Part shown: positions 1-64,000 of the stretch, piece by piece | Layout of the letters: every line of letters starts with the position of its first letter | How positions within the stretch are numbered: position 1 is the first letter of the stretch | Source: Pyrenophora tritici-repentis | Lineage: Eukaryota > Ascomycota > Dothideomycetes > Pleosporales > Pleosporaceae | Direction of reading: 5' to 3' | Length of the DNA: 64,000 bases | NCBI RefSeq assembly: GCF_003171515.1 | Contig: NC_089392.1 | Coordinates: 1,612,001 to 1,676,000 of the forward strand | Made by a program: the position numbers and the translations under genes | The notes under the pieces: model-generated | What the model saw: only the letters and a program-made list of their open reading frames with translations | Told to the model about the DNA's origin: nothing | Database searches by the model: none

Positions 1-109
1 CGGCACCGCTAGAAGAAATTCAAGAGAAACTTGAAAATCTCGTGGTAAGCCTTGAGTAGGACTAAGTGCCCAGCTTGCAAGCGTGAAGAGCGTCCAAGCT
101 GAAGGGGTG

Positions 110-325
110 TGTCAGATAATAGCACTGTTGAAGATGAGAGCGTACAGACGCTGGGTTAGACTAGCGCGACCCGGCATCTGAGAGAGCCAATCGGATCACA
201 GGAAGGCTTGGCACCCCCCAGGTGTGCCCACAACCGTAGACAGAACCAACACACAATCAATCATCAATATCATCACCATTATTATCTATTTCATCAGTAT
301 TCCAGATGAGAGTGAATATCTGACA
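110..325. repeat. LTR copy 1 (216 bp, degenerate solo LTR)
   Basis: A 216-bp unit begins TGTCAGATA and ends TATCTGACA, so it has the TG...CA ends and short inverted termini of an LTR. It matches the unit at 579-794 at about 93-94% (14 differences counted by eye, many of them C/T or G/A). No matching 5-bp duplication is visible (GGGTG on the left, GGAGG on the right). The 253 bp between the copies carry no retroelement coding sequence, so this is read as an old solo LTR and not half of an intact element. Confidence 0.7.
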
Positions 326-578
326 GGAGGAATGGAAATATACATGTCAAGTTGCGCTTTGCGTCATTGACTAAAGAGAGTAAATAGTCAACTTGGAGAT
401 CCTACGAGAATAATAGCTGTGTTGCATCAAGCGAGTGACCGGCGGCCATGTTCTTCTGCAGCCACTGTCTTTTATGTCACAAGTAGGTCTCATGTGGGGG
501 TATTGTAGAAGCTGGTGTTTAGTATAGTGTGATGATTATGGAAAGTGTTTGTGGAGAAAAAGGAAGGAACAATCCAGG

Positions 579-794
579 TGTCAGATAATAGCACTGTTGA
601 AGATGAGAGCGTACAGACGCTAGGTTAGACTAGCGCGACCTAGCATCTGTGAGAGCCAATCGGATCACAGGAAGGCTTGGCACCCCCTAGGTGTGCCCAC
701 AACCGTAGACAGAACAAAGACACAATCAATGATCAATATTACCACCATCATTACCCATTTCATCAGTATTCTAGATGAGAGTGAATATCTGACA
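579..794. repeat. Solo LTR copy 2 with 5-bp target duplication
   Basis: Second copy of the 216-bp TGTCAGATA...TATCTGACA unit. It is flanked by a perfect CCAGG duplication at 574-578 and 795-799, as expected for LTR-retrotransposon integration followed by LTR-LTR recombination. No gag or pol remnant adjoins it. The parent family (Copia or Gypsy) cannot be told from the LTR alone. Confidence 0.8.
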
Positions 795-799
795 CCAGG

Positions 800-2097
800 T
801 GTCTCTGGGCGCGTCATGGTCTATCTAGGCGGCTATCTAGTACACATTTGGTCTAGCGTGTAATCAAACCAACGGTCGACCCTAACCAGCACGCTATTCT
901 TACCAATTACGTAACATTTTACGATTGGTTTTGCGAAGAGTTTGCGTTTGTCTGTCCGAACGAATGATCATGAATCACGTAGGGACACCAGTGGCTGACA
1001 TGCACCTTGAATGTGACCAGACGACAATCTCCCAGCTTAGCCTATGTGATCAAAGGCGTATCATGGCTCCAGGCTATCTTCACCCTCTTGAATCGAGTCA
1101 AACATTGACGGATTACGTTCAAACTCTTTATCCTCGTGTTTCTCACTGACTCACGACTGCCCAACTGTCAGTTTAGGTTCTTCACAAACTACCGCAGAGC
1201 CCATCTTCTTGAGATAAGGTCTCCCCGATGCCCACGAGTTGCAAATTCTGATCCAGAGATGCCCTTTGAAACCTTGGAACATATTACCATTGAACACGTC
1301 TGCATACAACACAGTAAGGTGAAGATTCCGAACGGTAGGAACTCAGTGCTTATGTTGCATGACACGCGGACTTCAAGAGTCTTTGATCCCCTTCGTCGTA
1401 ATTTTTATTGCAGTTGAAGCTGAAGCGCACTACTCCACTTCTCTAGTATCGATGGATCTTCTAGACACTCGTACAAAATGTATCCTACTTCATCTTACAT
1501 CCCATTTTACGGTTTGATCCGATGGCAGGTGATCATAATCCAAGGACCAAAAATCTCGTTTGAAATGATACTGCGCCATGTATGGCATCTGAGCAATGGG
1601 GACTTCATATGTACCTTCTATGTAGGTCAGGGAGATTATCAGCTTAGATGACCCTTTATCCGTACGTCGTTCACACAGCACACTCTCATTTTCTCAGATT
1701 CCTCGGGTTTTCAGAGCTGTAATGAGGTTGAAAAATCCGCGAAGGGGTGCTGTTATTCGACAAAGTATCGTGCTACCCTCTTCAGAAAAATTCCATGTCC
1801 TGATCTTATTTTCTCAGTACAAAATTGCCCGTTTAAAAGACTGTGACCTTTGACATAGGCTATGAAAGCATGGTTACATGATGGGAGCGAGTCACCGTTG
1901 TGAGCCTTGCACCTTTCACCCATCGTGCAGGGTCATTACATCACCGTGGCAACTTATATTTGCAGTTCTTGCTTCCTATTTCCGCGCAAACCTTTATTCT
2001 CCACCTACTTCTATATTTATACCGCAGGTCTAATCGCAAACGTGCACAGTCACCGCAGACAACATCCACTAGCAAGCATTTCCCCTCCTCGGAAGAG
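800..2097. other. Intergenic, no supported gene
   Basis: Only short overlapping open frames without recognisable motifs occur here. A TATA-like stretch (ctatatttatacc, about 2009-2021) lies about 80 bp before the ATG at 2098 and probably belongs to that gene's promoter. Confidence 0.5.
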
Positions 2098-3933
2098 ATG
2101 CCTACTAAAGCGCAAATGACAAGGCAAAAGAAAACCACAAAGAAGGCAGTAAGGAAACTCGCTACATCCGCCACTATTCATGATATCGCTGTCAGCCACA
2201 TAACATACAGAGTGGTCGGCATCATCGAACCCGAACACTTCACTAGACCGATGTCAACAGCAGGCACTTCTACGCAACACGTGTTGCCACCGACTTCGAC
2301 GGCGACCCTAAGTGCGACGCATACTCCCCAAAGTATGGTTCCTAGCTCCACTCTCACTCCTGCGGCGATTGTCGATTGCGGGATAGTCGCATGCTGTTCT
2401 TCTGACCAGCTTCCCACGATCTATTCTATTCCTACTACCGAAGACAACGACGCTGTTCATGAGCCCAAAGTGCCAATTTCGACATCGAACATCTCTGATA
2501 AGCTCCACGAAGCTTCTAGCTCTGAGGCGGATAAACCACTAAACTCGGAAATTGTCCGGCTTTCTAGCTGCGCGAAAATCGATGAGCCGCAAAGCTTTAC
2601 AGCCTTAATCCCGACTGATTTTGGGCCCGTGCGCTTGGTTCTGGCGATCGCAACTGCTCCAATTGCCCAGATTCTCGATACAAGAAAACTGCGGATGCTT
2701 GTGGTGGGCCAACCTTTGGACACCATCTTCGCGTGCCTGTCAGCTTGGATGCGGTGCGAATATTCCAAGCGGTATTTGCTCGAGACACAGCCGTCGAATT
2801 TGAAGTCGCAACTGAGAACCGGGTCGCAGACGATTTCGGAACCGTCAGCAGAATATGGTGCACTTGTACCGTATCTCGACCACTCTTCACCCAAGTGTAT
2901 CCTGGAAGCCAAGAACAACGTCCCAAATTCATATGCAAGTAACTCGTCCCTGGATAGCTTCATGGGCTCGCGGATATTTCTGATCGGACACGACAATTTG
3001 ATTACTTGTATCCACTATGGGCAGCTTTTGTATGATGTTGACGTTATTCAAGACGATGGTGAATCCGATTTCGACTCGATCGCCTCGCCCACAAAGTCGG
3101 ACTTGAGTCAAGTGTTCAACGACACCACTAGTTCAGGTAGCTCGCCCTATCGCAACAGCGCCCTGTCTACCGAGACGTACGCAAATGAAGAGAATCACTA
3201 CAAGTTTGAAATTGAGGAGGTGGATGGCTGGGTGTCTGAAAATGAGGAGAATGGAGAGATTACAGATGAATCAACAACTGGATCAGACGACACATCTTCC
3301 GTTGACACTGTCATTCGGTACAAGGTCAACTTACATCCTCCAGACGAAGCGCCCACTGGCAAGGAGAAGACCGAAAATGTAACTCAGACTCTAGCTCCAA
3401 TGACGAGTAACGAAAATACACCCAAAAACCCCTATAACGCCACATTCCAGCGCGAGATGAGCAGTCTCGCTTTGCCACAAAGGATAGCTTCTAATACGAT
3501 GGATGCGGCCGACTGGACTTGCGAGCAAGGTCGTATGCGCCTTGGTAGTGAGTCACTTTTCGCATTCCTGAATGTTTTGGGAACAAGGGACGATGAAAAA
3601 GCAACTGTGCAATCAGTAGTGGCTGCATTTCTCAAGATGGTTGACCTGGAGCGCGAGAAGCGCGGCGCCATGCTGCTACCATCCGCATGCACAGCTCAAC
3701 GCGTACTAAGCAGCCGAATTCTGCCCCACACAGTCACGCTTGGTACGACTACGGTTGCTGTGTTCATGAAAGAGCTACATCTTAATCCAAATGATAAAAT
3801 CAACACGGTGGACATATATGGGGCGTGGGGCCGACTGAGTGGGGAGGAAATGCGGCTCCAGGATATGGCCTCAAAGGGGATCATGGGGGCACTTAAGAGG
3901 GCGCCGGAGACATCTTTTCCAGCTTCGAACTGA
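2098..3933 (+). CDS. Ser/Thr- and acidic-rich orphan protein
   Basis: The gene encodes 611 aa and I do not recognise the family. The open frame extends upstream to 1900 only through a GTG, so the ATG at 2098 is chosen. It opens a very basic segment (MPTKAQMTRQKKTTKKAVRK) that could be a nuclear signal. The middle is Ser/Thr/Pro-rich and then acidic (about residues 370-430), and looks disordered. The last 120 residues look folded, with hydrophobic helices (LFAFLNVLG, VVAAFLKMVDLE, VAVFMKELHL). That C-terminal part resembles by eye the C-terminus of the split gene at 45407-52765, including the order basic start, acidic Ser-rich middle, helical end. Function is unknown. No intron is needed. Confidence 0.7.
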   Translation: MPTKAQMTRQKKTTKKAVRKLATSATIHDIAVSHITYRVVGIIEPEHFTRPMSTAGTSTQHVLPPTSTATLSATHTPQSMVPSSTLTPAAIVDCGIVACCSSDQLPTIYSIPTTEDNDAVHEPKVPISTSNISDKLHEASSSEADKPLNSEIVRLSSCAKIDEPQSFTALIPTDFGPVRLVLAIATAPIAQILDTRKLRMLVVGQPLDTIFACLSAWMRCEYSKRYLLETQPSNLKSQLRTGSQTISEPSAEYGALVPYLDHSSPKCILEAKNNVPNSYASNSSLDSFMGSRIFLIGHDNLITCIHYGQLLYDVDVIQDDGESDFDSIASPTKSDLSQVFNDTTSSGSSPYRNSALSTETYANEENHYKFEIEEVDGWVSENEENGEITDESTTGSDDTSSVDTVIRYKVNLHPPDEAPTGKEKTENVTQTLAPMTSNENTPKNPYNATFQREMSSLALPQRIASNTMDAADWTCEQGRMRLGSESLFAFLNVLGTRDDEKATVQSVVAAFLKMVDLEREKRGAMLLPSACTAQRVLSSRILPHTVTLGTTTVAVFMKELHLNPNDKINTVDIYGAWGRLSGEEMRLQDMASKGIMGALKRAPETSFPASN

Positions 3934-4539
3934 GTAAATATGCTAGATGGCTACCTTATAGGTTGCACGATGATAAGACAATGCACAAGTACACATGTAG
4001 CGACGAGGGATTAAAGTTGTCTTTATGCAACTAGATCGTGATAATACACTCGGGTATTCAAATCATAAGGCACTGCCAGCATACTCTTCATCTAAGTTTT
4101 TGGATTCAATTTTGACCTAAATATGATTATGCTGAAATTTAGGTTGATCTTTTCACACGGAATTTGCGCATCATTAGTTGCTATGATCAACTCCATTTAC
4201 CTTGGAGAAACAGCTGCCATCTACCAAGTAAAGCTATTAAATGTATCAACTAGCAATAAAAACGCTAGGTACGTTTGAACATCAGGTACGAAGATAGCTC
4301 GTAATTGTTTTTTGCACTAGATGTTTCATAACACTTGATGATGTTTTATAATCACAGTACCCTGTGCAAAGCCAACTAAGAAACGTTCAATCAAAAGTTC
4401 CAGGTCGCACTGATGACGCTTTTAAAGAGTGAACAAAGTAGAATGTAAAATATTTCGAAGAACCTGCGCCCACCCCGTCCGGTCTGAAATGTTACTGGCA
4501 AGAGAAGAAGCACGCTTGCCTAACCTGTGATCAGAAAAA
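3934..4539. other. Intergenic, AT-rich, no gene seen
   Basis: AT-rich sequence downstream of the orphan gene. I see no coding, RNA or repeat signal in it. Confidence 0.5.
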
Positions 4540-5479
4540 AATGGAGAAGAAGGAGATGAAGGCACAAGCAATTCCAATGTGACAGCCCAGGCTGAGGAGG
4601 CTCAACAGGCGATGGCTTTGTATGCCACTGTGACCCTAAGAATAAGGTGAAGCCTGCGAAAACGCCAGCAGTACAGCGTAAAATTATCAAGCAGTTTCCC
4701 TCGACTCCCACTGTCCACAATGAGTCTATTATGAGTCTCCAGGTGCGTTCGATGAAGCGATCGATGTCACCATGACGTATGCAGAACGGACATTCACAAT
4801 AGCAACTCTGAAAAGATCGCTGAGAATCAGAAGGCGACAATGCAACAAGGCGCCATATCCCGTTGCGGGCTTCTCTCATAGGTGAGAAGCAACCCGACTC
4901 CAGCGCACCCGTGTTCCGTGTCGATAGATCTGCGAAGAAGGCTAAGGACGCGCAATCTGGCCAGATGCATAATTGATGTGAGGCTATCAACTGGTTCGAG
5001 CTGCCTTTGGCGATGCACATAATTCAGTCTAAGCTTGTTTTTACGGCTACCGGTAGTGTGCAGAGGGCGTCCGATCCTCTGCTAAGCGTCTGCAGAAGAA
5101 GAGTTGCTTGAGTGGAGTCATTGACCTAGTTCCTCGATGAACTGGCCAACTGTTTTCGACCAGCGCCCTCCTCCAAGAAGCCGATCGTATTCACAGGTCT
5201 GTTTTCAGTACGTTCGAGCGTGGTAATGCGGGCTCGAGTCTTTTCAGGGGCTCATCCGAAGCGCAGAACGTCTTGAATCCCCCAGTGCTCCTCCAGAACA
5301 TCCGTATCTGTAGAGTGAAGCTGAAAGATCTCTTGGGCGTCCTTAGCACTGGAACAATAGCAATGATGGACGCTACTACCTGCGCGATCGTGGTAGTCGG
5401 TGGCAAAGGGAAGGGTTACGGTGGTTCGGAAACTGAATCGAAGGGTTTGCGAGCGATGGTTTCGGAGGGAAACCAATAA
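4540..5479 (+). pseudogene. Possible decayed gene, frameshifted
   Basis: Several coding-like plus-strand stretches lie in order but in different frames, separated by stops. They include CDPKNKVKPAKTPAVQRKII (about 4630), EKQPDSSAPVFRVDRSAKKA (about 4880) and an open run from about 5160 to 5479 that reads ALLQEADRIHRSVFSTFERG and ends LRAMVSEGNQ. The composition is like the basic, Ser-rich orphan just upstream, so it may be a decayed relative. I could not align it. It could also be chance open frames. Confidence 0.25.
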
Positions 5480-6194
5480 CTAGATCAGTGCTTTATTGTG
5501 TTCCTGTGTTACGTCTGTCTTTTCTGCGGACACCGTTGAAATCTTAGTACGATGTTAGTGTAGGATCCGATCATGACAGCGAAGAAAGGTTCACTGTGAA
5601 ATCAATGTATGGATAGATCATTCCTGACCGCTCCATCTTCCTGAATGAGCATTGACGCATGTCACTTGTCTTATCCTTTGCCATAACGCAGGTGCCGTTC
5701 AATACAGGCACTTTATTACCATATCAAGGCGATTTTCATGTTTTCTTGCGTCAGGTCCGATATCCTGAGACTGTCGGGACTGTAAGATTTGAGCATGTTA
5801 CTCATCTGACATAGCTAGGTATGCCTGGAAGCTACCAGTAAGTGGGCGGTTATCGATACCAACGCGACTGCCATATCTACCGGCTTGACATCTGCGCTAG
5901 GCATGCTTGCAATTTGTATCTTGATAACCGTAGTTTTTGCCACAAGAGGACCCGTTTGCCCACCTGATGGGCTTCGGTAGCCGGGGCTCTGTGTGCTAGA
6001 CTAAATGCTATCGTGTGGCGCTAAATATCTTGTGCTGCAGTAGGTCAGAAGCTTGGATAGAATTCAGGTCATTTACCGAGGTTATCATGACTCCATTGGT
6101 GCTTTTGTTACTTCCACTATTCACAGTGGATCGGATTATCATGGACCAGTGCGGATACAAGTACCTACAGTAGGTACGCAGGATGCAGGTGTTG
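5480..6194. other. Intergenic, no gene seen
   Basis: No supported open frame, RNA or repeat. Confidence 0.45.
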
Positions 6195-6530
6195 TCAACA
6201 ACCCACCCGGGCATGGACTACGCATGTAGTATTGCTCCGGATTTCTATGCGTGGTAGCATGGGATTCCATTTCGTGATTTGTCGGGAATCTTCTACGGTT
6301 TCCAGGTTTTCTCCTATACTTACCGGCATCAAGATCCACCCATGCACTCCGCGCTTCATCTCCGCTTGTGATACCCACCTTTCTTGGCAGTGTGAACTGG
6401 GATCGGTAGAAGACCGGATCCGCTTTTCTCTTGGCGCAGGCTGTTCATCCGGTGGTAATGCAGAAAGTTGCCGAGGTTTCCCGCTGGTAGCCCCAAATAT
6501 CTCATCACGTGTCTGCTTTTTCTTGGCCAT
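6195..6530 (-). CDS. Small hypothetical protein
   Basis: An ATG in good context (gcaatgccATGGCC on the minus strand) opens 111 codons. The product begins MAKKKQTRDEIFGATSGKPR and is charged and hydrophilic, with no signal peptide or membrane segment. I do not recognise it. Opposite-strand frames of similar length overlap, so the call rests only on start context and composition. An intron near the 3' end would change the last 40 residues. Confidence 0.3.
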   Translation of the reverse strand: MAKKKQTRDEIFGATSGKPRQLSALPPDEQPAPREKRIRSSTDPSSHCQERWVSQAEMKRGVHGWILMPVSIGENLETVEDSRQITKWNPMLPRIEIRSNTTCVVHARVGC

Positions 6531-6981
6531 GGCATTGCTAGGGCGCAGCCACTTCGCAGGATGCGTTTCACAAGCTTTTATATGATCCGAATAGTCTGGG
6601 GTCGCGTCCTTGTGTCCGATTAGTGGCGTAAGTTTATATTAACATCCTCTGAACCGGGTTGAAAGCGCGTAAAGCCCGGGCACAGAGATTCCTTTTTGAT
6701 TGTATTGTGCAGATGTGCACAGGGAAAATGGACCTAAGTACTATTGTTATCTCATCAAAATTGCTGCCGAGGCTCGATAGCGACCGGTATGCCAGCCGTA
6801 TGAGTATACTTGTTATTCTGGTCAGTGCTCAGCCTACCTAGTCTTTGTGGAAGGAGAGGGCTCGCACCAACCATCATAGTTGATACCAAGACGGAAGTAG
6901 TCACTAGGCGAGATGAGGACTCATGACCCCCCTTCATGAGTTCATCCAGGACTTCAGGCTTAGGTGGGACTGGACTTGGAC

Positions 6982-7855
<874 letters not shown>

Positions 7856-9688
7856 AGAGATCTCATCTTCCGTAGCATACGGCGAGGTAACTTGGAAATG
7901 CTCCGATGTTACCAAAATCCCCATGGGTTGCGTACTTGGTAGAAAGTTAGCGGTATAAGTACTATGAAGTACCATTCACAGTCTTGTAGATATCAATACA
8001 CCCGCTCGTACAATCTGTAAATAATCATCCTGTGTAACTTGTGAGTCTCAAATGGAGCAATGTCAAAAATCACCTGCGGGTTCCGTGCCAAGTTTTCGAA
8101 CCAGGTTATGTTGTGCCAAGCAAATGGCGGCAATGCCAAGCTACTTGATAGATTACCTGTGGGCCGCGATCTCGGAATGAGAAGGAAGGCCGATCAGTCG
8201 ATAAGAAGTTTGTTACCGTGTGGCGGGTACTATATTGTACAGTAGGTGGCTTAGCTTTGTGACAACCGGGCTTTCGGTGACTTTCCATAACTACCTACAT
8301 CTCCCTGACGCCTATGACCATCTTGGTTGCAATTTCCGATCTCATTGTTGAAGTTCGCCTGAGGTTAGTTTGAGGGCACTCCGGTGGCTAAGAGTTCCTG
8401 TTGATCAAGACAGGAGTGTTATTAATATAGCTTTGTGCTAGACCCGGTCGCTCACGGGTTATTCTAGGCATTATTGCGGCTTATATTGATACCCACTCTA
8501 TGTCTTTTGAAATATGCATCCTTGGTGTTTCTGGGTATCAGGATGAGTCTCGGTCGGGCTTCGCGTTTTTGATTCTGCTGTCCGCCTTTCATCTTCTCTT
8601 TGTATTTCAAACATGCTTGCTTTTCTCTTTCCCATGTACATATATAAAGCTACTGTCCCTGCACGTGCTAGAGAGGAAATTCGCTCTAGAGCCGTAGGAG
8701 CCTTCTTTGATGACTAAATACCCTCTAGTACTCGTTTACCCAAGCAGAGCATAGCCCTGCCAGCTCAGCAGGCGCCGTTCGTGCCCCTGTCCTTGTTCGG
8801 GTTTCCGACGGGGTTAGACTTCAGCTTGAGCAAATCTCACATTGTAGCAAGTCCATGCATCCCTGCGTCTCCTGTCGTTGCAGTTGAGAGGAAGCCTATC
8901 TTCTCCTTCAGCGTTGCGAAACAGAGCAAGACGTTTGAGGTAAGAGTGGAAAAGTCCGGCAGAGCTTTCGTCAAAATCATGTAATCGATGGTTCTTCAGT
9001 TTGGTACGCCAAGGATAGGTACTGTGGTACTGTAAAGAAGATGGAAAATTCTGCGCGTACGCCAAACAATTCATCTCCTGTGAGTGGGTGTGAAACAAAG
9101 TTGTAGTGTCTAGAAGGTGGGAAAAGGCTTTGTATTTGACCTGGTGCATCTAGTCTTCTTTGCAATATTGTGCTGCGTTTAGTTTTCTCCTGAATTCCAG
9201 TGACAAAAGCAGTAGATTTTCTCTTCTATACTCTCTGTTAATCGAAACTCGAACCCCCATTTTTGAATCTATTCTCCATTGTGACGCGTGATCAACTCAA
9301 CTGCTGTTGAGCTGATGTGGGATCTGCGAGGAATATCAGTGTCCTGAGGCGAGGCAGTACTGGAAACCCCCTCAAATCGATTATGCAGACGCGCGTCATG
9401 GCTAAAATAAGGAAGCTGAAAGGAGAGCAAAGAGGGGAGGTCTGATGTGCATTGAGATCGTCAGTGGGGGGAAGCCGCAGCGGGCGCATCAAGGACACAC
9501 CATGCCCAATCCAGCGCACTAACGACTATGCCCCTTCCAGAAGGTTATAGAGAACGCCAGGTCTATGTTGATCAGTGCACTCCGTCTTACACCCCTATCC
9601 GCCTCCGCAACACCATCTACATCTTGTCAAAGACATTCGTCCCTATAAAACCCTCCTCAGTCGCATACCGCCGACCTTCAACCATACT
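7856..9688. other. Intergenic, 1.8 kb, no gene seen
   Basis: No coding frame with recognisable motifs. A short inverted repeat (atcaactcaac / gttgagctgat) at about 9292-9317 could form a hairpin; its role is unknown. Confidence 0.45.
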
Positions 9689-11566
9689 CTAGTAGCTCTC
9701 CTCCGTGACTACCAGCTCATCGCTCAAACCCTCTAACAATACGCTGTTCTCCGCCTCTGCTCCAGCCATGAGATCGAAACTCTCTCCTGACTCGCTATCA
9801 GCCTTCTCGAATACGTCGACACCGCCATCGAACCAGCGCGCCTGCTCGCCGATCCAGTCTTGACCACCGGAGCGACGATCACGGCGCAGAATTTCCTTTT
9901 CTTCGAGAGGGAGGAGAGGCATTTCTGACTTGGGGGGTAGAATGGTGCGGCGGTGCCAGGCGCCGAGGAACATGCCTTCCGGGTCGACTTCGCTGCGGAT
10001 GCGGTTGTACTCGTCCAGATCGCTGCCGTAGGCCGTGGAGAGGTAGGCGTGATCGACAGATTGAAAGTTCTTAGCCCAGTGGGGTCGGCCCTTGTATTCC
10101 TTCATAAGGTGCTCAAAGGCTTGGTAGTAGCGTTCGCGGCAAGGAGGGTCCTGGCCATAAGGACGGTAAAGTGTGGCGTTTAAATACAAAGCGGGCCGAT
10201 CGGGGAACGAAGTGTCAAGGAAAGGACGAGGTTCTCGACCGACGGTGTTTGCGACGCGGACTTCAATGGGCGAGTGGACATAGAGACCCTTGGTGCTGAA
10301 CGGGATACCAGAGGATTGCTCGTCACCATGGAGCCAGTTTGTCAGACGGGTCAGAGCTTCGGGGCCATTCTCGAGAGGAATGCTCCATTCGTTAACGAAC
10401 TGTGAGTAGAGACAGTTCATAAGGAGTTCAGTGCGTTGTTCACCAACAGCGGAGACGATAGCGCCATCTTTGAAGCCGTATTGCATGCCGAAGACAAACC
10501 ATTCGACCCAAGGGAGGAAGCGCGGTACATATTGAGAGATCCAGAGAAGAATATGGTAGGTATGGAAGCCGATGCTACCGCCGTACCAGCTGTACTGCGC
10601 CTTGCGGTCCTTCTTCTTGGTCTTGTCTGCCCGCCAAACAACTGCACGTTTCATGTACGGGAGCCACCAGACTCGCGTAAATTCACTTGTTGTCCAGAGC
10701 CCGTTCTCCCACTCTGCCAGGACATCCTCCATCGGCCGTATTGTCTGAACCCATTCGACATTGTTAGCCTCCACCATCTGGAACTCGATCTCGACAATGA
10801 TCCCCAGTGCGCCTAAAGATACCAGGGCGGCGCGAAAGAGATCTGGCGACTGTTGAGGAGAGCATCGTACTGCCTGCCCATTGGCCAGTACTATCCGCAG
10901 GCTTTGCACGCGATCAGAGAGCAGGCCGTGGTTGTACGAGCTGCCATGCGTGGCTGTCGAGATTGCGCCGGCCAGCGACTGGACGTCGATGGAGCCAAGG
11001 TTTGGCATCGTCAAACCATGATCCTTGGCCTGGAGGTTGAGGTTATGCATCCGTATTCCGGCCTGCACCGTCATTGTCTTGTTTTCCCTGTCCACCTTAA
11101 GCACCTGCTTGTAATCGTCGAGGTTGATCATCCATGCCGACGTGCACGTCAGATCTGAAGGTGAATGGCCACATCCCACAGTGACTAGGCGTCTTCGCAT
11201 GCGCCTCGCAAGATTCACCACCTTCTGGATCTCCTGTAAGCTCTGGGGTCGAATATAGAGCTCTGGGCGGGAGTGGAAGGTGCGGGCCCATGTGTGGTGG
11301 ACATGTGACTGCGAGGCTCGGAACGGCACATCGGGATCTGTGCGATCGAGCTCCATGGAGAAGCGTGGCGGCATCATGACGCCGGATGAAGGCGAATGCG
11401 CCATTCTCGTGGTGTTGAGGATTCGGCTTGCAGGTGGTGATGCATGTGCTGCCGATGGTGGCGTATTCGGTCTTTGTCGCGATCGCAGTCCAGATGATCT
11501 TAAGTTAGTGCGACCCCGCCATGCAGGAACCGGGCCGAGGAAGATCAGTCTTATCTCCGACTCCAT
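9689..11566 (-). CDS. ALO1: D-arabinono-1,4-lactone oxidase
   Basis: FAD enzyme that oxidises D-arabinono-1,4-lactone to D-erythroascorbate, the fungal ascorbate analogue. In yeast it acts at the mitochondrial outer membrane. The single exon gives 625 aa. The N-terminal FAD-binding (VAO/PCMH-type) domain carries VGCGHSPSD at about residue 130; the His of GHS is the usual covalent FAD site in this family. SLAGAISTATHGSS and LGALGIIVEIEF follow. The C-terminal ALO domain holds the HWAK motif (GRPHWAKNF) diagnostic of aldonolactone oxidases. Known ALO proteins are about 525-560 aa. The extra length is a Ser/Pro/Arg-rich N-terminus, and the ATG at residue 55 (MAHSPSSG) would give a 571-aa product and may be the true start. 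The acidic C-terminal tail of about 60 aa is also extra. Confidence 0.92.
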   Translation of the reverse strand: MESEIRLIFLGPVPAWRGRTNLRSSGLRSRQRPNTPPSAAHASPPASRILNTTRMAHSPSSGVMMPPRFSMELDRTDPDVPFRASQSHVHHTWARTFHSRPELYIRPQSLQEIQKVVNLARRMRRRLVTVGCGHSPSDLTCTSAWMINLDDYKQVLKVDRENKTMTVQAGIRMHNLNLQAKDHGLTMPNLGSIDVQSLAGAISTATHGSSYNHGLLSDRVQSLRIVLANGQAVRCSPQQSPDLFRAALVSLGALGIIVEIEFQMVEANNVEWVQTIRPMEDVLAEWENGLWTTSEFTRVWWLPYMKRAVVWRADKTKKKDRKAQYSWYGGSIGFHTYHILLWISQYVPRFLPWVEWFVFGMQYGFKDGAIVSAVGEQRTELLMNCLYSQFVNEWSIPLENGPEALTRLTNWLHGDEQSSGIPFSTKGLYVHSPIEVRVANTVGREPRPFLDTSFPDRPALYLNATLYRPYGQDPPCRERYYQAFEHLMKEYKGRPHWAKNFQSVDHAYLSTAYGSDLDEYNRIRSEVDPEGMFLGAWHRRTILPPKSEMPLLPLEEKEILRRDRRSGGQDWIGEQARWFDGGVDVFEKADSESGESFDLMAGAEAENSVLLEGLSDELVVTEESY

Positions 11567-11702
11567 CTCGACACCATCTCTTGAACTACACCCCGTAGGG
11601 TAGGGGATCCCCCAATATCTTACATTCGTACGTCATACAAAACGCCTCCGGCCTATGCCCTACCCTCGTGCCTCCAGCTCTTCAGAGATCTCTCACGACA
11701 TG

Positions 11703-11954
11703 CTAGCCGTCAGAGAGGTCTATCTCGTCAGAGCCTTCGGACTCGGGAGAAGGCGGATGTTGAGGCGCGGGGATCGGGGTGTAGAAAGAAGGAGGAGGAG
11801 ATAATGATGGGGGAGGAGGCTGTGGAGGTGGTGATCCTGGAGGAGGGGGAGGGATGAAGTAGGATGAACTGGGAGGGGGAGGAAAAGAGGGTGGAGGAGG
11901 AGGAGGAGGGTAGGGGGAAGATGGAGGAGCTCCTGGTGGCGGCGGCGGTATCAT
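11703..11954 (-). CDS. Proline-rich ORF, possible 3' exon of neighbour
   Basis: 83 codons, more than half proline, with PPPPPPP and PPPSS runs, ending in an acidic tail (SEGSDEIDLSDG). It starts 26 bp after the stop of the RNase H-like ORF, on the same strand but in another frame. A GTATGA donor occurs at the end of that ORF, but I found no acceptor that joins the two in frame. It may be a separate small peptide, a spliced extension, or low-complexity sequence that is open by chance. Confidence 0.3.
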   Translation of the reverse strand: MIPPPPPGAPPSSPYPPPPPPPSFPPPPSSSYFIPPPPPGSPPPQPPPPSLSPPPSFYTPIPAPQHPPSPESEGSDEIDLSDG

Positions 11955-11979
11955 ATCTTCTTATTCCTCTCCTCCTTGC

Positions 11980-12543
11980 TCATACCATATCTTGTTGGCC
12001 CGGTAGAGCCATTCGTCCTCGCAGCACTTCAAAACAGTCGGGGAGTATCCAAACATGGCGGACCCGGACATTCCCCTCTGCCGCGTGCTCGAGCGTCGTC
12101 TTGATGGCGTATAGCTCTGCGTCCACTGGTGAGCCCGTGTCTCGTCGAAGCCGAACCTTCCTTTCATGCCAGCCGCTCCCATCCTCTCCTTCCCAGACTA
12201 CTCCGGCGCCTAGGGTACCGTCCTGGACACTACCGTCCGTCCAGTATACCTGGGCTTTGCCGTCATTGTAGGTCCGTTGGATGTCCTCGAGGTAGCTGGC
12301 GTCACTCTCTCGCTCTCCACACTTCCTGATTCTGCCCTGAAAGACACGGGACTCACCGATCATCGCGGCGATGATCCGTTTGCGCCGGTCGCGACTTCCG
12401 TCTCGGAGTTTGTTGCACTTTTCCAACGCTTGTTTTTTCTTGTACTCTTCCAAAGCTCGTTGTTTCTTGCGCTCTTCTTCCAACGCTTGGTGTTTCTTGC
12501 TCTTTTCTAACGCTCGCTTCCGTCGCTGTTTACCTGAGGCCAT
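11980..12543 (-). CDS. RNase H-like domain protein with coiled-coil N-terminus
   Basis: 187 aa from the ATG in gccATGGCC. Residues 10-50 are a charged repeat of (K/R)K-x-(Q/R)ALE units, a likely coiled coil. Residues 98-170 resemble the RNase H fold of fungal LINE-type and stand-alone RNase H ORFs: WTDGS (first Asp, 103), GAGVVW, PVDAELYAI (Glu, 143) and VWILPDC (third Asp, 169; usually SD or TD). The ORF ends 18 residues later, so the last catalytic segment is absent. A one-base shift near 12030 would give a different, natural-looking end (EDEWLYRANKIWYEQGGEE). The gene is therefore either truncated or frameshifted. A retroelement origin is likely; activity is doubtful. Confidence 0.55.
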   Translation of the reverse strand: MASGKQRRKRALEKSKKHQALEEERKKQRALEEYKKKQALEKCNKLRDGSRDRRKRIIAAMIGESRVFQGRIRKCGERESDASYLEDIQRTYNDGKAQVYWTDGSVQDGTLGAGVVWEGEDGSGWHERKVRLRRDTGSPVDAELYAIKTTLEHAAEGNVRVRHVWILPDCFEVLRGRMALPGQQDMV

Positions 12544-13666
12544 GGCGTAAATGTCTACCCTTATTAGCAAAGATTAATAGAATTCAAAGAAAATCCAGTG
12601 GTCAGGGCAAGATTCGGCGAGGTAGCTGAAGAGTCGGTCCAAAATCGATCACGAAGTTTTTGTATTGGCGAGCAAACAGCGCATTAAGATTAAGTGGGTC
12701 CGCATGGTCACCGCGACTTTCCATTGGGAAAGAGCAAGGAAGTGAAGGCGAGTCGAGCTTGACATTTTTTGCACGTATCTGGAGAGGAGAGCCAATCAAT
12801 TGCTCACAGCACGAGCTAGAGGCCATCAATGCGCTGTTTACTCTGTAACACTGATGTTGTCATGTTCCATCTCCAACCGTTCCCTCACAACACAGGCTCG
12901 AGGCTATTGGCAAAATACCTCTTGTATACCACAAGCAGCAGCGAACCCACCACACGCTAAGTACTCTTGTCTACTCTGGACGCACTCAGCATACTCTATA
13001 CCCTACAGCAACAATGCTAGCACGATATGCATGCCTACCACCACTATTCCAAGGTCCTCGGCGCAATGGGTATACATCAACCAGTTGCATACTCACCCCG
13101 CACCACCTACTCTTGATATACGCTGGAGGTACTCAACAGATACTATACTCTATACAATACGCGCTATCATGGTCTGTATGGCATATATGTCTCCCAAGGC
13201 CACCTCAAGCCCTTCAGCGGACATGCTCGTATACGGAAATGGCAGTACCGTGGGTACGATACAATGGTTATTTGGGGGAGATCGGGAGGCTCTAGCGAGG
13301 TATCTTTGGTGCATGAGTGCTCGGAGCATGGGTGGGTGGTTGTACAATGATGGCAGTGTGGCTTTATGGTGGGGATAACCGCTGGTGTAGGCTGAAAGGG
13401 CTTGGTGGATTGTGTCAAAGGCAGTAAAGTAGTGGAATATATTGCGGTGATTCAGTTTCATTATCACTATACCGCAAAGAATTTGGAGCATAGTATCAAG
13501 TATGCAGCAGAGATACCATGATATGTCGATATCAATGTCTCACAGCACACCCAAGAGTCCCTCTGTACTCACGCTCATACAGAACACTAACAACAACATA
13601 CTCTGATTTCCTAAAAGATACGTAAGTGATCACACATAATCACTCGTAGAATGCCTGCCACAGCTC
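12544..13666. other. Intergenic, no supported gene
   Basis: Open frames on both strands overlap (for example from 13014), but none has recognisable motifs. The right end is probably the 3' untranslated region of the eIF2B gamma gene. Confidence 0.4.
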
Positions 13667-15445
13667 TCACAGTCCCAACCCCTCACCTTCTTCCCCATCC
13701 ACATCATCTCCACCAAACCCTTCACTCCCCCCATCATCACCAACATCAAAACGCATAAACTTCTCATTCTTCGCTTCCGTGCCCCACTCCACGACCTGCC
13801 CATCCTGAACCTCACAGTCCTTGAGCACTGTCTTATCACCATCCTTGGCATCACCGCCCTCCATCTTACACCGTCTGCCCAGGATACAATCGGTCAGTTG
13901 AACGTTCGGGCCAATCTCGACGCCGTCCATGAGCAGACACCTGAGCAGGCGTGCACCCTCGCTGATCTTGCAGTTGGGGCCGATGACGGATTCTTTAATG
14001 TTGGTCTTTTCTTCGACGATGACGTTGTCGGCTAGGAGCGAGTTTTCAGCCTCGACGCGGCATTTGCGGGGAATGGAGTCTTTATGCGCGATTTTGTGGG
14101 CATGGGCGAAGGGGGAGGCGGCGCCGCGGCCGGCTTCTTCGATGGAGGGGAGTTTGGCGAGGCGAAGGGAAACGGTGAGGAGGAGGTGGGAGTCGTCGAC
14201 TCGGCGGATGAGGGGCTCGCTGGGGCTGGATGGCTGGACATAGGCTAGGATAGGGGGTACGACAAGTTTGGAATCTGTGGTAAGGGATTTTGCGGATTCA
14301 GGTATGCTGGACGACTTTGTGACTCTGGAGGCGAGGGGGGTGGGCGCGGTTGTATCGTCTGCCTTGTCGCCGCCCGAGAAGGTTGTGCTGAATTTGGAAA
14401 CGTCGATTTCTTCTTCGATGACTTGCGAGCCGTGGTCTGACTCCTCGTCTTCTCCTTGGAGTATCTGCCGCAGACCTAGCTTCTCGCCCAGTCCCTCCTG
14501 CCAACCTGCTTTTGCCCACCAACCTAGGACCTCCTCGCTGATGCTGTCAAACTTTTCGTTCTTCTTAATCATCTCGAGGACCCAGTACGGAAAGATGTAG
14601 ATGTGCGCGTCGCGGTGTGTAGTGAGCATCTTTATCCGCGCATGCTTTCGAATGAGCGAATGCCGTAGTGGGAAAGTCTTGTTCTCTTCTGTAATGTCGT
14701 TGAGTGTGTCCGTGGGCACAGAGTACACTAGCTTGGAGATGTTGCGGCGCAAAGAGTCTGTGGGTACTGGGACGGTCGGTGTCGGTAACGGTGTTGTCGC
14801 AATGAAGTCCGTCTCTTCCTTCTTCCTGCTGCCCTCGCCCTTGGTCTGGTACCAGACTCCCAACCCTCCTCTCCTACCCAGCTTCTCTCCCCCAGCGCTG
14901 AATGGGATCTTTCCGCCATTGTGATCAAGACCACCGCTCGCTCCTGCAAATCCACCCTGTTCAACCATCCACGCATCGGCCAGTGCTGTGCCGTCTAGTT
15001 CGCATACAAGATCGCAGGGAAGAACGATGAAGTCGCCCTTGATGGCGCTTTGTATCTCCGGTAGCCGGAACAGCTCGCCGGTACTGGTCTGATGTGAGAG
15101 GCCTTTTGGCGCCAGTATGTCGGGCTTGGGCGAGGGAAGTGTTGTGAGATGTGGGTTTTGCGACATGGCAGCCTCGATGACATCTAATGACTCAGAGGGG
15201 GTCACGATTGTGATATCTGTGGATTGTTAGTATCAGTGTATTTGTATGCATCTTGAAGTCTTGCCTGTGACTCCCATGCGGTAACACCATTCCAGCGGAT
15301 ACCAGACCATAGGCCTGTTCGCAATAGGTAGCAGCGCCTTTGGTATCTCCTTGGGCGTCGAGGTGAAGGTACTGAATGATGCGCCGGGACCGCACAGGAT
15401 CAAGGCCTGGAAGCCCGGTGCTGGGAGACTCGTCGCATGAGGCAT
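13667..15445 (-). CDS. GCD1: Translation initiation factor eIF2B, gamma subunit
   Basis: Subunit of the guanine-nucleotide exchange factor that reloads eIF2 with GTP in the cytosol. It belongs to the catalytic sub-complex with epsilon. Two exons: 15265-15445 and 13667-15216. The 48-bp intron starts GC, not GT (ACAG|GCAAGA), with branch point TACTAAC and acceptor CACAG; joining gives MGVTDITIV in frame. The product is 576 aa, close to yeast Gcd1 (578). The N-terminus is a nucleotidyltransferase-like fold (LILCGPG, KALLPIANRPMVWYPLEWC). The C-terminus carries left-handed beta-helix hexapeptides (VIGPNCKI, VEIGPNVQL, CILGRRCKM). An acidic, less conserved insert lies in between. It shares a 477-bp divergent promoter region with the gene at 15923. 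Confidence 0.93.
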
Positions 15446-15572
15446 TGTGAAGGTGGTATATGGAGTTAGGCTCGTTGAGTGCAGGAAGTCGCTATGTGGT
15501 CGAGTCCAAGATGTCAAAGTTGCAGAAACTACCCCACGTCGGAACAACGAAAACCCTGTAATTCACACAGTG

Positions 15573-15597
15573 CCGTACCGTACCGTACCGTATCGTA
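15573..15597. repeat. CCGTA microsatellite in divergent promoter
   Basis: Four CCGTA units followed by TCGTA lie between the divergent starts of the eIF2B gamma gene and the Pex22-like gene. It is a simple repeat; a regulatory role is only possible. Confidence 0.6.
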
Positions 15598-15922
15598 TAG
15601 CTAAGCACTCTCGTGCTCCTGCAGGTACCCTACCCAGAGACCAGTGTGGGGGTGACTCTTCTGCTCACCCCGCCTGACAAAAAAGCATGCCATGACTCGC
15701 GGCCTGTCACCTCGGCAAGGCCCGCACGTGTCAGCCACCATCAGCAGAGCTCTCCCCCCCCAGCCACCAAATGAAACCAGAGCAGGGAAGGGCGGCGCTT
15801 GCGGCCTCATCATCCAAACAAACCCACTCTCCCCCGAAATTCCCTCATAACATTCATACCCCGACCTTTTACGAAACGAATCACGACTCGACATAGTATG
15901 GCTTGAGGAAGAAAAAACAAGC

Positions 15923-17316
15923 ATGTCATCTTTCAACTACGACCGTTACGACCGCCGCCAGTCCTCGTCGCGCAACAACCGCTCTGCCCTCGGCTTCTAT
16001 GTTCCTCTCATCCTTACTGTTACCGTTGCGACTGCTGGTCTAGCTGCTTGGGTATGGAGTTCGCGTGAGGATAGCCGGGATTATAATTCCGACGACGATT
16101 TGTCTTATGGCGAGGACTCTGCGCAGGAAAGAAGGCAGGGCAGGTCCGCCGTAGGCCGCGATGTCTCGGGCTTCTCGGCTGCAGAGGCAGGCGGTGAAGG
16201 ATGGGGTGATAGTACCCTACTTGGCCGCGCACATGGCGTCATCCGGCGTACACCGTCGCCTCAGCAGCTGTTCGACACTGTAAGCAAGAAGACGGCGGCG
16301 GGCTGGGCGGCGGCAGGTGCAGCTGCTGGGGCCGCCTTGGCCTCGATCCGCGAGGAAGACAGGGACGAGGCTTTTGGCGACCATTCGCGATGGAGCGAAG
16401 AGGCTACGCTGAGGAGGAACGTGGAGGCGCAGGGCAGAGACAGCGGTGTGGCAGTCGATACGCACACGAGGAGCTTTGCCGAGACTGTGCGAAAGGCCGA
16501 GGGCAGGGGAGACAAGGACTGGGGGAAGAGGAGGACAGTTGTGCTGGTTGTCAGTGCAGAGAGCTTGTCAGATATGGACCATGACAATGAAGGCTCATAC
16601 CGTGAAGAGAATGCCGTAAGTCAACCAATACTCTATCCTGTCCGTCATGTGCCAAAGACTAACAATAACACCAACAGACCATCCTCTCCCACCTCCCCAA
16701 CACTGATTTTTCGAAAACCAAGCTCTTCGTCCTCATCTACTCGCCCACAATGCGCTCGCGCCCCCAATCTCGTGCAAACTCCCGCGTAAACTCTCGTGCA
16801 AACTCGTCGTCGCTCGGCGACTCGTACTCAGCTATCAGCACGCCTGGCGATGAGCTCCGCTCCATGGATCCCGTCGTCTTCACCCCCGCGCCCAGCACCC
16901 GCGGCTCAGATAACTCGCTCTGGAACTCGCTGCACTCTCAGGCTGTGCGCTTGGTCGAAGACCCAACTATGGTCATGCCTTTTAGCACACAGACTGGCTT
17001 TGTGCACATGGTGCGACACCTCGGCCCGGATCTCGTGTATGTTGTCGATGCTCTGAGCGGTGTCAACGGACAGAATGTCGAGGACATTAGGAAATGGGTG
17101 GGCCAGACGGTGGTCATCGTAGGAGGCGACGGCACGGGTCTCGGTGGCCTTGTTGATACCGACGATGAGAGTCCGATGCGCAAGGGCAAGGAGAGCGAGC
17201 ATATCGTCAGGTGGTGGCAGATCACCGACATGGTTGGTCTTGGCAAGGGCGTTGAAGTCGTGGATGCCTCCCGCCTTACAGACGACTATGAGCGGAGGGT
17301 CGGTGGGCGCGAGTAG
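15923..17316 (+). CDS. Single-pass membrane protein, Pex22-like
   Basis: Two exons, 15923-16615 and 16678-17316, with a 62-bp intron (GTAAGT, branch CTAAC, acceptor ACAG). Both exon edges are in phase 0. The product is 443 aa. One membrane helix lies at about residues 23-45 after a short hydrophilic head. An Ala-rich stretch follows (WAAAGAAAGAALASI). A cytosolic alpha/beta part has two strand-like segments (RTVVLVVSAE, TKLFVLIYSP), an Arg/Ser-rich insert, then VYVVDALSG and WVGQTVVIVGGDG. Topology and layout fit the fungal Pex22-like peroxins, which anchor the ubiquitin-conjugating Pex4 on peroxisomes. That assignment is inference from memory of the family. It could also be another tail-exposed membrane protein. 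Confidence 0.5.
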
Positions 17317-17675
17317 ACTGGTTTGTGCTTATCTTGCTCGGCGTTTGACGACTTATCCTTATGTTTATAGCAATCATGTGCAAAACCTGTACCTGATCAA
17401 CGACGAATATACCTCTGTTACTTTACTGCATGTCCAACTCACTGCCTGCACGAAGTAGCCACAACCGTATTGAACAAAGGAGAGATCGGGAAAAGAGTAA
17501 ACATGATGAAGATACATATCATTGCTAGACTAAGACGCCACGTAATCCATTTTAGACCGTTCCCAGAGACGCCGCTAGGAAAGACCTTGGACGCCCGAGA
17601 ATGGAAGCCATTACAAACACTGCGACGCGTACTAGCGTATCATACCTCTAACGAGGAGCTACATGGTTGGGCTGT

Positions 17676-19930
17676 CTACATTTGGACGCGGAGCAGGTAT
17701 CGGAGCTTGACTTGCGCCACATCATACGCGATGTACTCGTTGTACATGAGATACGCGTTAGGAATCATGGTGGGACCTGGTGGCATCGAAACATCGGGCT
17801 ATTGGAGTGTTAGCTTGGAACTCATGCTCCAAAACGGCATTGAGGCAGAAAGAAAGAAGAGAATACTCACCATCATACAACCAGCGAGGGTGGGATTCAA
17901 GCACCCTGCATCCTTCCACTTCCTGGGGCCTGTCATGCCCATACCCCACGTGCTGTACATGCCATTCTTATGGGCATCCTCTCCGGCACTGTATGATGCA
18001 TCTGTGAGCTGGTGCATGGGATTGCCCAGTTCTGCTTCGCAAAGAAGAAGTAGAGCTGTGTTTCCAGAGTTGTACGAAGCGCAGTAGTTGGCCGACTTGG
18101 AAGACATGTCGGCGAGATAAATACCCTTACCGAACATGTACCCAGACACGGGAGCTTCAGGAGGCGCGATGCGTAGACCTTGGCCCAGAATACCGCCAAA
18201 GTTGGTGACTCGGGAACCATGCCACAGCAAGCGGCGGTTGCTGGCAATCTTGGAGAACTTGCTCTTGTCGAACCGCTCAAACTCGCCTTTGCGCTCGATA
18301 CGGAAGATGTCCTGGACAGCATAGTTGACCGAGTGAGTATCTCCCTTTGATTTGTTAAGGTAGTCGTCTATCTCGACAAACTCGCGGCTCTTGTGATCAA
18401 GGGGTGTCATCTCGTTCATGCCAAGTCCCTGGAACTGCTTGTCAAGCTGGTGGACTCCACTATCATCCTTTAGCTGACTCTTAAGCATTGCAGCGGTCTC
18501 TTTCATGTCCGATAGACTCTCGAGAAGCTCAATCTCCTTCTTGAGGGCATCATTGGTCTGGATGACTGGCGGGCGATTGCGACCAAAGTTGTGTGGAATG
18601 ACAGAAAGATAGACGTTGGACAAGTGTTGGATTTCAGCTTCAGATGCACCTGGCTGATCAATCAATTCTGACAGGTCTTTGAGGGCCTGGAAACCCCGTG
18701 CAATGGTGCCTTTGCTGAGCTTTCCGAGTGGGAGCTTGTTGGCATCATAGTTGAGCGCCGTCATGGTCGCATCGAAGTAGGTCTGCTTCATGTTAGCTTC
18801 AAAGATATTCAAAGATGTGCTTGGACTAGGCTTACCTGATTGAATATGAGCTTCATGAGGTCTTGGGTAGGCTGGTCCAGGGTACACTTGGCTGGCTTCA
18901 AAGCACTTTTTCCCTCTTCTTCTGCGCCAGCTGCTGCATCACCATCGTCATCATCGGCGTCATCTTCCGAGTCAGGATTGTAGGAGCGCTCAACATAGGC
19001 GTACTTTTTAGCTTTGGGTTGCTCACCGCGATCTGCCCACTTCAAACCGCTCTTATCCTTGAACTTCTTCTCAAAGTTATTGATAGCATCATCCAGGGTA
19101 CCATCGCCTAACTCAGCGTTTTGACCTCGCTCACCGACGCGGCCCCAACGCGTCCAAGTGGTGTACATATTGCCATCGGTTAGCAGCTGGAAGAGTTAGT
19201 AGTGTTTGGAGCCTCTTGAAGTATAGTACGAACCTGGATCTTGTAGAATTTGTTGTTGTTCGCCGACGAGTTTGTCTGATTGAGGGAGGCATCATAGATG
19301 GTACCATCGTGGGCAACGTATACCCTCCAGCTAGCCCGTGGGCAGTATTCGTCTACTTGGATCGCAATCTGTTTCGACTTCGCATTCTGACCGTCACCAA
19401 CCTTGGCATTTTCCTTGATCTTGGGCTTCTTGTCCTGAACAGGTGTTGGTGAAGGTGAGGACGCTGCTCGCTTCTTGCCTTTCGCCTGCTGCTGAGATTG
19501 CTGAGACGGCTGAGCAGCCGCTGGAGCAGCTGACGAGAGCAAATACTGCGACTCATCCACCTTTGAACCTAAAAAATGATTTGATTCAGGACTTTGGCAG
19601 TTTGGGAAGCATTTGTCCTCTGATGATGCTCGGGATTGGATCATATTTACCTGAAGACTGGCAAGCGTCGAGCCACCCCAGGGTCACAACTGGGACACCA
19701 TGAGTGGCTGCTGCATTGACCTTGGTTGAATTGCTTTCATAATCCTTCTCTGTAGCAATCAGATGGGTAGTGTCAGACGTGACGCTTAATGCAGTTGAGG
19801 CGCCGAGTGCAGTGAGACGCGACTGCACAGCGGTTTGCGAGGTTCCTGAGAAGCGCCCCGACGTCGCGATATTATAGCCACTCAGCGGCGGGGCAGCTGG
19901 TGCAGCTTTTGGTACAGCTTTCCGAGGCAT
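17676..19930 (-). CDS. prpA: Poly(ADP-ribose) polymerase
   Basis: Nuclear enzyme that transfers ADP-ribose chains from NAD to proteins in the DNA-damage response. Five exons: 19651-19930, 19234-19568, 18836-19186, 17871-18782 and 17676-17798. Introns of 82, 47, 53 and 72 bp keep the frame and give 666 aa. Order: BRCT domain (SGYNIATSGRFSG to VVTLGWLDACQSSG), Lys-rich linker with a likely nuclear signal (GKKRAASSP, KKPKIKE), WGR domain (TTWTRWGRVGERG), regulatory helices (LPLGKLSKGTI), catalytic domain. The H-Y-E triad is present: LLWHGSR, GKGIYLADMSSKSANYC and YNEYIAYD. The Glu lies in the 41-codon last exon, so missing that exon would lose the catalytic Glu. BRCT-WGR-PARP without zinc fingers is the usual filamentous-fungal layout. 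Confidence 0.93.
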
Positions 19931-20230
19931 TGATGTGATCTTGATGCAGTCTGAATTTTTGAATTGCGGGAGATGTGCTATAGCGCAATTAGAGGAAAGG
20001 ACTGGTATTTGAGCACTTCGCTCAGTGCGACGTCAGGCGTCCCGAGATGAGCGCCCCGAGACGACGGTTCTATGCGAGGAGGGCGTACCCTTAGGCATCA
20101 GCCCCTGAAGTAGCCTAGCGCGCATTTCTGCCTACGCGAGATCGACGCGCTTCCACATGATAAGATCGGAGAGCATCCGCACTTCTACTTCGGCATCTCC
20201 ACACTCTTCCTTCTTACCATCATCTCCAAA

Positions 20231-21709
20231 ATGGCGTCGTTACTTTCGATCCCTCTTGAACTACTCGTTGCAGTGTCCGCCTACCTGCCCACCGAAGACT
20301 TGGGATCGCTTCGCCTCACTTGCAAGCAGACCGAGAAGTCGCTCTACGAATGGTTCTCAAAAGAATTCTTCACCAAAAAGCAATTCATGCTTACGTATAC
20401 GAGTCTTCAGGCTCTTGTGGACATTTCCAACCATGTTAGCTTCTCCAAGAAGTTGGCACATGTCATCATCGGCGTAAATGTCTATGAGGAGATGCCACTA
20501 CGCTTCAGAGATTCGAGTGCCGCTGAGCGCTACATCCAAGGCTACGAAGATCAGCAGACACTCACAAGTACGGGCTTAGACCGGGAGATGCTCACTTGTG
20601 CATTTGAACGTCTTGAAAACCTTACCACTGTCGGCATTCGCAACTTCGACTCTGCAAGCCGGGTCAGGGATGGCAAAAGCTGGGGCTCTTGGGGCGCGAC
20701 GACTGTATACAAGGAGACGGGAATTCAACTGAGAGCCCCTAGTCATAACTTTACCGAGGCACACCAAGGCGGAAGCAACCCCTTTGCACGAACTTTCTCT
20801 GTGATGCTATATGCCCTGGGTAAAGCCAGGCGACAGCCTCCTGAGTTTGAAGTTCTATTGCGCCAGGAAGGGCTGCCGGACATTGCATTCTCACTACCGG
20901 ATTTCATCCGGCCCACAGTCGAGCCCGTACTGCAGCATATGACAACGCTGTTGCTGAGCTTAGACTTTACGACGCGGAACCTTCACACTCACAGCAACGG
21001 GATGAACGCAGATCCAAATCCAGGGCGTTTACTCCGGCGTTTTTTACGCTGCACACCGAATCTCACACATCTCCGCCTGAACTTCCTAAAGCACCAGGTC
21101 ACCAATAACGAGAAGTTCCTGAGGTGGCTGGGCCAGCCAGCGCCTGCAGCTCATTTACTTGACGCAGACTTCACCGACCCCCCTGCAGTTGCTCTGTCGC
21201 GTTTGAACGTACTAGAGCTTGGCCTGCTAAGCACTAATGCTCAAACCCTCGTCGACATCATTACCAAGTTCGCGCCGACCCTCAAGGACGTGAGCCTCTG
21301 GAGGATGAATCTCGATGAATCCCTCCGCAATCGAGCTGCTACAGCATCTCCTGATCACAAGCCAAACTTCTGGCGTGATTTGTTCATTGCTCTGTCCAAA
21401 ATTGGACCGCTGGAACTTACTCACATCAAGGTTGGTATGCTGCAGCAAGGGCATCTATTTGTGAACTTCAGGGGTGGAGACGATGATACGGACGTGCAGA
21501 AGCTGAAGGAGCACACAGGTAAAGATATGAAGAAGTTCTGGAGTAAGCTACAGGATGAGGTGTTTGTGCAGTGGCCTGCTCAACTTTCTTCGGTGTCGGA
21601 TGAAGACTTGGATGAGGATATGCATGAGGATGAAGATGTCGATGACGAAGATGACGAAGATGACGAAGATGACGAAGATGACGAAGATGACGAAGATGAC
21701 GAAGAGTGA
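20231..21709 (+). CDS. F-box protein with acidic repeat tail
   Basis: 492 aa, one exon. The N-terminus is an F-box (SIPLELLVAVSAYLPTEDLGSLRLTCKQTEKSL, split: IPLELLVAVSAYLPTEDLGS then LRLTCKQ), the part that binds Skp1 in SCF ubiquitin ligases. The middle has leucine-rich features (LTHLRLNFLK, LNVLELGLLS) that may bind substrate. The C-terminus is a run of Asp/Glu from about residue 457, encoded by a 9-bp GATGACGAA repeat. Its partner is unknown. It starts 300 bp from the PARP start on the opposite strand. Confidence 0.85.
   Translation: MASLLSIPLELLVAVSAYLPTEDLGSLRLTCKQTEKSLYEWFSKEFFTKKQFMLTYTSLQALVDISNHVSFSKKLAHVIIGVNVYEEMPLRFRDSSAAERYIQGYEDQQTLTSTGLDREMLTCAFERLENLTTVGIRNFDSASRVRDGKSWGSWGATTVYKETGIQLRAPSHNFTEAHQGGSNPFARTFSVMLYALGKARRQPPEFEVLLRQEGLPDIAFSLPDFIRPTVEPVLQHMTTLLLSLDFTTRNLHTHSNGMNADPNPGRLLRRFLRCTPNLTHLRLNFLKHQVTNNEKFLRWLGQPAPAAHLLDADFTDPPAVALSRLNVLELGLLSTNAQTLVDIITKFAPTLKDVSLWRMNLDESLRNRAATASPDHKPNFWRDLFIALSKIGPLELTHIKVGMLQQGHLFVNFRGGDDDTDVQKLKEHTGKDMKKFWSKLQDEVFVQWPAQLSSVSDEDLDEDMHEDEDVDDEDDEDDEDDEDDEDDEDDEE
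21641..21703 (+). repeat. 9-bp GATGACGAA repeat inside F-box gene
   Basis: About seven in-frame copies of GATGACGAA encode the DDE-rich tail of the F-box protein. Whole-codon units allow length change without frameshift. Confidence 0.85.
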
Positions 21710-23022
21710 ACCGAAGTTCTTCTGATCACTCAATTTCACTCGCCATCTAGAACAGTCGGATATTGTGGTACAATACTACCCTTTTATGTATTATGCTGCC
21801 TTGTACAACTGCCAGTGCACATGATGTTGCAAGGCTAACACCGGATCTTCTCTAGCTCGTCTGGCGAGCAAATGTAGCTGATAAGAAGCGGTGACAGCCC
21901 TTTACATGTGTTCCAAGTCTAGACCACATTTTGCTAGCTTGTAACGGAACTGTCATTCCTAGTACGGTGTGACAAGCCGTCCGCAGCCTTCACATGTGTT
22001 CGCAAATGACTCGCTTTCTCCGCTAAAACATTGTTCCAAGCTCGATTTTGGACTTGCTAGATAGATATCGGATCTTTGGGCGACTGATTGTATGGCACTG
22101 CCCAAAAGATACCGTTGATAGCGCATACAGCAGACCGCAGGCACACTCATCGCGACTTCATACACCTGACCGAGCGGGGTCATGTGCTAAGCTGCCTGTG
22201 AATTTCTATCTGGATCTTTCCCACGATTGCGATCGTGTGGTGCATAATAAAACGAAAAAAAACCCCCATATGACCTCGCAAATATATCCAGGGACAAGGG
22301 ACCTTCCTTTCTTGACTTCGCAGCTATCCATAGTTGCGGTCTTGTTCAGACCATAACACTGTGCTAATGGCCCAGATGAATCACGGCAGATATCACTGAA
22401 ACTATCCAGACGAAAACATTCCGGTACTCCACGAGCTGACCATCTATCTGAACATGGTACGTGTGACGGTATCCCCGTAATGTTGATGTCGCGACCGGTG
22501 ACCGGTCAAGGACCGTTAGTGGCCAATCAGCGCTCTTGGCTGACCGCCCTGTCGCATTTCTCTTCTTTTTTGCCTGGTCGATCCGAAATCGGTGAATTTC
22601 GTCTCGTGGTACCCATGGAACCCAATGAATATGCTGCAGCCAGGCATTGAAGCTGCGAATCCTGCGAGTGCACGTCGTCGCACTGAATGGGCGTTTGGGT
22701 AGCGGGGTTGGGCAGGATACGTCAAGAGGACGCGGGGTCGGACGGTTCGCATAACATCATCACGTTCCCCTTTTCGGTGAATATGTTGTCAGCAGGCGAG
22801 GCATCTAGTTAGACAGGTATCAAGGGGCCAAAAGCCTGGGTTTCTTCAGAACAAGTCAATGTGGTGGTCGTTTGACCGGAGCTTGGCGTTGCAGGGATCA
22901 CTCTCCAGGGCTGGCGTACCGGTGAGGTGGACCTCCACACTAAAACACTGGCTTCGTCTCCTTCTTCGAAACCTCAACTTTCGCTTTCGCAGCCTTTCTC
23001 CGGGGTAGGACGACGTAATAAG
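21710..23022. other. Intergenic, no gene seen
   Basis: No coding frame with motifs and no repeat that I could define. The right end is the promoter of the aminopeptidase gene. Confidence 0.45.
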
Positions 23023-25891
23023 ATGGAAGTTCTCGATGCGACAGGTCTTGCGGAGCGGTTAAGATGGGAGGACAACGACTACTTGCTGCATCTCAAGGCT
23101 GAGACTTCCTTTGATAAATATCCAGGTCAGTTATCAAGATGGGATTTGGTAGATTCATGCTGACATTGTGCAGCCAAACAACATGCGCGTAGAGTGCAGG
23201 CAGAGTTGGGCGTTGAAGATGGGTTGATCTATCTTCCAGGCCAACCGGCGAGGAACAACGAAGACAGCGACATGCCAGCGCCATTTCGGCAACGGCGATA
23301 CTTCTATTACATGAGCGGGTGCGTTGAGACGGTATTCCCATCAATCAATTGCACGAGTACTGATGATATGAAGTTGCGATGAGCCCGACTGCCATCTCAT
23401 GTATGATATCCGACGCGACGTATTAACATTGTTCATTCCGCGCATTAAGCCTGAGCGCGTCATCTGGAACGGTCGCGGTTCAACTCCAGCAGAGGCGCTT
23501 GCCAAGTACGACATTGATCAAGTCCATCACTCGCAAGACCTTGCATATATCATCCAGAATTGGGCTTTCAAGCATCAAAATACCGGCATCTACATCCTGC
23601 ATCCCTCATCACGGATACCAGGCTGTGACAACCTCATGCCTCGCATCGATTCCCATTCGCTCCAGCCAGCCATGAACTTGTGCCGCATGATCAAAGACGA
23701 TCACGAGATCAAACGGATCCGGAAAGCAAACGACATCAGCTCCCAGGCGCATCGAGAGGTACTGGCTAACATCCAGAAGTACAAGAACGAAGCGCAAGTT
23801 GAAGGTCTGTTTATGGACGTGTGCATATCGCGGCAGGCAAAACAACAGGCTTACGATCCCATCGCTGCATCCGGACCAAACGCCGGGACCCTGCATTATG
23901 ACGCCAACAACGAAGATCTTGCAGGCCGACAATTGATGTGCCTGGACGCTGGGTGTGAGTTCGAGTTGTACGCAAGTGACATCACCCGGACATTCCCGCT
24001 TTCAGCTTCGTGGCCGAGTAAGGAAGCAGAGAACATCTACAACCTAGTGCAGCGCATGCAGGAGACATGTATTGAACGACTGGAACCTGGCGTAAGGTAT
24101 CTCGATTTGCACATCATGGCTCATCAGGTCGCTATTGATGGACTGCTACGTCTGGGCATACTTTGCAATGGAACCAGGGAAGAGATCTACAAAGCTGGCA
24201 CAAGTAGGGCATTCTTTCCCCACGGTCTCGGGCATCATATCGGTCTAGAGGTTCATGATGTGGGCCAGGCGGAGTTGATGAGCGTGAGAAGGGGAAAGCC
24301 AGTATACCAACAGGCACCATCGCTATACCCGGAAAACTTCCATGACCCCGTCTACGACTCCGAAACTTGTCACGCGCCTACGGATCCACAGAGTAGTCAC
24401 CTCGAGGAAGGCATGGTGGTCACTGTCGAGCCTGGAATCTACTTCTCGGTCTATGCTCTACAGCACTTTTACCTCCCGTCGCCCATTCACTCCAAATTTA
24501 TCAACCTTGAGGTACTAGAGCGCTATCTCCCTGTCGGCGGGGTCCGCATCGAGGATGACATCTTAATCACCGCCAACGGTCATGAGAATCTGACCACAGC
24601 ACCAAAGGGTGAAGCGATGCTCGACATGATCCGACAAGGAAAGCCAGGCACGACTGACGTACTGATTCCGAGCCCAACATATTCTAGAAGGATGCGCTCT
24701 GAAAACAATACACCCCGTCTATGCGCTCCCGGTATATCCAAAAATACCCTCCGGCCTCTACTAACACCACTTGCTCGAGCGGCTACTTTGCCTACGGAGT
24801 TCCGACAGCAAGACGACTTCGACTTCGAGCCTACAGTCGGTCCATCGCTTTTCTCAGGATTCTCGCGCGCTATGACCACAGAGGAGAAGATTCAGCAGTG
24901 GAAGCAGAAGCGCGACTCGGTACCAGTGGCACTAAACCGGCCAACAAAGGCGAAGAGCCTATCACCAGTTTGTGGTGAAAACACTCCAAACGTCCAACAT
25001 GTCTATATGAGCACTGCTTCCGACCTTGCCTCCTTTTCACAATTAAGTGCGGGATCCGGAAGCACTCCTGTATGCAAAAACTGTGGGATTCTCGTCCAAA
25101 CTTTGGATCGACTGCGGCAAAATCTCTCATCCTCGGTCCAGACCTCCCCGAAACCAATGGCAATGCCTACCTTTGAGCCTATTCAGAAGTCTCCTACCTC
25201 AGATCAGAAGCACAGAGAGATGGCTTGTACGAATTCGCTTTTGGATAAAGTTCCTATTGGTCTATCGAATTGTGTCGTTAGCCCCGAAGAGAGGCGCCGG
25301 AAAGCCCAGTCCAATCGCCACCATTCTCGTTCAAAAACAACAGGCGAAGCAAAGTCGCGCTTCTCTATACGATATACCCCCACTGGAATGTCACCTCTAG
25401 TGCCCTCTCATGATCCACACAGCATGACTCGACGATCAAGCCCGGAGCGCATGCAGCCAGTCACTCATGCGCCAATTGTTCCACCGCGTCATTTGACCTA
25501 CACGACCACCACGCCTCAGTCACCGGCCGAAGATCGCGTCATTTCAGCTTTGGCTTTACCTCGAAAATATGCTGAAATAACAGCTATGGAAGCCTCACAA
25601 CAAGCAGGACAAGAAAAACTAGACACACAGCGTACAAACCTTGATGCTGTCCAGGATGAGGGTCGAAAACTCGTCATACGTTCTCGTCACCGGCTCATAC
25701 CACAGTCTTCAATGCCAGTCCTCATGTCTCAGAATCCATATCACCACCATAGCACCCGATCTCACGCCAGAGAAGTGAGCAATGCCTCCAACAAAAGATC
25801 GATCATTGATAGTCAGCCGACCGAGCGCCGAACGCGACCGGAACGCCCAGCACGCGACTATGTTCCTGGAGATGAGTTTTTCACACGCTAG
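23023..25891 (+). CDS. Xaa-Pro aminopeptidase (M24B) with long C-terminal extension
   Basis: Metallopeptidase releasing an N-terminal residue before proline. Three exons: 23023-23125, 23174-23318 and 23374-25891. Introns are 48 and 55 bp; the second joins MSG to CDEPDCHL in frame. The product is 921 aa. The first 490 residues are a complete M24B enzyme. Metal ligands are visible: the two Asp in [19 protein letters not shown], His in [16 protein letters not shown], Glu in VTVEPGIYF and Glu in [12 protein letters not shown]. The family usually ends soon after NLTTAPKG at about 480-510 aa. Here the frame runs on for about 430 residues. This part is basic and Ser/Pro/Arg-rich, with a CKNCG pair, a short predicted helix ([14 protein letters not shown]) and the end [15 protein letters not shown]. 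It may be a gene fusion or read-through annotation of a neighbour whose start is lost. Confidence 0.85.
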
Positions 25892-26361
25892 GCGGTTGCC
25901 TGATTATTTACGTATCTCCTTACAGACGGAGACATGGTAGTGGTATCCCGTCTCTCTTCTTTCCTATCTTGAAATTACTCGGTGGGAGGGTCTCTTAGCG
26001 ACTGCGGTCTAGGAATGTACGTTACCTCTTTCAGAATACACCTTGATACCTCTTTTATACGTTATGACGTCAAGTCACATCTTTCACGGTTCATACTATA
26101 GCCAATAATTATGGTAGCAAATATGAATCTTTCAAAGTGCACCCCAATACCAATGCAGTGATGTCAGAAATGGTGGCGTTAGCAATCATTCTAGCTTCCG
26201 TCTATGCTGGTAAGTAAGGCAAATATTTGCCTAAATAACAACCAGACAATCCAACAATTCTCGCGGAATGCATAGACTTCTCCCTCGTCGCACTATCCCG
26301 CCCGCCTGTCAAGTGTCTCACGTCTATCTCCTAAGGGACATCCGGCCGTTGCGTGCACATC
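25892..26361. other. Intergenic, no gene seen
   Basis: AT-rich sequence without supported features. Confidence 0.45.
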
Positions 26362-27178
26362 ATGGCGAACTCTACAGGGCCATTTCGCTTCTTCTCCTTA
26401 TCGCGTGAGCTGCGCGATGCAGTGTACGCCGATGTGTGGCCCACGACCGCAAACCTGTATCACATAATGCGCAAACCAGGAAATATTCAGCTTGACTTCG
26501 GTTTCTCCTACAACGTTGAAGACAATCCCCAGAATCAAAGCTCTGTTATCCCATGTGGATGCGCGTCAATCGCCTGTTTCTCAGCGAAGCAATACAGCAA
26601 TTCTACCGAAACTTTCACCTTCGCGGCCACGTCCCAGAGGGTTTGTTGACTACGAACTTTCGTTTTGGATGCGTGGAAGATGCAAAGAGTGAGAGAACAG
26701 AGGCATAGGAGGACTTGAGATAACCTCCGCAGGACGGCCCGCTGACACAAGGATATATCCTCGACGCTGAGCACTCTCTCGTTTTGCCATAAAGATGATC
26801 AAAACATGACCTACAGATCTCCCTTTCCTGAAGAAGTTCGGACGTGGTCTCTTCGATAAGAACAAGCAGGAATTTTATCATATCACTTTCGCCATCACGA
26901 CTGTGTACATTTCCAAAGCTCCTAGAGTTGACCTCTCGTCCTTTAAGACAACAGGGTTTAGGCTAGACAAGTTGGTTGTTAAGGTCGTGTTTCCCACCTA
27001 TTTCAGGAATTATGGACTTTTCCGTGTTATGGGAGGCTTTAGACTACTCGTTGAAGTTGAAGTGAAGAGATTAGGGTGCGTGTTAGTGTGTAGAAAGGCA
27101 GAGATCAAGATTAAGAGGGGATGTAGCCGGAGCGCCATATGCTTAGGTGTGGAAATCACTAAACAGACCAAGAAGTAA
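26362..27178 (+). pseudogene. F-box-like gene remnant, copy 1
   Basis: The ATG opens MANSTGPFRFFSLSRELRDA, a motif like the F-box/2EXR start of many fungal orphan proteins. The frame is lost near 26550: the natural continuation VNRLFLSEAIQQFYRNFHLR sits in another frame and stops at 26708. A third open run (about 26835-27178) reads ITTVYISKAPRVDL to GFRLLVEVEVKRLG, the kind of C-terminal half found in these proteins. So at least two breaks divide one ancestral gene. The next gene at 27467 is its paralogue (VNHQFFKEATNQFYRN matches VNRLFLSEAIQQFYRN). Confidence 0.6.
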
Positions 27179-27466
27179 GAAATCTTGATTAGTTTTACCA
27201 GTTAATATGCGTATCTTATACAATCACCAGGTTTTACTTACGCCTATCACTATCACGTCGCTTCGCCAATCGTGCACGGACACTCAACATGCTAGCACAG
27301 GCTGCCTCTATATAACCCACCTTACTTTCATTAGCTATTCAAAAGAACAACGCAGTCAATTTTTGCAACACCTCAAACAGTTTAACTACTTGACATATCC
27401 CCTTTTTACATTACTTGACGCCTCAACCAGAGCTACTAAGGTAGCCTAAGCCAACTCGTTAACGGA

Positions 27467-28124
27467 ATGGCATCTCAAGCCCCCACCGCGGCTCCCAAAG
27501 CCCCATTTCGTTTCCTTGACCTTCCTCGTGAGCTTCGAGACATGGTATACCACGAACTATGGATGACCTCGGGCCCGCTCGAATCAGATCGCCTGAGCGC
27601 CGGGTAACAATTACCGCGACCTACGATAACTCAGAGAGTGACAGCATGTACGGCATCAGCTACCCACTGGATTAGACCCTAGTCAATCATCAGTTCTTTA
27701 AAGAGGCAACAAACCAATTCTACCGAAATCACACATGGACGGCAGAAGTGAATGGAGATGTGGGCAACCCCCTGATCACGATCCATTCGGAATTGGGTCT
27801 CAAGGATGATTTTGACGACATAATATATGCTATGGAACATCATTTCGAAAATGCTCCTGCACTTTCAGAAGACAGGAAAGTAGAACTAGAACCCCTCCGC
27901 ATCGGCATTGATGAGCACAGTCCGCAACAATCAATTAAGTGGGTCCTAGAAGGTTCAGATTGGATTGATTGATTACCGCTTTAAGCCTAGTAGTTACCTA
28001 TAGGAGTTTAAGCCCTACCTAGATAGGTAAGTGGGTCTAGGAGAGTGACCGGATTGAATTGATTGTTGCGGAGTCTATTGATGAGTCGATATACACTGGG
28101 ATGCCTATACTCAGCAAGTCCTAG
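27467..28124 (+). pseudogene. F-box-like gene remnant, copy 2, with MITE inside
   Basis: Starts with a short conserved head, MASQAPTAAPKAPFRFLDLP followed by RELRDMVYHELW, then stops at about 27606. A shifted frame from about 27617 continues, with a TAG at about 27674, through VNHQFFKEATNQFYRN and DDFDDIIYAMEHHFENAP to RIGIDE. There a 162-bp MITE (27916-28077) interrupts it. Beyond the MITE the same frame resumes for 13 codons. Frameshift, stop and insertion make it a clear pseudogene. Confidence 0.6.
27916..28077. mobile_element. hAT-type MITE 1 (162 bp)
   Basis: Ends CACAGTCCGCAACAATCAAT and, inverted, TAGACTCCGCAACAATCAAT. These match the terminal repeats of the hAT transposon at 29260. 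A direct repeat ATTGATGAG flanks it (27907-27915 and 28077-28085; nine bases, overlapping the element's last base if an 8-bp duplication is assumed). It has no coding capacity. It sits in the F-box-like remnant at 27467. Confidence 0.8.
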
Positions 28125-28372
28125 CATAGACTTAGCACTGAGGAGGGCGATAAGGTGCTCCACATCCAGTTTGGGATTCCATCTCCCCCCAAAAGTTACT
28201 GGTCTGCTGTAATGGATCTCTCTGGTCTCGAGATCCCAGGCTTCCAGGTGGACATATTGAAGATGAGGGTTTTCATTGGTAGCGACATTGTTCCGTCATT
28301 CACATGTGTATCAAAAAGCATCTTGTAAAGAAGCTGAAAGCTGAGGTTTGGTATGTCAAGGATGGGTATCGT

Positions 28373-28500
28373 CAGAGTCCGCAACAATCAAGCGATAGGC
28401 AGATTGATTACCTGATTAGGTCTGTCACGGACCAGATAGTGATCTTTCGAGGCCTAATCCGGTAATCAATCTGCCTATCGCTTGATTGTTGCGGACTCTG
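28373..28500. mobile_element. hAT-type MITE 2 (128 bp, near-palindromic)
   Basis: 128 bp with perfect 40-bp terminal inverted repeats beginning CAGAGTCCGCAACAATCAAG. Flanked by an exact 8-bp duplication GGTATCGT (28365-28372, 28501-28508), the hAT signature. Almost the whole element can fold into one hairpin. The termini differ by one base in the first 19 from those of the hAT element at 29260, its likely transposase source. Confidence 0.92.
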
Positions 28501-28839
28501 GGTATCGTGATACGTTAGATGAGAGAAACTCTTTCCGCACATTGGAGGCATGCTGTATGATCTGAAACGCTCAAAAAACGTCAACATTTTCCATTAGCAA
28601 GTTTGATCGGTCGGAATAATGCGGACATCGAGAGTTTTGGACTTACTGTAGCCTTGACAAACTCTGATTTCATGCCCCACATCAATCGTGAACTGAGACT
28701 ATATAAGACGCTCGGGACATATATATCTGCCTGAGGACCTTGTATATATTTTCCATCTATTGTATATCGCAGAAATCGACACATTTTCATCTTTTTTCCG
28801 AGACATGTGCTTGGAAACAACCGTTCATACGACCACTAT

Positions 28840-28984
28840 GTCTTTTCCAGCACCGAATCAGCATAATTCTGAGAACTCATACGCTTCCACATGCATTGAA
28901 GGAATATTTTATATGTACTGTGGCGGTTATGAGGAGAAGCAGATCACGTTTTGGTGGTCTGGTGCTGCTTCCTCACTTTATTGA
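28840..28984 (+). CDS. Small ORF, uncertain
   Basis: 48 codons from MSFPAPNQHN to SGAASSLY, with a TATA-like stretch upstream (atatatctgcctg, tatatatttt). It contains YMYCGG, which recurs at the start of the next gene (NMYCGG). It could be a first exon or a duplicated fragment of that gene. I could not find a splice that joins them. Confidence 0.2.
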
Positions 28985-29428
28985 GCACCTCTTACCTCAG
29001 CTGGATCATAGATACGTCATGTAAACAGACCCTGCTGCTGCCTTCGTAAAAAGGCGAGCAGACACAAAAACAACACATACAATATACTCTGATTACTGCC
29101 TCGCGCGGACACACTTTGATTGACTGCATATACTGCAACATGTACTGTGGTGGACTTCCGCCGGTGGATCGACTGGTGATCGACAACTACACTCAGATGA
29201 CTTCTGCGGACATTGCCGAGATGCTAGCGCATGCAGGGCTGGAGCCGCTGAATTTCTACCAGACTCCGCAACAATCAAATCAATCAATCTTAAGGTTGTC
29301 GATTGGTTTGATTAGCTTGCGGCGACGCTGCTGATTGATTGCGGATTGATTGTTAGGGTTTTTGAGCAGATTGATTGCGATTGATTGGTTGATTGGCTGA
29401 TTGATGCTAAGAAGTAGTATACAGGGGG

Positions 29429-32139
29429 TTATGGTGTTGTACTCCAGCCTTCTATATCGTACTGTTGTACAATCTCCTCATCTTTGACGTCACTCCACTT
29501 ATCTTCATCATCACCGTTGTTGTACAAGCCGTCAAAGCCAGCTCGTCTCCACGAACGTACAAGCTGAAGGGCAGCAAGTAACTCGCTGCCAAGAGCTCGC
29601 CGGCGCGGCTCAAGTAAATCGCCAAGCTCGCTAAAGAGCCTCTCGCAGTCGCAACTAGATGCTGGTATCGTGAGTATATCAATCGCAAACTGGCTCAAAC
29701 ACGGGTATTTTGAGCGTAATTGAATCCAGTACTTGACTGGGTGGCCATCGCTAAGATACTGTTCGCTTGTCCACTCTGGCTCTTGAGTTCTCCAGCGCTC
29801 GTACTCATCGTCGTGGGCAGCCTCTACCTGAGCCTTGTTGCGCCGTACGAGGGCGCCAATCACATCATCTATTCCTCTATGCCTTGGTTTTGCAGTTGTT
29901 TGAGATAGAGGACGTGTACGTTGAGGCTTATACGACTGCCAGAGCTGCAGGAAGCCAGCGTTGGCTGATGTTAGCCATTCTGGCTTATCCACCCAGCTGT
30001 TCTCGCAGTAGTATTTGTAGTATGGATGGAGGCAGGTAGCAGCGTAGTATGCTGGCGATCGATCGAGCTTGTTGTAGTAATCGTTGGCCTTACTCCAGGC
30101 GGCGCGGAGGTTAACAAAGAGGTGATCTTCAGGCGCATCAGGTGGGTTGAAGTCAACTTGCTCGTACGAGCGCGTACGGGCTTCGAGCGCGCCAAGTACG
30201 TATTCAAATACAGGAATAGTCTCATATATAGCGCCGTATTTGCCTGCCTTTCCGCGACCCTCAAGCTTCTCCGTAGCAAGCTTAAGCGGCTCTAGGCAGT
30301 CCTGATACTCTGTTATCACCGCCCAATCAGCAGCTGTAAGTCCTGTTGATCTCATCCAACTAGGTGCTTCAGGGAGTTTATTGCCACGTTGACAAGCGCG
30401 GCGATCTTCAAGGGAGAGTGCGTTAATGTAGTGCTCAGCGTAAGAGTTGTATGCTGCCTGGAGTTGAGTTGCGCGTTTGAAGGCAGCGTAGTAAGAGTTC
30501 CAGCGTGTAACAACAGGCTTCACAGGCTCAAGTACGTGGAGGCGCTCTCTAGCTGGCAACTCGGCGTTGGCGGCGGTTTGGAAGCTTCGGAAAATTTCGT
30601 GTTGTTGAGGCGTTTTTTATCGCAGTAGACAAGACGTCAACAACTGCATATGAGAACTGCGTTGATTGTCCTACGGAGTAGATACACAAGGTTATATACA
30701 TGAGATGTGCGTAAGCACATGACGGCAAAGGAGTGAAAGTGAAGGTTGTAGAACATTCGGCCAAGAAGCATCGGGCCGATTCCAAGAAGGGTAGTCCTGA
30801 ATGGCAACATTTTTATATGGTTGATAACGTCGATAAGTACACCTAAGGGCCCTTCTTGACGCCACTCCTGCATGTACACCTCCTCTGTTTGGAGCTGCTC
30901 GTCGTTGTTGTTGTTGTACGCCTCTTGATTGCTGCCAAAGATAATTGCCTGGCCAATAAGGTTAAGCGTGTGAGGGCCGCAGCGGAGGCGTCGGTGAGCA
31001 GCGTTGAAGTCGTACGCGTGGGCGAGCGAGGAGACTGCAGTATCGTTGTTTGCAGCATTGTCGAGGACGAAGTAGCCGAGTTTATCACTCCCAATACTGT
31101 ATTCTTGGAGCGTCTTTTTAATTGTATCAGCGATAGCATCACCAGTATGAGAGCCTGCGAGATGTGGGAGGGCGATGGGGAGATCTTGTATCACTCCAGA
31201 GGCGTTAGCAAAGTGTGCAACGACTCCAAAGAATCCACGCTTGCCACCCTTTGTCGTCCAACCATCAAAGCTTATGTGGATCTTGCTTGCAGCTTCTGAC
31301 AGAGCGCAGACAATCTGTGGCTGCATATATTGGAAGAGGCGCATTGCGTAGGTAGCTACACTGCGAGGACTTACCCACAAAGCTGCCTCTGCCTCTGGGT
31401 TTGCAAGGCTAATCATCTCGCGAAAGGACGGCCTTGCAAGTAGCTCCATTGGCAAGTTGTTATCAAGAAGGCAGAACACTGCAACTTCACGAAACTGCTG
31501 GATGTTGAAGTTGCCCATCGCGTTGGCAGCCTCTTGAGAGACTGCAACACCAGTCTCCAGCGTCTGTCGTAGAGAGAGTTGCTGCCCTGTTCTTCGAGGC
31601 TTCAGGCCGTCTTTTGTAAAGCCATGGCCTCGTTTCTGAAGGCCAAGATGAGCTGCAGCTGAGGAGGTGGCCTTTGATACGTCAAAAACTCCACTGCCGC
31701 CAGTGTCAATGACCTTGTGGATGTGGCAGTATTTGCATACAAACCACACTCGATTCTGATCGTAGAGCTCAACAACGCGATATCCATGTTGAAAGATCCA
31801 ACTCTTGACGCGCCGCCCAGTTGTAAGAGGCTTCATGAACCGAGGGAGGCGATCCCAGTTAATGCCGTCAAAGTTATCGCCATTATCAGGCTCTGTATCA
31901 ACACTAGCCTCTGTTGTTGCTGCTGTACCAGCCTGGCTGCCCTCAGCCGCACCCTCCTCCTCTGTTTGCGACTCGAAAAATTGCGACTCAAACGTTGTGG
32001 CCTGGCTTACGGCGGCGCCAAGGGTTTCCTGAGGCGACAGCGATCGCTGAGATAGGACAGAGGGCCTTGATAGGCGCGCCCGTTTGGCGGCGGCGGCGGC
32101 GGCAGCAGTATTGGTGGGAACTCGAGAGCGTTTGGCCAT
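29429..32139 (-). pseudogene. hAT transposase, interrupted
   Basis: Two long ORFs encode one hAT transposase. The first (32139 to about 30637) has an acidic N-terminus, a BED-type zinc finger (WFVCKYCHIHK ... AAHLGLQKRGH) and the RNase H-like core start (KIHISFDGWTTKGG, YFVLDNAANND). The second, open from about 30617 to 29429, carries VVTRWNSYYAAF and the hAT C-terminal dimerisation block (ASSCDCERLFSELGDLL). The join should be NHIK to TPQQHEIF, but about 197 bp with stops lie between (about 30613-30809), flanked by ATAAAAA. No GT-AG intron fits, so this copy is probably inactive. A Gln/Glu-rich insert precedes the break. Confidence 0.85.
30603..30809. repeat. Candidate small insertion inside transposase
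   Basis: A segment of about 200 bp between the two transposase ORFs has TGTTG...CAACA ends on the minus strand and an internal TATATAA, as in a short solo LTR. A direct repeat ATAAAAA occurs at about 30810-30816 and 30614-30620. No matching 5-bp duplication is seen at the TGTTG/CAACA boundaries, so the exact limits are unsure. Confidence 0.35.
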
Positions 32140-34063
32140 CGTGGGCGATACTAAACACTAAAGAAAAATGTCTGTATAGGTAGCTAGGCAACTAGTGTTG
32201 TGTGTAAGGGATTATTAGGGAACTGAGTGAGCGAAATCGTTGTTGTATTAAGAACAGCGAAGGACTAGCTATATAGGTGCGGGGTGAAGCCTAGAAGAGG
32301 CTAGCCCCTAAGCAGAAGGAGCTAGTCCTATAAGAGGAGAGCTAGCTGGTGAGAAGTGAATGCATAGAGACTGGCTTGCCCGGCCGACAGGGATCACAAG
32401 CTAAGCGAGATAGGGGTCCAAGATAACTATCTTCAACACCAAAAACCTTCTCTTAATACGACACTACTCGCCTTACAACTCGTTAATAATAAATCAATCT
32501 AACTAATCAAATCAATCAATCTGACCTTCGCAAGTTGATTTGATTAGCTATTTTGAAAAGCTTAGATTGAGTTGATTGAGTTGGTAAAAACTCCAAATGA
32601 CCAATCAAATCAATCAATCTGACCAATCTGGATTGATTGTTGCGGAGTCTGATTTCTACAATCTAACGAAAGAATGGCTAAAAGCGCAGTGCTTGTTTTA
32701 CGGTCTTATATCACCTGAATCCGCAGAATCACCATCGAAGGACGTCATTTTCGCAAGACTGAAGCAGAATGATAGCAGCTATGGCAACAATATCTCTCCA
32801 GTAAGTTTCCGCTTCATACGTGGAGTATACTTGTGCTAAGTTTCATAGAATAAAGCTGCTGTATTGGAGATATTCCACAATCTGGAGGAACAATGGGCGT
32901 TGTCGTTCCCTCAACATCAAGCTTCGAGGGCTTACTATGAAAACAAGATACTGCATGTTGAGAATGGCTGTTGGTGTTTTGCTACGCACTATACAAGAGA
33001 TCACGATTGGATAGAGACCCCCACGGAAGACAATTGTTCCTCTGTGACAAAGCGAAAGCTGGAGGTTGATAAAGACGCCAAAAGTGAAGAAGACATCAAG
33101 GCATCATCACCAGAGCCAAAACTACAACTGCCCTTTCGGTCTCGCACACCGTCACGCTCCTTACGCAAGAGACAGAGAAAAATGTCGCCATCCCCAGAGC
33201 CCGAGAATTACGAAGAAGTCGTAACATATACGTACGCGGAGCAACCTTCCGAACCACTGCCAGACACTGAGGGCGTCGACCAGGACAAAACATCTCCTTG
33301 TGAAGCTGAACTATTACCATCCCTATCAGCACCGCGGGCCGATTCATCAGTAGTAATTACTGGAGATGTTTTTCTAGACATGCTGTCATCTTACTCGCAT
33401 TGGCACTCGCTCCTCGAACTGAGAGACTACTTTTACAACGTGACAGCCACATATATGATATTCACAGAAGCATTTCAGGGCCTGGGTGCTGACAGTCTGC
33501 GACGTAGCATCAAGATCAACTATCTCAAAGGACATTCGACAAAGTTTGGCGTGCTTGAAGCCTATCTTGACTTTGCTGTAGTTGAAGGTCCAGTAATCCT
33601 AGGGCTCGACAAGAACTTCACTGCCGAGTATCTATGGGCAACTGCAAGTGATAGAGAGCTTTAAAACGAAGAATCAAGGAGAATACATAGGGATGCAATG
33701 ACTGCTTTGGATCGACGACCGGAACGTATCTCAAAAGACGGCCGCCATAATCTGGGTACACTCCACAGGCTACCACCTCTTAACATCGACCTTACACGTG
33801 CGCCCAGTTTCGACTTCCAGTCACGTGTACACATGTCTTGCGATAGATGGAAGAACATGGGGATAAGACATGCCATCAAATCTGGGCACATCAAGTTCGA
33901 CTTGCATTGCCGACGGTTTGAAGGGTGGATTGATTTTGGCGGAGATCATAAGAAAATGGTTGGCTTCAAGGTCTGTGTCAAAAAGAACTCGGATTTTCCA
34001 GTGACATGGTCAGACGTGCCTACTAATATGGTGAATGGTACGGGTACACGGTCGTTCTTGTGA

Positions 34064-35221
34064 AGCTCTGTAAGTACAGACCCTAGACGTCAGAGCGTAA
34101 TCTTACAAGGACAAAAACCATTGGTCGCAACAGCTAACTTGCTTAGGCTAGGTTTATTTTGTGCAAGTTCATAGGCCAGCTGACACTACCAACGTGCCCC
34201 GGAAGCTATCCAGCTTTGCGGTGTCTGTGGATGGACTGGATCTAGGGGTCCTTTCTTTTCTAGTTCCTGTCTAACACATCATGCGCATTGTATGTTATGG
34301 CACAACTTTCTTCAAGACCATTCATTTAAAAAACAGTAATCATGAGAAAATTCTGCCGAATTGTCGTGTATGAGCATCGCTTCCTACTCGCGATGCAGAC
34401 GGCGCGTGCTTTCGGCCCACTTCTTTAACTTACCCCGCTTTTCTCCGTTTAGCCCTCGCACCTCCCACGAGCATAATCCGCATGCATCGATGTCTCTCGA
34501 TGAGTGTCTGTTTTCTTCCCCTCTTAGCATCGCACAAGATTTCGTAGGCATACGATACACAGCGCACTTCTGGCAACATGGCGTCTCCTGTTGTTGACGA
34601 GCGAGCCGAACGACCCTCTCCAATGCGAAGCTTACAATTACGTGTCTGAAGCATCTTTGGGAACGCTGAACTCATTTGGCAGCGACTTCGCCTTTTCCTT
34701 ATTCTCATATGGAATCCAGCCTTTAGGGAAGACTAGCAACGCGGATCCGATGCTCGCGGTCCCCCGTAGTCGACGTGGAAACCCTGAGGCGACTTCACGA
34801 TTGGATCACATCTCATGGTGAGACAGGGCTTTCTATCGTGACCTACAGTGGCTTGTGCGAAGTCGATCTCCGTCAAGCCTAGCTCTGGCTGCTATACCTG
34901 CACTGTGCGGATGCGCACGCCTGCTGTTGATGTTTGTGCGGAGATGCGATGGAGAGCCGAAGAGCGTAATATCAGCCCATGCACCCCGGATACCTCGTCT
35001 TCTTCTTTACACTTCCTCTTCTCCCCAACGTTTTACTATTGGCTTCAATCTTCTTCGGTGCGTATCTCGTGCCAATTAATCTACTATATTCTACTGTCGC
35101 GTGACATCTATTCCCTTACCAACTCGGGTTCTTGCTCGGCCCCGAAACGCTATCTTACGCCCGCTACCAAACATCAACGTACATTCCTGCCTCCCGCGAG
35201 ACCCAACGACAAATCCACACG
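34064..35221. other. Intergenic, no supported gene
   Basis: Several short open frames on both strands without motifs. Nothing can be assigned. Confidence 0.4.
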
Positions 35222-35446
35222 ATGCCAGCCTCAACCCGCTCGCTCGAGACCATAGTACTCCAAGCGCATCGCGCGAAAGGTGTCCGCTACCCAACGGCGA
35301 CACAAAAAGAATGCTTTAAAACGTGGTACTCGTATGCGCTTCGCCAGGGCGAGGTGCGCAAGACAAGTCCCAAAGCTATCGAAGAACACGGCAGGCATTT
35401 GAAAGAGGTGCGAGAGGCGGCACCCGGTGGAAGAACATATATGTAG
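35222..35446 (+). CDS. Small hypothetical protein
   Basis: 74 codons starting MPASTRSLETIVLQAHRAKG. Charged and helical, with no signal peptide or membrane segment. The end GGRTYM could be a splice site for more exons, since the sequence after it continues GTGAGTATAC. Not recognised. Confidence 0.3.
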   Translation: MPASTRSLETIVLQAHRAKGVRYPTATQKECFKTWYSYALRQGEVRKTSPKAIEEHGRHLKEVREAAPGGRTYM

Positions 35447-36075
35447 TCTCCGTGAGTATACATATTCACTCTATGCCTTGGGAACGCCGCTTACGCCAAG
35501 TCGCAGACCCAAAGAAATCGCTATTTCTAGTCGCTTGAAGCGCATATCTCGGTAACGCGTCGGTGGAGATGAAGTGTGCTGACGATTCAAATTGTACAGC
35601 AGCTTCGAAGCTGACACAGTCCCTATGCTGTTGGGTGCGACTTTGATAATTTTATTCGCGAGTGTTGCTTGATAGGGGCCTGGGGTGTCCGCCATGAAGT
35701 TGATGGGGCTGATCTATGAATATCATCTTACTCTCAATGTCAATTACAAGTTCTTCTGCCTAACCCAATTATTGTAGCTTCTTCATTGACTCCTGTTATG
35801 TTTGTGGCCTCAACACCCACGGAACGAACTTCTGCGGTTCGTGTATGACTGGATCATCCAATAAAACGTCCCCAAGTACAACGATCGTCAAATCTGTGTC
35901 ACATTTTCTCACGGTACCGGTATAATGGCAAACCAGTTTTTTTTCTCTCATATGTCTATATCTATCGATGCACGCAACCCTGCGATAATTTCCATCATCG
36001 CACTAACTTTACGTCAGTCCTCACTTACAACTCAAGAAGTGTTCCATCTATTTCCAAACGAAGGTATCTTTGGTT

Positions 36076-36821
36076 GCAGCTTTTCAACGCCTACCCATGG
36101 AGCTCATCATGTTGATCCATGAGTACCTAGAGCCGAATGTAACGGATATCGCCAGCTTCCGCTTGACATGTAGACACATCGGATTTTACAAGACTAGTTA
36201 CACAACTCAGGAGTATATGGTATACCAGTGCTTTCTTATACCGCACGAATGTAGAATATTTCGTCTTGCCAGCCTAGCATACAAGGAAGTAGTGGGCTAC
36301 GACGGCAGTTGAAAAGCTATATCGAACGCTGTGAATAAGTTGATTTTCGAAGACGTTCACCGTTTCTTCGCGTTTTGCGGCGTACTTAAGTTGGTCTATT
36401 ACCGCAATATGATACAAATTCTGTGTAAATGGCGGAGAATGCCCATTAGACTTCCGCTGCATTTGGGGAGACAGTTGGGCATTATAAGATAAGGAAGCGC
36501 TCTAGGATTGCTATTTCCAATCATCACATTACAGTGGACATGTTGTTGCTTGTAAATGCCATCCCACCTGATGAGCGACTTGAGACAAACTACCCTTTCC
36601 AGAGGATGTTAAGCAATTGCTATGGCACTCTATGTTATCTGCGTAAGCCTTCTTACACTTTGCAGCTGAAATATCATGATAAGATTCTTGCAAACAGCGA
36701 AACTGGGTCTCAACTTATAGCGAGTTGCATGCCTAGCACTGAAGTTGTAGTCATTACCGTTGTTAGTGATCCTTGTAATCCTAGTGCATCTCAAACGCTT
36801 CGGATGTTCCAGCCGCAATAA
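36076..36821 (+). pseudogene. F-box protein remnant
   Basis: Reads FQRLPMELIMLIHEYLEPNV then ASFRLTCRHIG, a typical F-box, up to a TGA at about 36310. The same frame continues after the stop (KAISNAVNKLIFEDVHRFFA) to about 36492. A further run, 36534-36821, in the shifted frame (MLLLVNAIPPDERLETNYPF) looks like the C-terminal part. With one stop and one shift it is a decayed relative of the F-box gene at 37547. Confidence 0.55.
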
Positions 36822-37546
36822 TCTGGCTAGCAATCTTGGACATATCACAGCGCCGGAAGAAATGTGGGGTTATGGTCATAGGGTTCAGATAGCACGTATG
36901 ATGTCATGGACAGAGGCTAGGTCTCTCTGTATCTGATCAGGTATGGGTTGAAATTTCCGGTACTCTGGACACGATTTTTGGTACATCCACTACGAATACT
37001 TTGCGCCGAAGCAACTATCTAGTGCTGTTGGAAGGTTCCGGTTGAGCTACCGATACGCAGACCAGCCCTCTCAACGCTCCATGGTTGAGGTACCGGCTGC
37101 AAACTTGTTTAGCTAGCGACCTGCCCTGGTCCCGGCGTCTTTCTTCCGTGATTGTCGGAGCGGTTGTTTGGAACGTTCCGAATTCCGAATTCCGAGGCCC
37201 TCCACCGTTACCACCTCATAATAACATGAGAGCACCTTTGAACACATTGGCTATGCAAGAGTCTGTCCTTTCAACGTGGAACACAACAGCGGCTCGAGGT
37301 GCGGCAGGAAAACAAAATTGATGTGGATCTTAGGTGCGAAGCGACCAGACTTGCGCATTAGTGTTTCTTTCACTATGGCACACGTGGGTTCCTCATGTGG
37401 TTGGTGCTAGAAACTTTGGTAAGGACCCTGGTCCTATCCATTATCACACTCACTAACAAGGCCGTCGTCAAGCGCTAAACACGAAAATTGTAACCTCAGG
37501 CCCGTATTGATCGTGTTGACTGCGATTTCCACGATAACATTCTACA

Positions 37547-38959
37547 ATGGCTACTACAGGCGAATCAACGACCGTACAGGCAGGTAAAAGTCTATCGTTC
37601 AGAGACTTGCCGCTCGAGTTGAAGGAGATGGTCCTTGACTATCTGAACAACATCGAGGATGTCGCGTCTCTCCGGCTCGTGTGCAAAGACATGGTCCCTT
37701 GGGAGTTCCTTTGGAAAGTACCCTATCGGATACTGTCGATGAAAGAGAGCGCCAAGAAGCTTTGGCAGATCGCAATGACACAGCAGAGATTCACCAACAA
37801 CGGCATGTGTCGCAACGCTTTACCGGAACACCTAAGAACTATCGTCTTCGAGGCCGCATTGCCATCACGCACCTCGAACATTGACGTCGCCACCGATGAT
37901 ATCGATCTCGGAGGATCCTGCGTTCATACGATCATATCTGATGTCTTCCATACTTACCACGTAAAACGCCACGAACAACTGTGTAACCCAGCGATGGGAA
38001 ACATCATTTCTACCGCCTTGCATAACCTGGACTCCATCGCTACGATGATGTATCATCCTTTCCATCCTTCACGATTGGACAAAGATCCACGTTCTGACCA
38101 GGATCGGCGCAACCTTATTCTCGCTAGCAAAGGAAAAGAAGCACACGAGTTTGCAAATGCAATGTGGATGAACCGTAACATAACGCTCAGAAACCATACA
38201 AAATTTACCGAATTGGTATACCTTATGATCTTTCACGATGCCATCAATGCGGTCTTGCGCAACCCTAAGCGGAAAAAGAAGCTTCGTGTACACATAGAAA
38301 CCAAACTCAATAGCGCACTATGTCGACCCAGGACCTCTACGCATCCAATTCCCGTGGATCAGCTTGGAGACTTTCTCGAAATTATCTACAGTGGCAGCAA
38401 TCATACGGTTCCTCAGTCCATGCAAGCGGATCTCTCCATCCTAAGTTCCCAGAGACTTGGAACAGGATCGCTTTACGCGGGCTTGAGAGAATTGAGCATC
38501 AGTGGGACTGGCTTATGCAAAAGTACCTCCATTCATATGGGAGCTTTAGGTCATCCCGATTGATCCCCAGACTGGTCTCGTCTCCAGAAGCTACGCCTTT
38601 CACATACGCAGCAAACTGAGCAGTCTGCATTGTTTCTCCAACGACAGAGCTTCGCCCTTGAGATTCACAACGTCTATTGGCATGACCGATCTTTCGAGCA
38701 CTACTCTAGGGGATCTTCTCTCCAGAGTGTCAAGGCTTCTGGAATATTCGTTTTTGTAGTTACAAAGCCTGTTCTAAGCCAGGTGTATATCGTAGTGAGC
38801 GATCAAGGCGAGGCTGCTAATCTCGCGCAAGAGGATCAAGGGTATTTCAGGCTTTTGGATCGGTCAACAGCGCGGTTTGCCCGGCCTGCTGATATTGAAC
38901 GTTACATGATGAGTGGTGGTAGCTATCCAGTACTGAGAAAAATCTGGGGATATAATTAA
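37547..38959 (+). pseudogene. F-box gene with one in-frame stop
   Basis: The ATG at 37547 opens 338 codons to a TGA at 38561-38563. The F-box is at residues 17-50 (SFRDLPLELKEMVLDYLNNI, then SLRLVCKDMVP). Immediately after the TGA the same frame stays open for 131 codons to TAA at 38957 (SPDWSRLQKLRLSHTQQTEQ ... RKIWGYN), with matching style (leucine-rich LQKLRL). So one nonsense change (for example CGA to TGA) has split a gene of about 470 codons. A 38-bp GT-AG stretch spans the stop but is too short, and its length not a multiple of three, to be an intron. Either the truncated 338-aa form is used or the gene is dead. Confidence 0.7.
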
Positions 38960-39704
38960 AGGAAGTGTATTGGGGGCTTCAGAGTGAAGTTGTTTCTATT
39001 TTGCGTCGATCGGTTGATGTATAGGCACTGTAAGACTCATATGCTCGATCGAGGCTATGTTCTCTTTTTCTAAGTTTCTAGTGTGTTTCATAATAGCTGC
39101 AATCAAAGATGTTCATCTCTTTGTATGTTCCAAAAACCAAATGACGGCTTGTAAATGCCTCGATACCTCCACATGGGGTGCCAATGTACCTTTCCATGTA
39201 TTCATCACAAATGCTACCGACAAACCCAATCTATCATCTTCTAAGAGGAACAATATAGTGATTATCTCACAGAAATTTCCCCAGTAAGCTGAGTCTCTGA
39301 CAGGCTTCTGAGATGTGATGATAGAACTTAGTTTCAGATCTTACAAACATAATCTGTGGGTCATCGCACGGTCCATCTATTTCCAATTAGGCTGACAAAT
39401 CTCTCATTATACAAGCATAAGTCAGAAAGACAGGAGAAGACAGCCAATTGCCATTCGAGGAGCGGGCCGTCATTCTTGGACCGAGGTTCTGGATGCACGT
39501 CATGCAGGTACCCAACATCGAGATCACGGGTGCGGGGTATGTTTCTAAGCTAGTTATCCCGTAAGATCATAGATATCCCCAACATGCACATATCTGGACC
39601 CTGTTCTTCTCATAGCCCTGCATTGTTTCAACTGAGAATTTTACAAAATTGAATTTACCTTTTGTGGCTAGTCTTGCACACAATCATCGTCTTTTGGATC
39701 AGAA
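38960..39704. other. Intergenic, no gene seen
   Basis: AT-rich sequence between the F-box gene and the hydrolase gene. No supported features. Confidence 0.45.
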
Positions 39705-40387
39705 ATGGCGCCTCCATCATTTCGCGAGATTGTGGGAATACCGGCTTCAACAGCATCGACGAACGACTCTTGTTTGTTGATTATTGATGCGCAGAATGAA
39801 TATGTAAACAGCCATGAGTAACACCATAAGAGACCCTGTCTAACCTTCCCAGGCATCTGGAGCGCTTAAAGTCACCAACGCAGCCGCGAGTGGCAAGGTC
39901 ATCGCAGACCTCCTCGTAAGATATCGCAAGGCCGGCGGCAAGTTGATTCACATAATGCACAAAGAAGATGACGGAGCGCCTGTATTTACGCCAGGTACTG
40001 AGTTAGCTGAAGAATTCAAAGAGGTCAAAGCGCAGGTACGGTGATCAAGCTTTCAGACGAACGATAAAAATTAACACATGCTACCATCAGGATGGCGAAG
40101 AAACGATCTGGAAGCTATTTCCTGGCGCCTTCGAGCAAACGTCGCTGCATGAGACGTTGCAGAAGTGGGGAGTCAAGAAAGTCGTGCTAACAGGCTATAT
40201 GGCGCATGTGTGCGTCTCGACGACCGCAAGAGAAGCCTTCCAAAAAGGGTATGAGGTGATTCTAGTTGAAGATGCCATCGGCGACCGCGATATCCCGGGC
40301 GTGCAGGGGGACGAAGTGACGAGAGTGGCATTGGCGGAGCTTGGGGATGTTTTCGGAACTGTTGTTAAGAGTGCTGACATCGAGTAG
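39705..40387 (+). CDS. Isochorismatase-like cysteine hydrolase
   Basis: Three exons: 39705-39803, 39853-40035 and 40091-40387. Introns are 49 bp (GTAAAC) and 55 bp (GTACGG), both in phase 0. The product is 192 aa, normal for the family. The Asp-Lys-Cys triad is visible: D28 in [11 protein letters not shown]70 in [10 protein letters not shown] and C135 in [14 protein letters not shown]. No signal peptide, so it is cytosolic. Family members hydrolyse small amides or vinyl ethers such as isochorismate or nicotinamide; the substrate here cannot be told. Its 3' end lies about 100 bp from the convergent gene at 40494. Confidence 0.9.
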
Positions 40388-40493
40388 ACTACACGGAATA
40401 GTATCTAGAAATTTCGTAAATGAGAGATGGAAAAAACGTGTTATTTCACAATGTACTTATCGAACCCCGCATGCACAAGTTGCCGAGTGTTTC

Positions 40494-41300
40494 TCAAGCT
40501 CCAACGCCCCTCATAACGGTAGCAGTATGGACATACTTGACCTTGCCATCCTCGACCCTGATCTCGTGACTATCTGGCCAAGCTCCGAGGCTGTCAAATT
40601 GACAAGAGACTTGCACACTGCCCACTGTCTCGTCGATCACGTACCGTCTCATACCATTTGCCTTCTTACTGCCGCCACGTGGCAAATCTGCCCCACATGG
40701 TTTTGTCAACCTACTTCCCTCTACTCTCTCACACTGTGTACCCCAAGATATCTTGCCAGCAGCCGTAGCATCTGTCCACATATCAAGGTAGGCGTCACCG
40801 AAGGATTTGAGGAGCGCTCGAGAAGGCTGGGAAGAGCTAGGAAGCGGCGTCCAGATTTCAGCGCGGATATAAGACAATGTCTTTGCAGCATCGAAGAACA
40901 GATCTCCAGTCGTGGCGGCGACAGTGTCGATGCTGCTGATGGTGGCTGTGTCGTTGTCGCTATGGCGGATTTGCGTGCTGACGACGCGAGGCTTGCTTTC
41001 AGATGTACTGATCCACATCGTATAGCTAGCGCATGCTAATATGTCGGCTGTGGTTCGATTAAGGTCAATACTCGACGGCGTTGAGAGAAGACTAGTCGCG
41101 ATATTGGAGACCTTGTTGTTCTGTGAGTATGTGAAGTTGGTAGTCACAAGGTTCAGCGAACTGGGATTGCCCGCAGCCTGGGCACTAAGGTATGAGTTTG
41201 CGGCTTTGATCAGACCTTCGCGAGTGCATGCTGAGGCTGTTGTGCCAACGGTGAAGGCTGTGGCTATGAGAGTAGTCCGCAGGAAGACAGAGAAAGACAT
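40494..41300 (-). CDS. Secreted protein, DUF8021-like
   Basis: 268 aa. A longer frame begins at 41402, but the ATG at 41300 starts a clean signal peptide (MSFSVFLRTTLIATAFTVGT) cleaved near ASA|C, so it is preferred. The mature part begins CTREGLIKAANSYLSAQAAG and has four to five Cys (C after the signal, ILACASY, GTQCERV, KPCGAD, VSCQFD), likely paired in disulfides. This is the layout of the fungal secreted DUF8021 family, as I remember it. Function unknown. It might act outside the cell or at the host surface. Confidence 0.7.
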   Translation of the reverse strand: MSFSVFLRTTLIATAFTVGTTASACTREGLIKAANSYLSAQAAGNPSSLNLVTTNFTYSQNNKVSNIATSLLSTPSSIDLNRTTADILACASYTMWISTSESKPRVVSTQIRHSDNDTATISSIDTVAATTGDLFFDAAKTLSYIRAEIWTPLPSSSQPSRALLKSFGDAYLDMWTDATAAGKISWGTQCERVEGSRLTKPCGADLPRGGSKKANGMRRYVIDETVGSVQVSCQFDSLGAWPDSHEIRVEDGKVKYVHTATVMRGVGA

Positions 41301-42015
41301 TTTGTTTGTGATCTTGAGACGATCTTGTGACGAATACTGCGTACCTTTAAGGGACGCTGATTTGTAGAGTCGCCCATACATACATGTACTCGGGGAGCCC
41401 ATCGTTTCGACTGCCGAGAATAAACAGCTTCAAATTGATCCGCCGTAAGGACGAGCATGCATTCATCTAGAATGATGTTCCTCATTGGTGTAGTCATCTA
41501 TCCGAGCTAGTACCGACGCGTGTAGCAATAAGATGCAACTACCGAGATGCGCATCATAGTAATTGTCGTTCAAAAGTAGAAGAGAAACATGAGCGGCAAT
41601 TTGTTGTTGAGCACCACTTCATGGCATCCTTGATGGTATCGACGCCTTACGACTCTACTCCTCGGATGATTACAGTTAGCAGTGATCGACTGACAGCAGT
41701 CGGCAGGCCAACTACGACTGAGCTGCTGATGGAGAATCAAAGTGGGTTTTGCTGGTGACAAGTTCAAGCCGAGGAAAGAAGGATGTGGGGATCGGCAAGC
41801 ACGAGACCACTGCCGGTGATCATTATTCTGCGCTAGACCCAATTAGCCGCGCTAATGACCAGGGGCAGAAACTAGCTTCTAAGATCTCTAGCGAAAAGAT
41901 GCTGAATCTCATTAAACTACTAAAATAATACAGAGTTATTACAATTTAAACAGGTACCGAGACCGATCGTATGACCCTGTCATATCGTTCGCCGCTGTCT
42001 GACCTTCCGGGCTTA
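41301..42015. other. Intergenic, no gene seen
   Basis: Promoter side of the secreted-protein gene and 3' side of the RING gene. No other supported feature. Confidence 0.45.
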
Positions 42016-43113
42016 TCAGGACGACGACGAAGTTCCCTTCCCACCCCATCCAGCAAGTGCCCATATGCCCTTCACGAGAGCTTCCTCTCCATCATGACCA
42101 CGCAGGCTCATCTTTTTCTTCTCAATCTGGTACCGTCGTAGTTCCTCAAACACGCCCACAAGCTCATCTTTGAACTCATTGCTTGGCTTGCTCTTCCACA
42201 CACATCCGACACCGCCAATCTTCGTACAGCAACGCTCGATGACCAGATTTATGATCTCATGTCGTTTGGTGGGGTATGGCTGGGGAGTTGGAAGATGCGT
42301 GATGCTTTGAGAGATGAGGACAGTGTATAGATGCAGGAGGGGCATGTGGCGGGCGTCCTTCGGTTGCGTAGCTTCAATGAGGTAGTCCCAAGAGATATGT
42401 TCTGCAGTGATGGGCAGGCAGGCGTTTGCACGCCAAATCAGCCGATTCACGCGTGCATTCTTTGTCAGCCATTTCGGTAATACGGCGCCTGCGTTGGCCA
42501 TCAAACGTGCAAGGCGCACCAGCGGAATCGCAAGGCCAGCAGCCATATCCAATCTACCAATTGAGTCCCAAGATGCTGCTAGAAGGTTGTAGCAATCTAG
42601 TATGGAGTTCTGATGCCTGTTTCCTGGGGCGTTCGGCGTGCGTGCAGTAGCAACGAGAGCGGGAATGATGGCTTTGTCGAGAATAGACGTCACAGTGAAG
42701 TTGCCAGTGGGATGTCGTTGCCACAGAACTTGCAGACCAGACCAAATCTGCTCCATAAAAGTGTAGAGGCGCTCTGGTGGCTCATCACAGAGCGCCTTCC
42801 ATATTGACGGTACGTCGAAAGATGCGCGCGACTCCGGCTCCGGTACCACAACAAACCTGCAGGTTGGGCAAGCATTTGTGTTACCTCGCCCTCCCTTAAG
42901 CCATCTCTTGATACATTCGTAGCCAAATATATGTTTGCAGGGAAGCGCGACCGGTTGGTGGAGTGCGCCGAAATGCTCGGTGCAGATGTTGCAGGTATCG
43001 GCTGGGTGAAGTTGCGTGTCCAGAAATTTGTCCATGACGACTCGTTTGGAAACCGTAGTTGTGTGTGGTTGAAATGGAGGAGTAGGTGCTCGGTAACATA
43101 ACAGAGAAGACAT
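42016..43113 (-). CDS. RING-finger protein
   Basis: 365 aa, one exon. A RING-type zinc finger lies at residues 41-85: CNIC, then LPCKHIFGYECIKRWL, then ACPTC. One usual ligand between the first His and the next Cys is Gly here (HIFGYEC), a variant I associate with fungal RING proteins. RING proteins usually act as ubiquitin ligases. The remaining 280 residues look helical, with no recognised domain. Partner and target unknown. The upstream ATG could also be residue 27 (MDKFLDTQLH), which keeps the whole RING. Confidence 0.8.
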   Translation of the reverse strand: MSSLLCYRAPTPPFQPHTTTVSKRVVMDKFLDTQLHPADTCNICTEHFGALHQPVALPCKHIFGYECIKRWLKGGRGNTNACPTCRFVVVPEPESRASFDVPSIWKALCDEPPERLYTFMEQIWSGLQVLWQRHPTGNFTVTSILDKAIIPALVATARTPNAPGNRHQNSILDCYNLLAASWDSIGRLDMAAGLAIPLVRLARLMANAGAVLPKWLTKNARVNRLIWRANACLPITAEHISWDYLIEATQPKDARHMPLLHLYTVLISQSITHLPTPQPYPTKRHEIINLVIERCCTKIGGVGCVWKSKPSNEFKDELVGVFEELRRYQIEKKKMSLRGHDGEEALVKGIWALAGWGGKGTSSSS

Positions 43114-44930
43114 TTCGCGACACTTTCAAGTACGAGTGAGCGTTTGTGGTGAACGAGTGAATTGTGATGACAACAAAGGCGATTGAGTTTGCGACTTCAC
43201 TACCCTTGCACTGTCAATGTGTGCTTTATGCTGCAGATTTTATTTGAATGGGAAGAAGACAAGCTGACCTGTACTAACAGGCAGGGTGGGCATTCTATAG
43301 GAAAGCCGGAACAGACGATGTTTGCTGTCGAACCACCGTTTGTTCTGGGAAGCCAGCGTGCTCTGACATAACAAGAGTCCTATGATATCAATGTCGAATG
43401 ATCAAGGGGTCTGTTCGGCGTCTACGCGGCGTCACTTAGGGCATCCATCTCTATGGAATCATGTTAAAAGTTCTATTATAGAACCTAACACTAGTTTTGT
43501 AACAACCGCACAAGTTCTTCGTACGCGACCCTCTCACTGTAGTTCGTTCTTCTTCTTCTCATTCCGTATTTATGGTACCATCGAAGTCTTTCACTATCGA
43601 TCGATTAGCCTTACCATGGTCATCTGACGTTTCTATAGCGTCCAGGAGTCGTGATCATGTGTAGCTTCTCTGCGCGAGCGCGGAATAACACACGATGAAA
43701 TAAGTCTGTGCTGGGATAGAGTAAAGAATGTAGGGCCGACGAATATCAGTTTCCGTGTCGCGTGGCTGCAGCACAGATAGTCAGTTGCATTTAGTGTTTT
43801 TGATGACGTATACCGGCGAGTGCACTGTCGAAATCCGGGGTTAATTGCCGATTGGGCTGACAGAATGCCATGCGCCTCACTCCATCGGCACTAACGTAAT
43901 GAACGGCCTTCCTCCAGGATCTCCATGTTTGTCAACGGCATATTTTCTTTGCCGTCGGACACATGACAAGGTGTACAGAACAGCCAGGAAGCAGGGTCAT
44001 GCTTGCGTACAAGTGCTCACGGTCAGCCAGCGTTCAGGCCTTTGATAGGAAACTTTGGCAGAAGATGCGCTTAGCTCCGCATAAGTCCCGACAATGTCAT
44101 AACTGAATTTCGGGCACCCAAGCATTGAATACTGATACTGGGTCTATTTCCAGCTCGTGACTCAGGCATCGACGGATGCGTTCATCGCGTATGCAGGGCC
44201 CATGACTGCCTCAAGGCCGAGCGCAAGGTCAATGCGTTACCGGCACTGGGACCGACGATGGGTATTAATAGAAAAGTAAAATTTTATACCTAATTGTGCG
44301 CACATTCTAATCATCGTATTAGTTCCCAGAGCCGGTAATTATGTGTATTTAGCGATGTGAAGATATAGGCAGATGACTACAGCTACGGGCTGATCTGGAA
44401 TAGGCGCAGTACTGAGTACCACACAGGTAGTATTACCGACTGTCGTATTCATGTTGGGATGTGAAGAGTGCAGCATCATGAAGACATGATTAGCAGACGT
44501 GATGCGAGTGCTAAGTCCAGCACTCAAAATACAGTAGCGAGACTGGTCCCATGGTGGTACAGTCGACCTTATAGGGGAGGCACCCCCCAAGACTACCGCA
44601 TCTTAAAGTCTTGAATAATTACATCGACACAGCAGGCCTACGCGATCGAAGAGAACCCCTAGCCTGAGTCCAGTACTTCTGGTAGATGGAGTGAACTGAT
44701 GATGCGACAAAGTAAGTCTGCTCGAGAAGCGTGGCTCCGGATTTAGCCCAATCCAGCCTAGACCAAGGTGCAGTACAAGCGTTCGACGTCTGCATCATCA
44801 CCAAACGCATCTTTGTGTTTCTGGGTTGTCTCTTGTGAGTTGTTCCACTCGGGAAGGTCGAATAACAGGTTGCTATGGGTACAGGGCTCAACGGGGCTCC
44901 TGGACCGCTTGGTCCGTGCAGACTCCCACG
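43114..44930. other. Intergenic, 1.8 kb, no supported gene
   Basis: Short overlapping frames only. Nothing matches a known family and no repeat could be defined before the MITE at 44931. Confidence 0.4.
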
Positions 44931-45058
44931 CAGACTTGTCAACAATCAATCAGATCGGCATGATTGATTCCTATCTAGGTTAAAGGCTGCCTAATGAAGT
45001 AATTCTTTAACCTATATAGGAATCAATCATGTCGATCGATTGATTGTTGACAAGTCTG
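44931..45058. mobile_element. hAT-type MITE 3 (128 bp)
   Basis: 128 bp with about 50-bp imperfect inverted repeats starting CAGACTTGTCAACAATCAAT. Exact 8-bp duplication CTCCCACG at 44923-44930 and 45059-45066. Same length as MITE 2 and related termini (CAGACT..., CAACAATCAA), but a different sub-family. It lies about 350 bp before the ATG of the split gene, just upstream of its TATA box. Confidence 0.92.
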
Positions 45059-45079
45059 CTCCCACGCCACCCCATACCA

Positions 45080-45086
45080 TATATAA
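45080..45086 (+). promoter_or_regulatory. TATA box of the split orphan gene
   Basis: TATATAA follows the MITE by 21 bp and precedes the ATG at 45407 by about 320 bp. A GTACTT...TCAAG stretch in the leader could be a 5' UTR intron. Confidence 0.4.
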
Positions 45087-45711
45087 CACCCCGCACCACT
45101 TTCTAAGCTCTGACTTTTGCGACAAACGTTTTCAAAAACAAATCAACCAAACAAAGCCCCACTAAACGCTGTTTGTCTCACTTCCACTGGATCACACAAA
45201 GAGATTTCACAGTGTCACAGCATTCAACACTGCGCGATTGAACTATCCTAGAGCTTCACATCTGAAACTCATCAAGGTACTTTCTATCTTCATTATCTTA
45301 TCCGGATCGCCCTGTTCCACTAAGCCCAGCCTTAGCTTCACACAGATCAACCTTTTGTCAAGCCTACCCGACTTACTCCTCTATAGTCATCCACGAGCTT
45401 TACACAATGGCACATAACGGAAAGAAGTCGTATGTCTTCGCAACCAAGTCTAAGCCTAAACCTAAGCCTAAGCATTCAAAAGCCTCGAAGAAGGAGAAGT
45501 CCATTCTGCAGTCCGCTCCTTTGCTGAACCACGACGCCAACTTTAACAAGGACGGGCTAATCGAGGGGACTGTGGTCACAGAGGCATCAGTCTCCCAAAC
45601 TAATGGCTTTCCATGCCAAGATGAACTCACCAAAGATACTGGAAAGCCCGACAACAAGTCAACCTTATCGGTTACCTCCGCCATCATTCCAATGTCGCAG
45701 TTGACTACTAC

Positions 45712-45899
45712 TGTAACGGGCTGAGCCTCGAGTCACATGACTAGGCTGCTAGCCTAGTCGCTTCCCCGGCAACGTGAGGGCCGTGCGCCAACCCAAACAA
45801 AGCAGGCTCGCCGCTTGCGTCTTACCTTCTTTCTTCATCTTGACTGTAAATAGCATCTGGACTAGGTAGCTGGAATACAGTCCCTACAGACCGTTCACA
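45712..45899 (+). repeat. 5' LTR of Gypsy element
   Basis: 188 bp, begins TGTAACGGGC and ends GTTCACA. It contains ATCTTGACTGTA at 45837-45848, the exact complement of the primer-binding site. Confidence 0.95.
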
Positions 45900-45911
45900 T
45901 ACAGTCAAGAT
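45900..45911 (+). other. Primer-binding site, likely self-priming
   Basis: TACAGTCAAGAT starts right after the 5' LTR and is the perfect 12-nt reverse complement of 45837-45848 inside the LTR. In Tf1 of fission yeast, the 5' end of the RNA folds back onto such a site to prime reverse transcription without a tRNA. Confidence 0.7.
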
Positions 45912-45918
45912 CAAGAAG

Positions 45919-46017
45919 AACACGCAGAATACGCAGAACACGCAGAACACGCAGAACACGCAGAATACGCAGAATACGCAGAATACGCAGAATACGCAGA
46001 ACACGCAGAACACGCAG
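45919..46017 (+). repeat. 9-bp minisatellite in element leader
   Basis: Eleven head-to-tail copies of AA(C/T)ACGCAG between the primer site and gag. The frames open on the minus strand through this repeat (FCVFCV...) are an artefact. Confidence 0.92.
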
Positions 46018-46036
46018 CAACCAAAGCACCGCTATA

Positions 46037-47233
46037 ATGAGCTCCCCCGGGGATACTGACATGACGACGAACGATTCGAACCAGCTGTTACAGTCGCTAC
46101 TACAGAGACTTGAAGACATGAGCACTAGGATGGAGAGGCTGGAAGCACCATCGCACGAGCTACCTCAAACGCCTGGTCACAATACAGACGCCACCACTGA
46201 TCCAACGCCAACCTCCGAGACTTCGAACACATCTGTGCCTATAACCCCAAAGCCGCGGCACAGCTTACCCCACCCGCCTACGTTTGGTGGAAACAAATCA
46301 CAATGGCGAGGATGGAAGCTAGAGATGGAGGGCAAGATCGAAGAAGACGCGCAAGCTATTGGAAGCCTAAAAGCTCAGCTACGCTACGTCTACATGCGTC
46401 TTGATGGGGCAGCGAAAACCAACGTTACAACATACTACGAGATACAAGTTAAAGAAGAATCGCCAAACCCTTTCAAGCTGCTTGACCGCCTTGAACTCCT
46501 CTACGGCGAACGAAATCGGAAGGAGAAAGCCATTCAGAACCTCTACTCTATACGCCAGAAGGACGACGAGACGTTTATTTCCTTCTATCCACGGTTTGAG
46601 AAAGAGATGGCCAACGCTGACGCAGAAAGCTGGCCTGAGCATACGAAGATATCCTACTTACGCAATGCATTAAGTGGTAGGATAAAGGATAGGCTTGTTG
46701 GTACATCAGGAGCAGAAACAAGCACATACGCAAGGTTCGCTCAGAAGTGTGCAGATCTTAGCAACGACATGGAGTTGTTCGGCCAATGGACGAAAACAAC
46801 CCGCCGTTACGGTAGCCGAACTGCTGAAAATGCACCAACCTATGAACCACCAGCAAAATCAAATAATGCCACGCTCACAGCAGTTTCCCCCGAAGACATG
46901 ATGGAATGGGAACCTACGCAGCCTACAACTACCCAAGTGAACGCTGTCGGCCTCCGCGGCAAGACCAACATGAATGGATATCCATCTAGGCGTCCCGAAG
47001 ACCGAGAACTTATTGGAAAACGAGCAAAATGGGTCAACCAAGAGGAAATCGATGCTCGACGCCAGGAACGACGCTGCCTCCGATGCGGCCGCAACAATTG
47101 CCGAATAGCTACATGCCCGTTAGCAGCCGCTCTACGACCAACTCACGTTAGCGTCAAGACAGCAAAGAGTACTGTGGTCACCAAGGCAGCTGTAGAGGAG
47201 GAAGATCCAGAAGACTCCGAAGCAGAGCAATAG
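46037..47233 (+). CDS. gag: Gypsy gag protein
   Basis: 398 aa structural protein of the retrotransposon, forming virus-like particles in the cytoplasm. The gag core starts near HPPTFGGNKSQWRGWKLEME. The C-terminus has one zinc knuckle, CLRCGRNNCRIATC (about residues 347-360), spaced CX2CX4CX4C: the usual His is Cys. A helical N-terminus (LLQSLLQRLEDMSTRMERLE) may multimerise. It ends with TAG (CAA TAG GAA); pol continues in the same frame. Confidence 0.92.
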   Translation: MSSPGDTDMTTNDSNQLLQSLLQRLEDMSTRMERLEAPSHELPQTPGHNTDATTDPTPTSETSNTSVPITPKPRHSLPHPPTFGGNKSQWRGWKLEMEGKIEEDAQAIGSLKAQLRYVYMRLDGAAKTNVTTYYEIQVKEESPNPFKLLDRLELLYGERNRKEKAIQNLYSIRQKDDETFISFYPRFEKEMANADAESWPEHTKISYLRNALSGRIKDRLVGTSGAETSTYARFAQKCADLSNDMELFGQWTKTTRRYGSRTAENAPTYEPPAKSNNATLTAVSPEDMMEWEPTQPTTTQVNAVGLRGKTNMNGYPSRRPEDRELIGKRAKWVNQEEIDARRQERRCLRCGRNNCRIATCPLAAALRPTHVSVKTAKSTVVTKAAVEEEDPEDSEAEQ

Positions 47234-47281
47234 GAACACGCGGCAGCTCAGAAAGAATGGAAAGAGACCGGAAAGCAAAAG

Positions 47282-50200
47282 ATGGATAGCGATCCCTTTG
47301 TACTGGACGTTAGACTTAATGGAACTGACTTTGTCACTGGACTTGTTGACTCAGGTTGCCTTTGCTATTCTGCCATTAATGAACAACTCTTTCGATCTCT
47401 GAGACTGCCATCAATCAAGATAGCCCCGCGCCAGCTAGAGGAAGCAGCTGGGAAGAACGCAGAACCAAGTACTGTCCTAGATACAGTTACTTACGCCTCG
47501 ATAGACATAGACGGCCACCAGCAGAAACGCGTCTTCTTCTACGTTGTACCTGGCCTAACTTACGACGTGATCCTAGGAAAGCCCTGGTTAGAAGATGCCG
47601 ACGTCACAATTTCGGCCAAACAAGGCTGCCTAGATATCGGCGCGTCAAACATCCGCGCATGGAACCACAAGAAAGCGTCATACAAGCCACCACTAATGAA
47701 GGCTACTCAGGTGATGGCTTCCGCATTCATGGCGGAGGTGAGAAGAAGCCGTAGGAAGAACAAAGGAGACGGTATTGCGCTCGACACTGGACTGTTCGCT
47801 GTTTCCATCGCCGACATTGAGAAAGCTTTGAAACCGCGCAAACGATCCGATCCAAAGACGAAGCTCCCACCCCAGTACCACCAATGGCTGAAGGCTTTCG
47901 ACCATTTCCTAGCTGAGAAACTTCCCCCACATCGTAAAGGCGTTGATCTCCACATTGAGATTGAAAAGGATCAAGACGGAAACGAGAAGACCATTCCATG
48001 GGGTCCGCTCTACGGCATGAGCCGAGAAGAGTTACTAGTGCTTAGGAAAACTCTCACCGAGCTGTTAGACAAGGATTTTATCCGCGCAAGTAACTCTCCC
48101 GCAGCTGCACCCGTCCTGATGGTCAAAAAGCCAGGAGGGGCATCCGATTTTGCGTTGACTACCGAGGCTTGAACAACATCACCAGGAAGGACCGTTACCC
48201 TCTGCCTCTATTCACAGAAACACTGAGAAATGTAGCTAAAGCTAAATGGTTCACAAAACTTGACGTTATCGCAGCCTTCCACAAGATCCGTGTGGCCAAA
48301 GGAGAAGAATGGAAGACAGCTTTCCGAACAAGATACGGCCTATTCGAATGGCGGGTTGCTCCCTTCGGACTAACAGGAGCACCAGCCGCATTTCAACGCT
48401 ACGTAAATGGTGTTCTACAGGATTACCTTGACGACTTTGTTTCAGCCTACGTTGACGACATCTTAATCTACTCGTCAGGATCGCTTCAGGATCACAGAGA
48501 GAAGGTTGGAAAGGTTCTTCAACGCCTTATAGACGCTGGACTGCAGATTGATATCGACAAGTGCGAGTTCGAGACTAAACGAGTCAAATACCTCGGGTAC
48601 ATTGTGGAAGCAGAAGTGGGCATTCGAGTTGATCCTGAAAAGATTATCGCAATCCGCGAATGGGCTACACCAACGTCAGTTAAGGCTATCCGAGCATTTA
48701 TTGGTTTTGCCAACTTTTACCGAGTTTTTATACCAAACTTCTCGGACATTGCTGAACCGCTTATCAACCTAACTAAGAAAGAGATGGTTTTTCATTGGGA
48801 CGAGGCTTGCAATCAAGCATTTGAAACGATTAAGGAACTTCTCATTACAGCACCAATACTCGGCCATTTTGATCCAGAGAAGGACACCTTGGTAGAAGCC
48901 GACTCCTCAGGACATGCAACTGGCGGCCTATTGCTGCAGAAGGACAAGAACAACAACTGGCAACCCGTTGCCTACTACTCAAAGAAGCACTCACCAACAG
49001 AGGCCAATTATCCAATTCATGACAAGGAGCTTCTAGCTATTGTTCGTTGCTTAGAAGCATGGGCTCCTGAACTACGTATGGTTAGGAAGTTCACAGTTCT
49101 GACGGACCACAAGAACCTTCAATACTTCTACCGCGAACGACAGCTGTCTGAAAGACAAGTACGTTGGTCAGAGTTTCTCTCACGATTCGACTTCTCCCTG
49201 GAATGGAAACCTGGAAAGACTATGGGAAAACCTGACGCCCTGTCACGACGAGAACAAGACCTACCCGCCAACTACGACGATGAACGAATACGGTCTCGAT
49301 TTATCCGTCTTTTCCAGAGCAAGCACTTGCAGAGTGTTCAAATCCAGTCCCTGTCGTCCGAGGAGATTGACTTCACAGAAGAGATACGCATGTTTGAGGA
49401 CCAGGACATGCAAAATCTCTGGCACCGAAGCCGCCAAGAGGATAAGCTTTATCAGGAGCTCACTACGCTGGTAGCAAACAAGGAGCGGAACCTCCCTACC
49501 AAACTTCAGAAGGAGAAGTCAGTGAGTATAGCAGAATGCACCCTAGACGAGAGAGGCCTGTTGCGATTTCGAGACCGGATATGGATCCCTGACTGCGAAC
49601 CACTTCGCACACGAATTATTCAAAATATTCACGACTCGCATATCACCGGCCATCCTGGACGAGATCTTACCTACTCAATCTTATCAAGGCAGTTCTTCTG
49701 GTCAGGTGTAGCAAGCGACGTGCGACGCTTTGTCCGTAACTGCGAGATTTGCGGGAGGAATACGATATGGAGAGAGACAAAGAAGGGCCTCCTTAAACCG
49801 CTACCGATCCCAGAACGTATATGGGGAGAACTTTCAATCGATTTTATTACGGACTTGCCGCCATCTGGACGCGATGACGCAACGAACTGCATGGTGGTCA
49901 CTGATCGGCTGACAAAGGGAGTTGAACTGGAAGGCATGCACGATATCTCGGCAGAAGCAGTAGCACAACGGCTTTTAGAACGGCATTACCCTATTCATGG
50001 TATTCCAACGGCAATTACGAGCGATAGAGGACCACAATTCGTCAGCGATCTTTGGAGGCATTTCTGTAAACTCCTCAGCGTTGAGCAACGCCTGTCGACT
50101 GCCTATCATCCGCAAACCGATGGTGCAACAGAGCGAATGAACCAAGAGATTGAGAAGATGATTCGAATCTGGGCCACCTACACGCAAGAAAATTGGCTAG

Positions 50201-50915
50201 CACTTTTACCTATCGTTATGGGAGCAATCAACAATCGCGAGGCCTCATCTACTGGCCTAAGCCCCTTCTATTTTATGCACGGATATCACAATGAACCCAT
50301 TCAGCTGGTAGAGGATCGAACTATTCAGGACCGACCAAAGAGAGACGGCGAAGCACTGGCAGAAGGCTTCCTTAAAAGACTCCAAGACGCAACAGAGTGG
50401 GCCCAAGCTGCGATCGCGATAACACAAGAGAAACAGCAACATCAAGCTAACAAGACAAGAACAGCAGCGCCCCAATACAAGGAGGGAGACTGGGTGTTTT
50501 TGAACCTTAGAAACGTGAAGACAACACGACCTTCCAAGAAGCTAGACTGGTTGCATGGAAAGTACAAAGTCTTGAGGCAGGTCAACTCCCACTCTTATCA
50601 ACTTGACGTTCCGGGAAGATCCATCCTGTCTTCCACGTAGACCTGCTTCGCTACGCGCCTAACGACTCTCTCCCATCGCAGAAGGTTGGAGACACTCAGC
50701 CAGGGCCTATACTTGTAGATGGAGACGAGCTATGGCTGGTTGAACGTATTCTGGGCGAACGCACAACAAGGCAGGGAGGGAAAGAAATCAAGGAGGCATA
50801 TGTGAAGTGGGTGGACTATACTGAACCGACATGGGAACCTGTGAGTAACGTACTAAAGACTGACGCTTGGAGGAAATGGAGAAAACTACGCGCTAAAGGG
50901 AAAGGAGGGGGGTAA
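47282..50915 (+). pseudogene. pol: Gypsy pol polyprotein, two frame breaks
   Basis: Order: protease with DSG at residues 23-25 (LVDSGCLCYS); reverse transcriptase (YVDD at about 48449); RNase H (ADSSGHATGG, DKELLAI, LTDHKNL); integrase with HHCC zinc motif (HDSHITGHPG, CEICG) and D-D-E (SIDFITD, TSDRGPQF, GATERMNQE); and a chromodomain (about 50730-50850, VKWVDYTEPTWEP). The frame breaks after a short G run at 48137-48140 in the first part of reverse transcriptase, and again near 50616 between integrase and chromodomain. Each looks like loss of one base in a homopolymer. The last frame stops at TAA 50913-50915, one base before the 3' LTR. Confidence 0.9.
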
Positions 50916-51103
50916 TGTAACGGGCTGAGCCTCGAGTCACATGACTAGGCTGCTAGCCTAGTCGCTTCCCCGGCAACGTGAGGGCCGTGCGCCAACCCAA
51001 ACAAAGCAGGCTCGCCGCTTGCGTCTTACCTTCTTTCTTCATCTTGACTGTAAATAGCATCTGGACTAGGTAGCTGGAATACAGTCCCTACAGACCGTTC
51101 ACA
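50916..51103 (+). repeat. 3' LTR of Gypsy element
   Basis: 188 bp, identical by eye to the 5' LTR. Preceded by the polypurine tract at 50895-50912. Confidence 0.95.
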
Positions 51104-52765
51104 ACTACCTCACGTCTCACACCACTCCACAGCGACAAGTCGATCACTGAAGATGACTCGATGGGTGTTTCGACATTTATTGCACAACCGGAGTGTTTTC
51201 GATCTTCGGCCCTCGAGTATTCCGACGGTGAAGACATCCTTGTTGTCGAGGAAGAGATCATTGCAATAGAAGACCTCTCGACTGCGCAAGGTCAAGTTGC
51301 TGATCCTGAGGCATTTTTGGACACTATGGATTGCACTAGTGCCGAGAATGGTTGTGCTTTGTCTGTAGTGTCGAGCGCTGGCTTTGGAGGCAGCGATTCT
51401 GACATACCTGATCGCGTACAGAGGCTGGTGGATACACCAGAATCGCTCAGCTCTACCGCAAAAAACCCAGAACCCGAAGGCCGTAGCAAGTCCTATTCCC
51501 CAAGGAAGTCTTCTAGACGCCCTTTCATGAATTCTTATCAGTCTCTAGGCCCAAGCATCATGTTTGCCTCATTGTTCGGTACAGAGCCTATCTCAGCCTA
51601 TTACACTGTTCCGAATTATCCTTCCACTCATGAGGCTTCTGGAACATCGCACACGGTCCATTCAGAGTCTTTGTTATATCAGGATGTCGAAAACGCTCTC
51701 AATACTGCCGATGTTACCACAGACGCAGACTCTGAACCGGTAGGAGCGGGCAAGTTGGAGTCCACAGACTTTCGCAGCTCTGACCCATCATCCGAAGAAG
51801 TTTGTGTCCCATTCGCTGGAAAGATGGCACTCTTGCAAGCTATGGCTACTGATCCCGTGCTGGATGGCGTAGTGTTTTGCAAAGATGATACCAACCCAAT
51901 ACTGTATGAGCAAGAGCCTATCCCAGATATCGACCCAGACTTCTCGGATGATGAAGAGGACTATCTGCATACGTACAATGCCCTAGTTTCTATATCAGCC
52001 ACTTCATCACCTCCGGTTTTGTATGATAAAAAGCCTATCCCAGACGTCGACCCAGACTGTTCCGATGATGAGGACTACTTGCGTACGTGCAATGCCCTAG
52101 CTTCCTCATCACCCCCTACACCATCTCCAGGTAAGGGAGTTGGAGGCGGGTTCTTCAGCCTCGGCACTGTCTTGAGGAAGACTTTCATAAGCTATCACGA
52201 GTCCGGTGGGCCAGATACACCTAAGTCTGATGTTTCCATTGCCTTTAGAAATTCTTCTCAGTCTTCTCGGGTGTCTGATTCGTCAACTGACTTCCACATG
52301 AACAACACGTTCTTGGGAAGCACCTCCGCTCGCGACTTGCTTGACCGCGCGACATCAGGATACAATGGCATGGTCTCTCGGAAGGCAATTGCTGCAGCTT
52401 TCGTTCGATGTGTTGCGGATGAACACGCAGATATGCGCTCTGTGAGTCCCGGTGTAGATGCACCTGGTGTTACTTTCATCACGGAGAACGACGTTGACCA
52501 ATGCATGTCATTTGAGACTCAACGTCGCGCAAAGCTCGGCTATACATTACTTTTCAAGTTTTTGAAGATGATTGAGTTTGACGATGCGGCCATGGCTACC
52601 GACACCGATTTCCTTGATGCGTGGCGCAAAGCCGCTCTGGAGTCACGCGAGCTTACAAAGTCTGCGAAGAATAGCCCTGCGTCGCGTGCAGCACGTCGCA
52701 TCTCCCAATCTCGCTCTGAATCTGAGCAGTCTCGTGGCCGACCTCGCGTGCGTCCTGCCGCTTAA

Positions 52766-53172
52766 GTCTCATCAGTCTGACTTTGTTCGTTCTCTCTCAT
52801 GTTGCTCCTTCATGCAACCACTGTGTCAAACGATGTATGCCGGCTAGCCGCGGGAGTTTCTTTCTGTGATTTACAGCGTTTTTGGATATATTCCGGGGAA
52901 CAAAGTTCATGATTTCAGCATATTTGGATGGGTTTCAGAGTATTGGTCAAGTGGAGTTAACGTAGCATCATACCCCAGGATTGTTATCTTTCGGCGTTCT
53001 TTGGGCCACGACCACATTCCTACATGTATGATAGAAAATTAGGTGGAAATTACTTTATTTTGTTATTTTGGTTTGGTTACATAGCTTAGTGGGTAATGTG
53101 CAGGTTCTTTCGTCCATCGAATAATCATTGTACTCCCCAATCCATTCCATCTCAGCAGATCGTCTTTGTGCA
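52766..53172. other. Intergenic, AT-rich, no gene seen
   Basis: 3' side of the split gene. No supported features. Confidence 0.45.
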
Positions 53173-53503
53173 ATGCGATTCCGGTCCGCATCAGAATACC
53201 TTCAAGAGGCTTCTTCTATATTCAAATTGATTCCAGTGTCAGCCTTACCTTTGCACATCGGACCGACCTCTTCAAATATGCGTATCATACATTCCTCCTT
53301 GAGCCCTCGTTGGATATCTTCCGCTCAACTACTTCGACATCGCCCCCACTGAGTGCCTAATCTGCCTAGAAAACGATGTCGGACCTACGGTCAAAACGAC
53401 CTGCAATCATATTTTCCATGAAGCTTGCTTGTTGGCTTGGCTGTGGACTCCCGAATGCGTTGTACAATACAACGCATATCTGTACTGCCGCGCCTGTGTT
53501 TAG
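53173..53503 (+). pseudogene. RING-finger gene remnant
   Basis: The ATG opens MRFRSASEYLQEASSIFKLI, a start common to small fungal RING proteins. The RING itself lies downstream in another frame: CLICLENDVGPTV, TCNHIFHEACLLAWL, YCRAC, ending at TAG about 53503. The frames differ by one base and no good intron joins them, so it is read as frameshifted. An unseen intron could rescue it. Confidence 0.45.
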
Positions 53504-53936
53504 TCGGCCATTCCAAAGAGATAGGACGCGAGGATTTGGCTAGTCGTCTCGAGCGACGGTTATTGCGCTGCAAAAGTCACACACGTCGATTAGGTTCTTC
53601 GCAACCTAGACCTGAAGTTTTAGTCATTTCTACACGTGTGTGGGAATGGGAGCATGTAGTGATATGATGTAATCAGGGTTAAGAGAGTTCTTTTCTAGAT
53701 TGTAGCTGAAGGATTTCTGTTATTTTTGTCAACCTCGAAAAGGTTATCTATGTGAATATGAGAAAAGTCTATGGGCATGTGTTCTTATCATGGTTACTTG
53801 TTTCATACTATCCGTTTTTGGATCTTCTAGGTGATTGCATTGCGTAGCAGATGACTTGAAATATTACGTCATTCGCCCGCAAGATGTCGCTGAACCATGG
53901 TACAACTCGCCGCACCATTTTGAATTGGGATAAAAG

Positions 53937-54527
53937 ATGCCGGAGGACACATCGATCTTCTCAAACTACCACAAAGAAAGATATTTGTTACGAGGAACGC
54001 ACAATCCAATTACCGGAATCATGACTGAATATATCAACAGGAGATTGTCTAGCTTTACTTTGACTCCCGAAGCTCCGCAACGAACATTCCGAATCACCGC
54101 ACTCGTTGCACCCACCTCAAAAGAATCTCCTACACCCAATTTGACCTTCAAAAAACCCCCCTTCTTGGGTACCATCCGCGAGACTGTCACTTTTGACATA
54201 GAGCATGATAAGCTCCCCCCGTCTTTTCGCTGCAGTTGCCTAGGAAATGGAAACATATGCAAGGCGCCATGGTTCCAGGAACACTACGTCGTCGACTGGG
54301 CTGCTGGTAGTACATTGGCAAAAAAGGAGCAAATTGTACACGGTATAAAGATGGTTGCGGTGAAGAAAGGCACGTTGAGACAGTATGTCGGTTGGTGCGC
54401 TGGAGGGGTTGGATTGGAAATTTCTGAGACGGAAACACTGTATTCCATTGACGGTATCTGGGAGAAGATTCAAAAAGTCCCAGTATGTATGTATGTATGT
54501 ATGTATGTATTGTTTAACGTCCTATGA
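53937..54527 (+). CDS. Hypothetical protein
   Basis: 196 aa with no recognised domain. It starts MPEDTSIFSNYHKERYLLRG. No signal peptide or membrane segment. Cys residues (FRCSCLGNGNICKAPW) might bind a metal. The last 16 residues come from a GTAT microsatellite; GTATGT there is also a good intron donor after IQKVP, so the true C-terminus may be on an exon I did not find. Confidence 0.45.
   Translation: MPEDTSIFSNYHKERYLLRGTHNPITGIMTEYINRRLSSFTLTPEAPQRTFRITALVAPTSKESPTPNLTFKKPPFLGTIRETVTFDIEHDKLPPSFRCSCLGNGNICKAPWFQEHYVVDWAAGSTLAKKEQIVHGIKMVAVKKGTLRQYVGWCAGGVGLEISETETLYSIDGIWEKIQKVPVCMYVCMYVLFNVL
54483..54510 (+). repeat. GTAT microsatellite
   Basis: Seven GTAT units at the 3' end of the hypothetical gene at 53937. 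Confidence 0.9.
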
Positions 54528-55620
54528 AAGCCTCCCAGGGGGCATGAAAGACGGGTAGCGCCCTGTATGGTACTCAGGTGCTCCTATTCTTTGGGTGTTG
54601 GCAGTGTGTGCAGTCTGGTAGGGTAATTTCCGCCAGTTGAAAAGACTCTATCTAGGTTCTGGGCCGTGGGGCCAGGGATGTGTTGAGCAATGAAGCAGAG
54701 CTCTTGTTCTGGGGCTAGTGGGCATTAGGGTGGATCTCTTGTGTTCTGAGGCAGCTAAGTGCCGTAAGAGAGAGTAAGAAAAAGGTACGTGTGTGTGGAG
54801 AGCCGGTGCTCTGTCGAATCGGAGCCGTGGCTCTGCGCGAGGAAAGCCTTTGTACTAGGCTTGGCGATGCCTGTGTCGAAGGAGATAGGTGTAGTAGGAA
54901 GGCAGAGCCAGGCCTGTCCTTCTTCTTTATCTCTTAAAGTTGCGAATCTGTAAGGCCATGCTGGCTGCCTTATTTGCGGTCAAGAGCCAGTGCTCTATCG
55001 TGTAGGTGTCATGGCCCTGCATGAAGCAGGGACAGAAAAAGTCCCAGTTAGTGAAGGAACAGTTGAAAGATATTTGCGAATCTTCTGAGAATGATAGGAC
55101 CCACCAGAGGGCTTCATTGAAGGTTCATACCGTGCTTCTTTAGCAGGGGATAACGAGTGAGGAGACGACATCAGTGACGTACTGCAATCATCCTCGACGA
55201 CAAAGGGCTCCAAGAGGACCAGATCTGACTTTGTACACGTGCACAGGCTACCCGACGATACCTTTTCAATGAGAACTAAGCTATCTTGTCAACACGCCAT
55301 CGCCCTTTGCTCACAGCGTTTGTATCTTACGTTTGCGGATATCGCCGACACAAACGAGCATTGTTGATCTTCTCACACAACGCGCGCGTTAGTCTTTCAC
55401 AGCCCACTTACAGATCACATCAGCCGCACAGTCCCTAATTCACAAAGAAACCTTTGTTGGTGTGCCAAATCACTTGTCAAACTCTTCCCAGACTCGCTGC
55501 GTTGCCAAACGCACGCTAGTATCACAACGCGCAACCTCCACCCCACGGAAAATCACACACGTTACTCAGCAGCAGCGAGTACCTTGGATCCAATAGGCCT
55601 GCGGAAAGAATAATAAAGCT
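54528..55620. other. Non-coding, with small repeated hairpins
   Basis: No gene seen. Between 54799 and 54996 near-palindromes recur: AGAGCCGGTGCTCT (54799-54812), GGAGCCGTGGCTCT (54821-54834) and AGAGCCAGTGCTCT (54983-54996). The G/T-rich left part could be a decayed mobile element, but no ends were found. Confidence 0.4.
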
Positions 55621-56088
55621 ATGCCTTCAAGCCCATACTTCGATCCTCTCTGCGAAACCGAGCCCCACACTACCCTTTACACCCTAACTGTCTTCGTCCC
55701 CGAACGCCCCCCGCCACGCTGGATCCCAGCGTTCTTCACGCGAAAGGCCGTCAGATGCCCCAAGGATGGCTCAATGTACAGGATACCTCCCTCGGATAGG
55801 AACAAGGATCTGGACTGTTTCGAACACTGGGACCTTGAGGAAGTGCCTACCAAGACCGTGGTCATCAAGAGCGCGTGGTTTCCAGCAGAGATGCGGTGTG
55901 CGCATGTACAGCAGAGCAAATTGTGTCGAGAGGGATGCTATTTTCTAGAGAAGGGAGGCAAAGTGGCGCGGTGGTTTTGCAAAAGAGATGATTGCGAGGG
56001 ACATGTTTATTGTGGAAGGGTGCAAGAAGATGAGCATATGAGGAGCTGCTTCGGGAAAAGGGGGGCGAGGATGGTATGTGTACTATAG
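55621..56088 (+). CDS. Cys-rich hypothetical protein
   Basis: 155 aa with no signal peptide. Eleven Cys, most in the second half (MRCAHVQQSKLCREGCYF, WFCKRDDCEGHVYCG, RSCFG), a layout that suggests zinc binding. The N-terminus has VFVPERPPPRWIPAFF. Family not recognised. The stop overlaps no other gene; neighbours are unrelated. Confidence 0.5.
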   Translation: MPSSPYFDPLCETEPHTTLYTLTVFVPERPPPRWIPAFFTRKAVRCPKDGSMYRIPPSDRNKDLDCFEHWDLEEVPTKTVVIKSAWFPAEMRCAHVQQSKLCREGCYFLEKGGKVARWFCKRDDCEGHVYCGRVQEDEHMRSCFGKRGARMVCVL

Positions 56089-56280
56089 GCGTGATGGTAG
56101 TGGCTGTTACGGTTTGAATGCAGGAATCTTGTATGAAAAAAAAGCTAATGGCTCACATGTGGGAATAGAAGCTGGCATGATAGGTATGAATTGCTTAGCT
56201 GTGCATATGATTCAACAAGGGTATAAGCTATTAGAAAAATTATCGTGATACGGGTAATTGGGATCAATTCTCTCCAATTT

Positions 56281-57057
56281 CTACAAGAAGAATGCGGCAA
56301 GAGCAGCACCCATACCAGCCAACGCAGGCGCCATAATCACTGGTGCGCCACCGGTTGCCTCAGCAGGCTTTCCACCCGTCTGCGAAGGCGAGGAGCTGGC
56401 GCCAGCAGCGTTGGAAGCAGATCCAGTGGGAGATGGTGATTGCGAAGACTTGAATCCAGAGGCTGTGGCGGAAGCGCTGCCTGCTGAAGGTGTCGCAGCG
56501 GCCGAAGCACTGGGCAACAGGTCGTTTCCAGCGGTGATAACTACTGGGAAAGTTCCGAAGTAATCTTCAGGCAACGTGGTGGTCATGGAAAGCTCGAGAT
56601 CAGAGATACTAGAGCATAGGTCGGCATTGGATTGTGGTCCTGAGCAGACCGCGCTGATAGCAGATGCGAGACCGATCGTAGTCGCGGTGCAAGTGGCTGA
56701 CTTTGCGTCCGTGTTTTCACGGGAGCACGCACCAGAGATAGTGACTGCGAATCCCTCGTCGGTAGCTGCCGCTTCAAATCCATAGTAAGTGTTGCCTCCG
56801 ATCGTTATCGTTTGAGTCGGTTGAGCCTGAGGACAGGGAGTCAGTTCGCCTCACTAGCAGCCTCTACTCGTATTACAACTTACCATATCCGTTAACCCGG
56901 AGTAATCGAGAGAAAGAACTGTGCGATCCTTGTTCACGCTGATGACAGAGGCAGAGAAAGAAGCCTGCGAATCCTGCAGGCCAGGCATCCACGCAGAGGT
57001 AGTCATCTGTGCCGTCGCAAGCGAGGTGAAAAGAGCTGCGGAAAGAACCTTGGACAT
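56281..57057 (-). CDS. Secreted GPI-anchor-type surface protein
   Basis: Two exons, 56884-57057 and 56281-56826, with a 57-bp intron (GTAAGT, acceptor CTCAG) in phase 0. The product is 239 aa. It has a signal peptide (MSKVLSAALFTSLATAQ), a Cys-containing globular part (ISGACSRENTDAKSATC, AVCSGPQ, ADLCSS), then a Ser/Ala/Thr-rich stalk and a hydrophobic end (PVIMAPALAGMGAALAAFFL). That is the pattern of a cell-wall or membrane GPI protein. Specific role unknown. Confidence 0.8.
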
Positions 57058-58204
57058 TATGGTGGTTGGTGTTTGTAGATTGAAAGTATTATATATTGGT
57101 GGGTAGAAGGATACTTCTTGGCCTTGCAATAAAACGAGAGACTATGAGGAGCGGTGCTGAAGAAAGAAGAGTCTTTGTCTATGGACATTCGTAGTCTACT
57201 TATCTGGGAGATTTGAAGGCTGATCGGTTAGCATGACAGCGCATGCTGCGGGCGGCCTGAGCCGCACTGGCCCCTGAAAAACGATCCGGCCTAGAATGGC
57301 GGCGCCAACATCCAATACAGTTTAGTTGAGACCTATTTTCAATGCTGCTGCCTGGAAGAAATCGGTTGTCAATTCTCCGGATCTTTTTAACTTGGAGTGG
57401 CTGGATCGCGATAGAAGTTGGCTTTCATAAACCTCTTAGTGCTGTTGAAGCCCTTGCGGTGATCATAGCAACGCTGGGTGACTGTCTCAAGGCCACTGGC
57501 GAAGTTGTTTTTGTCCGATTTTCACAGAGTTTTGGACCGGGGCGCGCATTCGCTGAGTCAATAGATTTGTGGCTTACATCCTAGCTCCCTGGTGTTTCGG
57601 GCTGAGCCCTCTGGTCCAATACTTGGTTGCGAAAATCTCAGGTAGCACAGCAGGCCACCCGTGCGTCGACAACAGTATATGTTTCTTTAAGCGGCGCTGG
57701 ATAAGCGAAATTGTGAAATTTCACATGTTTAGTTGGATAAATGCGTGAGTACAAAACAGAGATGAATTCGTGGAGGGTTGTGCGGCAAGCGCCAATGACA
57801 TCATGTGCGCGAGATCGGCTAGTACCGCGATTGCATCAAACATTGCCATGATGATAAAGCTAGTGAGAAAGTAGACCATCAGTGTGCAGTGCTCGCGCTT
57901 ATACAAATAATAAAACAGGGTATCGCGCTCATGCAGTGCAAAGCAACCGTTACGAAAGAAACACCGTCTCGTGTAAGACCACCAACACAAGAGCTTTCCA
58001 GTCACACCAACCCAAAGCGCCCAATGTCACAACCTCTCTTTCCCAATCTTACACGCCTTAAGCCAAATACCGCGGTGGTCTGCTGACCGGACAATCTGCA
58101 TCGTCGCTTATTGTATGTTGATCGTGAGATTCGTCGGTTATCTCGAGCTCACCAGACGGCTTCCCATCGAACATCCAACAAGGATCGTATCATCCGGAGG
58201 CATA
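57058..58204. other. Intergenic, no supported gene
   Basis: A frame from 57342 (MLLPGRNRLS...) is open for 80 codons, but nothing supports it as a gene. Confidence 0.4.
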
Positions 58205-58447
58205 TCAGGCGTTTTCGTTGTGGTACTGCGCTCCACGACGCATGCCGCTCGAGAAGTTGTAGTCATCGTCATCATTGTCCCTTGCACGGAGAAGCTCCTT
58301 CGACCAGCCCTGAAATGGCTTCTTGAGTGCTAGCCTTAGAGACGAAGAGATCGCGAAAGCATGTTGCTGATTTGGGGAATGCGATCGCTCAACTGGCGCT
58401 GTAACAGACGAGCTGCGGCTTGACGATTGAGATTTTTGCGCGACCAT
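58205..58447 (-). CDS. Small Ser-rich hypothetical protein
   Basis: 80 codons from MVAQKSQSSSRSSSVTAPVE. Ser-rich, hydrophilic head, then LRLALKKPFQGWSKELLRAR and an acidic DNDDDDY patch. No signal or membrane segment. Composition looks coding, but there is no family match. Confidence 0.35.
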   Translation of the reverse strand: MVAQKSQSSSRSSSVTAPVERSHSPNQQHAFAISSSLRLALKKPFQGWSKELLRARDNDDDDYNFSSGMRRGAQYHNENA

Positions 58448-59351
58448 GTTGGTATGTGGTATCGGGAAGGGCAGTACAAGCCAAGATGACTAGAATAAGG
58501 TGGATTATTTTGTATCGGTGTTTATTGTATGCTAATTGCTGGCTTATAGATGTCCTGGTGCGGAGGCACTTGCGAAGTCAATATATACTTCACCCTTCGC
58601 GTAAGCCCGCTTCCAGCATCCCCGACAACAGCACGGCCGAGCAATCGCCGAATAGCCTCAATATCGATTTTGCTCGCACAGATAAGACCCTTCTAGATCT
58701 CGGAAAGCCTAGACGTGATGATTGGTCGATGAACGAGGAACTCGTTCGGATTGACGTAGATCATTACCGAATGCGGGCATGAAGCAAACCGGATATGACT
58801 CGGGTTTTCGGAGACGCTCGGCCACGCAAAAACCGGGTTTGTTCGGAACGCATTGGACAGCATAGCTTGGCCAAACGCCATTCATTGACGAAAGCCATAT
58901 TAGAAAAAGACCAAGTGGGCTTGCGAGAGACAACATGTTGGGCTAAGGGGCTCGTCAAGCGGTCTTTAGCCGCCGATAACAAGGTGGCACGGTACTTTCA
59001 AGGACTGCATATTGGCATCTACCTACGTAGGTACAACCCCTGGGAGAAGTGTAATTTCGTTATGGCTAACTCAATATGTGTTTAGTAGCGTCTACTTATT
59101 GGCAGACCGATCAGCATTAAGCGCTTTCTACAAAGCACGTCCTACCTTCATCGAATGTGTCGATGAATTCAAACCTCATCGCTGACCTCTGCTTCCCAAA
59201 TCAGTACCAGCTCACTCTAGGCCCTTTCTGCAATAGCATTTCTGCAGAATGCGATTTTTGTCTCACAAAGAGCCTTTCTCCGAATCAATTTGTCGATAAC
59301 GGCTTGTAACCCTCCCAAATCTTCTAGTATAGCATGTGCCATCTCATGGAG
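58448..59351. other. Intergenic, no supported gene
   Basis: One frame of 96 codons from 58795 has no recognisable motif. The right end is the former 3' side of the RING gene. Confidence 0.4.
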
Positions 59352-59989
59352 TTATGGTCTCAGCTGTGATCTCTCCATATCCTCTATCAGCTGTAGGTTT
59401 CCAGCCTTTATTTTCATGAGGCTCTGCAACAGTTGGTCGATAGTTTCTGAATACTCCAATATATGTAACCACGTGACTAGAGTCACATGATATTCTATTG
59501 TAGCAGGCACTGCCCGGTGGGCAAGTGCACTTACCTCTGAGCCGAGAGCTCTTGTAAACAGACATCACAACACGACAACAGATAGCAATACAATCGTTGA
59601 TCCACAGCCTCCACCCGACACTGCTCACGCAGTTACAATATATCTTCCAAGAAACGTTCAAGCTCCAAAGAGGTTGCGCTCAAGACTAGTTTTTGACGAC
59701 ACATTGGGCAGGATTCATCTTGATCTCTTTGTAGTTTTATGCGCAACCAGGTGTGAAGGCAGAGCTTGTGAAAGGTGTGTGGTAACTTACACGACCGAGT
59801 TTGTACAATAGCCGTGCGAGAGACGATTGATCCTTCCTCTGAGACCTCTGGTACTTCGGCCTTCTCGTCCGTACCGCATATGTTGCAATCACATTTCTTC
59901 GCAGAATAGTAGTTGTCGGGGAGATTTTCCACATCATTGGCGAAGAATGCATCAAGCTTTCTGTCTGTGTGAACGTCGATCGAGGGCAT
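59352..59989 (-). pseudogene. RING-H2 protein, tail cut by solo LTR
   Basis: The ATG at 59989 now gives 118 aa. The RING-H2 motif is complete: CNIC, SCKLPHTFHKLCLHTWL, CPMC. RING-H2 proteins normally recruit an E2 for ubiquitin transfer. The present stop (TAA at 59633-59635) lies in a solo LTR (59464-59637). Taking out the LTR and one ATATA copy leaves the frame open for 43 further codons (EYSETIDQLLQSLMKIKAGN ... RSQLRP) to TAA at 59352-59354. These would extend the helix that follows the RING. So the gene lost about 43 residues from its C-terminus but kept its RING, and may still work. Confidence 0.75.
59464..59637. repeat. Solo LTR (174 bp) with ATATA duplication
   Basis: Begins TGTAACC and ends GTTACA, with exact 5-bp duplication ATATA at 59459-59463 and 59638-59642. 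Its first part (GTGACTAGAGTCACATGA) recalls the Gypsy LTR at 45712 (GAGTCACATGACTAG), so it may come from a related family. Confidence 0.85.
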
Positions 59990-60528
59990 GTCAACTTGAC
60001 AGTCAGTGTTGATCTTGAATATTCTGGTAACTTGTAAGTCTCGCTGGTATAGGCCCTGAGTTTGAGCCCCTCGGTGATTGAGAGTGGCAGGTTGATGTAA
60101 AGAAGAACGTCAGAATAGAAAGGTTCTCGTGTGAGAAATTGGTGGAGGGAAAGGCGAAGCGCACAAAGAGTACCCAGCACCTGCCAAACAGATCTACCAA
60201 ACGAAGTTTGTTCTTGGGGATTGAAAGATAGATTCACCCTTACATGTGAGACCTGGTGTTAGTTTGCTTACTTGATCGTCTCTTAAGCATCGTGAACACC
60301 TTTACGGTCGCACAGAGTGAATCATGCGGAAGCGGTGAAACATGAACTTGAGGGTGGATTAGATTTCATATGAGTAGCTACCCCGGATCAAGTGCAGCAG
60401 CTGCAACAGGCCTCTAAGAGGACAACTGCTCGCTTTGAGGAAGGCCTTCCACAAACGATGAGACCCTTGGTAGCTCCTACAGACGGAACACCAAGAACCT
60501 GCCGAAACGATGACTGGTTCATCACTAC
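59990..60528. other. Upstream of RING gene, no sure gene
   Basis: A minus-strand frame to 60237 (LGTLCALRLSLHQFLTREPF...) looks partly coding but starts only at GTG. It could be an upstream exon of a gene I cannot resolve. Confidence 0.35.
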
Positions 60529-61314
60529 ATGTTTTTGCCGAGATTCAAATCGTCAACTTATATTGACGATTGCTCCATCTTCAAAAGAGAAAAATTGCCT
60601 AGAGACATTCCCAACACCATAGTATCACAGCAAGGCGACCAGTCAATCTCATCTATAGGACGAACTCTCCAGTTGAACGAGCGCTGCGAAATCTCTATCA
60701 AGTTACTAAAGCAGCTCTTCCCACCAAAAACCAACTTTCCTCCGCTTCCACTCTCTTCCAATGGGCGTACGTTATCTCTACTTATCCTGACTCAGAAAAA
60801 GCCAGAGCCAAGCTAACAGTTTCTTCAGAAAGACTATCAACTCGAAGACGAAGAACTCTCAAATCTCACCTACAGCGACAGTGATTCCAGTCTCCGCATT
60901 ACACCAGAAGATCTCAGCCTTTACAACCCATTTCTCGGCTCACAACACACCCTCAAGGTCACCCCCGCCTCCGCCCGGCGCCCAGGCGACCCCACCGGCA
61001 AAAGAATGGACTGGGATCCAGATGTTTTGCCACCCGCCATCGAAATACCTGGAGTGCTGGCGAGGATAATATCCCCACAGTTCCAGTGCGAGCATATTAA
61101 GGAACGGCCGAGCGAATTACCGGGGAATAGCTACCGCTGCTTATGGGGCCGGTGCTATTTGCTTTGCTATAAGAGTGAGAACGTGCTGGGGGGGTTTGAG
61201 GGGAAAGATTCGTTGGAAGTGCCAGAAGGGGGGTTTGAGAGGATCATTCCAGAGAGTCCGGATGTTTTTGGGAAGGGGCTGAGGTTGTATCGTGTTCCGA
61301 TGGACGTTATTTAG
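60529..61314 (+). CDS. Hypothetical protein, two exons
   Basis: The long 3' frame (60833-61314) reads YQLEDEELSNLTYSDSDSSL ... LYRVPMDVI and looks coding, with no ATG at its start. A 66-bp intron (GTACGT at 60767, branch GCTAAC, acceptor AAAG at 60832) joins it in frame to an ATG exon at 60529 (MFLPRFKSSTYIDDCSIFKR). The product is 239 aa. Cys residues (FQCEHIK, YRCLWGRCYLLCYKS) may be structural. Family not recognised. The acceptor choice is the weak point; CAG three bases earlier gives a stop. Confidence 0.4.
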
Positions 61315-61560
61315 GAGAGCTAGGGTTTTCGTTGCGGGATTCTGGTATGCAGGCGGCTTGATTCGACGCGGCTTTGGTTTCAAATGAATGGTGGGTATTA
61401 CATTGACCAGTCTGGGTTTTCTATGTAAACGTCTGCCTCCGCGATAGCACTATAAGATCTGGAACTTGCAAAAGAATATGTAACAAACCCCAAATTCTTG
61501 GGTACCTACTCCGAAGATGTAACTTTTACTGTGGCTACAATGCCACCCTTCACTTCTTCC

Positions 61561-63204
61561 TCATACATCGCCCCTATACCCCTTCTCCCTCTCCATAAAC
61601 GTGCCATGAAACCCAAAGCTCATCGGACCCTGCATGTACGCCCTCCCCACCTCCGTCAAATCCTTCGCCTTCAACACCAGCAGATAGCTCTTCTCCTTGT
61701 GTCCATCCAACACCACGCTCAGCAACACGCCATCATCTTCCTCAGTACCCTCCGGATCCGCAACGAAGATGGCTTCACCGGGTGTATGTCCCTCTTCCTC
61801 CCAGAAGATAGATTTTTTAGTCTGATTGTCAAACTTGACGAGGCCGTCGAAGAACGTCGACTTGAGACGATCGGCACATCCGTATGTGTAGCGGTGCTGA
61901 CGCGTAATGTACGCGGGATTGCAGGTAGGAAGTTCCATGGAGTCAAACTTCTCGGCTTGAAAGAGGAGTTCAGCGGGCATGGGTGTGGCGGTCGGGACGC
62001 CGGCGTCGACGCTAGGGAGGCGGAACTGCGCTTGCATAGGGAGAGAAGACATACGATTTTCGCCGGTGAATTCAGGGGTGTCAATGGAAGAGATGATGCT
62101 GTCGTAGTAGAAGCGCTTGACAACGTCCAAGTTCTCGAACATGCTGAGCTCGGTGATGATATCGGTTTTGCTGGGGTCGGAAGGGGATGGCTGTTCCCAG
62201 GCGTTGATACTGTGGAAGCAGAAGAAAGGGATGCTTTCGTATGTTGCTACCAATCCCTTTCCATGTACCCGGTCGACGACGTACCAGGTAGATTTTGAGT
62301 TGGGGTCGAAGGGAGAGATGGAGTCGATGATATTCTTGTGCCACATGAGCGAGAGGCCGCTCCATGAGATGTGACTGCTCCAGACGCAGAGGATGACATA
62401 GTTCTCTGTCAGGAAGAGCGAGTGGATGTATGCCGGCATTCCGTTGAAAGTCGCAAGGATGTCTGTCTCGCCTGTGGATGCGGATACCCGGAATAGGCGG
62501 TAAGTGCTTTTGTAGCCAAAGTCGAGATTGAAATTATACATGTCTCCGTTCTTTGGGTCAGACTTGGCGTGCGCAGCGGAGAAGGGCCCTTTCAATTCTG
62601 GGTGGAGAGAAGCCTGAGACGCAAACCCGGTCGGTTCTAGCGTCTCTGGATCGATCTGCTTAATGTTGGCAGAATCTGTTTTCACGTGCAGAGTCTGAAG
62701 GCCATTCGTATGCCCATTGATCCCAGACTTCTCAGTACCACCGATCTTATGTCCGCCGGGCATGTTGATAGATAGTGTAACTCCGATGTTTCTCTCGTTG
62801 GGCGCAGACTGGAAGAAGGCCATGACTTTGCTGAAGAAGCTGTTGCAAGGATCCCGCTTCGCTGCGAAGGTCACACTGTCAAGCTTCCCTGTCTTTCTCA
62901 CCGTCTCAATATACTCATCTACTGTGCGTCGAGAACGGTATGTGACCTTTGGTGGACCATTCGCGGCAGGAAAGTCGATTTGGAAGCGGTGAACACAAGA
63001 AAAGCCGTCAAACCAATGCTTTGCAGACCAGATCTTTCCATCATCTGTTTTCGCTTTATATCCGAGCGGCCCTGTTCGATATAGGACTCCTGCAGCGTAT
63101 CGCGGTATCTCACCCTTTACGGTGAGTTCGACAGGTTCATGTTCTTGATAGTCTGTATCGAAGCCCGCCGTGTTTGGCCATACATCCGTAGTCGCGACGA
63201 CCAT
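61561..63204 (-). CDS. Carotenoid cleavage oxygenase family protein
   Basis: 547 aa, one exon. Non-heme iron(II) dioxygenase of the CCD/RPE65 family that splits a double bond of carotenoids or stilbenes. The four iron-binding His are visible in order: SAAHAKSD, AYIHSLFLTE, FCFHSINAWE and GFHGTF near the C-terminus. EHEPVELTVKGEIPRYAAG and LYRTGPLGY are the usual start of the family. There is no signal peptide. In fungi such enzymes make apocarotenoids (for example from torulene) or cut stilbenes such as resveratrol; length and motifs do not decide which. No carotenoid gene lies nearby in the window. Confidence 0.92.
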   Translation of the reverse strand: MVVATTDVWPNTAGFDTDYQEHEPVELTVKGEIPRYAAGVLYRTGPLGYKAKTDDGKIWSAKHWFDGFSCVHRFQIDFPAANGPPKVTYRSRRTVDEYIETVRKTGKLDSVTFAAKRDPCNSFFSKVMAFFQSAPNERNIGVTLSINMPGGHKIGGTEKSGINGHTNGLQTLHVKTDSANIKQIDPETLEPTGFASQASLHPELKGPFSAAHAKSDPKNGDMYNFNLDFGYKSTYRLFRVSASTGETDILATFNGMPAYIHSLFLTENYVILCVWSSHISWSGLSLMWHKNIIDSISPFDPNSKSTWYVVDRVHGKGLVATYESIPFFCFHSINAWEQPSPSDPSKTDIITELSMFENLDVVKRFYYDSIISSIDTPEFTGENRMSSLPMQAQFRLPSVDAGVPTATPMPAELLFQAEKFDSMELPTCNPAYITRQHRYTYGCADRLKSTFFDGLVKFDNQTKKSIFWEEEGHTPGEAIFVADPEGTEEDDGVLLSVVLDGHKEKSYLLVLKAKDLTEVGRAYMQGPMSFGFHGTFMEREKGYRGDV

Positions 63205-64000
63205 GTTGAGTTGCGGTCAGCGATCTTATAAGGCGATGATTGGCTTCTCTATACCGAAAAATGTAAAGCTGTGACGCGTTGAGATGGGGTTTGGGTAGTA
63301 ACGGCGGCGAAAGAAGTGGCGATGGCGCGAGTCAGGCAAACCTTAAGATGAAGATGAGATGAGTCGGGCTCAAGACGTATTCTGGGTATATCCTAAAAAC
63401 CATTCAACTTTTCGTAACTGGGCATAACTATATATATTGATCGAAGTCCATAAGCTAGCCTTATGAGATGGTAAAGCTCTCCACAACACAGTTTGCTGCG
63501 GCACATCTGTCGCCCGCCTACGGCCGTAAGGCCTTACGGCCGTAAGACCGCCGATAGCTACAGCCGCATTGGACATCGCTTCTTATTTTTGCGGATAAAC
63601 GGATTGGATGGCTTCACTAGCACCCCGGTGACATAAAATACTTAGCATACTGAATTTATAGGGGCTACTGTATTTGCCAGACACGCCGCCTAGGTGCTTG
63701 GCCAAACTATGAAGCATTTTAAATCACCCAGGTGTCAGGGAAAGATATGCAATTGGCGACCCCCAGATTGTGAAGTCTCGTCAGATCAATCTTCACTACC
63801 TAGATACACGAGCTCACTCAAGAGAGATACCTAGGTAGTATACAGCCACCTCCAATTCGTTGCTACAGCTGGAGCGTGGGAGAACAAGGCCTTCGACCCT
63901 GATTGTACCGGCCATAAGCCAATCCAACATCTAGCCGCTTTCCACGCGAGGTGCATCCACCATCTGGTTTTCTGATATGCTGTAACGCACGTCACAACAA
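63205..64000. other. Upstream of carotenoid oxygenase, no gene seen
   Basis: Contains a 26-bp perfect palindrome (63519-63544) and a small inverted repeat (actacctag / ctaggtagt, about 63796-63840). No coding or RNA feature supported. Confidence 0.45.
63519..63544. repeat. 26-bp perfect palindrome
   Basis: Half-site TACGGCCGTAAGG followed by its reverse complement. It lies about 310 bp before the start of the carotenoid oxygenase and could be a dimer-binding site or an element footprint. Confidence 0.6.

What the first reader, a model, noticed from the sequence alone, without database searches (positions are those of the whole stretch)
45407..52765. Recent Gypsy insertion splits a host gene; the empty site can be rebuilt in frame
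Seen: left block ends at ACTAC (45707-45711), element TGTAAC...TTCACA, right block restarts at ACTAC (51104-51108). Dropping the element and one ACTAC gives a single open frame of 653 codons across both blocks. Identical LTRs mean the split is young. The right half still has an ATG (51161), so a shorter protein may be made, perhaps from the LTR promoter.
Basis: seen in the sequence. Interest (0 to 1): 0.8.

Follow-up and report, generated by a model that had tools for sequence, protein, structure and literature searches.

The report
Young retrotransposon splits a fungal gene
In one isolate of the wheat tan-spot fungus a self-copying retrotransposon has recently jumped into the middle of a gene of unknown function, and another isolate of the same species still carries that gene whole; it is a clear example of a known kind of event.

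Summary
A 5,392-bp Ty3/Gypsy element (45712-51103) with identical 188-bp LTRs sits between two ACTAC copies inside a reading frame. The predicted empty allele exists as a protein: Pyrenophora tritici-repentis L13192_04588, 653 aa, matches the left piece 101/101 and the right piece 549/551. Proteins of four related taxa also begin with the left block, so the finding's own refutation test fails. The window appears to be chromosome 3 of isolate M4 (contig lengths). The element is a chromodomain Gypsy with a 12-nt self-priming signature and an in-frame gag stop. Of 17 other full-length copies compared, one shows no substitution over 5.39 kb, so the family moved recently. Two corrections. Identical LTRs are weak dating evidence, because 16 of 17 other copies also have identical pairs. 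The proposed restart at ATG 51161 is handicapped by a better-placed out-of-frame ATG at 51153, though a protein from there would keep the conserved C-terminal region. The window copy has two private one-base frame breaks in pol, possibly assembly errors. The split gene's function is unknown. Ordinary in kind, but clean.

The parts
45407..45711 (+). 5' part of the host gene: codons 1-101 plus two bases, ending in the first ACTAC
   Evidence: 101 of 101 residues identical to P0001
45707..45711 (.). target-site duplication, left copy (ACTAC)
45712..51103 (+). full-length Ty3/Gypsy chromodomain retrotransposon, 5,392 bp
45712..45899 (+). 5' LTR, 188 bp
   Evidence: identical to the 3' LTR
45837..45848 (+). 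12 nt in the LTR complementary to the first 12 nt after the LTR: inferred 5' end of the RNA (self-primer)
45900..45911 (+). primer-binding site, self-priming type, directly after the 5' LTR
45917..46017 (+). 9-bp tandem repeat in the leader, about 11 copies; copies in the genome differ here by multiples of 9 bp
46037..47233 (+). gag ORF ending in TAG; the next ORF is in the same frame
   Evidence: PF03732 above cut-off; TAG kept in 17 of 17 other copies
47282..48172 (+). pol, protease part and start of the RT region; this frame ends after a private one-base deletion
   Evidence: PF13650 above cut-off
48169..50640 (+). pol, RT-RNase H-integrase; this frame ends after a second private one-base deletion
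   Evidence: PF00078, PF17917, PF17919, PF17921, PF00665 above cut-off
50622..50912 (+). pol C-terminus with chromodomain, in another frame in this copy
   Evidence: PF00385 E 1.2e-5, 25.6 bits against cut-off 25.1
50895..50915 (+). polypurine tract and pol stop codon, directly before the 3' LTR
   Evidence: sequence
50916..51103 (+). 3' LTR, 188 bp
51104..51108 (.). target-site duplication, right copy (ACTAC)
51109..52765 (+). 3' part of the host gene: last base of the split codon, 551 complete codons and the stop
   Evidence: 549 of 551 residues identical to P0001
51153..51269 (+). out-of-frame 38-codon ORF whose ATG precedes the in-frame ATG 51161
51161..52765 (+). longest ATG-started ORF left in the right half, 534 aa; keeps the conserved C-terminal region

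Best explanation
A self-primed, chromodomain-bearing Ty3/Gypsy retrotransposon inserted recently into codon 102 of a single-copy gene, uninterrupted by introns, on chromosome 3 of what appears to be P. tritici-repentis isolate M4. SHOWN: insert limits, 5-bp duplication, an uninterrupted protein in another isolate, near-identical copies elsewhere in the genome, domain content, 12-nt complementarity between LTR and primer site. INFERRED: integrase made a staggered cut and the gaps were filled, duplicating ACTAC; reverse transcription was primed by the folded-back 5' end of the element's own RNA; the allele here is null or near-null, because a transcript from the host promoter would give only a 105-aa product from the N-terminus, which is predicted disordered. 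Any use of the right half would need a start in the LTR or downstream plus leaky scanning past ATG 51153.
For: LTRs, TSD, frame. P0001, 653 aa: left 101/101, right 549/551, the one residue between them (T102) being the split codon. Relatives carry the left block ahead of the conserved C-terminus: P. teres f. maculata 58% over 101 aa, P. seminiperda 40% over 75, Decorospora 56% over 43. No second copy of either half found in the genome, only two weak C-terminal matches. 17 other full-length copies: 16 of 17 with perfect 5-bp TSDs, 16 of 17 with identical LTR pairs; the C27 copy differs by 0 substitutions and five 1-base gaps. 12-nt self-primer complementarity in the window copy; one search scored it in 16 of 17 others and the printed letters show it in the 17th. 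Pfam domains.
Against: No DNA of an empty site could be examined, only the protein of another isolate, because the DNA collections used here hold no other genome of this fungus. Whether the 3.3-Mb L13-192 contig has the same flanks is not shown. No expression data. The window copy's pol is interrupted twice, so this copy as assembled could not make a complete pol.
Confidence: 0.95

Rival explanations
1. Assembly artefact: a repeat wrongly joined into the gene.
For: Long-read assembly; one-base gaps scattered among copies suggest imperfect polishing in repeats.
Against: A perfect 5-bp duplication at exact LTR ends with gene sequence on both sides is not what a mis-join gives; the near-identical C27 and C5 copies have other TSDs, AGAAA and AACTC.
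Confidence: 0.02
2. Two separate genes that happen to be in phase, with the element between them.
For: Right half has its own ATG and a 534-aa ORF; 7.2% of random window positions lie in an open span at least as long.
Against: P0001 contains both pieces as one 653-aa protein; the four other proteins found begin with the left block.
Confidence: 0.01
3. Gain of function: the 3' LTR drives an N-truncated 534-aa protein that keeps the conserved C-terminal region.
For: The inferred LTR start (pairing segment, 51041 in the 3' LTR) lies upstream of 51161; the parts modelled with fair confidence lie at about residues 511-540 and 581-630, while the N-terminus is predicted disordered; the C-terminal region is the one shared with paralogues.
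Against: The first ATG after that start, 51153, is out of frame and in better context (A at -3 against T for 51161) and overlaps the in-frame start. No RNA evidence.
Confidence: 0.1
4. Older insertion whose LTRs and body were kept alike by gene conversion, rather than a young one.
For: LTR identity is seen in 16 of 17 other copies, including all six of a subfamily 2.5-3.3% away, so LTR identity alone cannot date.
Against: An uninterrupted protein in the same species with 2 of 551 residue differences in the right half; 0-3 substitutions to 6 of the 11 other close copies, 7-12 to the remaining five; both host halves undecayed.
Confidence: 0.05

Closest known systems
Tf1/sushi-type self-priming chromoviruses (Tf1 of Schizosaccharomyces pombe, Tj1 of S. 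japonicus)
   Same: Ty3/Gypsy order; primer-binding site complementary to the presumed 5' end of the element's own RNA instead of to a tRNA (stated for Tj1, and Tf1 named as first case, in PMC4600332, passages); Tj1 also has a stop codon between gag and pol (same passages).
   Different: Transcript start not mapped here; no RT tree made; Tj1 integrates upstream of Pol III genes (title of PMC4600332), whereas this copy lies in a coding exon. The group name Tf1/sushi is recalled.
Gypsy elements surveyed in P. tritici-repentis Pt-1C-BFP (PMC2864245, passages)
   Same: Same host species, survey centred on chromodomain Gypsy elements; the table row for this genome reads 37.8 and 118 (column headings not seen).
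   Different: Their sequences were not seen, so whether this family is among them is untested.
5.4-kb Gypsy LTR element present in BFP and absent in M4 near a toxin locus (PMC5913888, passages)
   Same: Class and length (5,392 bp here); presence/absence between isolates, which that paper reads as recent transposon activity.
   Different: Not compared by sequence; here the presence is in the M4-like genome and within a gene of unknown function.
MITEs of P. tritici-repentis (one family with more than 200 members, PMC3538342, passages)
   Same: The 128-bp hairpin at 44931-45058 is a many-copy, rather uniform MITE with 8-bp TSDs.
   Different: Identity with the published family not verified.

Membership tests
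Ty3/Gypsy LTR retrotransposon | domain order gag - protease - RT - RNase H - integrase | tested here: met
   Pfam hits in that order over three ORFs
Ty3/Gypsy LTR retrotransposon | LTRs with TG...CA ends and a short (here 5-bp) target duplication | tested here: met
   window copy; 5-bp duplication in 16 of 17 other full-length copies
Chromovirus | chromodomain at the C-terminus of integrase | tested here: met
   PF00385 25.6 bits against cut-off 25.1; in this copy it lies in another frame than integrase
Chromovirus | RT placement within the chromovirus clade | not tested
   no tree made
Tf1/sushi self-priming group | primer-binding site complementary to an LTR segment, no tRNA-type TGG site | tested here: met
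   12 of 12 nt directly after the LTR; begins TAC, no TGG in the first 13 nt; one search scored the pairing in 16 of 17 other copies, and the letters printed for the 17th (L016, one base out of register) show it too. The segments do not vary, so there is no covariation test
Tf1/sushi self-priming group | RNA actually starts at the pairing segment and primes from it | not testable with these tools
   needs 5' RACE
hAT-type MITE (upstream hairpin) | 8-bp target duplication, CAG...CTG inverted ends, too short for a transposase | tested here: met
   7 of 8 loci examined have a perfect 8-bp duplication and 128-bp length; the eighth (L039) lacks the exact right end. That these features mark hAT is recalled

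The most novel reading that the evidence does not exclude
A still-mobile, self-primed chromodomain Gypsy family has recently multiplied in this isolate with little sign of RIP, and this insertion has converted a Pleosporales gene into an LTR-driven, N-terminally shortened form that keeps its conserved C-terminal region, so that isolates differ in both gene structure and regulation at this locus.
Probability: 0.1. Interest if true: 0.5.

Novelty: new member of a known kind. Interest (0 to 1): 0.3.

Why it matters
It gives a clean presence/absence insertion in a coding exon of a crop pathogen. It also shows that at least one Gypsy family in this genome is young: 18 full-length copies examined, and no substitution between the window copy and the C27 copy. 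[quoted passage not shown] these elements measure 5,204 bp from LTR start to LTR start here, and 5,160 bp or more in the other 17 (from lengths), so that step would probably have passed them over. The same paper also reports a Gypsy element near the toxin locus as a site of recent activity, and its RepeatMasker step may well have covered this family, so this is a refinement and not a contradiction. The gene that is hit belongs to a family without a Pfam domain.

Tried and rejected
Rejected: 'two genes in phase' (uninterrupted protein); 'LTR identity proves youth' (16 of 17 other copies share it); 'element prefers genes' (of 17 other sites 3 have compatible open spans of 300 codons or more: C9b lies beside a Copia gag-pol frame; C2's right piece looks by eye like a hAT C-terminus, a recalled motif, while its left piece had no Pfam hit; the third, C5b, was not resolved). 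The random-site control (33.5% of 2,380 positions at 300 codons or more) comes from this 64-kb window only, which may be richer in genes than the genome.

Led nowhere: Pfam and PDB sequence searches of the host pieces (nothing credible); profile search with the five-protein alignment (3 proteins, all already known); fold search of the model (48 matches, none at E 0.001, best E 0.13; several top rows are calcium-binding proteins of EF-hand type as I recall them, a lead at most; no further fold search was made). Searches of print: L13-192 with the species name (0 papers); retrotransposon insertion with polymorphism and the species name (4 papers, none on this fungus by title); species with Gypsy, LTR, insertion (30 papers, 20 listed); species with Gypsy, LTR, long-read since 2022 (6 papers). 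I saw no description of this insertion in those listings, but read only passages of six papers (PMC5913888, PMC9594970, PMC7507622, PMC3538342, PMC2864245, PMC4600332). Model quality is low (mean pLDDT 45.6, pTM 0.31).

Dropped before counts: 3 of 20 fetched copies (L023, L024, L031), because no full-length element with both ends lay in the stretch fetched. One search scored only 40 of 140 candidates, 40 of 286 and 40 of 393, so copy numbers are lower bounds.

Full report
WHERE THE WINDOW LIES. The own genome has 40.9 Mb in 41 contigs. The eight large contig lengths that I saw (C1 9.91, C2 5.08, C3 3.66, C4 3.16, C5 3.39, C6 3.06, C9 2.18, C10 4.31 Mb; C7 and C8 not seen) match the chromosome table of isolate M4 in PMC7507622 (passages: 41 scaffolds; 9.91, 5.07, 3.65, 3.15, 3.38, 3.05, 2.17, 4.30 Mb). 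I take the window as chromosome 3:1,612,001-1,676,000 of Pyrenophora tritici-repentis M4; this is inference from lengths plus the near-identical protein.

THE OBSERVATION. Both LTRs are 188 bp and identical, flanked by ACTAC on both sides. The left reading frame starts at ATG 45407 and is cut after 101 codons and two bases; the right frame is open from inside the 3' LTR to 52765. The phases agree.

THE EMPTY ALLELE. Searching with the right piece alone found five proteins. P0001 (L13192_04588, P. tritici-repentis, 653 aa; the cluster stands for 8 member sequences on 2 contigs) matches the left piece 101/101 and the right piece 549/551, and the one residue between them is the codon that the insertion splits. 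The other four proteins (two forms of P. teres, P. seminiperda, Decorospora gaudefroyi) also begin with the left block (pairwise for three of the four), so the stated refutation, orthologues beginning at 51161 without the left block, fails in 4 of 4. The P. teres gene models are shorter in the middle (389 and 405 aa); whether that is real or annotation was not tested.

THE ELEMENT. Retrotrans_gag, aspartyl protease, RVT_1, RNase H, integrase zinc-binding and core and a chromodomain give a chromodomain Gypsy. Directly after the 5' LTR lie 12 nt that are the exact complement of 12 nt inside the LTR; the site begins TAC, not TGG, so the element is of the self-priming kind known from Tf1 and Tj1 (PMC4600332, passages). 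One search scored the pairing in 16 of 17 other full-length copies; the 17th, L016, is one base out of register and its printed letters show the same segments. They do not vary, so they give no covariation. gag and protease are in one frame separated by a TAG kept in 17 of 17 other copies, including the six of a subfamily 2.5-3.3% away, which suggests programmed read-through (inferred).

AGE. One 188-bp pair without a difference allows up to about 1.6% divergence (3/188). The window copy against the C27 copy shows 0 substitutions and five single-base gaps, an upper bound near 0.056% (3/5,391); at recalled rates of about 1e-9 to 1e-8 per site and year this is roughly 30,000 to 300,000 years at most since their common source. 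Of the 11 other copies of the same subfamily, six differ from the window copy by 0-3 substitutions and five by 7-12. 16 of 17 other copies have identical LTR pairs; the exception, L016, has a one-base gap (99.5%; the count of 100 is an artefact of comparing position by position across that gap). RIP indices of the copies are unremarkable (TpA/ApT 0.90-0.94), in keeping with the low RIP reported for this species (PMC5913888 and PMC9594970, passages).

STATE OF THIS COPY. Alone among the 18 it carries two one-base deletions in homopolymer runs that break the pol frame, one in the RT region and one between integrase and chromodomain. Other copies have their own scattered single-base gaps, so residual assembly error is as likely as real decay.

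TARGET SITES. For 17 other copies I measured compatible open spans over the insertion point: 3 of 17 reach 300 codons, against 33.5% of 2,380 random window positions; of those three, one adjoins a Copia frame, one is probably a hAT transposase (by eye) and one is unresolved. The window insertion is thus the only demonstrated host-gene hit among 18 examined; selection against others would give the same picture.

THE HOST GENE. No credible Pfam or PDB relative. Only one copy was found; two distant paralogues share the C-terminal region (E 2.2e-4 and 7.4e-4). Comparing the profile of 22 of these with that of the five proteins joins them over 113 columns, probability 96.7%, E 4e-10. The model is mostly disordered, with fair confidence only at about residues 511-540 and 581-630, in helices; fold search gave no match at E 0.001 or better. 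The N-terminus is lysine-rich with no visible secretion signal (by eye, no predictor run), so nothing marks it as an effector.

WHAT THE ALLELE CAN MAKE. From the host promoter: a 105-aa product (101 host codons and four at the LTR). From the 3' LTR, if the RNA starts at the self-primer segment (51041), the first ATG is 51153, out of frame with an A at -3 and a 38-codon frame; the in-frame 51161 comes second with a T at -3. I therefore rate the N-truncated protein possible but unlikely.

SURROUNDINGS. 348 bp upstream of the ATG ends a 128-bp near-perfect hairpin (44931-45058; folding z-score -17) flanked by CTCCCACG twice, a hAT-type MITE with about 40 places scored out of 286 candidates. A hAT transposon with matching ends (29260-32651, TSD ATTTCTAC) lies in the same window; in the rows only it and C5:117487-120878 match across its positions 1359-1550, so a 192-bp stretch splits its transposase frame. 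Its 3' end, read inwards, shares 18 of the first 21 bases with the MITE (counted by eye).

VERDICT.

Noticed in passing
44931-45058: 128-bp foldback MITE with CAG...CTG ends and 8-bp duplication CTCCCACG, upstream of the split gene; about 40 places scored in the genome (40 of 286 candidates), about half of them 98-100% identical.
   Followed up: partly
29260-32651: hAT transposon with perfect 8-bp duplication; its transposase frame is interrupted at 30618-30809 by a 192-bp stretch (about 187 bp plus a TTTTT duplication, solo-LTR-like). In the rows only one further copy (C5:117487-120878) carries it, so the interrupted form seems to have moved.
   Followed up: partly
45917-46017: 9-bp minisatellite in the retrotransposon leader that changes length by multiples of 9 bp among copies.
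   Followed up: partly
L027 (C9:264792-271092): Full-length copy without a matching 5-bp duplication (GTATC/TGGGT), beside a Copia gag-pol frame: probably a recombined or rearranged copy.
   Followed up: no
61561-63204: RPE65-family (carotenoid oxygenase-like) ORF on the minus strand, PF03055 E 1.2e-108.
   Followed up: no
L010 and L011: Two distant paralogues of the split gene; L010's family has no Pfam hit and 124 database matches. The model of the split gene's C-terminus gave only sub-threshold fold matches, several to calcium-binding proteins.
   Followed up: partly
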